DNA from: Pseudomonadota bacterium
GTDB taxonomy: Bacteria > Vulcanimicrobiota > Vulcanimicrobiia > Eremiobacterales > Eremiobacteraceae
Direction: 5' to 3'
Length of the DNA: 59,915 bases
Assembly: GCA_021325335.1 (NCBI GenBank)
Contig: JAJPHJ010000010.1
Location: 1 to 59,915 of the forward strand
The notes under the pieces were generated by a model. It was not told the origin of the DNA and ran no database searches. It worked only from the letters and a program-made list of their open reading frames with translations. The number at the start of each line of letters is the position of its first letter. Positions within the stretch are counted from its first letter, which is position 1. A program made the position numbers and the translations under genes. Shown piece after piece: positions 1 to 59,915 of this stretch.

Positions 1-1935
1 ACGATCAACCTTTCGGACTTCGCGGCCGTGGACTATCGCGCGAACGACGAGACGATGATCGACGAGCTGATCGGTCTCAACAAGAACACCGGATCGGACG
101 CCTTTGCGTACGCGGTGAATTCCAAAAACCCAGCCTCGGGCGTGTGCTATACGGCGACCGGAGCCGCGGTCAGCTGCTATTCTGGAAATGCCTTGAACTT
201 CGGACTTGCTCAGGCATTCACCGGAACCGCGCTCCCCACGCTTCCAGGGTCATGCGGAGGCAACGCGTGCGAGTGGTTCGTCGCGGAGAACGGGCAATAC
301 GGCGGCGCCAATTACGCGAAGCCGAACTTCGGCAACATCTCGATCACGGATCAGATCAAGCCGAGCAACCAGTGGTTCATCAATATCGGTCTGCGCGAAG
401 ACCGGTTCGCGTACAATCTCTCGAACACGGCGCCAACCGCAGCGCGAACGTTCTGGACCAACGCCTGGAACAACTCATACTGCGTGCTCCCAGGCGCACA
501 TACGCCGCAATACAACCCAGCGAATGACACGACGGTCGGTGCGCCATGTCCAGCCGGCCAGGTGCCGGCGACGTTCACGAACCTCCCCAACGACAGCGAA
601 ACCTTCTGGGTGTTCCAGCCTCGGCTCGGCGCGACGTTCACGGCAAATCCGAACGACGTGTTCCGGTTGAGCGCCGGGGTGTATGACCAGGCGCCGAACA
701 CCGCGTACGAGCAGTACAATTATCTCAACCAAGACCTGCCCGGCCAGTCGAACCTCACGTACAACTTCTGGTCGTACGGTTTCAACACGAGCACCCATCG
801 GGTGGTCCCGCCGACGTCGGACAATTACGACCTTTCGTGGGAGCACCACTTCGCGGGGACCGACACCAGCTTCAAGCTGACGCCGTTCTACCGCACCACG
901 AAGAACCAAATACAAAACTTCTTCCTGAACCAAGCGACGGGCTTCGTGTCTGGTCTCAACACCGGGAACCAGACCTCAGAAGGCGTCGAGTTCCAGCTCA
1001 ACTTAGGCAACTTCAACCAAGACGGACTCTCGGCGTTGCTCGCGTACACGTACACGCACGCCTACATCCATTACAACACGCTCGGCAACGGCACGACGGT
1101 GCTCGATGGGATCAACCAGGCGATCCAATTGTACAACTCGTTCACGGGTGCGTGCGCGGGTGTGGCGCCGAACAACAGCAGCACGAGTCTGTGCGGCATC
1201 TACGGGAGCAACGGCAACGCCGTGGCGACCGAGCTGAACGGCGTGGCAAACCCGTACTTCAAGGCCCCGCCGCAAGCGCGACTGGACCCCAACGCCAACT
1301 ACGTCCCGTTCACCACGCTCCCCAACGCGGTGGAGGCTGCGGCTACGTCCTACGAAGTGCCGAACGTCGCGGCGCTCATCCTGAACTACAAGCACGACAA
1401 ATGGTCTATCTCACCACAGTTCCAGTACGTCGAAGGGAGTTTCTACGGGGATCCGCTCTCCGGGTTCGGCGTCGATCCATCGACCTGCGGATCATTGGGA
1501 TCCGGTCTCAGCGGCGATCCGCGCTACCCATACGGCGGCACGGGAACCGCGTTTGACGCGCTCACATGCGGCGGAACGATCGCCGTGCCCGACCCGTACA
1601 CGCACGTGTTCGACAGCATCGGTGCGTTCAGGCAACCCAACCAGTTCCTCATGCACGCACAGCTCTCGTACCGCGCGTCCAACAGAGTCACGTTCACGGC
1701 GAACGTGGCGAACATCATCAACACGTGTTTCGGAGGGACTAAAGAGGCATGGACGACGATCTCGACGCGCCTCAACTGCGGCTACGTCCTGCCGGGTTAT
1801 GGCTTCCCACTGAACTACGGCGCCAACATCTACAACCCGGGTGTGACGTTCCAACCGATGCTCCAATTCCCGTACCAAGAGAACCCGATCGCACAACCCG
1901 TACAAGCGGTCTTCTCGGTCAAGGTAAGTCTCTAA
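1..1935 (+). CDS. TonB-dependent receptor, C-terminal part (5' truncated by window edge)
   Basis: The reading frame is open to the left edge of the window, so the true start, signal peptide and plug domain lie outside. The visible ~644 residues alternate polar and aromatic positions as in a 22-stranded outer-membrane beta-barrel. Long Asn/Gly/Tyr-rich extracellular loops are present, and barrel strands near the C terminus read for example LMHAQLSYRASNRVTF and QAVFSVKVSL. TonB-dependent receptors import siderophores, cobalamin or glycans across the outer membrane using TonB energy. No substrate can be inferred. Several Cys residues lie in the loops, suggesting disulfides. The last residue is Leu rather than the usual Phe or Trp. 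A strong terminator follows the stop codon. Confidence 0.85.
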   Translation, partial: TINLSDFAAVDYRANDETMIDELIGLNKNTGSDAFAYAVNSKNPASGVCYTATGAAVSCYSGNALNFGLAQAFTGTALPTLPGSCGGNACEWFVAENGQYGGANYAKPNFGNISITDQIKPSNQWFINIGLREDRFAYNLSNTAPTAARTFWTNAWNNSYCVLPGAHTPQYNPANDTTVGAPCPAGQVPATFTNLPNDSETFWVFQPRLGATFTANPNDVFRLSAGVYDQAPNTAYEQYNYLNQDLPGQSNLTYNFWSYGFNTSTHRVVPPTSDNYDLSWEHHFAGTDTSFKLTPFYRTTKNQIQNFFLNQATGFVSGLNTGNQTSEGVEFQLNLGNFNQDGLSALLAYTYTHAYIHYNTLGNGTTVLDGINQAIQLYNSFTGACAGVAPNNSSTSLCGIYGSNGNAVATELNGVANPYFKAPPQARLDPNANYVPFTTLPNAVEAAATSYEVPNVAALILNYKHDKWSISPQFQYVEGSFYGDPLSGFGVDPSTCGSLGSGLSGDPRYPYGGTGTAFDALTCGGTIAVPDPYTHVFDSIGAFRQPNQFLMHAQLSYRASNRVTFTANVANIINTCFGGTKEAWTTISTRLNCGYVLPGYGFPLNYGANIYNPGVTFQPMLQFPYQENPIAQPVQAVFSVKVSL

Positions 1936-1958
1936 CCTTACCGCCGGCAGGGACCGGA

Positions 1959-1993
1959 CGAGGCTCTCGTGCTCATGCGAGGGCCTCGTTTTG
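1959..1993 (+). terminator. Rho-independent terminator after the TonB receptor
   Basis: An 11-bp stem starts with CGAGGC at 1959-1964 and closes with GCCTCG at 1983-1988, with an 8-nt loop and one G-T wobble. It is followed directly by TTTTGCTTT. It lies 24 bases after the receptor stop codon, so it ends that transcript and isolates the next gene. Confidence 0.85.
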
Positions 1994-2076
1994 CTTTGCC
2001 GGCACTACTGCCAAAATGATGCCATACGACGCCGGCACCCGCGGGGTATCGTTAAGCGCCGGGTGAACTTTTGCTC

Positions 2077-3870
2077 ATGCGTTGGGCGAATCAAGAGACG
2101 AGAAACCTGCTGCGCCTGATGCGTCGCCCTCACGCTTTGGAGCGCGAGCGGCTCGCGGTGATGCTGCGGGAGGCAACGCGCGCCCCCGACGCCCGATACG
2201 CGCTGCAGCAGATCATCGAGTCCACCTTCGATAAGAGCATTGCCGCCGACCGTCTGCGCTACGCGATCATCCAGCGCTGCGACGTCGGGGGCGAGACCAC
2301 GCGCAGCGCCGCCACCGCGCTCGGGCTCTCCGTGCGTCAGTTCTTCCGCGTCCGCGCCGATGCCATCGCCGCGCTCGCCGAGGCCATCGAGCGACGCTTG
2401 CGGCAACCGCCAGATGCCCACGACGACCTCGAACGGCTCGCGCAAACGCTCGAGATGGTCGACTCGAAGGCAGCCCTCGACATCTACTTGCGCCTGCCTC
2501 CGGGAACGCGCGAAGAAACGCCCTACGACATCGTGCGCACTTCGATTTGGGCGGGACTTGACGTCACGCAGGAACAGCTCGATGCATGCGAAGGCCCCTG
2601 GCGGCTGCTCGCGTATGCGGCGCTTTCGCGCAATCTCGTCTGGCGAGGCGACGTGGACGGCGCGCTCGCCTTGATAGAACGCGTCCGCGACGAGATGCAG
2701 GGGAAGAAGGGAGCGCGCTACGAGCCGGTCGCTTTCGAGATAGCGTTTCTCGAGCGATGCGATGCAACGCGCACGGGCGACATTCACCGAAGCCGCGCGT
2801 TGCTCGATGAGCTCAGAGCGCTCGCCGGCCAAGACGAGACACGACAAGCGATGACCCTGCTTTTCGAAGCAGATCAAGCCAGTATCGAAGGTGACGCACG
2901 CGCGGCAGCCACGGCGATCGACGACCTGGAACGGCTGGACGTACGCAATCGCGATCTGACCGTCATGGCGCGCACTGCTTTGGCCAAAGCGATGCTCGCG
3001 CTCGTGCAAGGCCGCTATGGAGAGGCCTACGCCCTGGCCAACGGCGCAAGCCAAGGGATGGCGTGGTTGGAGGCGGCGTTCTCCTGGCGCGCGGCTGGCA
3101 TCGCGGGCAGAGCAGCCCTTTTCAGCGGCTCCCGTTGGACGCCGCCGCAGAGCTTGAACTCGCGCTACCCAAATGTCTGGACACGCTCGCTGGCGGAGGC
3201 CGTGCGCGCGCGCCATCTCTTGCCCGGCGCGCCCCGTGAAGCTCGCGAGGCGGCCGAACTCGCTTTGGAAATCGCGCAAAAGCAGCATTGTCCGTCCTAC
3301 GCCGCGTACGCAAAGGTGTCGCTCGCTGGAGCGCTCGACGCGCTTGGCGAGCACGAAGCGGCGCGCGAACTTCGGGTCGAGGCGTGGGAAAGCGAGGTTC
3401 GGCGCGACGATCGTTTCGCGCTCTACGACCTTTTCTATAACCCGCATGCGAAGATCCGCGACTTGAACGCGATGTTCGATCAACGCTTCGGCGCGGCCAT
3501 CATGCGTTATCTGGAAGACGTGGCGCCGGTGTTCGCGGATTTGCGGCGCCGCGCGTCGGGTGAAGCGGTCGCAGGCGTCGCGCGCTACTGCTTGGAGCTC
3601 GGCCTTGGCAATCCCAAACCGCACGGTGACCTGGAGCTGATCGGCAAACCGCTCGCCGAGCGGCTTGCGGGAGGCTATGACGACGCGATCGTCTTGCGAA
3701 CCCACTGCGGAGCGCTTGGCCACATCGCCGCGAAGGCACTGAGCTGGTGCGTCGTGCCCGCCGAGCGCGAGCGGTTCGTGCAGCGCTTCGTGGAAGCATG
3801 GGTGGAAGGCGGCGAACGCGCGCGCCTTGCGATCTGTCCGGAGCTTGCGGCTTGGAGGGAAGCGGTTTGA
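2077..3870 (+). CDS. HTH-domain protein with helical-repeat C-terminal region, putative regulator
   Basis: About 597 residues from ATG 2077; a TTG two codons upstream is possible. The N-terminal ~105 residues form a helical domain ending in an HTH-like segment (AATALGLSVRQFFRVRADAI, residues ~79-98). The rest is Ala/Arg/Glu-rich paired helices resembling TPR-type repeats, with no enzymatic motif seen. The N-terminal domain is clearly homologous to the small protein at 7953-8387, sharing an RRP, an RCD and an RQFFR core. Its stop codon overlaps the TTG start of the following esterase, so the two are co-translated. It may be a transcription regulator with a repeat-based sensing region. The molecular function is unproven. 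Confidence 0.7.
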   Translation: MRWANQETRNLLRLMRRPHALERERLAVMLREATRAPDARYALQQIIESTFDKSIAADRLRYAIIQRCDVGGETTRSAATALGLSVRQFFRVRADAIAALAEAIERRLRQPPDAHDDLERLAQTLEMVDSKAALDIYLRLPPGTREETPYDIVRTSIWAGLDVTQEQLDACEGPWRLLAYAALSRNLVWRGDVDGALALIERVRDEMQGKKGARYEPVAFEIAFLERCDATRTGDIHRSRALLDELRALAGQDETRQAMTLLFEADQASIEGDARAAATAIDDLERLDVRNRDLTVMARTALAKAMLALVQGRYGEAYALANGASQGMAWLEAAFSWRAAGIAGRAALFSGSRWTPPQSLNSRYPNVWTRSLAEAVRARHLLPGAPREAREAAELALEIAQKQHCPSYAAYAKVSLAGALDALGEHEAARELRVEAWESEVRRDDRFALYDLFYNPHAKIRDLNAMFDQRFGAAIMRYLEDVAPVFADLRRRASGEAVAGVARYCLELGLGNPKPHGDLELIGKPLAERLAGGYDDAIVLRTHCGALGHIAAKALSWCVVPAERERFVQRFVEAWVEGGERARLAICPELAAWREAV

Positions 3871-4937
3871 TTCCGCGACCGCACGTGTGGAAGTCCGCAC
3901 TTGCGGTCGCGAGCACGGTGGCTTGCACGTTGATAGCGGCGGGGGCGCCCACCCGGGCCGAACCCATAGGCCAAACCCAGCTCAGTGCGGCTCGGGCCCA
4001 GCTCGTCGCTCACTACAACGACGTGGTCCGCCGCACGGGCCTCGACGCGGCTGCGAATCTCGAAGAGCGCTTGGATGACGACATCGGCGCATTTCTCTCT
4101 TTGGATACGCCGAGCAACCTGAGCCGCGAGGCTTGGATCGAGCGCCTCAATGCGCTCGCGGCGCTCGACACGAGCTTCGTCAATCAGGTCATCGCCGGAA
4201 AATCGGAGCCGATCCTAGGATCGCAAGGCCTGGTCGAGCGCCTCGTGCTGGCACGCACCGATCGAACGTTGCAGCCGTACGCACTCTACGTGCCAAACAA
4301 TCTGCCGCCGAACCCCTCGCTCGTGGTGCTGCTCCACGGCAACCCGCAGACCGAGTCTGAGATCCTCGTGGGACCATACTTCCAAAACCTCGCGGACGAG
4401 ACGAAGACCGTTGTCGCGGCTCCGTATGGGCGCGGCATCTACGACTATGCGGCGCCCGCTGACGACGAGGTCTACCAAGTGGCGCAGGAAGTGGCCGCCG
4501 CCTTGCATGCCGATCCGCGCAAAATCTTTCTCGCGGGCTACTCGATGGGCGGCTTTTCGGTTTTCAAGATCGGCCCCGAGCATCCCGCGCAATGGGCGGC
4601 GATCATGTGCATCTCCGGGTCGATCCTCAACAGCGAGACTGCAGCGGTGAGCTCAGCGTTCGCGCACACTCGCATCTACGTGGTGAACGGGGCCAAAGAC
4701 GACAACATCCCCGCCAAGTACGGCATGCAGACGGCGCAGTGGCTCGCGCAAACCGGCATACCGACCGGATTCTACCAAGACCCGGAAGGCAATCACTACC
4801 TGTACACGTTCATGCCGGCATTGTCCCGGGCATGGCACGAAATGATCGCGGGATCCATCGGGCTCGACGCGCAACCCGTCGCGCAACCGGTGCACGACCT
4901 TCCCGAGGTAGCACCACCCGGGGCGACGCATCCGTAA
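3867..4937 (+). CDS. Secreted alpha/beta-hydrolase (esterase/depolymerase-like)
   Basis: About 356 residues. The TTG start at 3867 overlaps the upstream stop (TTGA) and has GGAGGGA 6 bases before it; GTG 3885 is the alternative. An N-terminal signal peptide (hydrophobic stretch ending APTRAE) sends it out of the cytoplasm. The catalytic set is visible: oxyanion region VVLLHGNPQ, nucleophile elbow GYSMGGF, an Asp in NGAKDDNIP and a His in EGNHYLY. This matches feruloyl-esterase, PHB-depolymerase or dienelactone-type hydrolases. The substrate is unknown. It is coupled to the upstream HTH/repeat protein, which may control it. Confidence 0.8.
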   Translation: MIPRPHVWKSALAVASTVACTLIAAGAPTRAEPIGQTQLSAARAQLVAHYNDVVRRTGLDAAANLEERLDDDIGAFLSLDTPSNLSREAWIERLNALAALDTSFVNQVIAGKSEPILGSQGLVERLVLARTDRTLQPYALYVPNNLPPNPSLVVLLHGNPQTESEILVGPYFQNLADETKTVVAAPYGRGIYDYAAPADDEVYQVAQEVAAALHADPRKIFLAGYSMGGFSVFKIGPEHPAQWAAIMCISGSILNSETAAVSSAFAHTRIYVVNGAKDDNIPAKYGMQTAQWLAQTGIPTGFYQDPEGNHYLYTFMPALSRAWHEMIAGSIGLDAQPVAQPVHDLPEVAPPGATHP

Positions 4938-4984
4938 GCTCCTTTCGGTGGGAGTTCGCGCGATCTCCCACGTACAGCCCCAGC

Positions 4985-5332
4985 ATGGTCGTGGCGATGT
5001 CAACGCTCGCAAAAATACTGCTCGGGGTTGCCGTCATCTCGGCACAGGCGCTCGACATCAACGCGACGCAGCACGTCCTGCACCCGCCCTACAATGGCAG
5101 GGAAAATGAGTTCCTAGCCCATCCCTTCGTCCACGAAGGTGGGTATGCCGAGCAGTGGGGCGCGACGCTTGCCTCCGACGCCATCCAATACGCCATCACC
5201 CGGCGCTGGAACAGCGAAGAGCAGGCTGCAGCATGGTCGTTGCGCGCTGCCGCCCACCTTAACGCGGCGCTTCAGACGGAAGCGACCATCCGCGCTCGCG
5301 ATGCGGCGGACGCGGCCGCGGCGCCGCATTAA
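4985..5332 (+). CDS. Small secreted protein of unknown function
   Basis: About 115 residues from ATG 4985; ATG 4997 would give a cleaner signal peptide (MSTLAKILLGVAVISAQALD). The mature part has HPFVHEGGYAEQWGATLASDAIQYAI and then an Ala-rich amphipathic helix (residues ~70-115) ending AADAAAAPH. I recognise no family. Base composition matches its neighbours. It lies between the esterase and a secreted phosphoesterase on the same strand, 47 bases after the esterase stop, so it may share their transcript. Confidence 0.5.
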   Translation: MVVAMSTLAKILLGVAVISAQALDINATQHVLHPPYNGRENEFLAHPFVHEGGYAEQWGATLASDAIQYAITRRWNSEEQAAAWSLRAAAHLNAALQTEATIRARDAADAAAAPH

Positions 5333-5367
5333 TGTTGCCGTAATGATGAACTGCTAGGCTTGGGGCC

Positions 5368-6486
5368 ATGAAGCGATACTTCGCGCCGATCCTTGCCATC
5401 TTGACGACGGCGGCTTTGGTCGCACGCGCGGCTGTGGGCCAAGCCGCGGGCGGTGACGGCGCCGTGCCTCGTTATGCGCACATCTTCGTGATCGTGCTTG
5501 AAAACAAAGACCAAAGCCAAGTCATCGATCCGGCGGCAGCGCCGAACATCGCGCGGCTCGCCAAGACCTACGGCTTGGCCTCACATTTCTATGCGGAGTC
5601 CCATCCAAGCGAACCCAACTACGTGGCCATGGTCTCAGGCGACACGTACGGCATCCGCGACGACGACGCGTACTACTGCCACTCGGGTTTGAAAAACCAG
5701 TATTGCGAAAAATCCATGCGTCCCGGCTACGTCAACCATACCTTGACGCAACCCGATCTCGGCTCGCAGCTCACGAGCGCCGGACTGACCTGGAAAGGCT
5801 ACTACGAAAGCATTCCCAAGCCGGGCTCTGAAGCGATCGTCGCCGGAGATCCCTCATGGGGCGCCGCCGCTGCGCATTGGGAGCTATACGCCTCCAAGCA
5901 CTCAGGCTTCTTGAATTTCGCCGCGATTCAGAACAGCCCGAAACGCTCGTCGCTGCTCGTCGGCTTCGATCAGCTCGATCGCGACCTGGCAGGCCCCGAT
6001 ATGCCGGCCCTGGCCTTCATCGTGCCCAACCAGTGTAACGACATGCACGGGCTCGACCCGGCCGATTATAGCGCCGACGTCGCCGCCGCCATCCCACACG
6101 AATGCCTCCATGACAACGCGGCTGGTCTCATCAAACGAGGGGACGTCGAGGTCGCTAAGCTCGTGGACAAGATCCAAGCCTCGCCTGCATGGAAGGCGCA
6201 GGCCAACGCGGCCATCGTCATCACCTTCGACGAAGGTTCGACCGACACGCCCATGGGCTGCTGCGGCATCGATCCCAAGAGCCCTTCCAACTTCGGCGGC
6301 GGCCTCATCCCGACGGTCGTCATCACGAATAACGGTCCGCGCGGACTCGTGGACCCCACGCCGTACAGCCACTATTCGCTCTTGCGCACGATCGAAGACG
6401 CCTTCGGCGTGCACGAGTATCTCGGCCATGCCGCCGACACGAGCGCCGGCGTCCAGCCGATGGTGCCGCTCTTCGCAGTGCGCTAG
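5368..6486 (+). CDS. Secreted phosphoesterase family protein (phospholipase C/acid phosphatase-like)
   Basis: 372 residues with a signal peptide (hydrophobic residues ~5-25). It belongs to the alkaline-phosphatase-superfamily phosphoesterases that include phospholipase C and AcpA-type acid phosphatases. Visible family marks are IFVIVLENKDQSQ (metal site near residue 45), the ESHPSEPNYVAMVSGDTYG segment with the nucleophile region, FIVPNQCNDMHG, VITFDEGSTD and the C-terminal SHYSLLRTIEDAFGV. It would hydrolyse phosphate esters outside the cytoplasm. Several Cys residues (YYCHSG, QYCEK, CCG) suggest disulfides. Its TAG stop and the TAG of the convergent GNAT gene share the sequence CTAG. Confidence 0.85.
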   Translation: MKRYFAPILAILTTAALVARAAVGQAAGGDGAVPRYAHIFVIVLENKDQSQVIDPAAAPNIARLAKTYGLASHFYAESHPSEPNYVAMVSGDTYGIRDDDAYYCHSGLKNQYCEKSMRPGYVNHTLTQPDLGSQLTSAGLTWKGYYESIPKPGSEAIVAGDPSWGAAAAHWELYASKHSGFLNFAAIQNSPKRSSLLVGFDQLDRDLAGPDMPALAFIVPNQCNDMHGLDPADYSADVAAAIPHECLHDNAAGLIKRGDVEVAKLVDKIQASPAWKAQANAAIVITFDEGSTDTPMGCCGIDPKSPSNFGGGLIPTVVITNNGPRGLVDPTPYSHYSLLRTIEDAFGVHEYLGHAADTSAGVQPMVPLFAVR

Positions 6487-7007
6487 CGGGGGCGTCCCTC
6501 ATATACCCAGCGGTTCACGTCCTGCTCGTAGTTGATGGCACCCGGCACCGTGCGGTAGCGACGTACGAACGTGAACCCAGCCTTTTCGAGCACGCGATTG
6601 GGCGCGAGATTTTCGGCGCGCGGTTCGCAAAAAACGCGTTTGAGCGCGAAGCGCTCGATGGACAACGCCACCGAGCGTTTGAAGAACTCCGTGCCTAGAC
6701 CAGCGCGCCGCAGCGCGGGTACCCACAGGTGCAGGTGGATGAACGCATCTTCGCCTGCGCGGATGTTGCCCAAGCTCGAATGACCCACTTGCGTGCCGTG
6801 GTAAAGCCATGCGAAATAGACGCGCTCTTTTTGCTCATCGGGTTTTTCGTGATCCTCGAGCAACAGGCGTAACCACTCGTCGGCGCTAGGGAGCTTTGCG
6901 CGGTCGGCCCCCATCCCGTAGAGAAACGCGTCGCTTGCCTGGACGAAGTAGCGTACCACTCCCGCGTATTGCTCGCGAGAGGTGAACGGGCAGACGTCGA
7001 CCTCCAA
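6483..7007 (-). CDS. GNAT-family N-acetyltransferase (RimJ/RimL-like)
   Basis: About 174 residues from a TTG at 7007, the first plausible start 8 bases after the pirin stop; upstream in-frame codons would run into pirin. The acetyl-CoA binding loop reads RRAGLGTEFF. It is followed by the RimJ/RimL-type ending RAENLAPNRVLEKAGFTFVR, in which an Asn-rich helix precedes KAGF. It would acetylate an amine of a protein terminus or small molecule. The substrate is unknown. It is downstream of and very likely co-transcribed with pirin. It converges on the phosphoesterase with a 4-base overlap at the stop codons. Confidence 0.75.
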   Translation of the reverse strand: MEVDVCPFTSREQYAGVVRYFVQASDAFLYGMGADRAKLPSADEWLRLLLEDHEKPDEQKERVYFAWLYHGTQVGHSSLGNIRAGEDAFIHLHLWVPALRRAGLGTEFFKRSVALSIERFALKRVFCEPRAENLAPNRVLEKAGFTFVRRYRTVPGAINYEQDVNRWVYEGRPR

Positions 7008-7015
7008 AATGGGAC

Positions 7016-7933
7016 CTATTTCAAGAACGTCCCTTCGCGCAACTCCGCGAACGCCTCGCGCAGTTCGTCTTGGGTGTTCATGACGATCGGGCCGTACCAC
7101 GCCACCGGTTCTTCCAGCGGCTTGCCCGAGACCAAGAGGAAACGCACGCCGTCCTCTCCGGCTTGGACGGCTACCTCATCGCCGCTGTCGAACAGGACGA
7201 GCGAACGGTTGTCGGCGTCAGGCGGTGGGGCGGTGTCGAGCCAGCCGACCGATTCCGTCGGCACGGCCAAAGGACCCGAGGCGTTGCCGAACTTCGCATC
7301 TCCTGCGAAGACGTAAGCGAAGGCATGGCGGCTCGTGTCGACTTTGAGCGTCTTGCGCTGGCCCGGCGGCACGGTGACATCCAGGTAGATGGGATCGGCT
7401 GCGACGCCCGTGACCGGACCTTTCTTGCCCCAGAAACTTCCGCATACGACGCGCACCTGTGTGCCATCGTCATCAATCGCCGCAGGGATCTCGGCCGACT
7501 TGACCTCTTGATAGCGGGGTGCCGTCATCTTGAGCGATGACGGAAGGTTGGCCCAGAGTTGAAAGCCGTGCATGCGCCCGCTCTGGTCGCCTTTGGGCAT
7601 CTCTTGGTGGATGATGCCGCGGCCCGCGGTCATCCACTGCACGTCGCCGGCTGCGATGGTGCCCGCGTGACCCATGCTGTCCCCATGGTCGACCGTGCCG
7701 GCGAGCACGTAGGTGATCGTCTCGATGCCGCGATGCGGATGCCAGGGGAAACCGGCGAGATAGTCCGCCGGCACGTCGTTGCGAAAATCGTCGAGCAGCA
7801 GAAACGGATCGAAGTCCGAAGTATTGCCGAACCCGAAGGCACGGCGAAGATGAACGCCCGCACCCTCCAGCGTCGGTTTTGATTTGATCAGGCGTTTGAT
7901 CGGTCGAATCGACATGGATGGCGATTCAGCCAT
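7016..7933 (-). CDS. Pirin family protein
   Basis: 305 residues of bicupin. The N-terminal cupin contains FPWHPHRGIETITYVLAG and, ~40 residues on, MTAGRGIIHQEMP. Together these give the His-x-His, His and Glu metal ligands typical of pirins. The C-terminal cupin lacks these ligands, as usual. Bacterial pirins bind Fe(II) and some are quercetin 2,3-dioxygenases; others regulate pyruvate dehydrogenase or act in stress. Function here is open. A second Met at residue 7 (MSIRPIKRL) is an alternative start. The GNAT gene follows after 8 bases, and the small HTH gene precedes it by ~20 bases on the same strand. Confidence 0.88.
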   Translation of the reverse strand: MAESPSMSIRPIKRLIKSKPTLEGAGVHLRRAFGFGNTSDFDPFLLLDDFRNDVPADYLAGFPWHPHRGIETITYVLAGTVDHGDSMGHAGTIAAGDVQWMTAGRGIIHQEMPKGDQSGRMHGFQLWANLPSSLKMTAPRYQEVKSAEIPAAIDDDGTQVRVVCGSFWGKKGPVTGVAADPIYLDVTVPPGQRKTLKVDTSRHAFAYVFAGDAKFGNASGPLAVPTESVGWLDTAPPPDADNRSLVLFDSGDEVAVQAGEDGVRFLLVSGKPLEEPVAWYGPIVMNTQDELREAFAELREGTFLK

Positions 7934-7952
7934 CCGGCGGGTTTCTCTTGCC

Positions 7953-8387
7953 TTATGCTCGCAACGCGCCGCAGCGCGAGCAGACGATCGGTTCCCGGAA
8001 ATCCGAGCCGAAAGAGCGATCGTCGGGGCCGAGCTCCTGGATGGCAGTCGCCAACATGCCGATGGCGGCCGCGCGCCAGCGGAAGAACTGCCGGATGGAG
8101 AGGTTCATCTCGGCGGCTGCCGCGCGCGCCTTTTGGCCTCGGAGGTCGCAGCGCACGAGCAGATCGCGCAGCTGCGCAGCGCCGGGATCCTGCGCGAAGG
8201 CCCGATCGATGAGGAGGACGAGCGCATCGCGACAGCTCTGCGTTTTGAACGACTCCCGCAGCCGGCGAGCGAGCGGATCCCGGCCCAAGAGTTCGGGTCG
8301 CCGCAAGAGTCTCAGGGTCTTGCGCAGCGCAAACGGGGAGCCTTCATGCTGCATCATGATGCTTGAGACCTTAACACCTCGTGGCAT
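7953..8387 (-). CDS. Small HTH-domain protein, paralog of the N-terminal domain at 2077
   Basis: 144 residues if ATG 8387 is used, or ~133 from the ATG pair near 8357. Almost the whole length aligns with residues ~10-105 of the 2077 protein. Shared positions include RRPELL/RRPHAL, LVRCDLRG/IIQRCDVG and LSIRQFFRWRAAAI/LSVRQFFRVRADAI. The conserved segment looks like a helix-turn-helix with a strongly conserved RQFFR. The C terminus adds a short tail with a CSRC pair, possibly a vestigial zinc knuckle. It is divergent from the CadC-like regulator at 8538 and upstream of pirin. It is a likely DNA-binding protein, and I know of no named family. Confidence 0.6.
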   Translation of the reverse strand: MPRGVKVSSIMMQHEGSPFALRKTLRLLRRPELLGRDPLARRLRESFKTQSCRDALVLLIDRAFAQDPGAAQLRDLLVRCDLRGQKARAAAAEMNLSIRQFFRWRAAAIGMLATAIQELGPDDRSFGSDFREPIVCSRCGALRA

Positions 8388-8405
8388 GCAGAGGCTTCAA
8401 TCGGG

Positions 8406-8444
8406 CCTCACATGTGCCTCAAATCGCTCTCAAATGGTTAATAT
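8406..8444 (+). promoter_or_regulatory. Three 11-bp-spaced direct repeats and a -10-like box upstream of the CadC-like gene
   Basis: Heptamers CTCACAT (8407), CTCAAAT (8418) and CTCAAAT (8429) start exactly 11 bases apart, one helical turn. A TAATAT box lies at 8439-8444. OmpR/PhoB-family winged-helix proteins bind direct repeats with this spacing in place of a -35 element. The downstream gene encodes just such a domain, so this is a candidate self-activation site. A degenerate fourth copy (CTTCAAT) sits at 8395. Confidence 0.55.
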
Positions 8445-8537
8445 GCCAAGGTTCTGCCGACGGCTTTGGGACCGATTATTCGCAGGGCGCCTTAAGTGGA
8501 CGTCTAAGAACGTGCGCGGACACTCCCAGAGGTCATC

Positions 8538-9935
8538 GTGAGTCACGTCTACGCGTTTGGACCTTTTCGCCTCGATCCGCAGAACGAGTCGCTGCGACGC
8601 GGCTCGCAACGGATTCATCTCACTTCAAAAGCGTTCGCCGTCCTAAGGCTGCTCATCGAACGGGCCGGCCAGCTCGTCACAAAAGAGGAGATACTCGCGG
8701 CGGTCTGGCCCGACGGTTTCATCGAGCCGGCCAATCTGACGCAGACAATCTACCTGCTCCGCAAGGCGCTCGATGACCGTGGCGGCAACCTGATCGAAAC
8801 GGTCCCCGCTCGCGGCTACCGCATCGCCTCGGCCGTCGAAATAATCCCCCAGACTTCTGCCCTCCCCTTGCAAGCGGCGTCCTCATCGGGCAAAGCGCTG
8901 ACGCATGTCGCCTGGGTGGGCGCGCTCCTGTTGGCTGTCGCCGCAATAGGCGGCTCCGATTTCACCGCGAGACACCATTCGGCCGCCGCCGATCCGCGCA
9001 TGCAACGCGACTACGTCCTTGGAAGGCACTATTGGAACGAGCGCACGATCGTGGGCATCAACACCGGCCTGCGCTATTTCAAAGAGGCACTGGCGATCGA
9101 TCCGCACAGCGCGCTCGTGCACTCAGGACTTGCGGATAGCTACTCTGCGCTCGCGTATTACTTGCCGGGGAGCGCGCAACGCCAAAACCGCCTGCAAATG
9201 GCTCGTGCGGAGGCGCTCACGGCGATCGCATTGGACCCGCAAGCCGCCGAGGGGCATGCCTCCCTCGCGTTTGTCGATGAATTCTTGGGTCCGTCCTACA
9301 GGCCGGAGGTCATGCGCGAGTTCCAGCGATCTTTGGCGCTCGACGACCGGTACGCGACCGCGCACGAATGGTATTCCTGGTTCTTGTTCCGCTGGGGAGA
9401 TCCGAAGGGAGCCTTGCGAGAGATGGCGCGGGCGCGCGAGCTGGACCCGTTGTCGCCCGTCATCAACTTCGCGCTCGGCAACCAGCTGTATTACACGCGT
9501 CATTATAAGGAAGCATCGGAGCAGTGGCGATTGGCCATCGCGATTCTTCCGACGTCCACGCAAGGCTACTACGGCGCCAGCCTGAGCGACGAACAGATGG
9601 GCGACGAACGTCGAGCCGAACAAGAATTGCGGCGCGCCCTGACCATGACGCCGAACGATCCGGATCTGCTTGGCGCGCTCGCCCATGTCTACGTGCAGGC
9701 GGGCCAGACTCAGAAGGCGCTTGCGCTGCTGAAGCAGCTCTCGGCGATGCGCCCTGCGCCCGCCTATGAGATCGCGGTGATCGAGACGGCCTTGGGCCAG
9801 CAACTCGCGGCGTTGCAATGGCTCGCGGTGGCCAAACGCCAGCACGACGAGAACATGGCCGAATTCGATATCGATCCGCGAATGGACAAATTGCGCCACA
9901 AGATCATGAGGTACATGGCGGACAACGCGTCGTGA
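8538..9935 (+). CDS. CadC-like membrane transcription regulator: winged HTH, TM helix, TPR repeats
   Basis: 465 residues, GTG start. Residues 1-100 are an OmpR/PhoB-type winged helix (YAFGPFRLDPQNESLRR, then LVTKEEILAAVWPDG, then ETVPARGYRI). One hydrophobic segment (~119-140) follows. The C-terminal ~300 residues carry TPR-like helices (YFKEALAIDPHSALVHSGLADSYSAL; ALTMTPNDPDLLGALAHVYVQAGQTQKALALL). The topology is that of CadC/ToxR one-component activators: DNA binding in the cytoplasm and sensing in the periplasm. The signal is unknown. The promoter carries 11-bp direct repeats. It is divergent from the small HTH gene, about 150 bases away. Confidence 0.82.
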   Translation: MSHVYAFGPFRLDPQNESLRRGSQRIHLTSKAFAVLRLLIERAGQLVTKEEILAAVWPDGFIEPANLTQTIYLLRKALDDRGGNLIETVPARGYRIASAVEIIPQTSALPLQAASSSGKALTHVAWVGALLLAVAAIGGSDFTARHHSAAADPRMQRDYVLGRHYWNERTIVGINTGLRYFKEALAIDPHSALVHSGLADSYSALAYYLPGSAQRQNRLQMARAEALTAIALDPQAAEGHASLAFVDEFLGPSYRPEVMREFQRSLALDDRYATAHEWYSWFLFRWGDPKGALREMARARELDPLSPVINFALGNQLYYTRHYKEASEQWRLAIAILPTSTQGYYGASLSDEQMGDERRAEQELRRALTMTPNDPDLLGALAHVYVQAGQTQKALALLKQLSAMRPAPAYEIAVIETALGQQLAALQWLAVAKRQHDENMAEFDIDPRMDKLRHKIMRYMADNAS

Positions 9936-10021
9936 CCCCATGCAATCGTAAGCGCGTCCCGTGCCCGGAGTGAGCTGGGTCCGGCTACCGGCGGCCCAGG
10001 GATGAAACCGATATACAAGGC

Positions 10022-10363
10022 ATGAGAAATTTCAGCCTCATCGGTCTTCTCATCGTCGTCGCCATCATCGGTTATTGGGCGAAGTCAATGTTCGCGCCGT
10101 CGGTCTCCCACGATCCCAACGACAAAGCGACCGTCGAGTATTGGGTGACGCACGATAGCGATCGTCAGACGATGCTCAGCTATTGCAACGCGCATCCGGA
10201 TCAGCAGAACACGCAAGATTGCAAGCTGGCAATCGCTGCGCAGACGCAGTTGGACTCCCAGCCGCGTGCGGGCCAAAACGCTGGTAACAGCGGCGTCGAT
10301 CAGACCACGAGCCAAGCGCAGGACGAACTCGAAGCGCAAAAAGACGCAAACACGCTGCCTTAA
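10022..10363 (+). CDS. Small single-pass membrane or secreted protein, unknown function
   Basis: 113 residues. An N-terminal hydrophobic helix (SLIGLLIVVAIIGYWAKSMF) acts as an anchor. The outer part is polar, with a Cys pair (SYCNAHPDQ and QDCKLA) separated by ~13 residues that may form a disulfide. The tail is low-complexity Gln/Asp/Ala-rich. I recognise no family. It follows the CadC-like regulator after 86 bases and could be its target or accessory protein. It converges on the hybrid kinase gene with ~20 bases between the stops. Confidence 0.5.
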   Translation: MRNFSLIGLLIVVAIIGYWAKSMFAPSVSHDPNDKATVEYWVTHDSDRQTMLSYCNAHPDQQNTQDCKLAIAAQTQLDSQPRAGQNAGNSGVDQTTSQAQDELEAQKDANTLP

Positions 10364-10383
10364 GCAAGGCGCATCGCGAGATA

Positions 10384-13300
10384 TTACGCGGAGGCGGTTT
10401 CGCTGCCGAACCCTGGCAGCCAGCGGGCGATGAGCGCGCGGAGCGCCTCGAGCTGGACTGGTTTTGCGAGATAGTCGTCCATGCCGGCCGCGACGCACTG
10501 CTCGCGATCGCCTTCAAGCGCATTGGCCGTGATCGCGACGATCGTCGTATGCCGGCGCGTTCCAGCCTCTGCGGCTCGGACGAGCCGCGTCGCCTCGAAT
10601 CCGTCCATGCCCGGCATCTGACAATCCATGAGGACGAGCGCGTATTCACGCTTCTTGATCGCGTCGACGGCCTCTTGACCGCTTCTGACCACTTCAGCCT
10701 CTAAGCCGAAGCGGCGCAGCTGCGCGACTGCAAGCTTTTGGTTGATGGCGTTATCTTCCGCGACGAGCACGAGGCCCTGACTGGTCGGCATGACGCGCGG
10801 CTCGAGCTGGTCAAGGATGGTCGCCGCGGCTGCCGGATCGGCGGTGCCGCCGTGGCCCTGCCGGATGGCTGACGAGACGCTCATGAAGAGCTGCGACTGT
10901 TTCACCGGCTTCGTGAGATAGGCGGCAAATCCGGCCCGGGATGCTTCGCTGCGCTGCAGATTCGCATCGAAAGCCGTCATCAGGATGAGCTTCGTGACCG
11001 AGAGCTGCGGATCCGAGCGCACGCTGCGAGCCACAGAAAGTCCGTTCACCTTGGGCATCCAAAAATCGACGATCGCAATGTCGTAGGGATCGCCATCCGC
11101 GGCCGCCTTTTGGAGCGCTTTCAAGCCTTCTTCGCCGCCCGCCACGTTATCGGCGCGCATGCCCCAAGCTGCGAGGTAGGCGTGGATGATCTCCCGCGAG
11201 ATCGGGTCGTCGTCCACGATGAGCGCGCGGTGTCCGCGAAGCTCGGTGCGCGGCGGCTCAGCCGAGGTCGTGGTGCTCTTCGCGAAGCGAGCCGTGAAGA
11301 AGAAGGTTGAGCCCCTGCCTTCCTCGCTTTCGAATCCGATTTCGCCTTGCATGAGCTGCACCAGCCGCTTGCAGATGGAAAGGCCGAGACCGGTGCCGCC
11401 CGCGTAACGCGTCGAGGAGCCGTCGGCTTGCACGAACGGTTGAAAGAGTCTGCCGCGCGCTTCTCGCGGCACGCCGATCCCGGTATCGGTCACCGCGAAC
11501 TTCAGGACCGCGGCGCCGCCCGGCTTCGACTCGTTCGTGACCCGCAGCGTAACCCGCCCTGCATCGGTGAACTTGATCGCATTGCCAACCAGATTGATGA
11601 GCACCTGGCGGATGCGCCCGGCGTCTCCCCGCAGCGAACGAGGCACGTCGGGAGCGACGAATGATTGGACTGCAAGCGATTTCTGACGAGCCTGCGATGC
11701 GAGCAGGTCAGCCACGCTCTCCGCGACCGCCGTCGGCGAGAACTCTGCGAGCTCCAGCTCCAGCTTTCCGGCTTCGAGCTTCGAGAAATCCAAAATCTCA
11801 TTGATGATGGCGAGCAACGCCGCGCCCGACTCGCGGATGGCGGTCGCATATTCGCCTTGTTCTCGCGAAAGCGGGGTGGAGAGCAACAGTTCGGTCATGC
11901 CGATGACGCCGTTCATCGGGGTGCGGATCTCGTGGCTCATGTTCGCAAGGAACTGAGACTTGAGCCGCGAGGCCTCGGTCGCTTTATCTTTCGCTTGTGC
12001 GAGGGCGATCTGCGCGGCTTTTTGCTCGGTCACATCGCGACCCATCGCATAGAAGAGGTCGCCCTCGCCGGCCGGCACCGCATCCCACAACATGTCTTTG
12101 TAGGAGCCGTCCGTGCAGCGGCAGCGCACTTCGAACGCGACCACTTGTCTGCCCGCGGCGAGTTTGCGCAACTGCTCCATGCAACGCGGCAGATCGTCGG
12201 GGTGAGCGAGCTCCAAAAAAGGAGTCGCAAGAAGCTCCCGTTCTGTAAGTCCCAGCGCGCTCGCATACGCGCTATTGACCCGTACGAGCTTCCCTCCGAA
12301 GTGGCCGATGCACATGGGGTCGATCGACAGGTCGAAATAGCGCTGGCGTTCGCGCTCGAACTGCTTGCGCTCGGTGATGTCGCGCACGATGGCGACGAGC
12401 ATGTGCTCGCCGCCGACGACGGCGCCCTGGGCGCTGACCTCGATGGGGAAAGAGCTCCCATCCTTGCGTCGGTTGCGCGCCTCATAGGTGGCGCCGCCCT
12501 GAGCGGCGGCGGCGAGAGAGGCGTCGAGGGACGCGAGATCGCTTGGATCGCGCAGATCTTTGACGCACATGGAGAGCAGCTCTGCGCGGGTGTAGCCATA
12601 CATCTGCTGCGCGGCGTCGTTCGCTTCGACGATTCGCGTGTCGGGGCGGCGCACGAAGAACATCGCCTCGCGGGAATGTTGCGCCAGCAATTGATACATC
12701 GCGAGGCTGGCCTGACGCTCCTTGAGCACCGCCGCCATGGCGTGGAAAGCTTCGTCGACGGCCGCAACCTCGTCGTGGCCGCCCAAGGAGGGACCGACCT
12801 CGCCGGACGCGGCAAAGCGCTCCGCCTCTTGCGCGAGCATCGACAGCCGGCGCCCCATCGTGCGGCTGAACAGCCCCATGAGTCCGAGGGTGAGAAGGCA
12901 GGCTGCGAACGCTCCGCCGACGAGCAAGATGTCGAATTCGTGCCACGCGCTCTGCAAAGCCGCCTCGCGCAAGGCGCTCTTCTGGCGCTCATCGGCGATG
13001 AACGGATCCACGTCCCTGACGAACTCGTCGTTGAGCCGAGCGCTCGCGCTCACCGCAGCTTGGAGGTGCGGGCGATTCCTCGTGTCTTCGCCTTGGATCG
13101 ATCGGACTTGCGAGAGCGAGCTCATGATCTGATCCGCCAAGCGCGCTAGCCGGGAGGCCGCCAGCAGCTGTTCCGAATTCTCGCTGACCAGCTGCTTGAG
13201 CCGGTCGGCCTCATCGGGAATATCGACGGCAGCGGCATCGTATGGCGCGGCGAGCGCCGAGTCGCCGGTCAGGGCGTAGCCGCGGATGCTCGATTCTGCG

Positions 13301-13479
13301 CGCGCAAGCTCTCGCGCGAGCGATTGCGCTTGGACGATGACGAGCTCGGAACGCTGGGCATAATACTCGGCTGAGGCGACGCGGTTGTGCATCTGGTCGG
13401 CCGTGAAGAGCAGCGCCAAGATGAAGGCGAGGGGTACGGCTGAGATGATGAGGAGGCGGTGGCTGAGCTTGGCGGGCAT
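10384..13479 (-). CDS. Hybrid sensor histidine kinase: CHASE3-HAMP-PAS-PAS-HisKA-HATPase-REC-REC
   Basis: About 1031 residues; ATG 13479 is preferred over GTG 13482. Order: TM1 (~8-27), CHASE3-type periplasmic region with RGYALTGD (~35-175), TM2 (~184-205), HAMP, PAS (~262-375), PAS (~380-490), H-box [15 protein letters not shown] with the phospho-His near 516, N-box [11 protein letters not shown]-boxes DTGIGVP and [12 protein letters not shown]1 has Asp near 806 (IVDFWMP) and REC2 Asp near 953 (LMDCQMP). No HPt domain is present, although one is encoded divergently at 14682. Its start overlaps the REC-HD-GYP stop by one base (TGATG), so the two are translationally coupled. Confidence 0.92.
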
Positions 13480-14603
13480 CACACGTCAGAGCCGCGCTCT
13501 TCCGGAAAGCGCTTCTTGATCTGCGCGATATCCGGGAGCACGGCGTTGAACGCGCTGACGAGCTCCGGATCGAATTGCCGGCCCGAGCCCGCGTTGATCT
13601 CTGCGACCGCATCGTTGAACGGCCATGAATCCTTGTAGGTGCGCGCCGACGTCAGCGCGTCGAAGACGTCGCTGATCGCGCAGACCCTGCCGACGATCGG
13701 GATCTGCTCGCCGCGCAGGCCGCGCGGATATCCGGATCCGTCCACGCGCTCGTGATGGGTCAACGCGATCTCGGCCGCCATCTGCATGGTGCTCGAGCGC
13801 CCCAGGCGCAGGATCTCGTAACCGATCGTGGTGTGGCGCTGCATGACCGTGAGTTCCGCCGGCGTGAGCTTGCCGGACTTGAGTAAGATCTCGTCGGGGA
13901 TGCCGATCTTTCCGATGTCGTGCAGCGGGGCCGTCGCAAGCAGGAGCTCCTGTTGCGGCTTGGGCAGACGGGCGGCTCGCGCAATGGCCTCGCAGTAGTG
14001 GGCCATGCGCTTGAGGTGCGACCCCGTTTCGGGATCGCGCCGTTCCGCGGCCATCGAAAGGGTGAGGATCGTCTCGCGCTCTCGTGCGACGAGCTCCGCG
14101 GTGGCGGCTTTGACTTGGTCGGCGAGCCACGACGCCGTCTCGCTGAGCTGGCGTTGGCTTTGCCGCAGCGCGAACATGTTCTTGAGGCGCGCGCAGAACT
14201 CGTCGGGATCGATGGGCTTGGCAAGGAAATCGTTCGCGCCGGCCTCGAGCGCTTTGCGACGCACTTCTTTGGCCTGATCCGCGGTCACCATGAGGATGGG
14301 AACGTGCTCTTTTTCTCCCATGGTGCGAACTTTTTGAATGAAGCCCACGCCGTCCGGGGCCGACATCTTATAGTCGACGACGATGAGGTCAACGTCGTGC
14401 TCGCCGACCCAGGCGAGAGCTCCCGCGGAGTTCGAAAAGCAGTGGACGTCCGTACCACCGATCGCCGTGACGAGTTTCTCATACATCTTCAGGTTGACGT
14501 TGCTGTCGTCCACGATCAGCACGGTCATGCGCGCGGCGACAGGCGAAGTAGACGCCACCTGCCGCTGCGGTGCCGAAGTCATAGGGGTGAGAGGCTGACG
14601 CAT
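13479..14603 (-). CDS. Response regulator with HD-GYP domain (cyclic-di-GMP phosphodiesterase)
   Basis: 374 residues. The N-terminal receiver (~27-145) has the acidic pocket VDD and phosphoacceptor Asp ~77 (IVVDYKMSAPDG). The C-terminal HD-GYP domain (~185-370) keeps the metal and signature residues: HDIGKIGIPDEIL, HHERVDGSGYPRGLRGEQIP. HD-GYP domains hydrolyse cyclic di-GMP, so phosphorylation would tune this second messenger. It is first in a two-gene operon with the hybrid kinase, coupled at TGATG. The MTVLIVDD segment at residue 26 is a possible shorter start. The HPt gene is divergent, with 78 bases between. Confidence 0.92.
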   Translation of the reverse strand: MRQPLTPMTSAPQRQVASTSPVAARMTVLIVDDSNVNLKMYEKLVTAIGGTDVHCFSNSAGALAWVGEHDVDLIVVDYKMSAPDGVGFIQKVRTMGEKEHVPILMVTADQAKEVRRKALEAGANDFLAKPIDPDEFCARLKNMFALRQSQRQLSETASWLADQVKAATAELVARERETILTLSMAAERRDPETGSHLKRMAHYCEAIARAARLPKPQQELLLATAPLHDIGKIGIPDEILLKSGKLTPAELTVMQRHTTIGYEILRLGRSSTMQMAAEIALTHHERVDGSGYPRGLRGEQIPIVGRVCAISDVFDALTSARTYKDSWPFNDAVAEINAGSGRQFDPELVSAFNAVLPDIAQIKKRFPEERGSDV

Positions 14604-14681
14604 TGTGAAACCGTCCAGATTCAGAGTCTCTATGGAACAGTATCGGTTTGACCACAGGAGCGGCTAGTCTGCGCTGCCGAC

Positions 14682-15059
14682 ATGTATGAGCCCGGTCACA
14701 GATCCGGAGGGGCGTCGCGGGTGCTTGACGCTTCTCGCCTCGTCGAGGTCTTCGGCGACGACCGAAAAGCGATCCGCGAGATCCTGCAACTGGCAGTGGA
14801 CTCCATCGAGGACCTCCTGGGTCAGGTCGAGGCTGCGTTGGGGAGGGGCGACCGGTTCGGGGCGTGCGCCGCGGTACATGAGGTCAAAGGGGTCAGCGCA
14901 AATGTCGGAGCCGAGGCGTTGGCCAACAGCGCCGCCGCCTTGGAGCCGGCGCTTTCGAACGAGGCGGTGCCCCTCTCGGCAGAGCTCGTGGCGCCGCTGC
15001 GGCAGGCGTATGGGCTCTTCGCGACCGAGGCCCGAGCTCGCATCGATGGTCCAGCTTAA
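14682..15059 (+). CDS. Histidine phosphotransfer (HPt) domain protein
   Basis: 125 residues forming one HPt four-helix domain. The signature CAAVHEVKGVSANVGAEAL carries the phospho-accepting His (~68) followed by the conserved K-G-x-S and G-A spacing. HPt proteins shuttle phosphate between receiver domains. It lies divergently next to the hybrid kinase / HD-GYP pair, and the kinase lacks its own HPt domain. It is therefore the natural intermediate from the kinase's receivers to the HD-GYP receiver or another regulator. The start ATG 14682 has no strong ribosome-binding site. Confidence 0.82.
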   Translation: MYEPGHRSGGASRVLDASRLVEVFGDDRKAIREILQLAVDSIEDLLGQVEAALGRGDRFGACAAVHEVKGVSANVGAEALANSAAALEPALSNEAVPLSAELVAPLRQAYGLFATEARARIDGPA

Positions 15060-15126
15060 AACGCGTGGGGACCGAGCGCTTCCCTCACGAAACGGCAAGC
15101 CGACCCTCTTCGAGAAAGGCGCAATC

Positions 15127-15534
15127 ATGAAACATCTCACGATCGCATCGGCTTTTGTCTTGGTGGCTGGGCTTTCGTTGCTCGCCATTGCGAGCGCGCG
15201 ACAGCTGAGCTTCCCCATGCATGCCGTCGGCAGCTCCGGAGAGAGCGGAACGGCGACGATCGCCAAGAACTCCGACGGCAAGCTCGTGGTCACGGTTACC
15301 TTGACGGGCGAGCCATCCGGGGCGAGCCAGCCCGCGCACATCCACCCCGGAACATGCGACAAACTCGATCCCGTGCCGAAGGCCGTGTTGAGCAACGTCG
15401 TCGACGGCAAGTCGGTCACAACCCTCCCGGCTCCAGCCACGCCGATGACCGGTGCCCGATCAATCGTCGTGCACAAGGGCTCGGGTGCCGACATGAGCAC
15501 CTATGTGGCCTGCGGCGAGATTCCATCCCCGTAG
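15127..15534 (+). CDS. Small secreted CHRD/SOD-like domain protein
   Basis: 135 residues from ATG 15127. A signal peptide (LTIASAFVLVAGLSLLAIASA) is followed by a beta-rich domain. It contains GTATIAKNSDGKLVVTVTLTG, AHIHPGTC and a late Cys in YVACGEI. The AHIHxGxC motif is shared by CHRD domains and, loosely, by Cu/Zn superoxide dismutases. The full set of Cu ligands is not evident, so catalytic SOD activity is doubtful. It is 67 bases after the HPt gene. A near-perfect terminator follows. Confidence 0.65.
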   Translation: MKHLTIASAFVLVAGLSLLAIASARQLSFPMHAVGSSGESGTATIAKNSDGKLVVTVTLTGEPSGASQPAHIHPGTCDKLDPVPKAVLSNVVDGKSVTTLPAPATPMTGARSIVVHKGSGADMSTYVACGEIPSP

Positions 15535-15552
15535 CGCAGCGACGTCATAGCC

Positions 15553-15582
15553 GCGGCGAGCCGTGGGCTCGCCGCTTTTTTT
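15553..15582 (+). terminator. Rho-independent terminator, perfect 10-bp stem
   Basis: GCGGCGAGCC (15553-15562), loop GTG, GGCTCGCCGC (15566-15575), then seven T. It closes the transcript of the small CHRD-like gene, 18 bases after its stop. Confidence 0.93.
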
Positions 15583-15715
15583 GAAGGACGCGGGCGCGTC
15601 CGCACAAGAACATTCGGTCAGCGAACGGCGCGGTAGTTCCCGAGAACATACCACACCGCCGGTTTTTCGCATGGTGCTCGAAGCCGCACGCGGCTTCGCA
15701 TGAGGAGCGCGGACC

Positions 15716-17311
15716 ATGCGTCTTGCAACGTTCGTTTCGACCGTCGCTGCTATCGAAATGCTCTTGACCCTCGTCGTCATCCCGGCGCCCGGCACTGCCG
15801 CGGAGGCGCCGCCGGCAGGCATCGTGCCCACGAAGGCGACGCTGGACATGGTGCTCGCCGGTTACGACAGGGCGCGCGCGTCGAAGGGACCGGCGAGCCA
15901 AGTCGAGGACGGCCGCGTGCAAATGTATGGGATGAGCGGCACGTATCGCGACATCTACTCGAATGAGGACTACAAGGAAAGCACCAATCTCGGCGTGGTC
16001 TCGTTCGCCGACGGCTCGTCCGGCGGGCAGCATTGGTACGAGAACGAGAATGGCATCGTGATCCTCGAGCACGATACGCACGAGGAGAATGAAATCGCGC
16101 ACGCAGCGCTTGCGGACCACGCGAAGGACGCCAACCTCGGTTTGGCCCTTGCCGGCGAAAGCGAAAGCCCCGCAGCTTACGTGATCGAAATCCGTGCGCC
16201 GGGTGGCCGCCACGAGTGGCAGTACTATGACAAGCAGACCTTCCAACTCGTGCGCTCGGTCGAGATCTATCCTGCTCGCCGCGTCGTCACGACCTTTGAC
16301 GACTATCGCACGACGCAGGGCTTCAGCGAGCCGTGGCACGTCCATCGAACCGACGGTTTCGCGCAAGACGACGTCGACTACGTGACGACCGGCCTCAGGA
16401 TCAACGCCCCGGTGGCAAGCGGCGATCTCGACATCCCGCAATCCAATGCCAATTTCGTGCAATTCCCCGCCGGCACGGAGACGGTCGATTTGCCGGCGCA
16501 GATCCTCCACGGGCGCGTCATCGTGCACGTGATGATCAACGGCCGCGGGCTCGACTTCGAGCTCGATTCGGGATCCAGCTCCATCCTCATCGACGATCAG
16601 GTGGCCAAGCAATTGGGACTCAAACTGTTCGGGCAATCGATGGAGACGGCGGCCGGCAATTTCGAGGACAGCGAGGCAGTCGTGCCTGATCTGGGTGTCG
16701 GTGCGATCCACATGAAAAACGTGGTGGTCGACGTGGCGTCCTTCACCTCGCAGGAGAACAGCGCCATCAAAGTCGTGGGGCTGCTGGGATTCGATTTCAT
16801 CGCAAACGCGCTCGTGAAGATCGACTACAAGAGCGGCACCGTACAGGCCATGCTGCCATACCTGTTCGTCCCTCCCGCGGAGGCCATCGGAGTCGACGCG
16901 TTTTGGGACGACGGCGTCCCCAAGGTGACCGCCAAGGTCGGCGACGTTCCCGCAAGCTTCATCGTGGACACCGGCGCAGATGATGGCGTGATCTTCGGGT
17001 CCTTTGCCCGAGCACACCCGGACGTGGTGCGCGATCAAGGCGGCGGCCAAGCGCTCTTGAACGCAAATCCGTTCCAGCATGCGACGGGCGTGGGCGGTCA
17101 GATCTCATACGTGCCTACGCAAATCAAGAGGCTCAGCGTCGGAGACGCGACTTTCAGCGACTTCACCATGTACCGGGTTGACGATCCCGGCTTCGAGGGC
17201 GAGGACTACGCGGGTCTGCTCGGTCACACGTTCCTCGACAATTTCACGCTGTATCTGGATTATCGGGACAATCACATCTACCTGATGCCGAACTCGAACT
17301 CGCATGGATGA
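15716..17311 (+). CDS. Secreted protein with two retropepsin-like aspartyl protease domains
   Basis: 531 residues with an N-terminal signal peptide. Residues ~35-240 form a beta-rich domain resembling lipoprotein-sorting/outer-membrane lipoprotein folds. Two aspartyl-protease lobes follow. Lobe 1 has FELDSGSSSILID (Asp ~284) and later VVGLLGFDFI. Lobe 2 has FIVDTGADDGVIFG (Asp ~418) and later YAGLLGHTFLDNFTLYLDY. Retropepsins normally dimerise; here both halves are in one chain, so an active site could form intramolecularly. Alternatively each lobe may pair with another molecule. It would act in the periplasm or outside. It is followed by an HxlR regulator on the same strand. Confidence 0.8.
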   Translation: MRLATFVSTVAAIEMLLTLVVIPAPGTAAEAPPAGIVPTKATLDMVLAGYDRARASKGPASQVEDGRVQMYGMSGTYRDIYSNEDYKESTNLGVVSFADGSSGGQHWYENENGIVILEHDTHEENEIAHAALADHAKDANLGLALAGESESPAAYVIEIRAPGGRHEWQYYDKQTFQLVRSVEIYPARRVVTTFDDYRTTQGFSEPWHVHRTDGFAQDDVDYVTTGLRINAPVASGDLDIPQSNANFVQFPAGTETVDLPAQILHGRVIVHVMINGRGLDFELDSGSSSILIDDQVAKQLGLKLFGQSMETAAGNFEDSEAVVPDLGVGAIHMKNVVVDVASFTSQENSAIKVVGLLGFDFIANALVKIDYKSGTVQAMLPYLFVPPAEAIGVDAFWDDGVPKVTAKVGDVPASFIVDTGADDGVIFGSFARAHPDVVRDQGGGQALLNANPFQHATGVGGQISYVPTQIKRLSVGDATFSDFTMYRVDDPGFEGEDYAGLLGHTFLDNFTLYLDYRDNHIYLMPNSNSHG

Positions 17312-17315
17312 AGTC

Positions 17316-17342
17316 ACCCTATAGGGTCAAAAGGAAACCCTA
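17316..17342. promoter_or_regulatory. Palindrome ACCCTATAGGGT with a repeated half-site upstream of hxlR-type gene
   Basis: A 12-bp perfect palindrome at 17316-17327 is followed by another ACCCTA half-site at 17337-17342. The two ACCCTA starts are 21 bases apart, two helical turns. It lies ~55 bases before the HxlR start, so it is a candidate autoregulatory operator. Confidence 0.5.
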
Positions 17343-17396
17343 GAGCCGAAAGGAACCTAGCTCGCCTTCAGGTGCTTCAGTCCGGGGGCGAATCAG

Positions 17397-17774
17397 ATGA
17401 CCTACACAACCAAGCTCGCGTGCCCGATTCAGCGCACGATCGCGATGATCGCCGACAAGTGGAAGGTGATCGTGATCGGCAATCTGGGTGAAGGCACAAT
17501 GCGCTTCCGCGAACTGCAGCGCGCCATGGTGGGCGTGACGCCGAAAGTGCTCACGCGCCAGCTGCGAGACCTCGAGCACGATGGGCTCGTAACCCGCAAA
17601 GCCTACGCCGAGATCCCGCCCCGCGTCGAATATTCACTCACGCCGCTCGGTCGCAGCTTGCTGCCGATCCTTCACCAGCTTCACAATTGGGCCGTCGCGA
17701 ACTCAGACACGTTGCTGTCGCGCCTAGAAGTCCAGGCACCGAGCAGCGACGTGCCGATGAAGAAGTCGGCCTAA
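17397..17774 (+). CDS. HxlR-family winged-helix transcription regulator
   Basis: 125 residues. It has the typical HxlR layout: an N-terminal Cys in KLACPIQRTIAMIADKWKV, the wHTH core MRFRELQRAMVGVTPKVLTRQLRDLE, and the wing EIPPRVEYSLTPLGRSL. HxlR proteins often sense electrophiles or redox state through that N-terminal Cys. A palindromic operator candidate lies just upstream, suggesting self-control. The thioesterase begins 14 bases after its stop and is probably co-transcribed and regulated with it. Confidence 0.9.
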   Translation: MTYTTKLACPIQRTIAMIADKWKVIVIGNLGEGTMRFRELQRAMVGVTPKVLTRQLRDLEHDGLVTRKAYAEIPPRVEYSLTPLGRSLLPILHQLHNWAVANSDTLLSRLEVQAPSSDVPMKKSA

Positions 17775-17788
17775 AGCTTTCCCCGCGC

Positions 17789-18229
17789 GTGGCGGCCGAG
17801 GCTCGCTTCAAGTTCTCTCATCCGATCCACGTCATCTTCCGCGACCTCGACGGCATGCGTCACGTCAACCATGCCGTGTACCTATCGTATGCGGAGGCCG
17901 CGCGCAGCCTATACTGGATGCACGTGACCGGAATCCAAAGCCTTGAGGAATTCGATTTCGTCCTCGTCGAACTCACCGCTCGCTACCGCGCCTCAGCGCA
18001 GTTGCACGACAGACTGGTCGTGAGCTGCGGGGTGACGGAATTGCGGCGCTCCAGCTTTCTCATGGAATACGAGATGCGCGATGCCGCCACGGGGAAGCTT
18101 GTCTTCGAAATGACGTCTGTGCAGGTGATGTACGACTATGCGACCGGGCAGGTCTTGCCTATCTCAGACGAGCGCCGCCGTCAGGTAGAGGGCTTCGAAG
18201 GACGGTCGCTGTCCTCAAGTCGCGAATAA
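17789..18229 (+). CDS. Acyl-CoA thioesterase, 4-hydroxybenzoyl-CoA thioesterase (4HBT) family
   Basis: About 146 residues from GTG 17789, the first start after the HxlR stop. The hot-dog fold signature reads HVIFRDLDGMRHVNHAVYLSYAEAAR, with the catalytic Asp of RDLD and HVNH region. It would hydrolyse an acyl- or aryl-CoA in the cytoplasm. The substrate is unknown. The TAA stop is the loop sequence of a palindromic repeat (18219-18238). The last residues, SSSRE, are therefore encoded partly by the repeat. Confidence 0.82.
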   Translation: MAAEARFKFSHPIHVIFRDLDGMRHVNHAVYLSYAEAARSLYWMHVTGIQSLEEFDFVLVELTARYRASAQLHDRLVVSCGVTELRRSSFLMEYEMRDAATGKLVFEMTSVQVMYDYATGQVLPISDERRRQVEGFEGRSLSSSRE

Positions 18230-18280
18230 GTTCGCGACGGCTACATCGAAAGTCGCGAATAAGTTCGCGACGCCTACATC
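18218..18280. repeat. Two near-identical 30-nt palindromic repeats between convergent genes
   Basis: Units 18218-18247 and 18251-18280 are 29/30 identical. Each holds GTCGCGAATAAGTTCGCGAC (8-bp arms, TAAG loop) followed by G(G/C)CTACATC. The first supplies the TAA stop of the thioesterase. The second supplies the CTA (TAG) stop of the opposing TonB receptor gene. They may also act as bidirectional terminators. They belong to the dispersed palindrome family seen at 23493, 34298, 45284, 47401, 50464 and 50493. Confidence 0.88.
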
Positions 18281-20640
18281 TTATAGGTCACAATCAGCCG
18301 CAGCGAAGCGGGTTCGATGTGGAGCGCGTCGGTGGGCAAATCGCCGTAGATGGGATTGAGCGACGAATCTTGGCCGACCACGCCGCGGTACGGCACGCCC
18401 GCGCCGAAAATGGTGAAGGGACCAGCGGCGGCGTTGAAGAGGTTCGAACCCGATAGCGATAGATCGGTGTGCGATCCGATCGAGCGGCCGACGAGCGCAT
18501 CGACCATCGTGAAGGGCGGGAGGGAAAGCTCGTTGTTCCTGCCGCGGAAGATCGAGGCAGCCGATGCGTGCCAACCCATATGCTCCCAGTCGAGTTGCAG
18601 CGAGCCTTCCTGTTGAGGGATCCCCAAGAACTGCGCATTGTCGACCAGACTGCCGCCTGACGTCGGATTGGAAAACGCCGCGTTGAGATCTTTCGGGTAG
18701 GCGACGTTGATACCGTAACGAGCCGTCAAGAAGAGATGCTGCGGGGCGAACCGGCTCGCAAAGCGCATCTCGGTGCCTTCGTACACCGCATTGCCGACGT
18801 TGCTGTTATAGGAAAAGCACTGAGCGAAGGGATGTTGCGGCGTGTTGGTCGGGTTCGTGCAATCAGGTCCCGGCGGCGGCGCCGTGGCGTCGAGCGGATA
18901 GAAGATCTCGATCGGGTCGCGCAGATTCGTGCGATAGAGCGACACATCCAAGGTGGACGCGGATGAAAACTCGTGTGACCCGCCGAGCTCGAACAACGTC
19001 GCATGCTCGGGTTGTTCGCCCGGGTTCCCTTGGCCGTTGAAAACACCGTTCGCGTCTTGCGCCAACTGCGTTGCGGGGAAGAGGTAGCGCTCGACGAGCA
19101 GCGGCGCCCGGAAACCCGTACCGACCGAGAAGCGCAGCGATGTGCGAGCATCTGCGCTGTAAACCGCGCCAAAGCGCCCATCGAGGTTCGATCCGAACGA
19201 TGTATAGCGCGATTCGAAAAGGCCGCCATCAAGGCGCAGCTTGGGAGCAGGTTCGAAACCGCCACGCGCATAGTAGACCTCGACCGTCTGCCCGATCGTC
19301 GCTTGCGCAGGCCCGGCGCCGGGAGGCGACACGAAGCTCAAGTCCTCGTACCGCGTGTAGCCGCCGATCGCGAACTGAGAGGTCGCGAACACGCGCTGCC
19401 ATGCAAGCGCTGCGTTGTAGCGATGATCTTCGTGATTGACGCTGTACGGCGTGGAGTAGTTCTGCCCGTTGACGCTGATGCTGTTAACGCTCTCGGACGC
19501 TGAGGTCGTGAGCTCGCCTGCGCCGAGCGGCAGCCGTCCATCGAGCATATACGCGCGGATGACCTGCGCGAACGTCTGCGCGCCCGGACCGATGAACGAT
19601 CCGAACGTAGAATCGGCGGTGTTGCCGTCGATGCCGTTTTGCGAACTGCTCATATCGCGGTTATCGCCAAGCGTGAAGATCCGGGCTGTGAGATCGGCGT
19701 TTTGCGAAAAGTTCCAATTCACGTTCAACAGTCCGAGATGCGACGCGAGCGACGACCCGAGCGCCAGCGGAGAAGGCGGCGCAGGTGTCGTTTCAAGGGG
19801 TGTCGCCTGGAACAGCGGCACGGTCTGACTGACATAGCCACGCTCGTTTTGATCGTCGAGCGCAAGCGCATATCCCAATCGGTCCTGGGTCCCGGTTATA
19901 TTGAACCAAGCTTCGCTGCGACCGAACGAGCCTGCGGAGAGCGAAAGCGCGTAATGCGGCGTTTGGGTGGGACGAAGCGAAACAAAATCGATCGCGCCGC
20001 CAAACGTGTTGCTTCCCTCGGCGTCTTCCGGACCGAGTCCCTCCGTCACATCGACTGAGGAGAATGCAGCGACTGGAAAGCGCGATAGGTCGAGATCTCC
20101 CGTGTTGCCGTCATTGAGCAGTTGCCCGTCAAGCGTGTCCAAAGCTTCGGAAGGGTCAGGTCCGCGCAGCGAGACCACGGAGATGGCGCTGGCTGCGCCG
20201 CCGGTCGGACGTGAAAACGTCACCGATGGCACCGCCTCTAAAGCGTCCACCACGCGGGCATCGCCGAGACGCTCGAAATCGGAGCGCGTCAGGCTGGTGG
20301 AGGGGATCGTGCCTTCTATCGGCACGAGGCGGCCGTCGACCGTCACCGTGCCGAGCTGGCGCAGTTTGGGCGAATCGAGCGGCTCGAGCGCGATATCGAG
20401 CGAGAGGTCGCGATCGACGTCGAGCGCGATCGTGACCGGCGCGTAGCTACGCGCCGAGGCGCTCAGCACGTAGCGACCCGGCTGCGCGAAGATGGAGAAG
20501 TCCCCGTGCGCGCCGCTCACGGCCGACAGCGGGCTCGCGCCGCCTCGCAATTCGACGCGGACACCGGGCAGCGAACTGCCGGATTGCGCGTGGATCGTGC
20601 CAGCGATCGCGCAGCAGATCGCAAGAATCAAGGCGGGCAT
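18274..20640 (-). CDS. TonB-dependent receptor with carboxypeptidase-like regulatory domain
   Basis: 788 residues with signal peptide (LILAICCAIAGTIHAQ). Residues ~22-95 form a carboxypeptidase-regulatory-like beta-sandwich (LPGVRVELRGG...SGAHGDFSIFAQPGRYVLSASA). The plug (~105-215) follows, with VVSLRGPDPSEALDTLDGQLL and EGLGPEDAEGSNTFGGAIDF. The barrel ends SLRLIVTYKM. It is 59 bases downstream of an ABC exporter pair on the same strand and probably in one operon with it. The substrate is unknown. Its stop codon lies inside a palindromic repeat. Confidence 0.88.
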   Translation of the reverse strand: MPALILAICCAIAGTIHAQSGSSLPGVRVELRGGASPLSAVSGAHGDFSIFAQPGRYVLSASARSYAPVTIALDVDRDLSLDIALEPLDSPKLRQLGTVTVDGRLVPIEGTIPSTSLTRSDFERLGDARVVDALEAVPSVTFSRPTGGAASAISVVSLRGPDPSEALDTLDGQLLNDGNTGDLDLSRFPVAAFSSVDVTEGLGPEDAEGSNTFGGAIDFVSLRPTQTPHYALSLSAGSFGRSEAWFNITGTQDRLGYALALDDQNERGYVSQTVPLFQATPLETTPAPPSPLALGSSLASHLGLLNVNWNFSQNADLTARIFTLGDNRDMSSSQNGIDGNTADSTFGSFIGPGAQTFAQVIRAYMLDGRLPLGAGELTTSASESVNSISVNGQNYSTPYSVNHEDHRYNAALAWQRVFATSQFAIGGYTRYEDLSFVSPPGAGPAQATIGQTVEVYYARGGFEPAPKLRLDGGLFESRYTSFGSNLDGRFGAVYSADARTSLRFSVGTGFRAPLLVERYLFPATQLAQDANGVFNGQGNPGEQPEHATLFELGGSHEFSSASTLDVSLYRTNLRDPIEIFYPLDATAPPPGPDCTNPTNTPQHPFAQCFSYNSNVGNAVYEGTEMRFASRFAPQHLFLTARYGINVAYPKDLNAAFSNPTSGGSLVDNAQFLGIPQQEGSLQLDWEHMGWHASAASIFRGRNNELSLPPFTMVDALVGRSIGSHTDLSLSGSNLFNAAAGPFTIFGAGVPYRGVVGQDSSLNPIYGDLPTDALHIEPASLRLIVTYKM

Positions 20641-20699
20641 GAGCCGCGTCTTTCGCTGAGGACTCGTCCATCCTTTTCAGGCGGCGACAGAAGGGACTT

Positions 20700-21464
20700 T
20701 CAGACCTTCAGGTTGACGCCGCGCTCGGTCAGGACGAACGCGATGACGAGAGCGCTCAGAGCAAGCGCGCTCACGATGAGCGCGTCGAGGACGAGATTCA
20801 CATCCACAGCCCCGGTGTAGGAACTACGAAACCCGTCAATCATGTAGAGCATCGGGTTGAAGAGCGACAACTTCCGCAAGAGCGGCGGCAGCAAGCCGAT
20901 GCTTGAAAAAACACCGCCGATGTAGGTGAGCGGCGTGATGATGAACGTGGTGAAGATGGCAAGATTATCCCAGGTCTTGCCGAGCAGGCCCGCGATCATG
21001 CCGACCGCGGAGAACAAGAGCGCCGTGACGAGCATGAAGAAGAAGTAGAGGAACAGGTCGTGCGGATGAGCGTGCACGAGCAGCAAGCCGATGAGCATGA
21101 CGAGATTGCCGATGACAAGACCGCGCAGCACCGAACCCGTCAAGAATCCGACGACGAGCTCGACGGAAGACAGCGGCGCGATGAGCAGCTCCTGGATTGA
21201 ATTCATGAACCGCTGCTGGAAGATCGAAGAGGCCGACTCGTCGTAGCTCGACGAGATGACGTTGAGCATGACGAGACCCGGGACCAAGAAGTCAACGTAT
21301 GGCACGCCGCCGAGCATCTTGATGCGCGAGCCGAGCGACAGCCCGAAGATGAAGAGGAACAAGAGCGTCGTGATGACCGGCGGCCAGATCACCTGGTTGA
21401 TGACCATGTAGGTGCGCTTGAGCTCGCGCCGGATGAGCGTGCCGAGCCCGACCCCGTTAACCAT
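20700..21464 (-). CDS. ABC-2 type transporter permease
   Basis: 254 residues with six predicted membrane helices, for example VIWPPVITTLLFLFIFGLSL, LVIGNLVMLIGLLLV and LFLYFFFMLVTALLFSAVGMIAGLL. The ABC-2 signature region is SSSYDESASSIFQQRFMNSIQELLIAPLS. It would form a homodimer with the ATPase encoded just upstream, whose stop overlaps its start by 8 bases. Such pairs export drugs, polysaccharides or lipids. No substrate is evident. The TonB receptor gene follows. Confidence 0.88.
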   Translation of the reverse strand: MVNGVGLGTLIRRELKRTYMVINQVIWPPVITTLLFLFIFGLSLGSRIKMLGGVPYVDFLVPGLVMLNVISSSYDESASSIFQQRFMNSIQELLIAPLSSVELVVGFLTGSVLRGLVIGNLVMLIGLLLVHAHPHDLFLYFFFMLVTALLFSAVGMIAGLLGKTWDNLAIFTTFIITPLTYIGGVFSSIGLLPPLLRKLSLFNPMLYMIDGFRSSYTGAVDVNLVLDALIVSALALSALVIAFVLTERGVNLKV

Positions 21465-22212
21465 GGGTCCGCCGTCCGACGAGCTCCAAGAAGACCTCCT
21501 GCAGCGAACGGTCTGCGTGACGCGCCATGAGCGTGGACTTGTCTTCCAGCTCCACGAGCTTGCCGTGATTGACGATGCCGATCCGGTTGCACAGCGCCTC
21601 GACCTCCTCGAGATAGTGCGAGGTCATGAAGATGGTCATGCCGCCGGCGTTGATGGCCTTGAGAAAATCCCACAGCTCCAGCCGCAGCTCCACATCCATG
21701 CCGGCGGTCGGTTCGTCCAAGATGAGGAGCTGCGGTTCGTGGACGAGCGCGCGCGCTAAGGAAAGCCGGCGCTTCATACCCCCGGAGAGCTCGAGATACG
21801 TGGCGCGCCGCTTGTCGGTCAGCTCGAACTGGTCGAGCAGCGTTCGCGCACGCGGTTTCGCTCGAGCGACCGGGATCCCATAGTAGCCGGCCTGGTAGAT
21901 GAGGATCTCCTCGATCGTCAGATAGCGGTCGAAATTGAACTCCTGCGGCGACAGCCCGACGAGCGAGCGGGAACGCCGGTAATCCGAGATAACGTCGTGT
22001 CCGAAGATGCGGATGGTTCCGCCTTGGAAGGTCGCAAGCCCGACGATTGCGTTGATGGTGGTTGTCTTGCCGGCGCCGTTAGGCCCCAAGAAGCCGAAGA
22101 ACTCTCCGGGCGCGACGTCAAACGAGAGACCGTCCACAGCAGTGACGGTCTTATATCGTTTGACGAGCTGTTGGATGGAAACGGCGCTCGGAGCGCCGTC
22201 GGGCTGTTGCAA
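21457..22212 (-). CDS. ABC transporter ATP-binding protein
   Basis: 251 residues. Walker A GPNGAGKTTTINAIVG, Q-loop SPQEFNFD, signature LSGGMKRRLSLARAL, Walker B LLILDEPTAGMD and switch His in MTSHYLEE. The start is a TTG at 22212 placed directly after the TAG stop of the MIP18-type gene, with no usable in-frame alternative before the domain. It powers the ABC-2 permease downstream (8-base overlap). Confidence 0.93.
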   Translation of the reverse strand: MQQPDGAPSAVSIQQLVKRYKTVTAVDGLSFDVAPGEFFGFLGPNGAGKTTTINAIVGLATFQGGTIRIFGHDVISDYRRSRSLVGLSPQEFNFDRYLTIEEILIYQAGYYGIPVARAKPRARTLLDQFELTDKRRATYLELSGGMKRRLSLARALVHEPQLLILDEPTAGMDVELRLELWDFLKAINAGGMTIFMTSHYLEEVEALCNRIGIVNHGKLVELEDKSTLMARHADRSLQEVFLELVGRRTHG

Positions 22213-22572
22213 CTAGTAGTAGATCCCCATCATCATCTTGGCGTCTTCGCTCGCCATGGTGCGCGGGTCCCAGGGCGGCGTGAAGGTGAGGTCGACCTTG
22301 GCGTCGGTCACGCCCGGAATGGACATGAGCGCGGCGTGCACCGCGTTGATGAACATGCCTGCGACCGGGCAGCCGGGCGAGGTGAGGGTCATGGTGACGA
22401 AGACGGTCGATCCATCGATCTTCACATCGTAGATCAAACCGAGGCTCACCATGTCGATGCCGATCTCGGGATCCACGACGTTGCGCAACTCGGCGCGCAC
22501 GCGCTCCTCGGTCAGCGGTTCGGCGGGTGCCTGCGTCGCGCTCTGCGGGTCGGAGATCTCTTCGGGATTCAT
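22213..22572 (-). CDS. MIP18-family (DUF59) protein, iron-sulfur assembly factor-like
   Basis: About 119 residues from ATG 22572. The family core is ELRNVVDPEIGIDMVSLGLIYDVKI followed by VTMTLTSPGCPVAGMF and VDLTFTPPWDP. The conserved Cys lies in SPGCP. Members such as SufT and PaaD aid iron-sulfur cluster delivery. It heads an operon with an ABC exporter and a TonB receptor. A longer GTG start at 22614 would leave only 14 bases to the divergent mqnD start and is less likely. Confidence 0.85.
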   Translation of the reverse strand: MNPEEISDPQSATQAPAEPLTEERVRAELRNVVDPEIGIDMVSLGLIYDVKIDGSTVFVTMTLTSPGCPVAGMFINAVHAALMSIPGVTDAKVDLTFTPPWDPRTMASEDAKMMMGIYY

Positions 22573-22628
22573 ACTTTTAACGCTCTTATCGGCGGAGAAG
22601 AAAAACCCTCTCACGAAACCGGTGCGCC

Positions 22629-23474
22629 ATGATTCATGCGACTCGGCAATTGACGCTGGGCCACTCCCCCGATTCCGATGACGCCTTCATGTTCTACGGA
22701 CTTGCAAGCGGCCGCGTGCCGACGGGCATTCTTTCGTACGACCACATCTTGCAAGACATCCAGACGCTCAACGAGTGGGCGAAAGAAGGCAAGCTCGACA
22801 CGACGGCGATCTCCGTGCACGCGTACGCCTACGTCGCGCGGACCTATGCCATCCTCAATCATGGCGCGTCAATGGGAGGCCGTGATTACGGACCGATGGT
22901 CGTCGCCCGGCGACCAGTGGATGTCGGCAAGCTGCGCGGCGCCACGATCGCGGTGCCCGGACTCATGACGAGCGCATTTTTGGCCTTGCGCTTGCTGGTC
23001 GGTGAGTTCACGCCGCTCGTCATGCCGTTCGATATAATCATGGAAGCGGTCGCGCGCGGCGAGGTGGACTACGGCCTGCTCATCCACGAAGGTCAATTGA
23101 CGCACCAGTCGCTCGGCCTCGCTTCGATCGTCAACCTCGGATCGTGGTGGTTCGAAGAAACCAGTTTGCCGTTGCCGCTCGGCGTCAACGCGATCCGCCG
23201 CGATCTTCCGGACGAGATACAATCGCTCGCGTCACAGCATTTGCGGGCAAGCATCGAATACGGTTTGCAGCATCGCCCCGAGGCGCTCGCGTGGGCGCTG
23301 CGCTATGCGCGAGGCATGCGCTCGGAGACGGCCGACACGTTTGTGGGCATGTACGTGAACGAACGAACGCTCGACCTGGGCCCCGACGGCCGCGCGAGCA
23401 TCGAGCTCTTCCTACGGCGTGCGCAAGACGCCGGGCTCATCCCCGCGCTTCCACCGATCGACTTCGTCATGTAG
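22629..23474 (+). CDS. mqnD: 1,4-dihydroxy-6-naphthoate synthase (futalosine menaquinone pathway)
   Basis: 281 residues. The N-terminal signature LGHSPDSDDAFMFYGLASG is typical of MqnD. A periplasmic-binding-protein-like fold follows, with TTAISVHAYAYV, IAVPGLMTSAFLALRL and DYGLLIHEGQLT, whose His is the proposed catalytic base. MqnD converts cyclic de-hypoxanthine futalosine to 1,4-dihydroxy-6-naphthoate. Its presence implies menaquinone made by the futalosine route. No other mqn gene is in the window. Its TAG stop lies in a TGTAGC sequence that starts the flank of a palindromic terminator. Confidence 0.93.
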   Translation: MIHATRQLTLGHSPDSDDAFMFYGLASGRVPTGILSYDHILQDIQTLNEWAKEGKLDTTAISVHAYAYVARTYAILNHGASMGGRDYGPMVVARRPVDVGKLRGATIAVPGLMTSAFLALRLLVGEFTPLVMPFDIIMEAVARGEVDYGLLIHEGQLTHQSLGLASIVNLGSWWFEETSLPLPLGVNAIRRDLPDEIQSLASQHLRASIEYGLQHRPEALAWALRYARGMRSETADTFVGMYVNERTLDLGPDGRASIELFLRRAQDAGLIPALPPIDFVM

Positions 23475-23517
23475 CGGGCTTCGTCATGTAGTGGGCGACC
23501 GAAGGTCGCCCTTTCTT
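23462..23517. terminator. Bidirectional hairpin terminator with a duplicated 17-nt flank
   Basis: GGGCGACC (23493-23500), loop GAA, GGTCGCCC (23504-23511), then TTTCTT. It lies between the convergent stops of mqnD and the thiolase. The preceding 17 bases are a tandem duplication: CTTCGTCATGTAGCGGG (23462) and CTTCGTCATGTAGTGGG (23479). The TGTAG flank marks it as a member of the dispersed palindrome family. Confidence 0.8.
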
Positions 23518-24706
23518 ACACGCGCTCCACGATCATCGCGGTGCCGCCGCCCGTGCCGTGGCAGAGCGCTGCGAGGCCACGTTTGCCAGCCCGTTCCGCA
23601 AGCGCGTTGAGCAACGTGATGACGAGGCGCGCGCCCGTCGCGCCGATGGGGTGGCCGAGCGCGATCGCGCCGCCGTACACGTTGAGACGTTCGCGCGTCA
23701 CGCCAAGCTGGCGTTCGAACAAAAGCGTGCTCAGCGCGAAGGCTTCGTTGTTCTCGAACAAATCGATGTCGCTGAGCTGCAAGCCGCAGCGCGCAAGCAC
23801 CTTGCGGGCGGCAGGGATCGGCGCTTCAGGAAAGCGCCAGGTCGCGCCCGCGGCCCAAGCGCTGCCGAGGATTTTGGCGATGGGTTTGAGACCGCGCTCC
23901 TTGACCGCGCGAGGGCTTGCGAGGACGAGCGCGGCAGCTCCATCAGAGATCTGGCTTGAATTGCCGGCCGTGAGCAACGAACCGCCGGCGACGGAAGCCC
24001 GCAACTTCGCCAGGACTTCAAGAGTCGTGTCGGGCCGGATGCCTTCGTCACGATCGATCTTCTCAACGCCTTTTTTCGTCTCGATCTCGATCGGAACGAT
24101 CTCGCGCGCGAACGCACCCGTCTGCGTGGCTTGCGCGGCGCGCTCGTGGGAGAGGGCCGCGACCGCGTCGAGATCGGTGCGCGTGACGCCGTATTCCGAG
24201 GCGAGCCGTTCGGTCTCGTCTCCCATGCCTTCGTGCGTCACGGGATCGGTCAAGCCATCGTGCGCCATCACGTCCACGAGGTTCTCGGGAGCGCCGGCGA
24301 GCGAGCGCAGACCCCATCGCGCTCGCGATGAAAGCACGAAGCCTGCCTGCGACATCGATTCGAACCCACCGGCGAGGACGAGGTCGGCCTCCTGGGAGGT
24401 GATGGCGTGAGCCGCGGTCGCAAGACTCATCATCGCGGACGAACAAACCATGTCGATCGCAAAGCCGTCGACCGTATCGGGAACGCCGGCTGCCAGAGCG
24501 GCTTGGCGCGGGACCAGTTGGCCCCAGCCCGCGCGCAAGACGTTGCCGAAGATGTAGAGGTCGAGGTCGCCGCCCGCCACGCCGGCGCGCTCTAATGCCG
24601 CCTCCATCGCACGCGCCCCTAGCGAGATGGGCGTGAGACTTGCGAGTGCGCCGCCGAACTTGCCGATCGGCGTGCGCACGCCCGAGACGATGAAGACGTC
24701 CTGCAT
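23516..24706 (-). CDS. Acetyl-CoA C-acyltransferase (thiolase)
   Basis: 396 residues. Thiolase marks are all present: FIVSGVRTPIGKFGG at the start, the acylated Cys in IDMVCSSAMMSL (~90), NNEAFAL, the catalytic His in GHPIGATGARL and the second Cys in LAALCHGTGGGTAM. The length and the N-terminal RTPIGKF suggest a biosynthetic-type acetoacetyl-CoA thiolase, though a degradative role cannot be excluded. It is 15 bases downstream of the small OB-fold-like secreted protein on the same strand. Confidence 0.93.
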   Translation of the reverse strand: MQDVFIVSGVRTPIGKFGGALASLTPISLGARAMEAALERAGVAGGDLDLYIFGNVLRAGWGQLVPRQAALAAGVPDTVDGFAIDMVCSSAMMSLATAAHAITSQEADLVLAGGFESMSQAGFVLSSRARWGLRSLAGAPENLVDVMAHDGLTDPVTHEGMGDETERLASEYGVTRTDLDAVAALSHERAAQATQTGAFAREIVPIEIETKKGVEKIDRDEGIRPDTTLEVLAKLRASVAGGSLLTAGNSSQISDGAAALVLASPRAVKERGLKPIAKILGSAWAAGATWRFPEAPIPAARKVLARCGLQLSDIDLFENNEAFALSTLLFERQLGVTRERLNVYGGAIALGHPIGATGARLVITLLNALAERAGKRGLAALCHGTGGGTAMIVERV

Positions 24707-24721
24707 CAGACGACGGATCGC

Positions 24722-25090
24722 TTAGTGGACCACGACCGAGTTTGCGATCCAGGCTCCGTTGCGAACCACGCCGCTCGTGCTGATCTTGCTGCCGCGGCGG
24801 ATGTCCGAGATGCTGCCTGCCTGACCGTGGATTTCGATCGCGGTCGTCGGCGTGATCAGTATCTGCAGGCGGCGACCATCGCTGTCCAAGGTGAGAGTAT
24901 TGCTCACGTAACTCACCGCAGTGACCACGCCGTTCGCCTCGAAGCGCTTGTTCGCGTCGGCGAGAAACTGGATCTGCGTGGCGCCCGCAGATACGGCGTC
25001 GACCGGGCGGGCCAGCGCACAACACAGGATGGTCGCCACAACGGCGACGATTGCCCATCCGGCAGCCCATGCGGGTCTGTGCGTCTGCAT
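24722..25090 (-). CDS. Small secreted protein, DUF5666/OB-fold-like
   Basis: About 122 residues from ATG 25090; a longer start at 25174 would run into an inverted repeat and is disfavoured. A signal peptide (GWAIVAVVATILCCALARPVDA) is followed by a small beta-barrel-like domain: NGVVTAVSYVSNTLTLDSDG, then RRGSKISTSGVVRNGAWIANSVVV. The pattern resembles the bacterial OB-fold DUF5666. It precedes and probably shares a transcript with thiolase. Function unknown. Confidence 0.6.
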   Translation of the reverse strand: MQTHRPAWAAGWAIVAVVATILCCALARPVDAVSAGATQIQFLADANKRFEANGVVTAVSYVSNTLTLDSDGRRLQILITPTTAIEIHGQAGSISDIRRGSKISTSGVVRNGAWIANSVVVH

Positions 25091-25155
25091 GTCACTCGGG
25101 TAACGCTTCCCACCGGCGTTTTGTTTCGCCTGCACGGACAGCTCGGCGACGTGTG

Positions 25156-25193
25156 ACGAGGCGCGCGCAGACACTCGCGCGAACGCGCCTCGT
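25156..25193. promoter_or_regulatory. Perfect 10-bp inverted repeat abutting the aldo/keto reductase start
   Basis: ACGAGGCGCG (25156-25165) and CGCGCCTCGT (25184-25193) are exact inverted repeats around an 18-base loop. The second arm ends on the base before the ATG at 25194. In RNA it would hide the ribosome-binding region. In DNA it could be an operator in the divergent promoter. Confidence 0.5.
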
Positions 25194-26042
25194 ATGGATG
25201 TGGCGCAGATAGCGCGGCGCGCACTGGGTGCTACGGGCGTCGATGTGACGGTGTTCGGTCTGGGTGGTGAAGGCGTCTTGCGAACCTTCGGTCACGACGC
25301 GTCGGCTCGCGACGTCATCGACGCGGCGCTCGATGAAGGCGTGACCTATTTCGATTCCGCGCGCGCGTACGCCGGAAGCGAAGAGTACTACGGCGCCACC
25401 CTCGGCGCCGCTCGCGACCGGATCTTCCTCACATCGAAGTCGCACGATCGGACGCGGCGCGGTGCCCTCGCCATGCTCGATCAGACGCTCGCAAACATGC
25501 GCACCGATCGCTTGGACCTTTGGCAGTTGCACGATCTGCGCACTTGGGGCGAGCTCGACGAAGTCTCGGCACCGGGGGGAGCGTACGAAGCGTTCGTCGA
25601 GGCCAAGCGTGCGGGCAAGACCCGCTTCATCGGACTGACCGGTCATCACGATCCAGCCGTGTTGTCTGCGGCGGTCGAACGGTTGCGCTTCGACACGCTG
25701 CTCATCCCGATCAACCCGTGCGAGCCGCGGGGCCGCGCCTTCGCCGCGACCACGGGTGCGCTCGCGCGCGAGCGCGAGATTGGTGTCATCGGCATGAAGG
25801 TCTTCTCCCGCGGCCTGCTGCGCAACTTCCAGGGCGCACCGAGCGCTCGAGAGCTCATGGACTACGCGCTCAGTCAGCCTGTGGACGTCGTGATCATCGG
25901 TTGCGACGACGTCGCGCAGGTGCGCGAAAACGCTGCCGCCGCGCGCGTATTCGAGCCGATGCCGCTGGAACGGCAACGCGCGCTGGAAGAGAGGCTGCGG
26001 CCTCTCGCGTCTGACGCGCTCTACTACCGCGGCAGCATCTGA
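25194..26042 (+). CDS. Aldo/keto reductase
   Basis: 282 residues of the AKR (beta/alpha)8 fold. The catalytic tetrad is visible: Asp in TYFDSARAYAGSEEYYG, the following Tyr, Lys in LTSKSHDR and His in LWQLHDLRTW. The NADPH end of the barrel is VVIIGCDDVAQVREN. It reduces an aldehyde or ketone using NADPH. The substrate is unknown. The start is ATG 25194, directly after an inverted repeat. It converges on the M16 protease gene, with 19 bases between stops. Confidence 0.88.
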   Translation: MDVAQIARRALGATGVDVTVFGLGGEGVLRTFGHDASARDVIDAALDEGVTYFDSARAYAGSEEYYGATLGAARDRIFLTSKSHDRTRRGALAMLDQTLANMRTDRLDLWQLHDLRTWGELDEVSAPGGAYEAFVEAKRAGKTRFIGLTGHHDPAVLSAAVERLRFDTLLIPINPCEPRGRAFAATTGALAREREIGVIGMKVFSRGLLRNFQGAPSARELMDYALSQPVDVVIIGCDDVAQVRENAAAARVFEPMPLERQRALEERLRPLASDALYYRGSI

Positions 26043-26061
26043 TCGGGGCGGCGATCGCCTC

Positions 26062-28725
26062 TTATTGGGGAGGCGGTCCTTGCGTTATCTGGGCGAAGCC
26101 GTCCGGCCGGATCCACTTGCCGAACGCGCTTTGCACCTGGGCGGCGGTCACCGCGATGTACTTCGCGGCCGCGAGCTCGAGCTCGTTGAGCGGAAGACCG
26201 GCGACCGTTCTCGCGAGCAGCCCTCGCGCGATCGAATCCTCGCTCGACTCGCGCAGCGGGATCTCATGGAGCAAGAGCGCCTTTGCGAGCGTGAGTTCGC
26301 CCGCGGAGACGGGCGTCGTCTGCATGTCTTTGAGATCGCGCACGATGATATCGCGCACCTTACCGACGTTGCGCGCGTCGCACCCGTACGACACCGAATA
26401 CAGAGACCGTAGCTTTCCGACGTTGAGATCGTTGCTCACCTCATAGGCCAATCCCGCCTGCTCGCGGATGTCGCGGTACAAACGCGTCGCATAAAATCCG
26501 CCTCCCAGCACGTGATCGCCCACGACGAGCGCGTAATAGTCTGGATCCGAGCGCTTCACGGAGACCGTCTCGGCCAGCGTCACGCTGTCCTGGCTACGCG
26601 CCGCGTTCGGCACGTCGACCGCTGCCGCCGCGTTATCGGGCACGCTCGGCAGATCGGTGTCGGGTTTCGGACCGGTGGCAGCCCAACCGCTAAACCATTT
26701 CTGCACTGACGCTTGGGCCTGCGCGGGAGTCACATCGCCGATGATGACGATCGTGGTGAGATCGGGTCGGAACACCGAGGCGTAGTAATCCTTCACGTCC
26801 TGCAGCGAGAGCGCTTGGACGGTATCGGGTGTGGCCTCGCGCTGGGTCGGATCGCCTTTGGGATAGAGCGCGCTCTCGAGCGCGCGACTGGTGAGATAGT
26901 CGGGCGTCTGCATCTCACCGCGCAGCTGATAGGCGAGCTGCGAGCGCACGATCGTGAAGTTCGCGGGTGGCAGCGCCGGATGCAACTCGTTGTCTGCAAG
27001 CAGCTGCATGCCGCGGTCGAAATCGGTCGAAAGCACCGAAAGCGAAAAATTGGAGCCCGCGTTTTCGGATGCCGAGATGTCGTCGAGCGCGCGGGCGAAC
27101 GCGACCCGGTCGAGACTCGTGGTGCCGAAGGAGAAGAGACCGTCGAGCAGGTCGGAGACGCCCTCTTTGCCTTGCGGTGTTTGCAGATCGGGATTTGACT
27201 TGACGCTCCCGACCACGGTGACGGTCGGCGTGACGCGCTCGGTCTGGACGATGAGCCGCAAACCGTTCGGCAAGACGGTCGAACTCGGATTGATGCTGGA
27301 CTGCGGCACGTTCAGCGACGAAAGCGCGCTTGTGGCCCAGTCCGGCGTCGCCGCTGCCGCATTTTGGGTCGGCGCGAACGATTCGGCGCCTCCGTAGCCG
27401 CGGCTCGTGACGGGTGCGCCGGAAGCGCGCGGGGTGAGCACGCCTTCGATCGCCGTGCGGTTGACAAGGTAGGTGCGCGCGACGCGGTCGACGTCTGCCT
27501 TCGTCACCTTGCCGATCGCTGCGACGTCATCGTCGGGGGACGACGCCCCTTCGATCGCCAGCGCTTGAGACCACGCGTCGGCAAGTCCGGAGATGGAATT
27601 CTTGCTGAACTCGGCTTGCGCGATGAGCTGTCGTTTGGACGCGTCGACCAGATCCTGCGGCACGCCGTTCTTCACGTAGTTCGCGATCACGCCTTCGACC
27701 AAATGCAACACCGTCAATGGGTTGCCGCCCTGCGTCGCTCCATAAACCATGGCGGAGCCCGTTTCGGGCATGGTGCTTCCCGGGAAGAACCCGGCGCCGA
27801 GCGCCTGCCCGGAGACGACGAGGCCGGCGAGCGCCGCGCGTTGGTTGCCGAGCGCATCGCTCAACACTTCGCTGGCCGCATAGTCGCGGCTGCGATAGCC
27901 GGGGAAGCGATATGCGGCGAGCACGATCGGCACCGAGAAATCTGAGGTCAGCGCGATGCGTGCCGGCTTGAGCGGTCCCGGCTTCACCGGCGTCCGCGCC
28001 GGCAGTTGCGCTCTCGGGATCGCGCCGAAGTACTGCTGGACCTGCGCGAGCGCGGCCTGGGGATCCACATCGCCCGTGATGACGAGGATCGCGTTGTTGG
28101 GGTGGTACCAGGCGTCGTAAAAGCTCTTGATCATGGCGGCGCTCGTCGCCTGGAACGATGGCCGCGTACCGAGCGCGTCGTGCGCGTACGGCGTGCTTGC
28201 GAACATGTCGGCGCGCGCGGCCGAGAGGAACTTGTAAAACGGCGCGGAGAGATCGCGCGAGACTTCTTGCTCGATGGCGCCGCGTTCTTGCTCCCAATCC
28301 GCTTGGGTGTCGAGCACCCCCCGCATGCGGATGGACTCGACGCGCAACACGATCCCGAGATCGTCGGACGGCACGGAAGACACGAATTGCGTCACCGTGT
28401 CCTGGGTCTGCGCATCAACGTCACCGCCCATCGAGGCGTTGATGTTGGCGAGCTGTCCGGTCGAAAGCCCTGCGCTACTCCGGAACATCATGTGCTCTTG
28501 CGCATGCGCCATTCCCGGAAAACCGGCCGGCGCCTCGGCCGATCCGGTGAGGTAATTCAGATCGACCGCCACCACGGGCGCGAGCGGGTCGCGCACGATC
28601 ACGACGCGCAGGCCATTGGAAAGCGTGTTCTGCAGCACGTCCGGCGCCGGCACGGACGCGCTCGCGCCGGATGCCCGTAAAAGAACCGCCGCCACGACGG
28701 CGACGGCGCACAACCACAATCGCAT
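26062..28725 (-). CDS. M16 family zinc metalloprotease (two peptidase-M16 units), secreted
   Basis: 887 residues from ATG 28725, chosen because the preceding codons overlap the divergent gene and this start begins a signal peptide (MRLWLCAVAVVAAVLL). The first unit has the inverted zinc motif HAQEH (~74-78) and the downstream Glu in ERGAIEQEVSRD. The second unit (~430-887) starts STVLPNGLRLIVQTE and lacks the motif, as in pitrilysin-like and processing-peptidase pairs. It probably acts in the periplasm on small peptides. It is divergent from nagZ with 80 bases between. Confidence 0.9.
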   Translation of the reverse strand: MRLWLCAVAVVAAVLLRASGASASVPAPDVLQNTLSNGLRVVIVRDPLAPVVAVDLNYLTGSAEAPAGFPGMAHAQEHMMFRSSAGLSTGQLANINASMGGDVDAQTQDTVTQFVSSVPSDDLGIVLRVESIRMRGVLDTQADWEQERGAIEQEVSRDLSAPFYKFLSAARADMFASTPYAHDALGTRPSFQATSAAMIKSFYDAWYHPNNAILVITGDVDPQAALAQVQQYFGAIPRAQLPARTPVKPGPLKPARIALTSDFSVPIVLAAYRFPGYRSRDYAASEVLSDALGNQRAALAGLVVSGQALGAGFFPGSTMPETGSAMVYGATQGGNPLTVLHLVEGVIANYVKNGVPQDLVDASKRQLIAQAEFSKNSISGLADAWSQALAIEGASSPDDDVAAIGKVTKADVDRVARTYLVNRTAIEGVLTPRASGAPVTSRGYGGAESFAPTQNAAAATPDWATSALSSLNVPQSSINPSSTVLPNGLRLIVQTERVTPTVTVVGSVKSNPDLQTPQGKEGVSDLLDGLFSFGTTSLDRVAFARALDDISASENAGSNFSLSVLSTDFDRGMQLLADNELHPALPPANFTIVRSQLAYQLRGEMQTPDYLTSRALESALYPKGDPTQREATPDTVQALSLQDVKDYYASVFRPDLTTIVIIGDVTPAQAQASVQKWFSGWAATGPKPDTDLPSVPDNAAAAVDVPNAARSQDSVTLAETVSVKRSDPDYYALVVGDHVLGGGFYATRLYRDIREQAGLAYEVSNDLNVGKLRSLYSVSYGCDARNVGKVRDIIVRDLKDMQTTPVSAGELTLAKALLLHEIPLRESSEDSIARGLLARTVAGLPLNELELAAAKYIAVTAAQVQSAFGKWIRPDGFAQITQGPPPQ

Positions 28726-28805
28726 CAGACGATTTTCCGCCAGCCCTCCCGCCCGACCTCCAACCGCGCAAAGGTGCGCGTGCCGGTCGCGCGGTAGCCC
28801 GGTTT

Positions 28806-30383
28806 GTGACGCAGACGACGATCGCCGAGCGCGCCGGGGAGCTGATTCTCTTCGGCTTTGAGGGCACGGGCGAACGCGACATCCCACAGGATCTCACCGG
28901 CCAGACGAGCGGCGTCATCTTGTTCCGGCGCAACCTCGAGGACGCGCAACAGGTGCGCTCGCTGACCGATGCCATCCGCGCTCTCGGCTCCAGAGGCGAT
29001 CTCGCGCCGCTCATCGCCGTGGATCAAGAAGGAGGCAGCGTCTCGCGCCTCGCCCACATAGGGACGACGACGCCAAGCGCGATGGCGCTGGGAGCGATCC
29101 ACGATCCGTCCGTCACCGAGGCGATGTATCGTCTCATCGGAGACGAACTCGCCGCGCTTGGGATGAATCTGGATCTCGCGCCCGTGGCCGATGTCAATTC
29201 GAATCCCGCCAACCCGGTCATCGGTCTGCGCTCGTTCGGCGACGACCCGCATGCCGTTTCGCTTTTCGTCCGTGCTGCGATCAGAGGGCTGCGCGGCGCC
29301 GGCGTCGCTGCGACGGCCAAGCATTTTCCCGGGCATGGCGATACGACGATCGATTCACACTTCGGCTTGCCCGCGATCCCCCACGACCTCGCCCACCTGC
29401 GCTCGGTGGAACTCGTGCCCTTCCGGGCGGCCGTCCGCGAAGGGGTGGACGCGATCATGACTGCGCACGCGATCTTCCCGGCGATCGAGGACGCCAAGCC
29501 GGCCACTCTTTCGCGACAGCTGCTCGCGGGCGTGCTGCGCGAGGAGTTGCGCTTCGAGGGTCTCATCGTGACCGATTGCATGGAGATGGAAGCCATCAGC
29601 GGCCACCACAGCCCTGAAGAGGCGGCGGTGCAGGCGGTGGCAGCGGGCGCGGATCTGGTGCTGTTCTCGCATACGCCGGATAAGGCTAGAGCAGCGATCG
29701 AGGCGCTGCGTGACGCCGTTGCGAGCGGGCGTATATCAGAAGAAGAAGTAGGTCGAAGCTTGGACAGAAGCAGGCGGCTGCGGCGCCGCCTCGCAGTCTC
29801 CCAGGCGGCATTAGGGGTGGTCGGCAGCGAGACTCACCAAGCCGAAGCTCTAGCGGCCGCGCGGCAGGCGGTCACGCTCGTCCGCGATCCAAAAGGCGTA
29901 CTGCCGCTGAGGCTTAGCAAGGCGGACCGGCTTTTGGTCATCGAGTTCACGGGCACCGCGGTGTCCGGGGTCGAGGAGGGAGACAAGCAGTCGCGAGCGG
30001 TGCTCGCACCATGGCTCGCGGCAAGCGGGGCTCGGATCCACGAACAGATCCGCTCGCTCGATCCCGCCGGACACGAATACAAACAGCTGCTCATGGCAGC
30101 AGGCTCGGCGGCAGCCGTCATCGCCTTGACTTCCCGAGCGTCGCAACATCCACTCCAAGCGCGAGCGGTCTCCGACCTCGCGATGCTTGGAAAACGCATC
30201 GTCGCGGTTGTTGGCCGGGAGCCGTACGACGCGGCCGTCCTTCCGCCGGAGCTCACCGTGATCGCGAGCTTTGGCGAAGACGCGCACGCCATGCGCGCCG
30301 CAGCGGAAGTCCTGCTTGGGACGACCCCGGCCGCGGGCAAACTTCCGGTGGCCATCACGCCACCCCAGGCAGCGGCGCGATGA
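28806..30383 (+). CDS. nagZ: Beta-N-acetylhexosaminidase (GH3), peptidoglycan recycling
   Basis: About 525 residues from GTG 28806. The GH3 barrel has LAPLIAVDQEGGSVSRL, the NagZ loop KHFPGHGDTTIDSH (~172-185, the His-Asp acid/base pair) and the nucleophile Asp ~257 in LIVTDCMEME. A C-terminal Rossmann-like domain is present, as in Gram-positive two-domain NagZ (YbbD). No clear signal peptide is seen, so it is taken as cytoplasmic. It releases GlcNAc from GlcNAc-(anhydro)MurNAc-peptides. Its stop overlaps the next start (ATGA). It heads a four-gene coupled operon. Confidence 0.92.
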   Translation: MTQTTIAERAGELILFGFEGTGERDIPQDLTGQTSGVILFRRNLEDAQQVRSLTDAIRALGSRGDLAPLIAVDQEGGSVSRLAHIGTTTPSAMALGAIHDPSVTEAMYRLIGDELAALGMNLDLAPVADVNSNPANPVIGLRSFGDDPHAVSLFVRAAIRGLRGAGVAATAKHFPGHGDTTIDSHFGLPAIPHDLAHLRSVELVPFRAAVREGVDAIMTAHAIFPAIEDAKPATLSRQLLAGVLREELRFEGLIVTDCMEMEAISGHHSPEEAAVQAVAAGADLVLFSHTPDKARAAIEALRDAVASGRISEEEVGRSLDRSRRLRRRLAVSQAALGVVGSETHQAEALAAARQAVTLVRDPKGVLPLRLSKADRLLVIEFTGTAVSGVEEGDKQSRAVLAPWLAASGARIHEQIRSLDPAGHEYKQLLMAAGSAAAVIALTSRASQHPLQARAVSDLAMLGKRIVAVVGREPYDAAVLPPELTVIASFGEDAHAMRAAAEVLLGTTPAAGKLPVAITPPQAAAR

Positions 30384-31459
30384 GCCTGCGACGCCCGAAC
30401 CTTGCGCCCTCCTCCCTGCCGCGAGCGACGCAGATCGTGAAGCGATCGGTCGGCGAGATCTGCGGGGCGGCCGTCTTGCATGTCCGCCAGGAAGGCAACG
30501 TGGTCGCGGAAGCCGCGTTCGGCGAGCTTTATCCCCACGGTGAGCCAGTGACCATCGATTCGATATTCGATCTGGCGTCCGTCACCAAGGTGTTCGCCGG
30601 CACCGGGTTACTCGCGCTGTTCGATCGCCGCCGGCTTTCGCTCGACGACCCGATCGTCGCGCGCCTGCCGGAGTTCTCAGGACTAGACGACCGCCGTGCT
30701 CGTGTCACCTACAGGCACCTGTTGACGCATACGTCGGGTCTGCCCGCGCACGTGAATTTTCGCGATGCGCTGGGCGCTCCCACCGTCATCGCGCGCGTCT
30801 GCGCCACGCCGCTGCAGGCCGCTCCTGCGACGGAGATCATCTACAGCGATCTGGGATTCATGCTCGTGGGAGAAGCGATTTCTCGCATCCACGGCCAGCC
30901 GCTCGACGCGGCGGTCGCAAAGCTCGTGTGCGAGCCGCTTGGTTCGGGCGCGGTGTATCGTCCATCGGGCGAGTCGCTCGAACGAGTCGTGTGCACGGAG
31001 AACGACGCGTGGCGCCGGCGGCTGCTGCGCGGCGAGGTGCACGACGAGAACTGCTGGGCTATGGGCGGCGTGGCGGGCCACGCGGGTCTTTTCGGCACGG
31101 CCGGCGATGTCGCGGCGCTGGCGGAGATGTATCGCGAGGGCGGCAGCGTGGGTCACGCGCGCCTGCTGTCACGCGCAACCGTGCGCGAGGCCACGCGCGA
31201 GCAGGCCGCCGGTCCTGATGAGCGACGCGGTCTTGCGTGGGCGCTGCGCGCGAGCGATCAGCATTCGAGCGGTTCGCGATTCTCTTCAGAGTCCTACGGC
31301 CATACGGGCTATACCGGCACGTCGGTGTGGGTGGATCCGCAGCGGGCGCTCACGGTCGTGTTGCTCACCAACCGTGTTCTTTTGGACCGCAACCCGGAGC
31401 CGATTCGAAGTTTGCGTGCCGCCGTGCACGACGCCGTGGTCGAGGACTTGGAAGGGTGA
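30380..31459 (+). CDS. Serine beta-lactamase-fold hydrolase, AmiE-like N-acetylmuramyl-L-alanine amidase candidate
   Basis: About 359 residues from ATG 30380 (ATGA overlap with nagZ). Class C/PBP-type motifs: S-x-x-K in LASVTKVFAG (Ser ~67, Lys ~70), YSD in IIYSDLGFMLVGE (Tyr ~155), HTGYTGTS near the C terminus in place of KTG. In Bacillus subtilis the same fold next to nagZ is AmiE (YbbE), which removes the peptide from MurNAc after NagZ. The same gene order here makes that the best guess. A generic esterase or carboxypeptidase is the alternative. No signal peptide is obvious. Confidence 0.78.
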   Translation: MSLRRPNLAPSSLPRATQIVKRSVGEICGAAVLHVRQEGNVVAEAAFGELYPHGEPVTIDSIFDLASVTKVFAGTGLLALFDRRRLSLDDPIVARLPEFSGLDDRRARVTYRHLLTHTSGLPAHVNFRDALGAPTVIARVCATPLQAAPATEIIYSDLGFMLVGEAISRIHGQPLDAAVAKLVCEPLGSGAVYRPSGESLERVVCTENDAWRRRLLRGEVHDENCWAMGGVAGHAGLFGTAGDVAALAEMYREGGSVGHARLLSRATVREATREQAAGPDERRGLAWALRASDQHSSGSRFSSESYGHTGYTGTSVWVDPQRALTVVLLTNRVLLDRNPEPIRSLRAAVHDAVVEDLEG

Positions 31460-32637
31460 ATATCCTCGGCCTCATGTCCGGCACGTCGATGGACGGCGTG
31501 GATGCGGCGGCCGTTGCGGTGGAGCGAAGCGACAAAGGGATGACGTGCCGGCTTTTGGCCTTTGAGACCACGCCCTACGCGCCGGCGCTGCGAGACAGGC
31601 TGCTGCGCCTGCCGCACGTGGGCGACGATTGCGTGGCGGAGTTGAGTTCGCTCAACGTCGAAATCGGCGCTGCCTTTGGGGCGGCTGCGCACGCGTCCAC
31701 CCAGCGCGTGGCGGACATCGTGCTTGTCGGCTCCCACGGTCAGACGGTCTTCCACGAACCTCGCCCGGCGGACACCCGCGCGCGCGTCCCGTCCACGCTG
31801 CAACTCGGAGAGCCTGCGCTCATCGCCGAACGTACGGGTCTGACGACGGTCGCGGACTTCCGCGTCGCCGACGTCGCGGCCGGAGGCCAGGGCGCACCGC
31901 TCGTATCGTATGTCGATTACCTGCTGTTACGCAGCGACGGGGAGTCGCGCGCCGTGCTCAACATCGGTGGCATCGCCAACCTCACGCTCTTGCCCGCAGG
32001 TTGTCGGCCGGATGAGGTGCACGCCTTCGACAGCGGTCCCGGCAACATGCTTATCGACGCTGCGGTTCGGGAGCTCTTTGCCGAGTCGCCGGGTTACGAC
32101 GCCGATGGGAAGATCGGGGCTTCCGGCGTCGTCGATCCGCAATTGCTGCGCGAGCTGCTCGACCATCCTTATTTCTCAACGCCCGCCCCGAAAACGGCCG
32201 GCAGAGAGCAGTTCGGCGAAGCGTTCTTTCGCTCGGCGCTGCAGAAGGCGCGCTCGCGGCGATGTGCTGCGCAGGACTTCATCGCGACGCTCACGGCGCT
32301 CACCGCGCGCACGATCGCGCAGGCGCTGCCCCCGGGGTATGCGCTCCTCGTGACCTCGGGCGGCGGCATCCACAACCAGGCGCTCATGGTTGCGCTCGAA
32401 CGCGAGCTTCAGGCGAGACCTGGCAGGCCGCGGATCGCGCGCGCCGATGAGTTCGGCATTGATGCGGACGCGAAAGAAGCCATGGCGTTCGCAGTCCTCG
32501 CGCACGAAGCGCTGCATGGCCGTTTCAATACACTGCCGAGCGCCACCGGCGCGCGGCACGCGGCCGTGATGGGCAAGATCGTACCCGGCGCCAATTTTTC
32601 TTTACTCATGCGATCCATCTTCGCACCACCGGCGTGA
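31456..32637 (+). CDS. anmK: Anhydro-N-acetylmuramic acid kinase
   Basis: 393 residues, GTG start overlapping the upstream stop (GTGA). AnmK marks: N-terminal phosphate loop NILGLMSGTSMDGVDAA, VGSHGQTVFHEP, TLQLGEPALIAERTG, VLNIGGIANLTLL, DSGPGNMLID and late TSGGGIHN. The enzyme opens the 1,6-anhydro ring of anhydro-MurNAc and phosphorylates it with ATP, giving MurNAc-6-phosphate. That product feeds MurQ, encoded at 34381. Anhydro-sugars imply lytic transglycosylase turnover, fitting a diderm. The next gene starts at the overlapping GTGA. Confidence 0.95.
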   Translation: MNILGLMSGTSMDGVDAAAVAVERSDKGMTCRLLAFETTPYAPALRDRLLRLPHVGDDCVAELSSLNVEIGAAFGAAAHASTQRVADIVLVGSHGQTVFHEPRPADTRARVPSTLQLGEPALIAERTGLTTVADFRVADVAAGGQGAPLVSYVDYLLLRSDGESRAVLNIGGIANLTLLPAGCRPDEVHAFDSGPGNMLIDAAVRELFAESPGYDADGKIGASGVVDPQLLRELLDHPYFSTPAPKTAGREQFGEAFFRSALQKARSRRCAAQDFIATLTALTARTIAQALPPGYALLVTSGGGIHNQALMVALERELQARPGRPRIARADEFGIDADAKEAMAFAVLAHEALHGRFNTLPSATGARHAAVMGKIVPGANFSLLMRSIFAPPA

Positions 32638-33551
32638 GACACGTCATCGGGATCGATGCGGGCGGAAGCAAGACGCTCGCGCTCCTCGTGACAGAAGCGG
32701 GCGAGGTGGTCGCGCGCAAGCTCGAAGGCGGCGCCAATCCTCGTTCGGTCGGCCACGAGCAGGCAGCCGATAACGTGCGCCGGGCCATCCAACCCTTGCT
32801 CGAAGGACGCGCGGTCGCAGCGATCTGTCTAGGGGCCGCGGGAAACGCAAGGCCAGCAGATCGCGAATTCTTCGAAGCGACGTTGCGTGCGGCCGCGGGA
32901 TCCGAGGTCGTCTTGCAGGTGCTCAATGACGCGCAGATCGCGCTGGCCGCGGGAACCCGAGATCGACCGGCCATGGTCGCGATCGCAGGCACCGGCAGCC
33001 TCGTCTATGGCGAGCGCGCTGACGGCAGCGAAGTCCGGTGTGGAGGGTACGGCGCCGTTCTCGGGGACACGCCGGGCAGGTATGCGATGGGACTGCAAGC
33101 GCTGCATCATGCGGCATCGGTCTTAGATGGGGTGAAACCATGCGGTCCACTGAGCGATGCGATTCTGGAAAGCGTGTCCGCGGACTCCGTCCCCTCGCTC
33201 GTCGACCGCGTTCACGGGTGGCCCCCAAACGTCGTCGCCATCGCGGCGCTCGCAAGCCTCGTGGGCGATACCGCGGTTCGCGATCCGGCAGCGGAAGCAA
33301 TCGAGCGCACGGCTTGTGACGAACTTCGCGCGCAGGTCGCCCACGTCGCCGCGAAGATACGTGGCGACGCACCGCTCCCCATCATCGTCTTCGGAGGGGC
33401 TTTCGATGCGGTGCCGCCGTTGCTCGAAGCCGTGCGTGAGGGTGGGCTCTTGACCGGGCCTTGCCGAGTGGGACAGCCGGTCCTCGAACCCGCCCACGGT
33501 GCGGCTTTGCTCGCATTGGAGGCCCTCAAAGCAATCCATAAGGCCCGCTAA
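32634..33551 (+). CDS. BadF/BadG-type sugar kinase, probable GlcNAc/MurNAc kinase
   Basis: 305 residues, GTG start overlapping the anmK stop. ASKHA-fold ATPase marks: HVIGIDAGGSKTLALLV, VLNDAQIALAAG, AIAGTGSLVYGERADG, the glycine-rich GGYGAVLGDTPG and PIIVFGGAF. It is in the family of N-acetylglucosamine kinase (NAGK) and clostridial MurK. The NagZ step frees GlcNAc and, after the amidase, MurNAc. A kinase that makes their 6-phosphates completes the route, so this role is inferred from context. It ends the coupled operon. Confidence 0.85.
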   Translation: MRHVIGIDAGGSKTLALLVTEAGEVVARKLEGGANPRSVGHEQAADNVRRAIQPLLEGRAVAAICLGAAGNARPADREFFEATLRAAAGSEVVLQVLNDAQIALAAGTRDRPAMVAIAGTGSLVYGERADGSEVRCGGYGAVLGDTPGRYAMGLQALHHAASVLDGVKPCGPLSDAILESVSADSVPSLVDRVHGWPPNVVAIAALASLVGDTAVRDPAAEAIERTACDELRAQVAHVAAKIRGDAPLPIIVFGGAFDAVPPLLEAVREGGLLTGPCRVGQPVLEPAHGAALLALEALKAIHKAR

Positions 33552-33607
33552 TACGTTAGCTGACCAGAAGCTAAAGCCGCTTCTATCAACCTTTTGAGGA
33601 GGGTTCA

Positions 33608-34252
33608 ATGAAGGTAAAACTCATCGCCGTTGCACTCGCGGTCGCCGCGGGTCTGATCGGCGCATCGGCAGCGTTTGCCGATCAGCCGATGGATAACGGC
33701 CAAGACACGATGATGAACGGAACGATGATGGGCCGTTTCGGCGGTCCGATCTACAATGGTCCGCCTGCGCTTGCGGTCACCGCGTCTTTGGTGGCAGCCG
33801 GCGGCGGCGCGTCCGATTACTCGACGGCCACAGCGCTGACGAACATGCTCGGCGCGGCGACCGTCAATGCTGAAGTCGCAAAGCTCACGAAGCAATACGG
33901 CGCAGCTAAAGTCAATCTCTGGCTCAAGACGTTCGACTTCGCGGTCAAGGATTCGCTCAAGATCGCGACATCGGCCGGCATAAAGCTGCCTGCTGCGACG
34001 ATGTCGGGCAAAGATCTCGCGACGACTCTCGTAAAAGCCGGCACGGCGGCCGATGGCACGTTCCAGATCGAGTTCTTGCTGGACAAGGCGGTTTCGCATA
34101 AGATCCACGTCCAAGTCATGAACGACATCGACAAGGAACCGGGTCTCGGCAAGCAGGCCGACCTCGATTACCATCTGATCAGCAACCAGGCGTTCTATGA
34201 CGTCGCGCAAGCGCTCGGCATGGCGTCGGTCAAGCTGGCACCGCTTCACTAA
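33608..34252 (+). CDS. Secreted protein of unknown function
   Basis: 214 residues. A clear signal peptide (KLIAVALAVAAGLIGASAAFA) is cut before DQPMDNG. A Met/Asn/Gly-rich linker (DTMMNGTMMGRFGG) and a mostly helical domain follow (VNAEVAKLTKQYGAAKVNLWLKTFDFAVKDSLKIA; KIHVQVMNDIDKEPGLG). A strong ribosome-binding site (GAGGAGGG) lies 5 bases before the ATG and suggests high expression. A small hairpin AGAAGC/GCTTCT is at 33566-33584 in the leader. No family is recognised. The Met-rich stretch might bind metal, but this is speculative. A terminator follows. Confidence 0.75.
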   Translation: MKVKLIAVALAVAAGLIGASAAFADQPMDNGQDTMMNGTMMGRFGGPIYNGPPALAVTASLVAAGGGASDYSTATALTNMLGAATVNAEVAKLTKQYGAAKVNLWLKTFDFAVKDSLKIATSAGIKLPAATMSGKDLATTLVKAGTAADGTFQIEFLLDKAVSHKIHVQVMNDIDKEPGLGKQADLDYHLISNQAFYDVAQALGMASVKLAPLH

Positions 34253-34259
34253 CCCTCCG

Positions 34260-34293
34260 CGGGGCGGCCCTCACCGGTCGCCCCGTTCCTTTT
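34260..34293 (+). terminator. Rho-independent terminator after the 33608 gene
   Basis: CGGGGCGGCC (34260-34269), loop CTCACC, GGTCGCCCCG (34276-34285) with one G-T pair, then TTCCTTTT. It begins 8 bases after the stop codon. Confidence 0.85.
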
Positions 34294-34297
34294 CAAA

Positions 34298-34326
34298 GGG
34301 GGCAAATAAATTTGCCCCCGCTACAT
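34298..34326. repeat. Dispersed palindromic element: arms GGGGGCAAA/TTTGCCCCC, TAAA loop, GCTACAT flank
   Basis: The arms at 34298-34306 and 34311-34319 are exact inverted repeats around TAAA, followed by GCTACAT (34320-34326). Loop and flank match the units at 18218 and, in reverse complement, 45276. It sits between the terminator and murQ. Confidence 0.75.
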
Positions 34327-34380
34327 TTATGGGGCTCGCGCGACATGGGCCTCAGCCCCCTGCGAAACGAAAATCCAACC

Positions 34381-35286
34381 ATGGACGAAACGCGGATCTC
34401 GCAGACCGAAGAGCTCCATCCCTCCACCCTCGATTTGGACCTGCTCTCGACGCACGACCTGTTGCATCGCATCAACGATGAGGACCGGCGTGCCGCGTGG
34501 GCGGTGGAACGCGAGATCGACGTCATCGCGACGGCGGTGGACGCCATCGCGGAGCGTTTGCGCACAGGCGGCACGCTCCATTATTTCGGAGCAGGCACCA
34601 GCGGCCGGATCGCCGTGCTCGACGCAGCCGAAATGCGCCCTACTTTCGGCGCGGACGGTATGGTCGTCGCGCACCTCGCCGGCGCGCCGCAGGCGCTGAC
34701 CAGCGCAGTCGAAGGAGCTGAGGACGATCGCGCGGCAGGCCGCGCTGAGGCGGCCGGGTCGCTTCGGCCGGCGGACGCGGTCATAGGCATTTCGGCGAGC
34801 GGCCGCGCCGCCTACGTCTTGGGTGCGATCGAGGCCGCTTTCGAAACAGCGGCGCTCACCATCGGGATCACGGGCGACGGGGATTCGTCGCTTGCTCGCG
34901 CGGTTCAGATTCCGGTCGTCTTGCGCACCGGGCCGGAAGTCATCGCCGGATCGACGCGGATGAAAGCCGGTGCGGCGCTGAAGATGACGCTCGCCATGAT
35001 CAGCACCGCCGTCATGGTCAAGCTCGGTAGAGTCTACGGCAACCTCATGGTGAACATGATCGCGTCCAACGCCAAATTGCGGGCACGCGCCGAGCGCATC
35101 GTCGCCTCGCTCGCAGCCGTGGATCAAGCGGCGGCCGCAAGCGCGCTCGGTCAGGCGCGGGGGGAGATCGACACTGCCATCGTCATGCTACGCTGCGCGT
35201 GCGATCCAGCCCAAGCTCGCGAGCGCCTTGCGCGGTCGGGTCATTCCTTGCGTGCGGTGCTTGACGGCCTACGCGGTCCGGCGTGA
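34381..35286 (+). CDS. murQ: N-acetylmuramic acid 6-phosphate etherase
   Basis: 301 residues from ATG 34381, which puts the family's N-terminal TEELHPSTLDLDLLSTHDLL just after the start; an ATG at 34345 is possible. The SIS domain shows GTLHYFGAGTSGRIAVLDAAEM, the catalytic Glu region AVEGAEDD, IGISASGRAAYVLGAI and GSTRMKAGAALKM. MurQ cleaves the lactyl ether of MurNAc-6-phosphate to GlcNAc-6-phosphate and D-lactate. With anmK and nagZ upstream it completes recycling of cell-wall amino sugars. Its 3' end overlaps the convergent ABC-2 permease gene by 18 bases. Confidence 0.95.
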   Translation: MDETRISQTEELHPSTLDLDLLSTHDLLHRINDEDRRAAWAVEREIDVIATAVDAIAERLRTGGTLHYFGAGTSGRIAVLDAAEMRPTFGADGMVVAHLAGAPQALTSAVEGAEDDRAAGRAEAAGSLRPADAVIGISASGRAAYVLGAIEAAFETAALTIGITGDGDSSLARAVQIPVVLRTGPEVIAGSTRMKAGAALKMTLAMISTAVMVKLGRVYGNLMVNMIASNAKLRARAERIVASLAAVDQAAAASALGQARGEIDTAIVMLRCACDPAQARERLARSGHSLRAVLDGLRGPA

Positions 35287-36393
35287 AAAACGCGCGCTCG
35301 ACACGACGATCAGCACGGATCCCAAGGCCACCATCGCCGCGATGGACGGCCACAGTGCCGCGACGCCTGCGCCGCGCAAGATGATGCCACGCAGGATCTC
35401 CAAGAAGTAGGTCAGCGGAATCGCGTAACCCATCCATTGCAACACGGCTGGCATGAGGTCGCGCTCGAACATGAATCCGGAGAGCAAAATCGACGGCAAG
35501 GTTATCGCGAAGGTGAAGAGCAGCGCTTGCACCTGATTTTTTGCGACGCTCGAGATCAGCAGGCCGAGTCCGAGCGCGACGACCATGAACACACCCCCGA
35601 GCGCCAGCAGCAACGGAACGCTGCCGGCGACGGGCACCCCGAACACCCACACCATCGCCCCGAGCACGAAGAGGAAGTCGATCGATCCGATGACGGCATA
35701 AGGGATGATTTTGCCGAGCATGAGTCCGGTCACCCCAATGGGCGTCACGAGCAGCTGATCGAGCGTGCCGCGCTCGCGTTCTCCCACGATCGATAGCGCC
35801 ATGAGAAAGACCGTGATGAGTTGCATGATGATGCCGACGAGGCCGGGCACGAAGAAGTTCGCGCTGCGCAAGCTCGGATTGAAGAGCATCCGGGGCCGCA
35901 CGTCGACGAGCGTCGCCGTCAGGGAAGGTCCGCCGGCGAACTGGCTCGATAACACCGCGCCGACCGACAGCGCGGCGCTGTACGCTTGCTGGGCGATGTT
36001 CGAGTCCGATCCGTCCACGAGCACCTGCAGCTGTGCACCCCGTCCGCTCGACACGTCGGCCGTGAAGTTCGGCGGGATGTCGAAGGCGACTTTGACCCGG
36101 TTGGCGACGATGAGATCGCGCAACTGGGCTCGCGATGCGGCCACTCGGACGAAGTCGAACTGATTCGAAGCCCGGAGCGCATCGAGCGCGCGCACGGAGA
36201 GGGCGCCGCCGTCCTCGTTGATGTATGCCGATCCGACATGCTCGACGCGGGTATTGACCGCGTACCCGAAGATGATGAGCTGCACGATCGGTAGCGCGAG
36301 CGCAAGGCCCAAGGTCAGGCGGTCGCGGGTGACGTGGATGAACTCCTTGTAGAGCACTGCGCCAAGACCCGTGAGATCGAACGTGGCCCTCAT
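35269..36393 (-). CDS. ABC-2 type permease, YhhJ/YbhS-like
   Basis: 374 residues. One N-terminal helix (LTLGLALALPIVQLIIFGYAV), a large periplasmic domain (~45-180) and five C-terminal helices follow the YhhJ/YbhR/YbhS layout. The ABC-2 core is FVPGLVGIIMQLITVFLMALSIVGERERGTLDQLLVTPI. It is the membrane part of the exporter formed with the ATPase and HlyD-like genes upstream (4-base overlap with the ATPase). Only one permease gene is present, so it should act as a homodimer. E. coli YbhGFSR has two. Confidence 0.9.
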   Translation of the reverse strand: MRATFDLTGLGAVLYKEFIHVTRDRLTLGLALALPIVQLIIFGYAVNTRVEHVGSAYINEDGGALSVRALDALRASNQFDFVRVAASRAQLRDLIVANRVKVAFDIPPNFTADVSSGRGAQLQVLVDGSDSNIAQQAYSAALSVGAVLSSQFAGGPSLTATLVDVRPRMLFNPSLRSANFFVPGLVGIIMQLITVFLMALSIVGERERGTLDQLLVTPIGVTGLMLGKIIPYAVIGSIDFLFVLGAMVWVFGVPVAGSVPLLLALGGVFMVVALGLGLLISSVAKNQVQALLFTFAITLPSILLSGFMFERDLMPAVLQWMGYAIPLTYFLEILRGIILRGAGVAALWPSIAAMVALGSVLIVVSSARFSRRTA

Positions 36394-37331
36394 GCGGCCG
36401 CCCGTGCCCGTGTGAGCGCAACGAAGACGTCCTCGATGGACGGGCCGATACGATCGACGCTATCGATCGTGCCTGCCGCCTCGATCAAATCCGCTCGTAA
36501 CCTCTCGCTCGTGATGCCCTGCTCGACGAGACAGTGCAGGTCGCGCCCAAAAATCGTCACGTCGCGCATGTACGGAAGCTTTTGCGCTTGCGCGAATGCC
36601 GGCATGATACGGTCGACGGTCACGCGATAGCGCACGGTGCCGGGCGGGTCCACGTGCGGCAACGAGCGCAGCTCGTCGAGCGTGCCCAGCGCGATGAGGT
36701 CGCCGTCGTAGATGTAGCCCAGGGCCGAGCAGCGTTCGGCCTCATCCATGTAGTGCGTCGTGACGAACAGCGTCATCCCCTTGCCCGCGAGGTTGAAGAG
36801 CAGGTCCCACAGCGCACGGCGCGCGACAGGATCGATACCGGCCGTCGGTTCGTCCAAGAACAACACCGCGGGTTCATGGAGCAAAGCGCAGGCGAGAGCG
36901 AGACGTTGCTTCCACCCGCCCGAGAGCGTTTGTGCCAGCTGCGCTGCATACGGTCCGAGACCGGTGAGCGCGCTGACCTCCTCGGCGCGGCCAAGCCTGC
37001 GACCTGCATCGAGCCCGTAGGCCCGCCCATAGAATTGAAGGTTCTCGCGCACCGTGAGATCGCCGTACAGCGAGAACGACTGCGACATGTACCCGATGGA
37101 GCGCCGCACCTGAGGGCTCTGGGTCTTGACGTCGAAGCCGTTGACCGAAGCTTGGCCCGCGTTCGGCTCGACGAGGCCGCACAACATCTTGATCGTGGTG
37201 GATTTCCCGCTGCCGTTCGGCCCCAGGAAACCGAAAATCGATCCGGGCGAGACTTCGAAGGTGACGTCGTGCACCACGTCGCGGTCGCCATAACGCTTGG
37301 TCAGATGGCGCGCCACGATCGTCGCGCTCAC
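36390..37331 (-). CDS. ABC exporter ATP-binding protein, YbhF/CcmA-type
   Basis: 313 residues. Walker A GPNGSGKSTTIKMLCG, Q-loop YMSQSFSLYGDLT, signature LSGGWKQRLALACAL, Walker B AVLFLDEPTAGIDP and switch His in VTTHYMDEAERC. A ~75-residue C-terminal extension is present, as in drug-export ATPases. It is coupled to the permease (4-base overlap) and to the HlyD-like gene (4-base overlap). Confidence 0.94.
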   Translation of the reverse strand: MSATIVARHLTKRYGDRDVVHDVTFEVSPGSIFGFLGPNGSGKSTTIKMLCGLVEPNAGQASVNGFDVKTQSPQVRRSIGYMSQSFSLYGDLTVRENLQFYGRAYGLDAGRRLGRAEEVSALTGLGPYAAQLAQTLSGGWKQRLALACALLHEPAVLFLDEPTAGIDPVARRALWDLLFNLAGKGMTLFVTTHYMDEAERCSALGYIYDGDLIALGTLDELRSLPHVDPPGTVRYRVTVDRIMPAFAQAQKLPYMRDVTIFGRDLHCLVEQGITSERLRADLIEAAGTIDSVDRIGPSIEDVFVALTRARAAA

Positions 37332-38476
37332 GGCAGGGCGACCTCGACCGTAGTGCCGCCATGCAGCCGGCGATCCGGATCGTGCACGCGCACTTTGACG
37401 CCGAACACGAGATCGGCACGGTCTTGTGCGGTCTGCACGTCGCGGGGCGTGAACTGCGCGTCCTGGTCGATCTCCTCGACGCGCCCGCCAAGCGTCGTGC
37501 CGGGTAGAGCGTCCGAACGCACCTGCACGTTCGTGCCGACCGCGATGCTGCCAAGATCGCGCTGCGCGACGTAGATACGCACGTAGGGATCGACGTTTTC
37601 GCGCACCGCGGCAACCGTCGCGCGCGGTCCGACCATGTCGCCGACGCGCAGGTCGAGGGCATCGATGATGCCGCTTGCGGGTGCACGGACGGACATCTCG
37701 CGCAGGAGGCTCGCCGCCGCCGCCGCGTTCGCCGTGGCTGCTGAAAGCGCCGCCCTCGCTTGCGCGATCTGCTGCGGCCGCGCGCCCGCTGCGATCAGGT
37801 TCGCGTTTGCCGCCGCCGCGGCGTAGGCGCTTTGCGCCGCTGCGAGGTCGGAGGGTTGCGACGCCGAGGTGAGCTGGGCAAACTGGGCTCGCGCGGAGGC
37901 GAGTTGCGCTCGAGCGGCGCGCGCGTTTGCGACGGCGGTCTGATAGCCGGCGCGCGCATCGTCGCGCGCCTGTGCGGCGATCGCTCCCTCTTCGTACAAC
38001 TGTTGCGCGCGACCGTAGGTGAGCGACTGTTGGCGTTCCGCCGCAAGCGCGCGAGCGAAGTCGGCGGCGCTGGAGCGCACGTTCGCTCGCGCCACGCGGA
38101 TCTCGTCGGGTTGCGAAGCAGCCACCTTGCGCAGCTGCGCCTGCGCTTGTGCGGCCTCGGCCCGGGCGCGGGCGATCTCTTCCGGCCGCGAGCCTGCCAA
38201 CAGGTCGCGCAACGCGGCGGCGGCCTGGGCACGCTCGTGATTGGCCGCCTCGTATTGCGCGCGCAACTGGCTATCGTCCAACGCCACGATCAGTTGACCC
38301 GCGCGGACAAGGCGTCCGTCACTCGTCGCGACCTCCGTCACGCGTCCGCCGACCGTGCTCCCCACATTGGCGACCTCCGGCTGCAGGGTGCCGCTGTATG
38401 CGAATCGGTCAGACGTGCCGCACGCGCTGCACAACGCCGCGCAGACAAGGATGACGGCGCTGCGATGCGCGGTCAC
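37328..38476 (-). CDS. HlyD/YbhG-type membrane fusion protein
   Basis: About 382 residues from GTG 38476, whose first bases overlap the TetR stop (GTGA). An N-terminal hydrophobic signal ends LCSACGTS. The second Cys could be lipidated, but the lipobox is not canonical. The barrel-sandwich halves (GTLQPEVANVGSTVGGRVTEV; APASGIIDALDLRVGDMVG) flank a very long Ala/Arg/Gln-rich coiled-coil hairpin (~90-280) with repeated ARAxxAxAQAQL patterns. It links the inner-membrane ABC exporter to an outer-membrane channel, which is not encoded here. Confidence 0.9.
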   Translation of the reverse strand: MTAHRSAVILVCAALCSACGTSDRFAYSGTLQPEVANVGSTVGGRVTEVATSDGRLVRAGQLIVALDDSQLRAQYEAANHERAQAAAALRDLLAGSRPEEIARARAEAAQAQAQLRKVAASQPDEIRVARANVRSSAADFARALAAERQQSLTYGRAQQLYEEGAIAAQARDDARAGYQTAVANARAARAQLASARAQFAQLTSASQPSDLAAAQSAYAAAAANANLIAAGARPQQIAQARAALSAATANAAAAASLLREMSVRAPASGIIDALDLRVGDMVGPRATVAAVRENVDPYVRIYVAQRDLGSIAVGTNVQVRSDALPGTTLGGRVEEIDQDAQFTPRDVQTAQDRADLVFGVKVRVHDPDRRLHGGTTVEVALP

Positions 38477-39108
38477 GCGCGCTGCGCCCGGAGCGCCGCG
38501 AGGGAGAAGTCGGCGATGTGCCGCGCTATCCGGTCGAGGCGCGCGCGCGTGAGGGGCAACGCCGGGCGCAACAGGCGCACGAGCGAGCCGGTGCGCGCGT
38601 ACAAGATGATCTGCGCGATGATGCTCAGCGTGCACATGCACGTGCGCTCGTCGTCGGGCGGCGCGCCGACGATCCGGCCCACGAGCGTGCGGATGCGGTC
38701 GTAGTTCGGTTGCACGATCTCCTTGACCAAACGGGGGAGCACGGACGTCGGTCGCGCGAGCTCGTGGGCGATCAACAAAAAGCGTCCCTGCGATCCCTGG
38801 GCGCCGAGCACTCGATGCACGAACGTCGCGATCAACTGCCGTAAGATCGCTTCAGGGGGCGCGTCCGTATCCACAAGCGCGGGGACGAGCGCGTGACCGG
38901 CGCCGAGCACCGTCGCCCGCAGGACCTCGGTATAGAGGCCGAGCTTGTCTCCGAAATGATACTTGACCGCAGCCACGTTCGCGCCGGCGAGGGAAACGAT
39001 CTCGCGCACCGTCGCGTCATGGTAGCCGTCACGAGAGAAGACCTCGGTCGCGGCTTCGAGCAGCGCTTCCCGCGTCGAATCGCGCGCAGCGGTCGTCGCA
39101 CCATGCAT
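38473..39108 (-). CDS. TetR-family regulator, CecR-like (DUF1956 C-terminal domain)
   Basis: 211 residues. The N-terminal HTH reads TREALLEAATEVFSRDGYHDATVREI...AGANVAAVKYHFGDKLGLYTEVL. The C-terminal region (APPEAILRQLIATFVHRVL; FLLIAHELARPTSVLPRLV) resembles CecR/YbiH. In E. coli, CecR controls the ybhGFSR exporter. Here the same order TetR-HlyD-ATPase-permease is coupled by 4-base overlaps. An 18-bp palindrome 12 bases upstream of its start is a likely operator, implying autorepression relieved by an exported compound. Confidence 0.9.
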   Translation of the reverse strand: MHGATTAARDSTREALLEAATEVFSRDGYHDATVREIVSLAGANVAAVKYHFGDKLGLYTEVLRATVLGAGHALVPALVDTDAPPEAILRQLIATFVHRVLGAQGSQGRFLLIAHELARPTSVLPRLVKEIVQPNYDRIRTLVGRIVGAPPDDERTCMCTLSIIAQIILYARTGSLVRLLRPALPLTRARLDRIARHIADFSLAALRAQRA

Positions 39109-39119
39109 CTGGCGCCGAT

Positions 39120-39137
39120 TTTAAACGATTGTTTAAA
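39120..39137. promoter_or_regulatory. 18-bp palindrome, candidate TetR operator
   Basis: TTTAAACGATTGTTTAAA has exact 7-base arms around GATT and stands out as AT-rich in a GC-rich context. It lies 11 bases before the TetR start codon and just after the stop of the upstream DUF72 gene. This is the expected site for autoregulation of the exporter operon. Confidence 0.65.
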
Positions 39138-39142
39138 TCCTG

Positions 39143-39928
39143 TCAAGCAGCGAGCATGGCCGCGAGCTCGCGGGCATTGGCCGCCGCCTTGCCCAGGTGG
39201 TGGTTGTTGAAGAGAACGTAGGTCTGCTGGGCTTGCTCCTCGATGGCCGCGATGCGGCCGACCCACTCGCCAAGCTCCTGCGGGGAGTACAGATAATCGT
39301 AGCGCTCGTGAGCGCCGCGCTCTTGCTTCCACCACTTGCCGTAGTTGCGACCGTGAAAACGCACGTAGCCGACGCTGGAGGTGACTTCGGATCCAGGCCG
39401 CATGAGCGACGCGAACCGCGGCTCGTCGACGTTGCAGATGCCGATGGAAAGAGCCCGCAGCTCCTCGATGGTGCGGTCGTCCTGCCACGCTCGGTGTCGA
39501 AACTCCGCAACCAGATCCAGATCGGCCCACCCGCCGGCGATGCGATGCAACCGTTCGTACGCCTCCGGACCCGGCCGGAAACTGTTGGGGAACTGCGCGA
39601 GCACGGCACCGAGCTTGCCGCTCGCGCGCAAGGGCTCAAGACACGCGCGGAATGCAGCCATGTCGCCGGCCGAAGGAATCGCATCGGCTGGAACGTGGGT
39701 TATGCTGCCCGGTGCTTTGACCGTGAAACGGAAGTGCGCGGGCGTGCGCCGGTCCATGCTCTCGAAGAGCTGCGGCTTTGGGATCGCGTAGTAGGTGCTG
39801 TCGATCTCCACGGCATCGAACCGCTCGGCATAAAAGGGCAACATGTCGAGCGGCTTGATGCCGGGAGGGTAAAAGGGTCCGATCCAGTCGCGGTACGAGA
39901 AGCCGCAGGTTCCGATGTGCAACGCCAT
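39143..39928 (-). CDS. DUF72 (YecE-like) family protein
   Basis: 261 residues of a TIM-barrel-like family. Typical marks are LHIGTCGFSYRDWIGPFYPPG at the N terminus, FDAVEIDSTYYAIPKP, FRFTVKAPGSITH, YVRFHGRNYGKWW and the C-terminal YVLFNNHHLGKAAANA. The biochemical function is unknown; a nucleotide or nucleic-acid role has been suggested for the family. It lies on the same strand upstream of the TetR gene, separated from it by the operator palindrome. Confidence 0.92.
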   Translation of the reverse strand: MALHIGTCGFSYRDWIGPFYPPGIKPLDMLPFYAERFDAVEIDSTYYAIPKPQLFESMDRRTPAHFRFTVKAPGSITHVPADAIPSAGDMAAFRACLEPLRASGKLGAVLAQFPNSFRPGPEAYERLHRIAGGWADLDLVAEFRHRAWQDDRTIEELRALSIGICNVDEPRFASLMRPGSEVTSSVGYVRFHGRNYGKWWKQERGAHERYDYLYSPQELGEWVGRIAAIEEQAQQTYVLFNNHHLGKAAANARELAAMLAA

Positions 39929-39963
39929 GCGGCGTTGCTTCGCGGGTCACCGAGGGGCTCTTG

Positions 39964-40404
39964 CTAGGACTTCGCGAGCCGCAACCAGACGTCGCGCTGA
40001 GCGCCGCAGCCGCTGAAGTGCAAAGCGCCGCTGTCTTGGCTCACGCTGTTGCACACGTACGTGTCAACGAGCGCGTCGGTTCCGTTCACCCGCGACACAG
40101 TTTCGGAGATGTTGCAACCGTGGTCGCCCGTATAGGTCGTGAAGATGGACGACACCGGGTTGCCGCCGTCGGTCGAGGTCGCGGTCAACGATGCAAAATC
40201 GCACGCCGCGAAGGCCTTGGTGAAGCAGTTGAACGCAGCATTAGCGTCGGCGCTGCTCGCCGAATTCAAGTCGACGCTGCCGCAAGAGACCTGGGCTGCT
40301 GCGACGTCTTGATCGGCTCGTGCGACGCCGTGGCTGCCGGCGAGGAGCGCGAGGACGATCGCGAGGGGTGCGAGCGACCGCAAGATTTTCCATGAAGGGT
40401 GCAT
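39964..40404 (-). CDS. Small secreted Cys-rich protein of unknown function
   Basis: 146 residues. The ribosome-binding site AAGGAG is visible upstream. A signal peptide (ILRSLAPLAIVLALLAGSHGVARA) precedes a mature domain of ~115 residues with six Cys (SCGS, NCFT, ACDF, GCNI, VCNS, GCGA), which could give three disulfides. No family is recognised. It is probably monocistronic, with ~35 bases to the DUF72 start downstream. Confidence 0.65.
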   Translation of the reverse strand: MHPSWKILRSLAPLAIVLALLAGSHGVARADQDVAAAQVSCGSVDLNSASSADANAAFNCFTKAFAACDFASLTATSTDGGNPVSSIFTTYTGDHGCNISETVSRVNGTDALVDTYVCNSVSQDSGALHFSGCGAQRDVWLRLAKS

Positions 40405-40483
40405 GACGGAGAACTCCTTTCTCGAGTGCGCAAGTTCTTACCGAACATGCCTACATGGAACGCACGCGGGAGGTTGCAAAGAA

Positions 40484-40888
40484 TTAATGCGGAGTTTGGC
40501 ACAGCTCTAGAAGCGTGCCGCCGGTATAGGACGGATGGATGAATGCGATGCGATTGCCGTGCGCTCCTCGTCGCGGATGCTCGTCGATCAACGGCACGCC
40601 GAGCGATTTGAGCCGCGCGAGCTCCCCCTCCAGATCGTCGACACGGTAGGCGACGTGGTGCAGCTTCGAGGTTGCAGTGCCAAGATAGTGCCACAGCTTG
40701 GAGTCGTCGCGCAGCGGCCGCAGCAATTCGATCGCGCTGTCTCCGGCGCGCAAGCCGACGATATCGACGCCTTGCTCTTCCACGCGCTCGCGGTAGAGCA
40801 CGGAAAAACCGAGCGGGGCATAGAGCGCTTCCATCGCGGCAAGGTCGCGCACGACGAGCGCTACGTGGTCGAGCTCGCCAAAAGCCAT
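40484..40888 (-). CDS. mce: Methylmalonyl-CoA epimerase
   Basis: 134 residues from ATG 40888, overlapping the mutase stop by one base (TGATG). The vicinal-oxygen-chelate fold shows the metal ligands: His in ELDHVALVVRDL, His in LHHVAYRVDDL and Glu in TLLELCQ, with RGAHGNRIAFIHP between. It converts (S)- to (R)-methylmalonyl-CoA, linking the carboxylase product to the mutase encoded just upstream in the same operon. Confidence 0.93.
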   Translation of the reverse strand: MAFGELDHVALVVRDLAAMEALYAPLGFSVLYRERVEEQGVDIVGLRAGDSAIELLRPLRDDSKLWHYLGTATSKLHHVAYRVDDLEGELARLKSLGVPLIDEHPRRGAHGNRIAFIHPSYTGGTLLELCQTPH

Positions 40889-42474
40889 CAGACCGCCCGC
40901 GCCGGCTCGTAGACGGAGAACACCGAACGCAACGCATCGCAGATCTCCCCAAGCGTGCAGCGCGCGTCGACGGCTTCGATGAACTCGGGCATGAGCGGCG
41001 CCCGGGTCTGGGCCGCGCGCACGATCGCGGCGAGACGTGAGCTCACCGCGGCGCGGTCGCGTTGCTCGCGCGTTCGCGCAAGACGCTCGCACTGCTCGCG
41101 CTCCAATGCCGGGTCGATCTTTTGCAACCGCGGCTGTTGCGCCGCGGCATCGGGATCGTTGAACTTGTTGACCCCGACGACGATGCTCTCGCCGGATTCG
41201 ACCGCGCGCGCGGCGCGATACGCGCTGTCCGCGATCTGCTGCTGCATCCAGCCGCTTTCGATTGCTTTGATCGCGCCGCCACGCTCATCGACCTCAGCCA
41301 TGATGACACGTGCTGCAGCCGCGAGATCGGCCGTCAGACGCTCGACGAAATACGAGCCGCCCAAGGGGTCCGCCGTCTCCGCCACGCCGCTCTCAAACGC
41401 GATGATCTGCTGGCTGCGCAGCGCGAGCTTCGCCGCATGTTGGGTCGGCAGGGCCAGGGCCTCATCGGATGCATTCGTGTGCAGCGACTGCGTGCCGCCG
41501 AGCACTGCGGCCAGCGCCTGCAACGTCACGCGCACGACGTTGTTGTCCGGTTCCTGCGCGGTAAGCGTCGAACCGCCGGTCTGCGTGTGGAAGCGCATCA
41601 ACCACGAACGTGGAGAGGTGGCGCCGAACTCATCCCGCGTGATGTGCGCCCACAGCTCCCGCGCCGCGCGGAACTTCGCGACCTCTTCGAACAGATTGTT
41701 GTGAGCGTTCCAGAAGAACGACATGCGCGGCGCGACCGAGTCGACCGCGAGTCCGGCGTCGATGGCCGCCTGCAAGTACGTGCGGCCGTTGGCCAGGGTG
41801 AAGGCTAGCTCTTGCGCCGCCGTGGCGCCCGCCTCGCGGATGTGGTATCCGCTCACGCTGATCGTGTTCCAGTTGGGCACTTGCTCCGCGCCGTAACGCA
41901 TGAGGTCCGTGACCAGCCGCAGCGACGGCGCAGGCGGGAAGATGTAGGTGCCGCGCGCGGCGTACTCCTTGAGGATGTCGTTCTGAGAGGTGCCCGAGAG
42001 TTTCTTGAAAGGGATGTCGCGTCGCCGCGCGACCGCGAGGTACATGGCGAGCACTATCGCTGCCGGCGCGTTGATCGTCATCGATACGCTGACATCGTCC
42101 ATCGGGATGCCTTCGAAGAGCAGCTCCATATCATCGACCGTGTCGATGGCCACGCCCGTCCGTCCGACCTCGCCCGCGGCCATCGGCGCGTCCGAGTCGA
42201 GTCCCATCTGCGTGGGCAGGTCGAACGCGACCGACAATCCGGTCTGTCCCTGGGAAAGCAGATAGCGATAACGTTCGTTGGACTCGCGGGCGGTGGCATA
42301 ACCAGCGTACTGGCGCATGGTCCAGAGCCTGCCGCGATACATCGATTCAAAAATGCCGCGGGTGAACGGGAATTCGCCTGGCTTGGGCTCGTGCGCGAGG
42401 TCAAGATCACAGACATCCCCCGCCGTATAGACCGGTGCGATCTCGATGCCGCTGTCGGTTTTCCTGCGCCGCAT
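40888..42474 (-). CDS. Methylmalonyl-CoA mutase, large (catalytic) subunit without B12-binding domain
   Basis: 528 residues from ATG 42474. The substrate-barrel signatures are present: [69 protein letters not shown]-like [13 protein letters not shown] and [19 protein letters not shown]. The Tyr in RQYAG favours methylmalonyl over isobutyryl substrate. The chain ends before the C-terminal cobalamin domain (no DxHxxG motif), so it belongs to the two-subunit type with a separate small B12 protein. That partner is not in this window. It is coupled to the epimerase by TGATG. Confidence 0.93.
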
Positions 42475-42556
42475 ATGAACACGGGCGTTTGCCAAGCGCC
42501 GAGGTTGGGCCTCGTGTCTCAAGGGCCCAGGTGGTGAAGCGCCAAGACGACGCGCG

Positions 42557-43492
42557 ATGATCCTCGTCGTCGGAGGCACGGGTAACGTCGGCAGCGCGCT
42601 CGTCAAGTCGCAGCTCGAGGCCGGCGTGCACGTCCGCGCGCTCACGCGCGATGCGAAGAAGGCGCAGTCTCTGCGTCAAGCCGGCGCACAGATCTACGTC
42701 GGCGATCTGCGCGACGCCGATTCGCTTGCGCGCGCATGTCGTGGCGTCGACAAAGTGGTCGCTGCTGCGCACTCGCTTCTTGGGGTCGGGGAGAACTCAC
42801 CCAAGCTCGTCGACGGCACTGGCAATCGCAATCTCATCCAGGCCGCGAAGGCCGCATCCGTACAGCGTTTTGTTTTCTTGTCGGCGCTCGGCGCTCGCGC
42901 CGACAACCCGATCGACTTTTTCCGCATCAAGCACGACACGGAGACAGCCGTGCGCGAGAGCGGTTTGGATTTCACGATCTTGCGGCCGGCGCCGCTCATG
43001 GAGGTCTGGGCCGCGCAGGTCGGGGATCCGATCCGCAAAGATGGCCGCACCCGGATTTTCGGGCGCGGTTCGAATCCCATCAGCTTCGTCGCAGCGGCGG
43101 ACGTGGCCTATTTCGCTGCGCTGGCGCTGCGTGGTCAGCTCGCGGGCGAGACGCTTGACATCGGCGGACCGCAGGCGTTGACGATGAATGAGGTCGCTGC
43201 TGCGTTCGCCAGGATCGCCGGTCGTAGCGCGCAGATCACGCACGTCGCGCCAGCGACCATGCATCTCATGGCCGGAGTCACTGGCACGGTGCGCCCGGCC
43301 TACAGCCGCCAGGTTCAGACGGCCATCATGCTCGATACGCAGAACATGGTGGTCGACATGGAACCCCTGCTCGCGCGGTTTCCGGCCGAACTCACGCTGC
43401 TCGATGACTTCGTCGCGGCTCGCTGCGGCCGCAAACCCGGTGCGCCCGCTACTCCTCCGCCAGCGAAAGAAGCGGCGAGCCAGCCTCGATAG
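42557..43492 (+). CDS. NmrA-like NAD(P)-binding protein (atypical short-chain dehydrogenase)
   Basis: 311 residues. The Rossmann motif [20 protein letters not shown] is at the N terminus. It continues with [14 protein letters not shown], a GDLRDADSL segment, [15 protein letters not shown] and [15 protein letters not shown]. The usual YxxxK active-site pair is replaced by FRIKHDTE, as in NmrA/TMR-like members that act as redox sensors or quinone reductases. It is divergent from the mutase. Its 3' end overlaps the convergent biotin carboxylase gene by 44 bases, encoding a Pro/Ala-rich tail. Confidence 0.85.
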
Positions 43493-45197
43493 TCTGGCCG
43501 GCCTCGACGTGCACGGCTTGCACCATCCCCGAGCGCTGGGCGATCACCTCGTTCATCATCTTCATCGCTTCGACGACCGCCACGACCTGACCGGACGTGA
43601 TGCGATCGCCGGCTTTCACGCGGATCTCGGCGACGATGCCGTGCATCGGTGCGGCTACCGTGGCGCTGCCGTGCGCTGCTCCTCGCGCGCGCCGATATTT
43701 GCGCGTTTGGGTCGCGACGTCCGTGGCCGCCTCCAGACCGAACACGCGCACGCGGAACTGTTTTTCGTTCACCTCGACGGTCAACTCGGCAGACCTGCCG
43801 TCGGCACTGCCTTCGCGCGCGGGCTGGGATGACGGGTATGCGGCGGCAAGCGCGCCGGCATTTTCGGTGACGAAAGCCTCGACGGTTGCGGTCGAGTAGT
43901 CGCCACGGATGAAGGCAGCATCTCCGAGGAGCATTCGATAGAACGGGATCGTGGTCTGGATTCCCTCGACCTCGTACTCGCGCAGCGCTCGCATCATCCT
44001 GGCTCGCGCCTCCTCGCGATCCGCGCCCCATGCGACGAGCTTGGCGACGAGCGAATCGTAGTCGCTGCCGATTGTCCAGCCCGCAAAGGCGGCGCCGTCG
44101 ATACGGATGCCCGGTCCTCCAGGTTCCACATATCGTGTGATGCGACCGGGGCTCGGCGCGAACGACGCGACGGGCGACTCCGCGTTGATGCGGCATTCGA
44201 TGGCATGCCCCCGCGAAACGAGGTCCTGTTGCGGAAACCAGAGCGGTTCGCCGGCCGCGATCCGGATCTGCGCCTTCACGAGGTCGAAGCCGTACGTCGC
44301 CTCAGTGATCGTGTGCTCGACCTGGATGCGCGCGTTCATCTCCAAGAAATAGAAGTCGGCGCCTTGGACGAGGCATTCGATCGTGCCGGCGCTATCGTAG
44401 CCGATCGCGCGGACGAGCGCGAGCGCGGCCTCATGCATGCGTCTGCGCAGCGCATCCGGGATCGAAGCGGGCGTCTCTTCCACGAGCTTTTGGTGGCGCC
44501 GCTGCATCGAGCAGTCGCGCTCGCCGAGATGCACGGCGCCGCCGTGGTGGTCGCCGAGCACTTGGATTTCGACATGCTTTGGGTTTGGCAGGTAACGCTC
44601 GACGTAGACCGTGCCGTCGGCGAAATAGGCGGATGCTTCTTTAGATGCTAGCGACAGAGCGGCCTCGACCTCGGCGGGGGACGAGGCCACTTTCAAACCT
44701 TTGCCACCCCCGCCAGCCGAAGCCTTGATGGCGATCGGATAGCCAAGCGTTGCAGCCGCATCGAGGGCCGCTTGCGCAGATATGGCCGCACTTGCGGTTC
44801 CGGGTACGACCGGCACCCCGGCCTGTACGGCAACCTTGCGCGCCGAGAGCTTGTCACCCATGCGTTCCATGGGTACGGGCGAGGGTCCGATGAAGGTGAG
44901 GCCGGCGTCTACGACCGCCCGCGCGAACGTAGCATTTTCCGCCAAGAAGCCGTAGCCGGGGTGCACCGCGTCGCATTTGCTGCGCCGCGCCGCTTCCAAG
45001 ACGCGCTCGATGTTGAGGTACGATTGCGTGGGTGACGTTGGACCGAGGTGGATCGCCTCGTCCGCCGAGCGCACGTGCAGCGCATCGCGATCGGCATCGG
45101 AGTAGACGGCGACGACGCCGACGCCAAGCTCCCGGCACGCACGGATGATCCGAAGCGCGATCTCCCCGCGATTCGCGACGAGCACGCGCTTAAACAC
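43449..45197 (-). CDS. Acyl-CoA (propionyl/acetyl-CoA) carboxylase, biotin carboxylase plus biotin carrier subunit
   Basis: 582 residues, GTG start. Residues 1-445 form biotin carboxylase: VLVANRGEIALRIIRAC, the ATP loop IKASAGGGGKGLKV, EMNARIQVEHTITE and the catalytic Arg region. The C-terminal ~75 residues form the biotin carrier domain with the modified Lys in VVEAMKMMNEV. The fused BC-BCCP layout is that of actinobacterial-type acyl-CoA carboxylases. It lies in one coupled operon with the carboxyltransferase and a 71-residue protein. Propionyl-CoA is the likely substrate, given the nearby epimerase and mutase. Confidence 0.94.
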   Translation of the reverse strand: MFKRVLVANRGEIALRIIRACRELGVGVVAVYSDADRDALHVRSADEAIHLGPTSPTQSYLNIERVLEAARRSKCDAVHPGYGFLAENATFARAVVDAGLTFIGPSPVPMERMGDKLSARKVAVQAGVPVVPGTASAAISAQAALDAAATLGYPIAIKASAGGGGKGLKVASSPAEVEAALSLASKEASAYFADGTVYVERYLPNPKHVEIQVLGDHHGGAVHLGERDCSMQRRHQKLVEETPASIPDALRRRMHEAALALVRAIGYDSAGTIECLVQGADFYFLEMNARIQVEHTITEATYGFDLVKAQIRIAAGEPLWFPQQDLVSRGHAIECRINAESPVASFAPSPGRITRYVEPGGPGIRIDGAAFAGWTIGSDYDSLVAKLVAWGADREEARARMMRALREYEVEGIQTTIPFYRMLLGDAAFIRGDYSTATVEAFVTENAGALAAAYPSSQPAREGSADGRSAELTVEVNEKQFRVRVFGLEAATDVATQTRKYRRARGAAHGSATVAAPMHGIVAEIRVKAGDRITSGQVVAVVEAMKMMNEVIAQRSGMVQAVHVEAGQTIEAGSPLLSLAEE

Positions 45198-45405
45198 CGG
45201 TCTCGAGACCCTCCCGCCGCGCCGTCTCGGCCCAACCGCGGTGCGAATCTATCTGCCCCTCACGCACCTGCTTCCAGTGTAGCGGGCGCGAATTTATTCG
45301 CGCCCCATTTCCACGCACTCGCCGGCTCGCAAGCATCGCGAGCGCCACCTCGATCGCGGCCGCCTCGTCACGTGAAGGTTTCGGCTCGATCCGTTCGACG
45401 ATCAC
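45190..45405 (-). CDS. Small acyl-CoA carboxylase-associated protein, epsilon-like candidate
   Basis: 71 residues, GTG start overlapping the carboxyltransferase stop (GTGA). Its stop overlaps the biotin carboxylase start by 8 bases. This tight coupling argues that it is translated. The N-terminal half ([20 protein letters not shown]) and the Trp/Arg-rich end ([12 protein letters not shown]) recall epsilon or accessory subunits found beside actinobacterial carboxylases, but similarity is weak. About ten residues in the middle (ARINSRPLH) are encoded by a dispersed palindromic repeat. A spurious reading frame is the alternative. Confidence 0.5.
45276..45305. repeat. Dispersed palindromic element inside the small carboxylase-associated gene
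   Basis: TGTAGC flank (45278-45283), arm GGGCGCGAA (45284-45292), loop TTTA, arm TTCGCGCCC (45297-45305). In reverse complement it matches the 34298 element (arm, TAAA loop, arm, GCTACA). It is read in frame on the minus strand and avoids its own TAA. Confidence 0.75.
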
Positions 45406-46952
45406 AGCGGGATGTTGCCGTGCTTGCGCGCCGGCCGCGCGACGCGTTTCGTCGCAAGCGTCGCAAGCGCGCCGGCCAAAGCGGGCCTTGTCGTCGCAGG
45501 ATCGATCACCGCGTCGAGATAGCCGCGTTCGGCGGCGACATACGGATTGGCAAAGCGCGCGAGATAGTCGCTGACGAGCTCCTCGGCTCGCTTGGCCGGA
45601 TCTTTCGCTTGTGCGATCTCCTCACGGAAGATGATCTTCACCGCGCCTTGCGGCCCCATCACCGCGAGCTCCGCAGTGGGCCATGCCACGTTGAAGTCGG
45701 CGCGGATGTGCTTGCTGCACATGACGTCGTACGCGCCGCCGTAAGCTTTGCGCGTGATGACGGTGAGTTTTGGAACAGTCGCCTCGGCGAACGCGTAGAG
45801 CAGCTTGGCGCCGTGCTTGATGATCCCGCCATACTCTTGCGCCAGCCCAGGCAAGAAGCCGGGGACGTCGACAAACGTCACGAGCGGGATGTTGAACGCA
45901 TCGCAAAAACGCACAAAACGCGCGCCTTTGATGGACGAATCGATGTCGAGCACCCCAGCCAAGACCTTGGGCTGATTGGCGACCACGCCGATCGGGCGTC
46001 CAGCGATGCGCGCGAAGCCCACCAGCAGCGATCCGCCATAGGACGCCTGCACTTCGAAGAATTCGCCGTCATCCACCACGCGCCGGATCACGTCGTGCAT
46101 GTCGTAGGGCAGATTCGAAGAATTCGGGATGACGCCGAGGAGGGATGGGTCCGTGCGGTTGGGATCGTCCTCGCACGCCGCGACGGGCGGGTCATCCAGG
46201 TTGTTCTGGGGCAGGAACGAGAGCAGCTGGCGGGTCTGTTCGAAGGCATCGTCTTCGTCCGCGGCGAGGAATCCGGCGACGCCGCTCTTCGTGTTGTGCG
46301 TCGTCGCGCCGCCGAGCTGTTCAAACGACACCTCCTCGCCGGTCACCGTCTTGATGATCTCGGGGCCGGTGATGAACATCTGCGAGATCTTGTCCACCAT
46401 GATGATGAAGTCGGTGATCGCGGGGCTGTACACGGCGCCGCCCGCGCATGGCCCTGCGATAATGGATATCTGCGGCACCACGCCCGACGCTTGCACGTTG
46501 CGCCAGAAGATCTCCGCGTAGCCGCCCAGGCTGACGACCCCCTCTTGGATCCGCGCGCCGCCCGAATCGTTGATGCCGATGATGGGACAACCGATCTTCA
46601 GCGCCAGATCCATGACCTTGCAGATCTTTTCGGCGAACACTTCACCGAGCGACCCGCCCAGCACGGTGAAGTCTTGGGAGAAGATGCATACGCGCCGCCC
46701 GTCGATCGTGCCGTGACCGGTGACGACGCCGTCGCCCGCAAAGCGCTTGTCCGCAAGCCCGAACGCATCGCTGCGATGCACCGCGAACGCATCGAGTTCC
46801 ACAAACGAATCGGGATCGAGCAACTTCGCGACGCGCTCGCGCGCGGTGAGTTTACCTCGCTCGTGCTGGCGCGCGACAGCCGCCTCACCGGCCGGCAGCG
46901 CAGCGGCTGCAAGCTTTTGCTGCAGCAGCTCCATCTCGGGCTCGTGGCTCAT
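45402..46952 (-). CDS. pccB: Acyl-CoA (propionyl-CoA) carboxylase, carboxyltransferase subunit
   Basis: 516 residues with two crotonase-fold halves. Marks: [21 protein letters not shown], the oxyanion-hole Gly pairs in [12 protein letters not shown] and [57 protein letters not shown] and [11 protein letters not shown]. It transfers the carboxyl from biotin to an acyl-CoA. The closest well-known relatives are PccB-type subunits, and the local methylmalonyl genes support propionyl-CoA. Acetyl-CoA as an alternative or additional substrate cannot be excluded. It heads the operon. Confidence 0.93.
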
Positions 46953-47032
46953 CGTGGCTCGTTTCAGCAGCCCGCGGCCCTCCCCTTCGCTCTGTCAGGG
47001 GCCATCTCTCGGCACGCAGCGAATGCGGGTTC

Positions 47033-47392
47033 ATGATGAAGGTGCTCCTATTGCAGTTCAAAACCGACCCGGCATGCGCCGAGCGCCGCCAAGCTCTTCA
47101 AGAGACGGGCGCGACGGTGGTTGAAGCGGAACCTCGCTGGCCGGTGTTCTTCGATGCGGTGGACGCGAATCGCCCGGATGTCGTCGTCATCGCGGCGAGC
47201 GTCATCCCCTCGCATGCATTCGAAGCGGCGCGCTACCTCGGTGAAGGTTTCAACACGCGCGACTTACCCGTGTTCCTCGTCGACGTCAACCCAAAAGATC
47301 TTCTCAAAGCACAAAGCTCCGCTCCGCGCGCGGTGATCCTCGCCACGACGGACCTGCGCCAAGAACTCGGGAAGTTGTCGGCGGTGACGTAG
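47033..47392 (+). CDS. Receiver-like small protein lacking the phosphoacceptor Asp, unknown function
   Basis: 119 residues (ATGATG start). The alternating beta/alpha pattern (KVLLLQFKT, TVVEAE, PDVVVIAASVIPSHAFEAARYL, LPVFLVDVNP, RAVILAT) is that of a CheY-like or similar Rossmannoid fold. The position of the phosphorylated Asp is Ala (VVIAAS), so phosphorylation is unlikely. It lacks DxHxxG and so is not the missing B12-binding mutase subunit. It is divergent from pccB and converges on the S41 protease gene across a palindromic repeat. Confidence 0.55.
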   Translation: MMKVLLLQFKTDPACAERRQALQETGATVVEAEPRWPVFFDAVDANRPDVVVIAASVIPSHAFEAARYLGEGFNTRDLPVFLVDVNPKDLLKAQSSAPRAVILATTDLRQELGKLSAVT

Positions 47393-47400
47393 TCGGGCTA

Positions 47401-47427
47401 GGGGCGACTTGCCAGTCGCCCCCTACA
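47401..47427. repeat. Dispersed palindromic element GGGGCGACT/AGTCGCCCC with CTACA flank
   Basis: Exact arms 47401-47409 and 47414-47422 around TGCC, followed by CCTACA. The CTA at 47423-47425 is the TAG stop codon of the minus-strand S41 protease gene. It lies between two convergent genes and may also terminate transcription. Confidence 0.8.
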
Positions 47428-48649
47428 GGCGCTTGAGATAGGTGAGGGCGGCGCGCAATTGCGGGTCGCGGCCGCGGGCGATGTCTGCGGGCGTCCGCGC
47501 GACGGTGATGTCGGGGGTGACCCCGCGTCCTTCGAGCGCAATGCCGCGCACGTCGCGCATGTCGAGCGTGGCGACGCGCAACAATCCACCGTCCGCGAGC
47601 CGTTCTTCCACCTCGACGCCGAGCACGTGCCGCGCCGTCGGCTCGCCGATGATGACCCCTCGATGATACGCTTGGAGCGCCGAGGCGAGAGCCTCCGCGC
47701 CGCTTTCGCTGGTCCCATCGACGAGAACGGCGAGCGTGCCATCGTAGCGGATCCCTGCATCAGCGGTCGCCGCGAAGCGCCGCCGGAAAAGCGAATAGCG
47801 CCCGGTGCCCGTCGCCACCAGCGCTCCCTCGGGCAAGAAGATGCCTGCCGTGGCGTCCACCGCGTCGATAAGTCCACCGGGATTTCCGCGCAGGTCGAGG
47901 ATCATGGCCGGGTGTCGTCCGATGTCCGAGACGGCCCAGCCCAGTTCTTCTTCGATGTTGTTCGGAAACGACGCCATCCGCAAGTAGCCCACGTCCGAAC
48001 CGATCGTGCCCCAATCAAGATCGGCGGGGATGACCGCGTCGTAGGATCTGCCCGGCACGATCGGCCGCAGCACCGTGCTCCACGAGCGCCCCGTCACCGG
48101 ATCGCGAATGGCGAGCGGTCCCCACGGCGCATGAGATCCAGCAACCGGTGCGCCTTCGGCGATGATGTAGCCAGGCCGCAGTCCCGCTGAGGCCGCGGGC
48201 GATCGCGGTGCCACTCGTGCGACGACTCGGTCACGCCCGATCGTCACGAAGACCGCGCCGGTCGTGCCGGCATCTGCAGCCTCCACGCCGTTGACTTCAT
48301 CCGGAGAGAAAACCGCGGTGTGGGAATCGCCTAAGCGAGCGACCATGGCCTGTAAGAGCTGATAGCGGCGATCCACCGTCGGAGCGCTTTCGACGAGCGG
48401 CCGATAGTGCGCGACGAGTCCGTCCCAATCGACGCCGTGGTAGGAGCGGTCGTAGTAGCGCACGGACACCGTCGTCGCCACCTGATCGAGCACGCGGTCG
48501 GCGATGGGCTCCGTCACCAGGCGATGCCGGATGAACAACACGACGCACGCAAGCCCAGCGATCGCTGCGAGGAATGCAAGGTTTCGTCGAATGAGCTTGC
48601 GCCGCCGGATGGGCCAATAGGGGACGGCCGCCGCCTCGAAGTCCATCAT
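47423..48649 (-). CDS. S41-family (C-terminal processing) peptidase homolog, membrane-anchored
   Basis: 408 residues from ATG 48649 (ATGA overlap with the upstream stop). One TM anchor (NLAFLAAIAGLACVVLFI, ~20-40) puts the rest in the periplasm. A helical region (~45-120), a PDZ-like domain (RVAPRSPAASAGLRPGYIIAEG) and the S41 core with LDLRGNPGGLIDAVDATAGIFL follow. The nucleophile region reads DGTSESGAEALASAL. The usual GEKTxGKG lysine loop reads GEPTARHVLGV, so the catalytic Lys of CtpA-type enzymes is not where expected. It may use another residue or be inactive. Confidence 0.82.
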   Translation of the reverse strand: MMDFEAAAVPYWPIRRRKLIRRNLAFLAAIAGLACVVLFIRHRLVTEPIADRVLDQVATTVSVRYYDRSYHGVDWDGLVAHYRPLVESAPTVDRRYQLLQAMVARLGDSHTAVFSPDEVNGVEAADAGTTGAVFVTIGRDRVVARVAPRSPAASAGLRPGYIIAEGAPVAGSHAPWGPLAIRDPVTGRSWSTVLRPIVPGRSYDAVIPADLDWGTIGSDVGYLRMASFPNNIEEELGWAVSDIGRHPAMILDLRGNPGGLIDAVDATAGIFLPEGALVATGTGRYSLFRRRFAATADAGIRYDGTLAVLVDGTSESGAEALASALQAYHRGVIIGEPTARHVLGVEVEERLADGGLLRVATLDMRDVRGIALEGRGVTPDITVARTPADIARGRDPQLRAALTYLKRL

Positions 48650-50196
48650 GGCCGGTGTGCCACGAGGTCGCCGGCGAGCCATTGCCCGAGCGTGGTGTGG
48701 CGGACCTCTTTCTCGCCGCCCAATTCACGGCGCAGTTCCTCGAGCGTGCAGGCGGATTCCGCTACCGCGTCGTGCTTGTGGATGCTCTCAAAATTGATCT
48801 GCCGGGCGAAGATAAACGTCGTGGCGGGAAAATCTTGCAGCACGTCGCCGCAGTAGCGCAGCATCTCGCGCACCACGTCCTCGACGAATCGCGGCGACTG
48901 ATGTGCCTTGTTCACGACGAACAACTCATCGGGGCGTTTGAGCAGATCGTACGTCTCAGACGACATGGACTGTTCGACGATCTCCACGAGCTGTTCGAGC
49001 GCGACGGGCCGGTCCGAGCCCACGAGCAGCGTCCCGACGCCCCGCTGATTGTGGGTCGCGATGGGCATCGCGTTCAAGATCTTCACTACCTGCTCTTCGC
49101 CAAAACCTTCGCCGAGGAGGCGCTCGCGAGACTGTTCGGCAACCATCGCCTGCGCGCAAGGGCACGCGGTCATGCCTTCGACCTCAACGCCGGCCAGACG
49201 ACGCGCAAAATCGGAGGCGACCACAGCCCGGGCGATCCCGGTATAGAACTCTCGCGTCGGCAACGCGCTCGCCGGAGTGGCTCGGGCGAGCGACAGTGGG
49301 GCGCGCAGGGCGACCTCCGCGCGCTCCGCGTGCTGGCTTTCGACAACGCGCTGCGCTACCGAGTGCGTCAAGTCCGCAAGGTTCGCACCGTCCCAGTGCA
49401 GCTCGGCCAGCGCGTCCTCGAGGTCTTGCGAGAAGCGCGACATGTGGACGCCGCTGTGTTCGGCATCGAGATCGGCATAGATGTCGACTGTGGCGATGAT
49501 CTGCTGCCCCAACTGGGATGCGTTCTCCAGGTGGATCAAGGTCCGGACGCCGGTGACGCCGACGCGGTTGAGAGCGAGGGGAACAAGCGGTCGCGACTCT
49601 TGCACGTCGCGCTGAACCCGGGTCAAAAGACCGCCCTCGTATACGGAAACCCCCGACCGGTCTATGGCTTTCGCCAACTCACCGATCGTCTTTCCGGATC
49701 GCGGATCGACGAGCTCGGGAGCGATCTCCGCGAGCGGCACGAGGACAAACGCCCGAGACGGAAGTCCGGGGTGCGGAATCGTGCAGATTTCTTCGTCTGA
49801 GATGACCGCGTCGTAGAGCAACAGATCCAGATCGATGGCTCGTGGACCCAAAGGGACCGTGTTGCGGCGCCCGACCTGCCGCTCGATCCGGGCCATCGCG
49901 TCGCGCAGAGCTTGCGGGTCGAGCGTCGTCCATCCGGTGCACGCGAGATTCAGGAAGTCGGGTTGATCCGTGAAGCCCACGGGCTTGGTTTCATATGCGC
50001 GCGAGATCCGGTCGATGCGGACGTAGCTGCGCAAGCGCGCGATCGCGGCAATGACGTTGCCGGAACGGTCGCCGATGTTAGAGCCGAGCGCGATCGCGAC
50101 GCGATGCTCGCTCGCGTGCTGAGAATTGAACGATGCCATGACCGCGCTTGATTGCTTCGTGTCGAGCAGTTTCGATTCCGTCATGCTCCTTGACAT
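48646..50196 (-). CDS. FolK-FolE2 fusion: HPPK plus GTP cyclohydrolase IB
   Basis: 516 residues at most; ATG at 50184 and 50139 are alternative starts, none with an ideal ribosome-binding site. Residues ~30-190 are HPPK (FolK): VAIALGSNIGDRSGN, ETKPVGFTDQPDFLN, GPRAIDLDLLLYD and IPHPGLPSRAFVLVPLAEIAP. Residues ~210-516 are GTP cyclohydrolase IB (FolE2): VTGVRTLIHLE, YADLDAEHSGVHMSRF, the catalytic Cys in EGMTACPCAQAMV and THNQRGVGTLLV. One chain therefore joins the first committed step of folate synthesis with the pyrophosphokinase step. Both catalytic sets look intact. It is coupled to the S41 gene by ATGA. A structured leader lies upstream. Confidence 0.93.
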   Translation of the reverse strand: MSRSMTESKLLDTKQSSAVMASFNSQHASEHRVAIALGSNIGDRSGNVIAAIARLRSYVRIDRISRAYETKPVGFTDQPDFLNLACTGWTTLDPQALRDAMARIERQVGRRNTVPLGPRAIDLDLLLYDAVISDEEICTIPHPGLPSRAFVLVPLAEIAPELVDPRSGKTIGELAKAIDRSGVSVYEGGLLTRVQRDVQESRPLVPLALNRVGVTGVRTLIHLENASQLGQQIIATVDIYADLDAEHSGVHMSRFSQDLEDALAELHWDGANLADLTHSVAQRVVESQHAERAEVALRAPLSLARATPASALPTREFYTGIARAVVASDFARRLAGVEVEGMTACPCAQAMVAEQSRERLLGEGFGEEQVVKILNAMPIATHNQRGVGTLLVGSDRPVALEQLVEIVEQSMSSETYDLLKRPDELFVVNKAHQSPRFVEDVVREMLRYCGDVLQDFPATTFIFARQINFESIHKHDAVAESACTLEELRRELGGEKEVRHTTLGQWLAGDLVAHRP

Positions 50197-50221
50197 TGGG
50201 CGCGCGCGAAAGTATTATCGC

Positions 50222-50438
50222 GGTAGGCCTCAAGCGGCCACGCTCCAAGGCGTACTGATCGGCGAGCGGGTCTAAGCGACGAACCCGCATCCGGATTGTG
50301 CAATCCGGGCGTAGCGATTGGCATACAATCGACCGAAAGCCGATGCGACATCCTGAGGTTTCTCGGGCACCAGTACAGCACGGACCGTGTTCCTTGAGGC
50401 TTTCCGTTTGCCGATAATCCAAGCATGAACCGTTCATG
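50222..50438 (-). ncRNA. Candidate structured RNA or 5' leader upstream of folK-folE2 (strand uncertain)
   Basis: The 455-base gap between folK-folE2 and clpC has no credible protein gene. It holds consecutive exact hairpins: GGCC/GGCC (50226-50239), GCGGGT/ACCCGC (50266-50288), CCGGATT/AATCCGG (50291-50308), CGATTG/CAATCG (50315-50331), and GAAAGCC/GGCTTTC (50335-50341 with 50398-50404). That last helix encloses CCTGAG/CTCGGG and CACGG/CCGTG. CATGAAC/GTTCATG (50424-50438) follows. On the minus strand it ends ~25 bases before the folK-folE2 start, where a riboswitch or leader would sit. I match it to no known class. A clpC leader on the plus strand is the alternative. Confidence 0.4.
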
Positions 50439-50457
50439 GCGTCCGCAACGTTATTAA

Positions 50458-50512
50458 TGTAGCGGGCGACTGTCAAGTCGCCCATATGTAGCGGGCGACT
50501 GGAAAGTCGCCT
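50458..50512. repeat. Two tandem dispersed palindromic elements (plus a decayed third)
   Basis: Unit 1: TGTAGC, GGGCGACT (50464-50471), loop GTCA, AGTCGCCC (50476-50483). Unit 2: TGTAGC, GGGCGACT (50493-50500), loop GGAA, AGTCGCC plus T (50505-50512). A degenerate GACT/AGTC copy follows at 50516-50527. They lie between the structured region and the clpC ribosome-binding site. Confidence 0.85.
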
Positions 50513-50651
50513 ATAGACTGGCAAGTCACCCAAACGGGTAACAAATGCGCGAGAAGGTACGCCGTCGAACATAAGAACGAGAACGAAGCCGCCCGCAAGG
50601 CGGAAATCCGGGTGCGATATCCCTGAAGCGCCCAAGGAGTCAAAAATCTAA

Positions 50652-53138
50652 ATGTCCATGTGGGAACCGTTCACCGAGCGCGCGCGCCGGTCCATCGTGC
50701 TGGCACAAGAAGAAGCGCAGCGGCTTGGGAACAACTACATCGGGACAGAGCACATCCTGCTCGGCATCATCAGCGAAGGCGAGAGCCTTGCCGCCAAAGT
50801 GTTGGAAACTTTAGGAGTCAACCTGGCGAAGGTCCGCGCTGAAGTTGAAGCGATCGTCGGCCGGGGCGGTCAGACCGTCCAGCAAGAGATGGTGTTCACC
50901 CCGCGCGCCAAACGCGTCATCGAGCTGGCTTTCGAAGAAGCGCGCCAGCTCAACCATAACTACATCGGTACCGAGCACCTGCTGCTCGGCCTGATCCGTG
51001 AAGGCGAAGGCGTCGCCGCTCGCGTCCTCACCAACCTCGGCGTGGACCCGGCCAAGGTCCGCGTCCAGACCACGTCGCTGCTCGGAGCCGAGTCACAGCC
51101 ACAGACGGCCTCCAAGGGCAAGAGCAAGACCCCGACGCTCGATGCCTACGGCCGCGATCTCACGCAGCTCGCCCGCGAGGGCAAGCTCGACCCGGTCATC
51201 GGGCGCAACACCGAGATCGAGCGCGTCATCCAGATCCTCTCGCGCCGAACGAAGAACAACCCCGCGCTCATCGGCGAGCCGGGCGTGGGCAAGACGGCCA
51301 TCGCCGAAGGCCTCGCCCAGCGCGTCATCAGCGGCGACGTGCCCGAACCGCTGCGCGACAAGCGGGTCATCACCCTCGACCTCGCGGGCCTCGTGGCCGG
51401 GACGAAGTACCGTGGCGAGTTCGAAGAGCGCATGAAGCGCGTCATGGACGAGATCCGCGCGGCTGCGGGCGAGATCATCCTCTTCATCGACGAGCTGCAC
51501 ACGCTCGTCGGCGCCGGCGCGGCAGAAGGCGCGATCGACGCGAGCAACATCATCAAACCAGCACTCGCGCGCGGTGAGCTCCAATGCATCGGCGCGACGA
51601 CCCTGAACGAATTCCGCAAGCACATCGAAAAAGACTCGGCGCTCGAACGGCGCTTCCAATCCATCATGGTGGGCGAGCCATCGGTCGAAGAGACGATCGA
51701 GATCCTCAAGGGCTTGCGGGATCGGTACGAAGCGCATCACCGCGTGAAGATCTCCGACGAGGCTCTGGACGCGGCGGCGCGGCTGTCCGATCGCTACATC
51801 ACGGATCGCTTCCTTCCGGACAAAGCGGTGGACCTCATGGATGAGGCCGCCTCGCGCGTACGCCTGCAATCCACGTCGCTGCCGCCGGAGATCCGCGAAG
51901 TCGAAAACGAGATCCGCAAGGTACGCGCGGAAAAAGAGGCGGTCATCAAGGCGCAGGAGTTCGAAAAAGCGGCGCAGATCCGGGATCGCGAGGAGAAGCT
52001 GCGCGCCCGCAAGACCCAGATGGAGGAAGCCTGGCGCGAGACCCGCACCGTGAAGGGTTCGACCACGAACACGGTCGGCCCGGAGGAGATCGCCCACATC
52101 GTCTCCACCTGGACCCGCATCCCCGTGAGCAAGCTCAAAGAAGAAGAGACGATGAAGCTGCTCAACATGGAGGAGGCGCTACACAAGCGCATCGTCGGAC
52201 AAGACGAGGCGATCAAGGTCATCACGCGAGCCATCCGTCGCGCAAGGGCAGGGCTCAAGAGTCCCATGCGCCCGATCGGTTCGTTCATCTTCCTCGGACC
52301 GACCGGCGTCGGCAAGACCGAGCTCGCGCGCACGCTCGCCGAGTTCCTCTTCGACGACGTCGACGCCATGGTGCGCATCGACATGTCGGAGTATATGGAG
52401 AAGTATTCCGTCTCGCGGCTCGTCGGAGCGCCGCCTGGCTATGTCGGCTACGAAGAGGGCGGACAGCTCACCGAAGCGGTGCGACGCAGGCCGTACGCGG
52501 TCGTACTGCTCGACGAGATCGAAAAGGCGCATCCCGACGTGTTCAACCTGCTGCTGCAAGTGCTCGAAGACGGACGCCTCACGGATTCGCAAGGCCGTGT
52601 GGTGGACTTCAAACACAGCCTCATCATCATGACGAGCAACGTTGGCACGACCGGCCTCATGAAGTCGGCCGAGATCGGATTCCGTCCCATCAAGGAAGAG
52701 GGTTCGACGACCATCCGTTACGAGCGGATGAAGAACAAGATCTTGGAGGAGGTCAAGCACCTCTTCCGGCCCGAGTTTCTCAACCGCATCGACGAAGTGG
52801 TCGTGTTCCACTCGCTCGAGCTCCACGAGATCAAGCAGATCGTCGCGCTCGAACTGGCCAAGGTGGTCAAGGAGCTGGAGAACCAGCGCGTGACCCTCGA
52901 AGCCACCGAAGCCGCCAAGGAGCTCATCGCCAAGGAAGGGTGGGACCCGCAGTTCGGTGCGCGCCCGCTGCGACGTGCCATCCAGCGGCTGGTCGAGGAT
53001 CCCTTGTCGGAAGAACTCTTACGGGGCAGCTTCAAGGTAGGCGACCACATCCAGTTAGACGTCGAGGACGGAAAAGCGGTCTTCCGCAAGATCGGCGAGC
53101 CGCTCAAACCGCCCGCTCCGCAACCAACCGGGTCGTAG
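50652..53138 (+). CDS. clpC: AAA+ unfoldase ClpC
   Basis: 828 residues; AAGGAGTC precedes the ATG. Two N-terminal Clp repeats ([39 protein letters not shown]), AAA1 with Walker [14 protein letters not shown] (~208), a UVR-type middle region ([20 protein letters not shown]), and AAA2 with [13 protein letters not shown] (~548). The C-terminal domain ends [24 protein letters not shown]. ClpC unfolds proteins for ClpP. The usual Firmicutes partners ctsR, mcsA and mcsB are not adjacent and no CIRCE or CtsR box was seen upstream. Several hairpins and palindromic repeats fill its leader. A terminator follows. Confidence 0.96.
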
Positions 53139-53167
53139 CGCGTCTGCATGCGGCCATGGACAAGAAT

Positions 53168-53197
53168 GGGCGGCTCGTCGAGCCGCCCTTCTTTTTC
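53168..53197 (+). terminator. Rho-independent terminator after clpC
   Basis: GGGCGGCTC (53168-53176), loop GTC, GAGCCGCCC (53180-53188), then TTCTTTTTC. It separates clpC from the partner-switching operon. Confidence 0.92.
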
Positions 53198-53276
53198 TGC
53201 AGGTGTAAGACCAGACGCCGCGGGGTAAGAAGTATTGAAGGGGACGTCAAAGTTCGTTCAAGGACGGACGAAGTCT

Positions 53277-55709
53277 ATGCGCATGTCGTATTTGCTGGGC
53301 CGGTTCGTTCGGGGTGAAATCTCAGCCCCGCTCAAATTTGGCTTGCTCGCGCTCTGCGCGGTGCTCATCGCCCTCACCGCGGTGCTCAACACCGACTATC
53401 CGCTCCTTCGTCTGAGCGTCTTGGCCTTGGTGTACATCATCGCCATCGATACGATCACGGGCTTTGCCTGGGGCGTGGCGGCAGCCATCATCAGCGCGCT
53501 CGTTTTCAGCGCCGCAGAATGGTTTAGCCCGCAGCCGGCGCTCCATGACTTCGCAATTTCTGATTTCTTCTCGCGGGTCGTCGCCTTCCTCATCGTCGTA
53601 GGCCTTGTGGAAGTCGTCCGGCGTCAGGGCTGGGCCTTAAGGGATGTCCAGCTGCGGGACCACGCCCTCGAGCTGTCTCGTTTGCAAGGCCAGCTCGCGG
53701 AGAATGACGCGCGCTTCCAGGCCGTCAGCGAGTCGATCCCCTTCGGTGTGTGGCATTGCAACGCCGAAGGCCGCGTGGTCTACATGAGCCGATCATTTCT
53801 CGACATGCTCGGGATGACGCTCGCCGACGTGCGCGCGGGCGGCTGGTTCGATCGCGTGCTCCCCGAAGACGCCGAACGCATCCGCGACGCCTGGCGCAAC
53901 CGCGAGCAATGGGGCGAGATGTGGGAGGATGAGTATCGCATCCTCGGGGCAGACGGTAAGATCTACTCGATCCTGTGCCGGGGAAGCGTGGTGCGCAACG
54001 AAGCAGGGGAGCGCATCGGCTGGACCGGCGTCAATTTGGATCTCACCGAACGCAGCATGGCGCGAGAACAGCTGCGTTTTTTGGTGGATGCGGGGCGCAC
54101 GCTCTCGCTCTCGCTCGACCCGATATCGGTCTTGGAGCGGATCGGGCAACTCGTCGTGCCGCGGATGTCCGACTGGTGCGCGATCGAAATAGCCAACGAG
54201 GGAGAGCTCCAGACGGTGGTGTTGCGTCACAAGAATCCAGACAAGCTCGACATCGTCCGCGAGCTGCGAGGCTATCCTCCGAACACGGAAACCGGCACCG
54301 CTCGCGTGCTGCGCACCGGGCAGTCCGAGCTCTACGAGGTCATCAGCAACGACCTTTTGGCGGCGGCGGGCGCGGCGCACGGGGAGCGCTATATGGAGCT
54401 CTTGGATCAGCTCGGCATGCGCTCGGCGATGGTGGTGCCGCTGCAGGCGCGCGACAAGATCCTCGGCACGATGACCTTCGTCCAGTCGGAATCGAACCGT
54501 TCCTTTAACGCAGATGACGTGCGATTTGCGGAGATGCTCGCGGCTCGCACCGCGCTCGCCTACGACAACGCGCGCAATTACGCCAAAGAACAACGCGTCG
54601 CCGACACCTTTCAACGCGCCTCGCTGCCGGTCAACCTGCCGCGCATTCCCGGCATCCGGCTGCGCGCGACCTACCTCTCCGGCGCCAAGGAGGCGGAAAT
54701 CGGCGGCGACTGGTACGACGCGTTTTTGTTGCCGAGCGGCGAGCTCGCGCTTTCTATAGGCGACGTGGCGGGCAAAGGTCTCAGCGCTGCGGTATCCATG
54801 GTGAGCGCACGGCAAGCTTTGCGTGGAGTGGCGCTCGAGGGCGCCTCACCCGGACAGGTGCTCAGCCGGGTCAACCAGCGCCTGACCTACGAAGGCAGCG
54901 GTATGGTCACGGCGCTCTTCGGCGTGCTCGACCCTGTCTCGTTACAGTTCCGCTTTGCCTGTGCCGGGCATCCACCGCCGCTACTCGCCCGCCCCCCGGG
55001 TGACGTGCAAAGAGTTTCAAACAAGGGTCTCCCGCTCGGGCTCTTCGCCGACCAGCAATACGAAGAGATCTCCGTCACGCTGGAGGCAGGAGCGATGCTG
55101 GTCCTCTACACCGACGGGCTCATCGAGTTCGACCACAACGTGAGCGCAGGCGAGAAGATATTGGAGCGCGCGGTGTCGGCCGAGGTCGCGACCCAGTCCC
55201 CCAATCCGGCCGAAGCCATCGCGCGCCGCGTCATCCTCGGATCGCCGAGCGACGACGTCGCCATCCTCACGGTCTCCGTCGCGCCCGCGCCGATGGAAGC
55301 GCTCGACTTGGTGGTGACGGCCGATCCGAGCTGCGCCCGGGTGCTGCGCCAAAGCCTGCGACGTTTCGCGCTCGGCGTCGGCATGGATGACACCCGTACG
55401 ACCGATCTCTTGGTGTCCTGCGGCGAAGCGATCAGCAACGTCATCGAGCACGCCTACGGCATCGGCGAAGGACCGCTCATGGTCCACGCCGTCCGCAATG
55501 ACGAAGAAGTGCTCATCTCGGTGAGCGACCATGGGAACTGGCGACCGCCGCGCGACGACGGAGGCGGCCGAGGGTTGCCGCTCATGCGGGCCCTGACAGA
55601 CAGGGTCGAGGTGGAACCAAACGAAAAGGGCACCACCGTTCACTTGCACATGTCGCTAGCAGGCTCCGTACGTGACCGATCAAGCAACCTTTCGACAAGA
55701 AGCCATTAA
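53277..55709 (+). CDS. Membrane PAS-GAF sensor with PP2C (RsbU/SpoIIE) phosphatase fused to RsbW-type kinase domain
   Basis: About 810 residues from ATG 53277. Order: three to four membrane helices (~15-105), a short coiled coil, PAS (~128-255, VSESIPFGVWHCNAEGRVVYMS), GAF (~260-435), PP2C/SpoIIE phosphatase (~445-640, with EIGGDWYDAF, GDVAGKGLSAA, LYTDGLIE and SDDVAIL metal/active residues) and HATPase_c_2 (~655-795, CGEAISNVIEHAYG, SDHGNWRPP, GRGLPLM). It both dephosphorylates and may phosphorylate a STAS antagonist, joining opposed activities in one chain. The STAS gene overlaps its end by 38 bases. It heads the operon that runs to the phosphofructokinase. Confidence 0.9.
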   Translation: MRMSYLLGRFVRGEISAPLKFGLLALCAVLIALTAVLNTDYPLLRLSVLALVYIIAIDTITGFAWGVAAAIISALVFSAAEWFSPQPALHDFAISDFFSRVVAFLIVVGLVEVVRRQGWALRDVQLRDHALELSRLQGQLAENDARFQAVSESIPFGVWHCNAEGRVVYMSRSFLDMLGMTLADVRAGGWFDRVLPEDAERIRDAWRNREQWGEMWEDEYRILGADGKIYSILCRGSVVRNEAGERIGWTGVNLDLTERSMAREQLRFLVDAGRTLSLSLDPISVLERIGQLVVPRMSDWCAIEIANEGELQTVVLRHKNPDKLDIVRELRGYPPNTETGTARVLRTGQSELYEVISNDLLAAAGAAHGERYMELLDQLGMRSAMVVPLQARDKILGTMTFVQSESNRSFNADDVRFAEMLAARTALAYDNARNYAKEQRVADTFQRASLPVNLPRIPGIRLRATYLSGAKEAEIGGDWYDAFLLPSGELALSIGDVAGKGLSAAVSMVSARQALRGVALEGASPGQVLSRVNQRLTYEGSGMVTALFGVLDPVSLQFRFACAGHPPPLLARPPGDVQRVSNKGLPLGLFADQQYEEISVTLEAGAMLVLYTDGLIEFDHNVSAGEKILERAVSAEVATQSPNPAEAIARRVILGSPSDDVAILTVSVAPAPMEALDLVVTADPSCARVLRQSLRRFALGVGMDDTRTTDLLVSCGEAISNVIEHAYGIGEGPLMVHAVRNDEEVLISVSDHGNWRPPRDDGGGRGLPLMRALTDRVEVEPNEKGTTVHLHMSLAGSVRDRSSNLSTRSH

Positions 55710-56022
55710 AGGCGTGCCGCTCGTCGTCGCGAGCGGGGAAATCGATCTTTCAAACGTCGACCAGTTCAAATCGTTCGTGCGCGAGGTGGCCGCAAATGAG
55801 AGCGGGCCGCTCGTCATCTCGCTAGGCGGCCTTTCATATCTCGACAGCCACATGCTCGAAGCATTGGTCGACACCGCCCGGCGGCTGCGCACGAACCGGC
55901 GCAGGCTCTTGGTGTCGGCGCCGACGGAGAGCCCTGCGGGTCACATCTTGCGGCTCACCGGGATCGAGCTCGCGATCGAAGTGTTCGAAAGCGACGAAGC
56001 GGCAATCGACAGCCTCGGATAA
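55672..56022 (+). CDS. STAS-domain anti-sigma factor antagonist
   Basis: 116 residues, GTG start inside the preceding gene. The STAS fold shows VPLVVASGEIDLSNVDQFKSFV, LVISLGGLSYLDSHMLEALV and LRLTGIELAIEVF. The phospho-Ser lies in LDSHM. Canonical antagonists read DSSGL or DSTGL, so the Ser is kept but the following Ser/Thr-Gly is replaced by His-Met. It would be the substrate of the fused phosphatase/kinase upstream, and perhaps of the RsbW-like protein at 58891. The next gene starts 6 bases after its stop. Confidence 0.88.
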   Translation: MTDQATFRQEAIKGVPLVVASGEIDLSNVDQFKSFVREVAANESGPLVISLGGLSYLDSHMLEALVDTARRLRTNRRRLLVSAPTESPAGHILRLTGIELAIEVFESDEAAIDSLG

Positions 56023-56028
56023 CGATAC

Positions 56029-56604
56029 ATGACGGTCGAGCTCCTCACCGCCATCGCTTCTGTCGGCACGCTTGTCGTCATCACCGCGGGATCCATCGCG
56101 GCGTTCGTCCAGCTGCGTCATTTGCGCAAGGGCAATCAGCTCTCCGGATTGCTCTCGGTGTTGGAGTTATTCCAACAGCCCCACTTCCACGAGCTCATCA
56201 ATTTCGTGCGCTCGGAGCTGCCGGAACGGATGAAAGACGATGCCTTCCGCGCTAGCCTCAAGCAGCTACCGGTCGACCGCCGCATCCACCCCGAACTTCA
56301 CGTCGCGGACCTGTACGAGGAGATCGGCTCGTACGTGCGCGCCGGGCTCATCGATGAGGATATGTTCTTGCTCGGTCACTGGCTGAACGTGCTGCTATAC
56401 TGGTCGCTCTTGGAGCCGTGCATGGAGATCGTGCGCCGTCATTCCCCTCATACGTTTGAGAACTTCGAGTTCCTCGCGGCTCGCGCGCTCATCTGGCGGG
56501 CGCGGCATCCGCAAGGCAACTATCCAGCGACGCTGCCCCGGGTGAGCGGTGACGCGCGCGCGGCTATCGTGCGCACGCCGGCCCGCGAAGAAGGTTGGGC
56601 ATGA
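56029..56604 (+). CDS. Membrane-anchored helical protein, DUF4760-like, paralog 1 of 3
   Basis: 191 residues. An N-terminal membrane helix (LTAIASVGTLVVITAGSIAAFV) leads into the shared QLRHLRKGNQLSGLLSVLELFQQP motif. A helical cytoplasmic domain follows, with HPELHVADLYEEIGSYVRAGLIDEDMFL and a closing block (HTFENFEFLAARALIWRARHPQGNYP). The following two genes are clear paralogs with the same layout. The function is not known. It is 6 bases after the STAS gene and coupled to paralog 2 by ATGA, so it belongs to the partner-switching operon. Confidence 0.75.
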   Translation: MTVELLTAIASVGTLVVITAGSIAAFVQLRHLRKGNQLSGLLSVLELFQQPHFHELINFVRSELPERMKDDAFRASLKQLPVDRRIHPELHVADLYEEIGSYVRAGLIDEDMFLLGHWLNVLLYWSLLEPCMEIVRRHSPHTFENFEFLAARALIWRARHPQGNYPATLPRVSGDARAAIVRTPAREEGWA

Positions 56605-57164
56605 ACTGGGAGGAGATCTCGGCGATCTCAACCTTCATCACGATGATCGTCATCGCGGCGTCGGCCATCGCTGCGGTCGTCCAACTACGGCACATGCGCG
56701 CGAGCAACGCCATTACCGGTTTTTTAGGGTTCATGGACAAGTGGTCGAGTCCCGAAGCGCGCGAGATCGCGAACTACGTGTTCGGCGAAGCGATGCAGCG
56801 CAAGCTTGCGGATCCTGCATATCGCGAGGAGCTCCTCACCGCGCCGCTGGTCGACCGCCTCCGTCACCCTGAATTCCAGTACCTCGACTTTTGGGAGTCG
56901 ATCGGCGGCTTCCTGAAGCTCGGCTATTTCGCCGAAGACGTCGTCATGGAGTCCGGTGGCCCCGTCGCGCTGCGGGCCTGGGGCGTCCTTATGCCCGTCA
57001 TCGCCATCCGCCGGCGAGTGGGCGGGCAGACCCTCTATGACAATTTCGAATATCTCGTCTCGCGCGCCATCATGTGGGAGAACAAACATCCCGAAGGCGT
57101 CTTCCCCCACAACACGCCGCACCTTTCGGTGAAGGATCCCGGCGCGGCCGGGAACTCCTCGTGA
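56601..57164 (+). CDS. Membrane-anchored helical protein, DUF4760-like, paralog 2 of 3
   Basis: About 187 residues from ATG 56601, overlapping the previous stop (ATGA). N-terminal helix ISTFITMIVIAASAIAAVV, shared motif QLRHMRASNAITGFLGFMDKW, then HPEFQYLDFWESIGGFLKLGYFAEDVV and the closing block QTLYDNFEYLVSRAIMWENKHPEGVFP. The final HPEG-x-(Y/F)-P matches its neighbours. No catalytic motif is seen. Its stop overlaps the start of paralog 3 (GTGA). Confidence 0.75.
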   Translation: MNWEEISAISTFITMIVIAASAIAAVVQLRHMRASNAITGFLGFMDKWSSPEAREIANYVFGEAMQRKLADPAYREELLTAPLVDRLRHPEFQYLDFWESIGGFLKLGYFAEDVVMESGGPVALRAWGVLMPVIAIRRRVGGQTLYDNFEYLVSRAIMWENKHPEGVFPHNTPHLSVKDPGAAGNSS

Positions 57165-57727
57165 GCGACGTCAGCCTGAGCACGATCTTCGCGGGCGCGA
57201 CGTTCGTCGTGATCGCGGCGACCGCCATCGCTGCAGTGGTTCAGCTGCGGCACCTGCGTGCGAGCAACCAGCTCAACGCGATGCTCACCATCATGGAACT
57301 GTGGAACGAGCCCGCCTTGCAGGATCAGATCGCGTACGTCCGCGGCGACCTGCAGCGCAAGATCAAGGATGGGGGGTACGTCGCAGACCTGCAATTGGAA
57401 ATCGCCAAGGGTCCGGTCACCCGTTCAGGCCATCCGGAATTCTTCGTGCTCGATCTTTGGGAACAAGTCGGCGCGTTCATGAAGTATGGCCTCATCGACG
57501 AGGCTCCGCTGCTCGATATCGTCGCCCCGCAAGTCCTCGGAACGTGGAGCCAGCTGGAACCTATCGTCGCCTGCCTGCGCGAGCGCTTTGGCGCATCCGC
57601 CTTCGAAAACGTCGAATACGCCGCAGTGCGCTCGAGATTGTGGCTCGACCGTCACCCTGAGGGGACCTATCCGAGAGGCACCCCGCGGATGCGTGAAGTG
57701 CTCGCCAGGAGGGCGGTGGAGCGATGA
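57161..57727 (+). CDS. Membrane-anchored helical protein, DUF4760-like, paralog 3 of 3
   Basis: 188 residues from GTG 57161. N-terminal helix IFAGATFVVIAATAIAAVV, shared motif QLRHLRASNQLNAMLTIMELW, then HPEFFVLDLWEQVGAFMKYGLIDEAPL and the closing block SAFENVEYAAVRSRLWLDRHPEGTYP. Closest in motif to paralog 2, so the three arose by tandem duplication. Its stop overlaps the phosphofructokinase start (ATGA), so translation is coupled from the STAS region into glycolysis. Confidence 0.75.
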   Translation: MSDVSLSTIFAGATFVVIAATAIAAVVQLRHLRASNQLNAMLTIMELWNEPALQDQIAYVRGDLQRKIKDGGYVADLQLEIAKGPVTRSGHPEFFVLDLWEQVGAFMKYGLIDEAPLLDIVAPQVLGTWSQLEPIVACLRERFGASAFENVEYAAVRSRLWLDRHPEGTYPRGTPRMREVLARRAVER

Positions 57728-58971
57728 GCGAGCGGCGGCTCGGCATTTTGGTCGGTGGAGGCCCAGCGCCCGGCATCAACGGGGTCATCGCCGCGGCGAC
57801 GATCGAGGCCATCAATGAAGGCTGCCGCGTGACCGGCATCTACGACGGTTACCAGTGGTTGGCCCGAGGCGACGCCTCGCACGTGGCCGAGCTCCATATC
57901 GAAGACGTCAGCCGGATCCATTGGCTCGGTGGATCCGTATTGCGGACGTCGCGCACGAACCCGGCGAAAGACGAGCAGTCGCTCGATCACGCAGTGCACA
58001 CGCTGCGCGAGCTCGGCGTGACGGATCTGCTGTGCATCGGCGGTGACGACACCACGTTTGGTGCAGCGCGCATCGCCGAGCGCGCTGCGGGCGCCTTGCG
58101 CGTCGCCACCGTGCCCAAGACGATCGACAACGACCTGCCGCTGCCGGACAACATGCCGACCTTCGGTTTTGAGACTGCGCGCGCGGTCGGCACGAATATC
58201 GTGGAAAGCCTCATGGAGGACGCGCGCACCACGACCCGCTGGTATCTCGTCGTCACCATGGGCAGAAAGTCCGGCGCGCTCGCGCTCGGCATCGCCAAGG
58301 CCGCGGGCGCCACGACGGCCGTCATCCCTGAAGAGTTCCATGGACACGCGGTGCCGCTGCATCTGGTCGCGGATTCACTCGCCGGCAGCATCATCAAACG
58401 TCGCGTGTCCGGTCACGACCACGGCGTCGCGGTCATCGCGGAAGGCGTCGCGGAGAGCCTCGAACCGAACGAACTCGCGTCGATGTCGAGCGCGGCCAAG
58501 GACGCGTACGGGAACGTCCGGCTCACCGAGGTGGACCTCGGCGACATCATCAAGCGTTCGCTCGGCGAGCGCTTGAACGCGCTCGGTCTGACCACGACCC
58601 TCGTCGTCAAAGACATCGGCTACGAACTGCGCTGCGCCAAACCGGTGGCGTTCGACGTGGAGTATGCGCGCACGCTCGGCTACGGCGCGGTGCGCTACCT
58701 GCTTTCGGGCGGCTCCGGCGCGATGGTCGCGCTGCGCGGCGGAAAGGTCGCGCCGGTGACGTTGTCCGAGATGCTCGACCCGAAAAGCGGGCGGATCAAA
58801 GTGCGTCTGGTGGACACGGGCACCGAGGCATACGAGGTGGGGCGCAAGTACATGATCCGGCTCGAGCCGGCCGACCTGCAAGAGCCGCGCTTATCCCTCC
58901 TCGCGGCGGTGACCCGACTGACCCCTGCCCAATTTCAAGAGCGCTTTCAGCCGGTCGTGGACGGCGCCTAA
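57724..58971 (+). CDS. 6-phosphofructokinase, PPi-dependent type by active-site residues
   Basis: 415 residues. GILVGGGPAPGINGVI opens the PFK fold. The nucleotide/phosphate site reads CIGGDDTTFGAA (GGDDT ~106-110) and PKTIDND (~131-137). ATP enzymes have GGDGS/T and PGTIDND; Asp and Lys at these two points mark PPi-dependent PFK. Also present: FGFETARAVGTNIVESL, VVTMGRKSGALALG and IPEE. It converts fructose-6-phosphate and PPi to fructose-1,6-bisphosphate reversibly. It is the last gene of the partner-switching operon (ATGA overlap). Its 3' end overlaps a convergent gene by 81 bases. Confidence 0.92.
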   Translation: MSERRLGILVGGGPAPGINGVIAAATIEAINEGCRVTGIYDGYQWLARGDASHVAELHIEDVSRIHWLGGSVLRTSRTNPAKDEQSLDHAVHTLRELGVTDLLCIGGDDTTFGAARIAERAAGALRVATVPKTIDNDLPLPDNMPTFGFETARAVGTNIVESLMEDARTTTRWYLVVTMGRKSGALALGIAKAAGATTAVIPEEFHGHAVPLHLVADSLAGSIIKRRVSGHDHGVAVIAEGVAESLEPNELASMSSAAKDAYGNVRLTEVDLGDIIKRSLGERLNALGLTTTLVVKDIGYELRCAKPVAFDVEYARTLGYGAVRYLLSGGSGAMVALRGGKVAPVTLSEMLDPKSGRIKVRLVDTGTEAYEVGRKYMIRLEPADLQEPRLSLLAAVTRLTPAQFQERFQPVVDGA

Positions 58972-59427
58972 TCCGGTCTTGGGCGCCAGCCCGTTGGTGC
59001 TCGCGGATTCGCCGTCGGCAGGGACCCCTCGCAGCGTATATTTGGTCAAGCGCACCGACGTGCCCGAGCGCTTCGTGGTGAAGGAGACGTCGTCCATGAG
59101 CGAGCGCATGATGAAGATACCGAGGCCGCGCGTCGCCAGCGCTTCTGGTTCGCAGCGTTCGCCTTTGCCGCGCGGATCGAAACCCGTGCCTTGGTCCGTG
59201 ACCTCGATGTTGAGCTCACCCTTTTTGTAAGCGCAGAACACGCTGAAAGAACCGGCGGAGACATGGCCGTGCTCTGCTGCGTTGTTGCAGGCCTCGCCGA
59301 CGGCCAGCGTGATGTCCCCGACGTCGAACGGAAGCAGCCCGCAGCCGCGGGCGAACGTCGCCACGTCGTGTCTGGCCTTGGAGACAGAGGAATAATTGCT
59401 GGAATATTGCCGCCGGAAGGTTCTCAT
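58891..59427 (-). CDS. RsbW-type anti-sigma factor serine kinase (HATPase_c_2)
   Basis: About 178 residues from ATG 59427; a GTG at 59457 is possible. GHKL ATPase marks: N-box TLAVGEACNNAAEHGH, G1 VTDQGTGFDPRG and G2 ATRGLGIFIMRSL. No DHp or transmembrane region is present, as in RsbW/SpoIIAB/BtrW anti-sigma kinases. It would phosphorylate a STAS antagonist and bind a sigma factor or other target. It converges on the phosphofructokinase with an 81-base overlap. The nearest STAS protein is at 55672. Confidence 0.88.
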   Translation of the reverse strand: MRTFRRQYSSNYSSVSKARHDVATFARGCGLLPFDVGDITLAVGEACNNAAEHGHVSAGSFSVFCAYKKGELNIEVTDQGTGFDPRGKGERCEPEALATRGLGIFIMRSLMDDVSFTTKRSGTSVRLTKYTLRGVPADGESASTNGLAPKTGLGAVHDRLKALLKLGRGQSGHRREEG

Positions 59428-59492
59428 GGATGAGCCACGCGCGTCCTTCCGTACCACATTCCCAAACCGGCGGGCTCAAAACCTCGACGCAC

Positions 59493-59915
59493 TTAGGACT
59501 TCGCTCCGATCCACGTATCGGCGACCAGGTTCGTGCCGAAAAAGTAACCGAGCTCGCGATAGTCGCCTGTGACGAGTTGGACGATGTCGGCTCGCTTTCC
59601 GGCTGTCAAGCTGCCGATCTCGCCCGCGAGTCCGAGCGAGTAGGCCGCGTTGAGGGTGATGGCCGCGAGCGCCTCTGGTGCGGTCAATCCCATCCAGCGC
59701 CGCGCAAGCGACACGACGGTTTGCAAGGAGAAGCACGGACAGGTCCCCGGATTGAAATCAGTCGCGAGCGCGACGGGCACTCCTTCGTCCATCAGGCGTC
59801 GCGCGGGCGCGAAGCGCTCGAGGTCGAGGTATTCGACCGTGCCCGGGCACAAGACCGCGATGCAACCCGCCGCGGCGAGCTCCTCGATCTGCCGCGCTCC
59901 GACGAAATTGAGATG
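59493..59915 (-). CDS. hutI: Imidazolonepropionase, C-terminal part (cut by window edge)
   Basis: The frame is open to the right edge, so the N-terminal ~270 residues lie outside. The visible ~140 residues match HutI: HLNFVGARQIEELAAAG, VLCPGTVEYL, the metal/substrate region VALATDFNPGTCPCFSLQ and the C-terminal amidohydrolase return strand SLTAGKRADIVQL. HutI hydrolyses 4-imidazolone-5-propionate to N-formimino-glutamate in histidine breakdown. Other hut genes would be expected beyond the edge. Confidence 0.88.
   Translation of the reverse strand, partial: HLNFVGARQIEELAAAGCIAVLCPGTVEYLDLERFAPARRLMDEGVPVALATDFNPGTCPCFSLQTVVSLARRWMGLTAPEALAAITLNAAYSLGLAGEIGSLTAGKRADIVQLVTGDYRELGYFFGTNLVADTWIGAKS

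Follow-up and report, generated by a model that had tools for sequence, protein, structure and literature searches.

Gene content and layout of the operon

The window (the whole stretch of 59,915 nucleotides that was analysed) carries six plus-strand genes at positions 53277-58971, which encode a PAS-GAF-SpoIIE-HATPase sensor, a STAS protein, three DUF4760 proteins and a PPi-type phosphofructokinase (PFK). In gene order, the junctions are a 38-nt overlap, a 6-nt gap and three 4-nt overlaps. Six same-strand genes with such spacing represent an ordinary operon layout and not a chance arrangement. The preliminary description of this DNA had chained the six genes by overlaps and gaps of a few bases, and all six turned out to be real, as described and tightly coupled. 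The terminator after clpC, the SigB/F-type promoter candidate and the convergent RsbW-like gene were absent from that description. The features of the locus are as follows:

53168..53188, + strand, intrinsic terminator with a 9-bp stem and the tail TTCTTTTTCT, 3′ of clpC (stop at 53138)
53203..53228, + strand, candidate SigB/SigF-type promoter, GTGTAA-N14-GGGTAA
53277..55709, + strand, bifunctional sensor with membrane N-terminus, PAS, GAF, SpoIIE-type PPM phosphatase and C-terminal HATPase_c_2 kinase (domain matches and motifs)
55672..56022, + strand, STAS-only anti-anti-sigma-type protein, GTG start (PF01740, 4e-13)
56029..56604, + strand, DUF4760 protein D1 with an N-terminal hydrophobic segment (PF15956, 1.9e-9)
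56601..57164, + strand, DUF4760 protein D2 (PF15956, 1.9e-10)
57161..57727, + strand, DUF4760 protein D3, GTG start, overlapping pfk by 4 nt (PF15956, 9.4e-11)
57724..58971, + strand, PPi-type phosphofructokinase (NF041103, GGDD and PKTIDND motifs)
58891..59427, − strand, convergent RsbW-like HATPase_c_2 gene (profile match), its 3′ end overlapping pfk by 81 nt
59458..59482, − strand, GTTTTG-N13-GGGAAT, a SigB/F-type promoter candidate for the RsbW-like gene, situated 30 nt 5′ of its ATG

The sensor was matched by the SpoIIE (PF07228, 7.5e-43) and HATPase_c_2 (PF13581, 1.2e-18) profiles. Its membrane N-terminus comes from our own reading of the sequence, as do the motifs IGGDWYDAF, GDVAGKG, YTDGL and SDDVAIL, and also EAISN, DHGNW and GRGLPL; the acidic metal-binding motifs of SpoIIE/PPM phosphatases are present. 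RsbW/SpoIIAB-like HATPase_c_2 kinases are found twice at the locus, as the C-terminal domain of the sensor and as the convergent gene. Alignment of the STAS protein to TM1442 and SpoIIAA placed its serine at the SpoIIAA phosphoserine position (YLDSHML against FMDSSGL). The GTG start is supported by an MTxQAxF-like N-terminus common to the relatives.

Judged by its sequence, the PFK is of the PPi-dependent type known from Thermotogales. It scored 580 bits against NF041103 (PPi-PFK), above the curated NCBIfam cut-off of 550, and has the GGDD and PKTIDND motifs in common with that type. No other PF00365 gene was found in the genome.

Regarding the triplet, all three proteins match DUF4760 (PF15956), a family without known function, at 38.2, 41.5 and 42.5 bits against a curated Pfam cut-off of 25. 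Phylogenetic analysis recovered an orthologue of D1 in the relative G001 (100/100), a D2 clade (100/99) with orthologues at the equivalent place in other genera, and a D3 clade (86/86). The triplet was considered and rejected as a defence or phage gene: PADLOC gave no match and the PHROG matches were weak, to one of unknown function. A homology search of DUF4760 against solved structures returned chance-level matches only, and the search for plasmid homologues of D3 found none.

Conservation of the locus in related genomes

We compared the locus across 14 Eremiobacterota genomes of nine genera, representing the family of the window, in which 12 relatives were assessable at pfk. The conserved unit consists of clpC, zero to three DUF4760 genes and pfk, together with the convergent RsbW-like gene. 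Linkage of DUF4760 to pfk is kept in eight of these relatives (seven with DUF4760 only and G001 with both DUF4760 and SpoIIE-STAS), and the junctions are overlaps or gaps of a few nucleotides in several genera. No DUF4760 or STAS gene was found in the fetched flanks of 27 pfk loci from other families of the class, nor in those of about 48 loci from other lineages, and SpoIIE genes lay near pfk at one locus outside the family (L051); the profiles used were built from the family of the window and could miss distant relatives. Among the loci examined, the DUF4760 context distinguishes the PFK of this family from other Thermotogales-type PPi-dependent enzymes. The placement of DUF4760 beside pfk is older than the arrival of SpoIIE-STAS and is an unexplained pairing.

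The picture was different for the SpoIIE-STAS pair, which occurs at pfk in two of the 13 assessable genomes (the source genome and G001), at different positions, and is missing from the pfk locus in 11 of the 12 relatives. At other loci, homologous pairs show no linkage to pfk; their neighbours vary and include neither DUF4760 nor PFK, and three of the pairs adjoin a gene for a SigB/F-type sigma factor (G001:C237, G003:C35 and G010:C97). The synteny proposed in the preliminary description therefore held for DUF4760 and pfk but failed for SpoIIE-STAS, for which unlinked relatives, named there as counter-evidence, do exist. The two pfk-linked SpoIIE proteins form one clade (100/99), and their sister branch (support 86/89) is unlinked to pfk where its place can be read (G013).

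Such restricted linkage, with differing positions and with varied neighbours around the unlinked pairs, would also be expected if duplication had merely placed SpoIIE-STAS upstream of DUF4760-pfk, on a shared transcript, the switch and its sigma factor having no selected role in pfk expression; unrelated genes can share operons. However, the pair has persisted in two genera, where its copies share one origin, and the terminator and promoter candidate would make the whole operon one sigma-type unit in the source genome. We regard this explanation as possible but rather doubtful.

Promoter candidates and the convergent RsbW-like gene

The order upstream of the operon is the terminator 3′ of clpC, which separates clpC from the operon, then the promoter candidate, then the operon start. 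The candidate agrees at 10 of 12 positions with GTTTAA-N14/15-GGGTAT, the SigB/F-type promoter consensus (PMC9847131), a motif that was examined only after the operon had been seen. It is the sole plus-strand match at that score in the window; chance would yield about 0.6 such matches on each strand of 60 kb. The corresponding position after clpC was rejected as a SigB/F promoter in the relatives, with background scores everywhere except in G013, whose match scored 8 (shuffle p 0.09) and coincides with the beginning of a DUF4760 gene. The motif is also absent before the SpoIIE gene of G001 and before DUF4760 or pfk in the relatives, which would confine sigma control of pfk to the source genome.

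In the wider comparison, motif scores of at least 9 were obtained for 7 of 29 upstream regions of partner-switch genes versus 2 of the 207 other regions (Fisher p 6e-6, from related genomes that are not independent samples). The pair GTTTA-GGGTA gave 42 matches at gaps of 13-17 against 15 at gaps of 23-27 in the 14 genomes, which is modest evidence because a reversed-pattern control is itself common. The always-present STAS-RsbW-SigF operons showed no SigB/F motif immediately upstream.

The convergent RsbW-like gene is kept in 13 of the 14 genomes. We chose the ATG at 59427 over the GTG of the longest reading frame at 59457, since the relatives start with MRxxxRR. In each of the 13 genomes having the gene, the motif before it reached a best score of 8-10 of 10 (p 2.6e-10 in comparison with other genes, 2.8e-6 in comparison with clpC/fol orthologues, in related genomes that are not independent samples). 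This conserved convergent placement, the promoter candidate and the 3′ overlap with pfk in several genomes would agree with a closed local switch, in which the RsbW-like protein is the dedicated partner of the STAS protein and the overlapping 3′ ends add antisense interference on pfk. However, the overlap varies in length and is replaced by a gap in some genomes. Moreover, the gene occurs in relatives without a STAS gene at the locus and therefore did not arise as the partner of the operon's STAS protein, and we consider such a switch highly improbable.

Sigma factors encoded elsewhere

As the preliminary description had stated, the locus lacks a sigma factor: between 48.6 kb and the end of the window, no identified gene encodes one. 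Two loci elsewhere in the source genome, STAS-RsbW-SigF and RsbW-SigB on contigs C105 and C50, encode SigB/F-type sigma factors scoring above the TIGR02980 cut-off. Together with the promoter candidates, they suggest that the switch acts via a stress sigma factor of the ordinary kind, whose gene lies at another place in the genome, and not on the enzyme directly. The earlier interpretation was right about one tightly coupled operon, but its step from no nearby sigma factor to direct control of metabolism or membrane processes was not supported.

A sigma-independent switch, in which the sensor sets the STAS protein to bind the DUF4760 membrane proteins or PFK and so changes membrane or glycolytic activity, would fit the tight coupling of the six genes and the close DUF4760-pfk junctions conserved in several genera. 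Non-sigma targets are known for SiaABC and HsbA/HsbD of Pseudomonas aeruginosa, which likewise comprise a phosphatase, a kinase and a phosphorylatable antagonist-like protein; their output is a diguanylate cyclase, and none is among the genes identified at the operon here (PMC7647112). We nevertheless find such a switch unlikely, given the absence of SpoIIE-STAS from pfk in nearly all assessable relatives, the pairs elsewhere without these neighbours, and the sigma loci and sigma-type promoter candidates in the genome. A variant, in which DUF4760 anchors or regulates the PPi-PFK at the membrane and, in two genera, the arm made of SpoIIE and STAS sets this complex by phosphorylation as a sigma-free, direct switch of carbon metabolism, appears to us very unlikely.

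Proposed regulation of the operon

On balance we lean towards the reading that DUF4760-pfk came under stress control through duplication of the sensor arm of a SigB/F-type partner switch whose sigma factor is encoded in trans. The first two genes would be an additional input arm of the lineage's SigB/SigF-type switch, and the pair would have entered the older clpC-DUF4760-pfk block by duplication. The PAS/GAF protein would sense a signal, its HATPase domain would phosphorylate the conserved serine of the STAS protein, and its SpoIIE domain would take the phosphate off. Once dephosphorylated, STAS could sequester either the convergent RsbW-like protein or an RsbW-type anti-sigma factor encoded on C105 or C50, and SigB/F would be freed. 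By reading the promoter at 53203-53228, SigB/F would let the arm amplify itself and carry DUF4760 and pfk along, presumably on a single transcript; it would also read the convergent rsbW-like gene, a possible brake. We take the DUF4760 proteins to be helpers anchored in the membrane. Sole control of pfk by a stress sigma factor would be odd, as no second PF00365 gene was found, and internal promoters within the operon are possible.

If this reading is right, the locus shows how duplication can bring an input arm of the stress response into the operon that contains the sole PF00365 phosphofructokinase of the genome, where a new promoter subjects a glycolytic step to stress control. It also supplies a promoter motif and a sigma circuit that can be tested in Eremiobacterota, and draws attention to the conserved, unexplained DUF4760/PPi-PFK pairing.

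Among known systems, RsbU/RsbP-RsbV-RsbW-SigB of Bacillus subtilis shares the PPM phosphatase, the STAS protein with the conserved phospho-serine, HATPase kinases, a SigB/F sigma factor and the promoter type (PMC9847131). Unlike there, the operon described here has phosphatase and kinase fused in one protein, lacks a local sigma gene and couples the arm to DUF4760 and pfk. The icfG cluster of Synechocystis, with the anti-SigC factor Slr1861, is a partner-switch operon (phosphatase IcfG, antagonists and kinase) with the isoamylase slr1857 (PMC12329169). It differs in having an isoamylase instead of PFK, no DUF4760, and kinase and phosphatase as separate genes, but its target SigC is likewise not listed among the cluster genes and a carbohydrate enzyme is part of the cluster (PMC12329169).

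Operon structure and flanking elements

The operon at 53277-58971 lies in a draft genome of 2.39 Mb in 149 contigs, the nearest named relatives of which are Candidatus Eremiobacterota MAGs. ORF and family searches bore out the gene run of the preliminary description, namely a PAS-GAF-SpoIIE-HATPase_c_2 sensor, a STAS protein, three DUF4760 proteins (D1, D2 and D3, in gene order) and a PPi-type PFK, and its tight junctions, which read from the sequence as a 38-nt overlap, a 6-nt gap and three 4-nt overlaps. The catalytic and phosphorylation motifs are intact by inspection, and alignment puts the STAS serine at the SpoIIAA position. Sequence comparison shows GGDD and PKTIDND in the PFK, both shared with a solved PPi-dependent enzyme, and no other PF00365 protein was found in the genome. 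The earlier inventory was right about the six forward-strand genes but had overlooked the following elements:

53168-53188: strong terminator downstream of clpC
53203-53228, + strand: candidate SigB-type promoter GTGTAA-N14-GGGTAA, between the clpC terminator and the first operon gene
58891-59427, - strand: RsbW-like gene convergent to pfk, overlapping its end by 81 nt

The promoter candidate is the sole forward-strand site of the window scoring 10/12 to the SigB consensus, GTTTAA-N15(+/-2)-GGGTAT (PMC9847131). The RsbW-like gene and its own SigB/F-type promoter candidate together occupy 58891-59482 (-), and such a candidate is present in 13/13 family genomes with the gene. Beyond it, an imidazolonepropionase (HutI) gene (59493-59915, -) runs off the window end.

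The pfk locus in relatives

Using BLAST and profiles built in this analysis, we compared pfk loci from 13 further genomes of the family and from 27 that belong to other families of the class. The family frame is folKE2, clpC, a variable slot, pfk and the convergent rsbW-like gene, the last present in every family genome except G007. Twelve relatives could be assessed, as the contig of G003 stops at pfk. The expected synteny of STAS, DUF4760 and PFK held for DUF4760 with pfk (8/12 relatives, including G001) but not for SpoIIE-STAS, which was at pfk only in G001. There the slot reads D1-D2-D3-SpoIIE-STAS-pfk, the same parts in changed order. Two or three DUF4760 copies without SpoIIE-STAS fill the slot in seven relatives (G002, G004, G005, G006, G011, G012 and G013), although the two overlapping ORFs called in G006 may be a single damaged gene, and in G007-G010 clpC is followed directly by pfk. 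The DUF4760/pfk junctions stay within a few nt across several genera. Outside the family, neither STAS nor DUF4760 was found at pfk within the fetched flanks.

Several minor features were seen at these loci. Hairpins directly follow the clpC stop in L020, L022, L028 and L030, and in G002 and G012 the DUF4760 start codon appears to be located at the hairpin arm. The family-conserved gene divergent from clpC (48646-50196, -) encodes HPPK (FolK) and GTP cyclohydrolase FolE2 as a single fused ORF. In G038, from another family, two SpoIIE-type genes lie downstream of pfk (L051, 10068-15301), the nearer on the opposite strand.

DUF4760 genes number 2-24 per family genome (11 in that of the window) and are mostly scattered. 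In their tree, which included some of the dispersed copies, the D2 clade spans genera (100/99), D1 comprises the window and G001 (100/100), D3 is weaker (86/86), and these clades are separate from the dispersed copies of the window's genome (84/84). In the sensor tree, the pfk-linked copies of the window and G001 form one group (100/99), adjoined by those of G013 (unlinked to pfk) and G011 (at a contig end). Because the two pfk-linked copies group together, a single origin followed by rearrangement is likely. Judging from both trees, the DUF4760-pfk linkage predates that of SpoIIE-STAS with pfk.

Promoter motifs

Upstream regions were scored (maximum 10) for the published cores GTTTA and GGGTA, spaced 14-16 nt apart. 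Scores of at least 9 were reached by 7/29 partner-switch genes versus 2/207 other genes (Fisher p 6e-6), in related genomes and for a question that arose after the window was seen. The seven are the window operon, a sigma and a STAS gene each from G003 and G010, the SpoIIE gene of G005 and, also in G010, the gene for the RsbW-like protein. The RsbW-like gene scored 8-10 in 13/13 genomes with the gene, versus 6-8 for their clpC and folKE2 (p 2.8e-6; against other genes, p 2.6e-10), and its score sum was reached by none of 300 shuffles. Genome-wide, the core pair gave 42 matches at gaps 13-17 versus 15 at gaps 23-27, but the reversed control pattern was frequent too. No good site was found in the slot of G001, in DUF4760-only slots or directly upstream of SigF operons.

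Sigma factors and the proposed switch

The preliminary description took the missing sigma gene as a hint that the switch acts directly on metabolism or the membrane. However, the genome carries an RsbW-SigB locus (contig C50) as well as a STAS-RsbW-SigF locus (C105). At least six relatives (G001, G003, G004, G005, G010 and G013) have homologous SpoIIE-STAS pairs on other contigs, with no DUF4760 or PFK near the unlinked pairs examined, and three of these pairs (G001:C237, G003:C35 and G010:C97) adjoin a SigB/SigF/SigG-family sigma gene. The absence of a sigma gene from the operon is therefore no pointer to sigma-independent output. Direct, sigma-free outputs of such switches exist (PMC7647112), but nothing favours one here.

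From the genes present, their linkage, the clades and the motif statistics, all of them observed, the best-supported reading is that the operon serves as an additional input arm to a SigB/F-type switch. In this scheme the sensor kinase/phosphatase would set the state of STAS, which would relieve an RsbW encoded in trans; SigB/F would then transcribe both the operon, with pfk and DUF4760 expressed as a consequence, and the convergent rsbW-like gene. Phosphorylation, the choice of partner, dependence on the sigma factor and co-transcription are inferred. The icfG cluster of Synechocystis offers a close published parallel: its partner-switch genes lie together with a gene for an isoamylase, and SigC is the target of the kinase Slr1861 (PMC12329169).

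MEDS-domain proteins adjoin SpoIIE-STAS pairs in G013 (L059, 2559-3386) and G004 (L065, 8124-8954), and near a pair in L065 lies a gene for a DUF892 protein (7123-7725), which has a candidate promoter of the SigB/F type.
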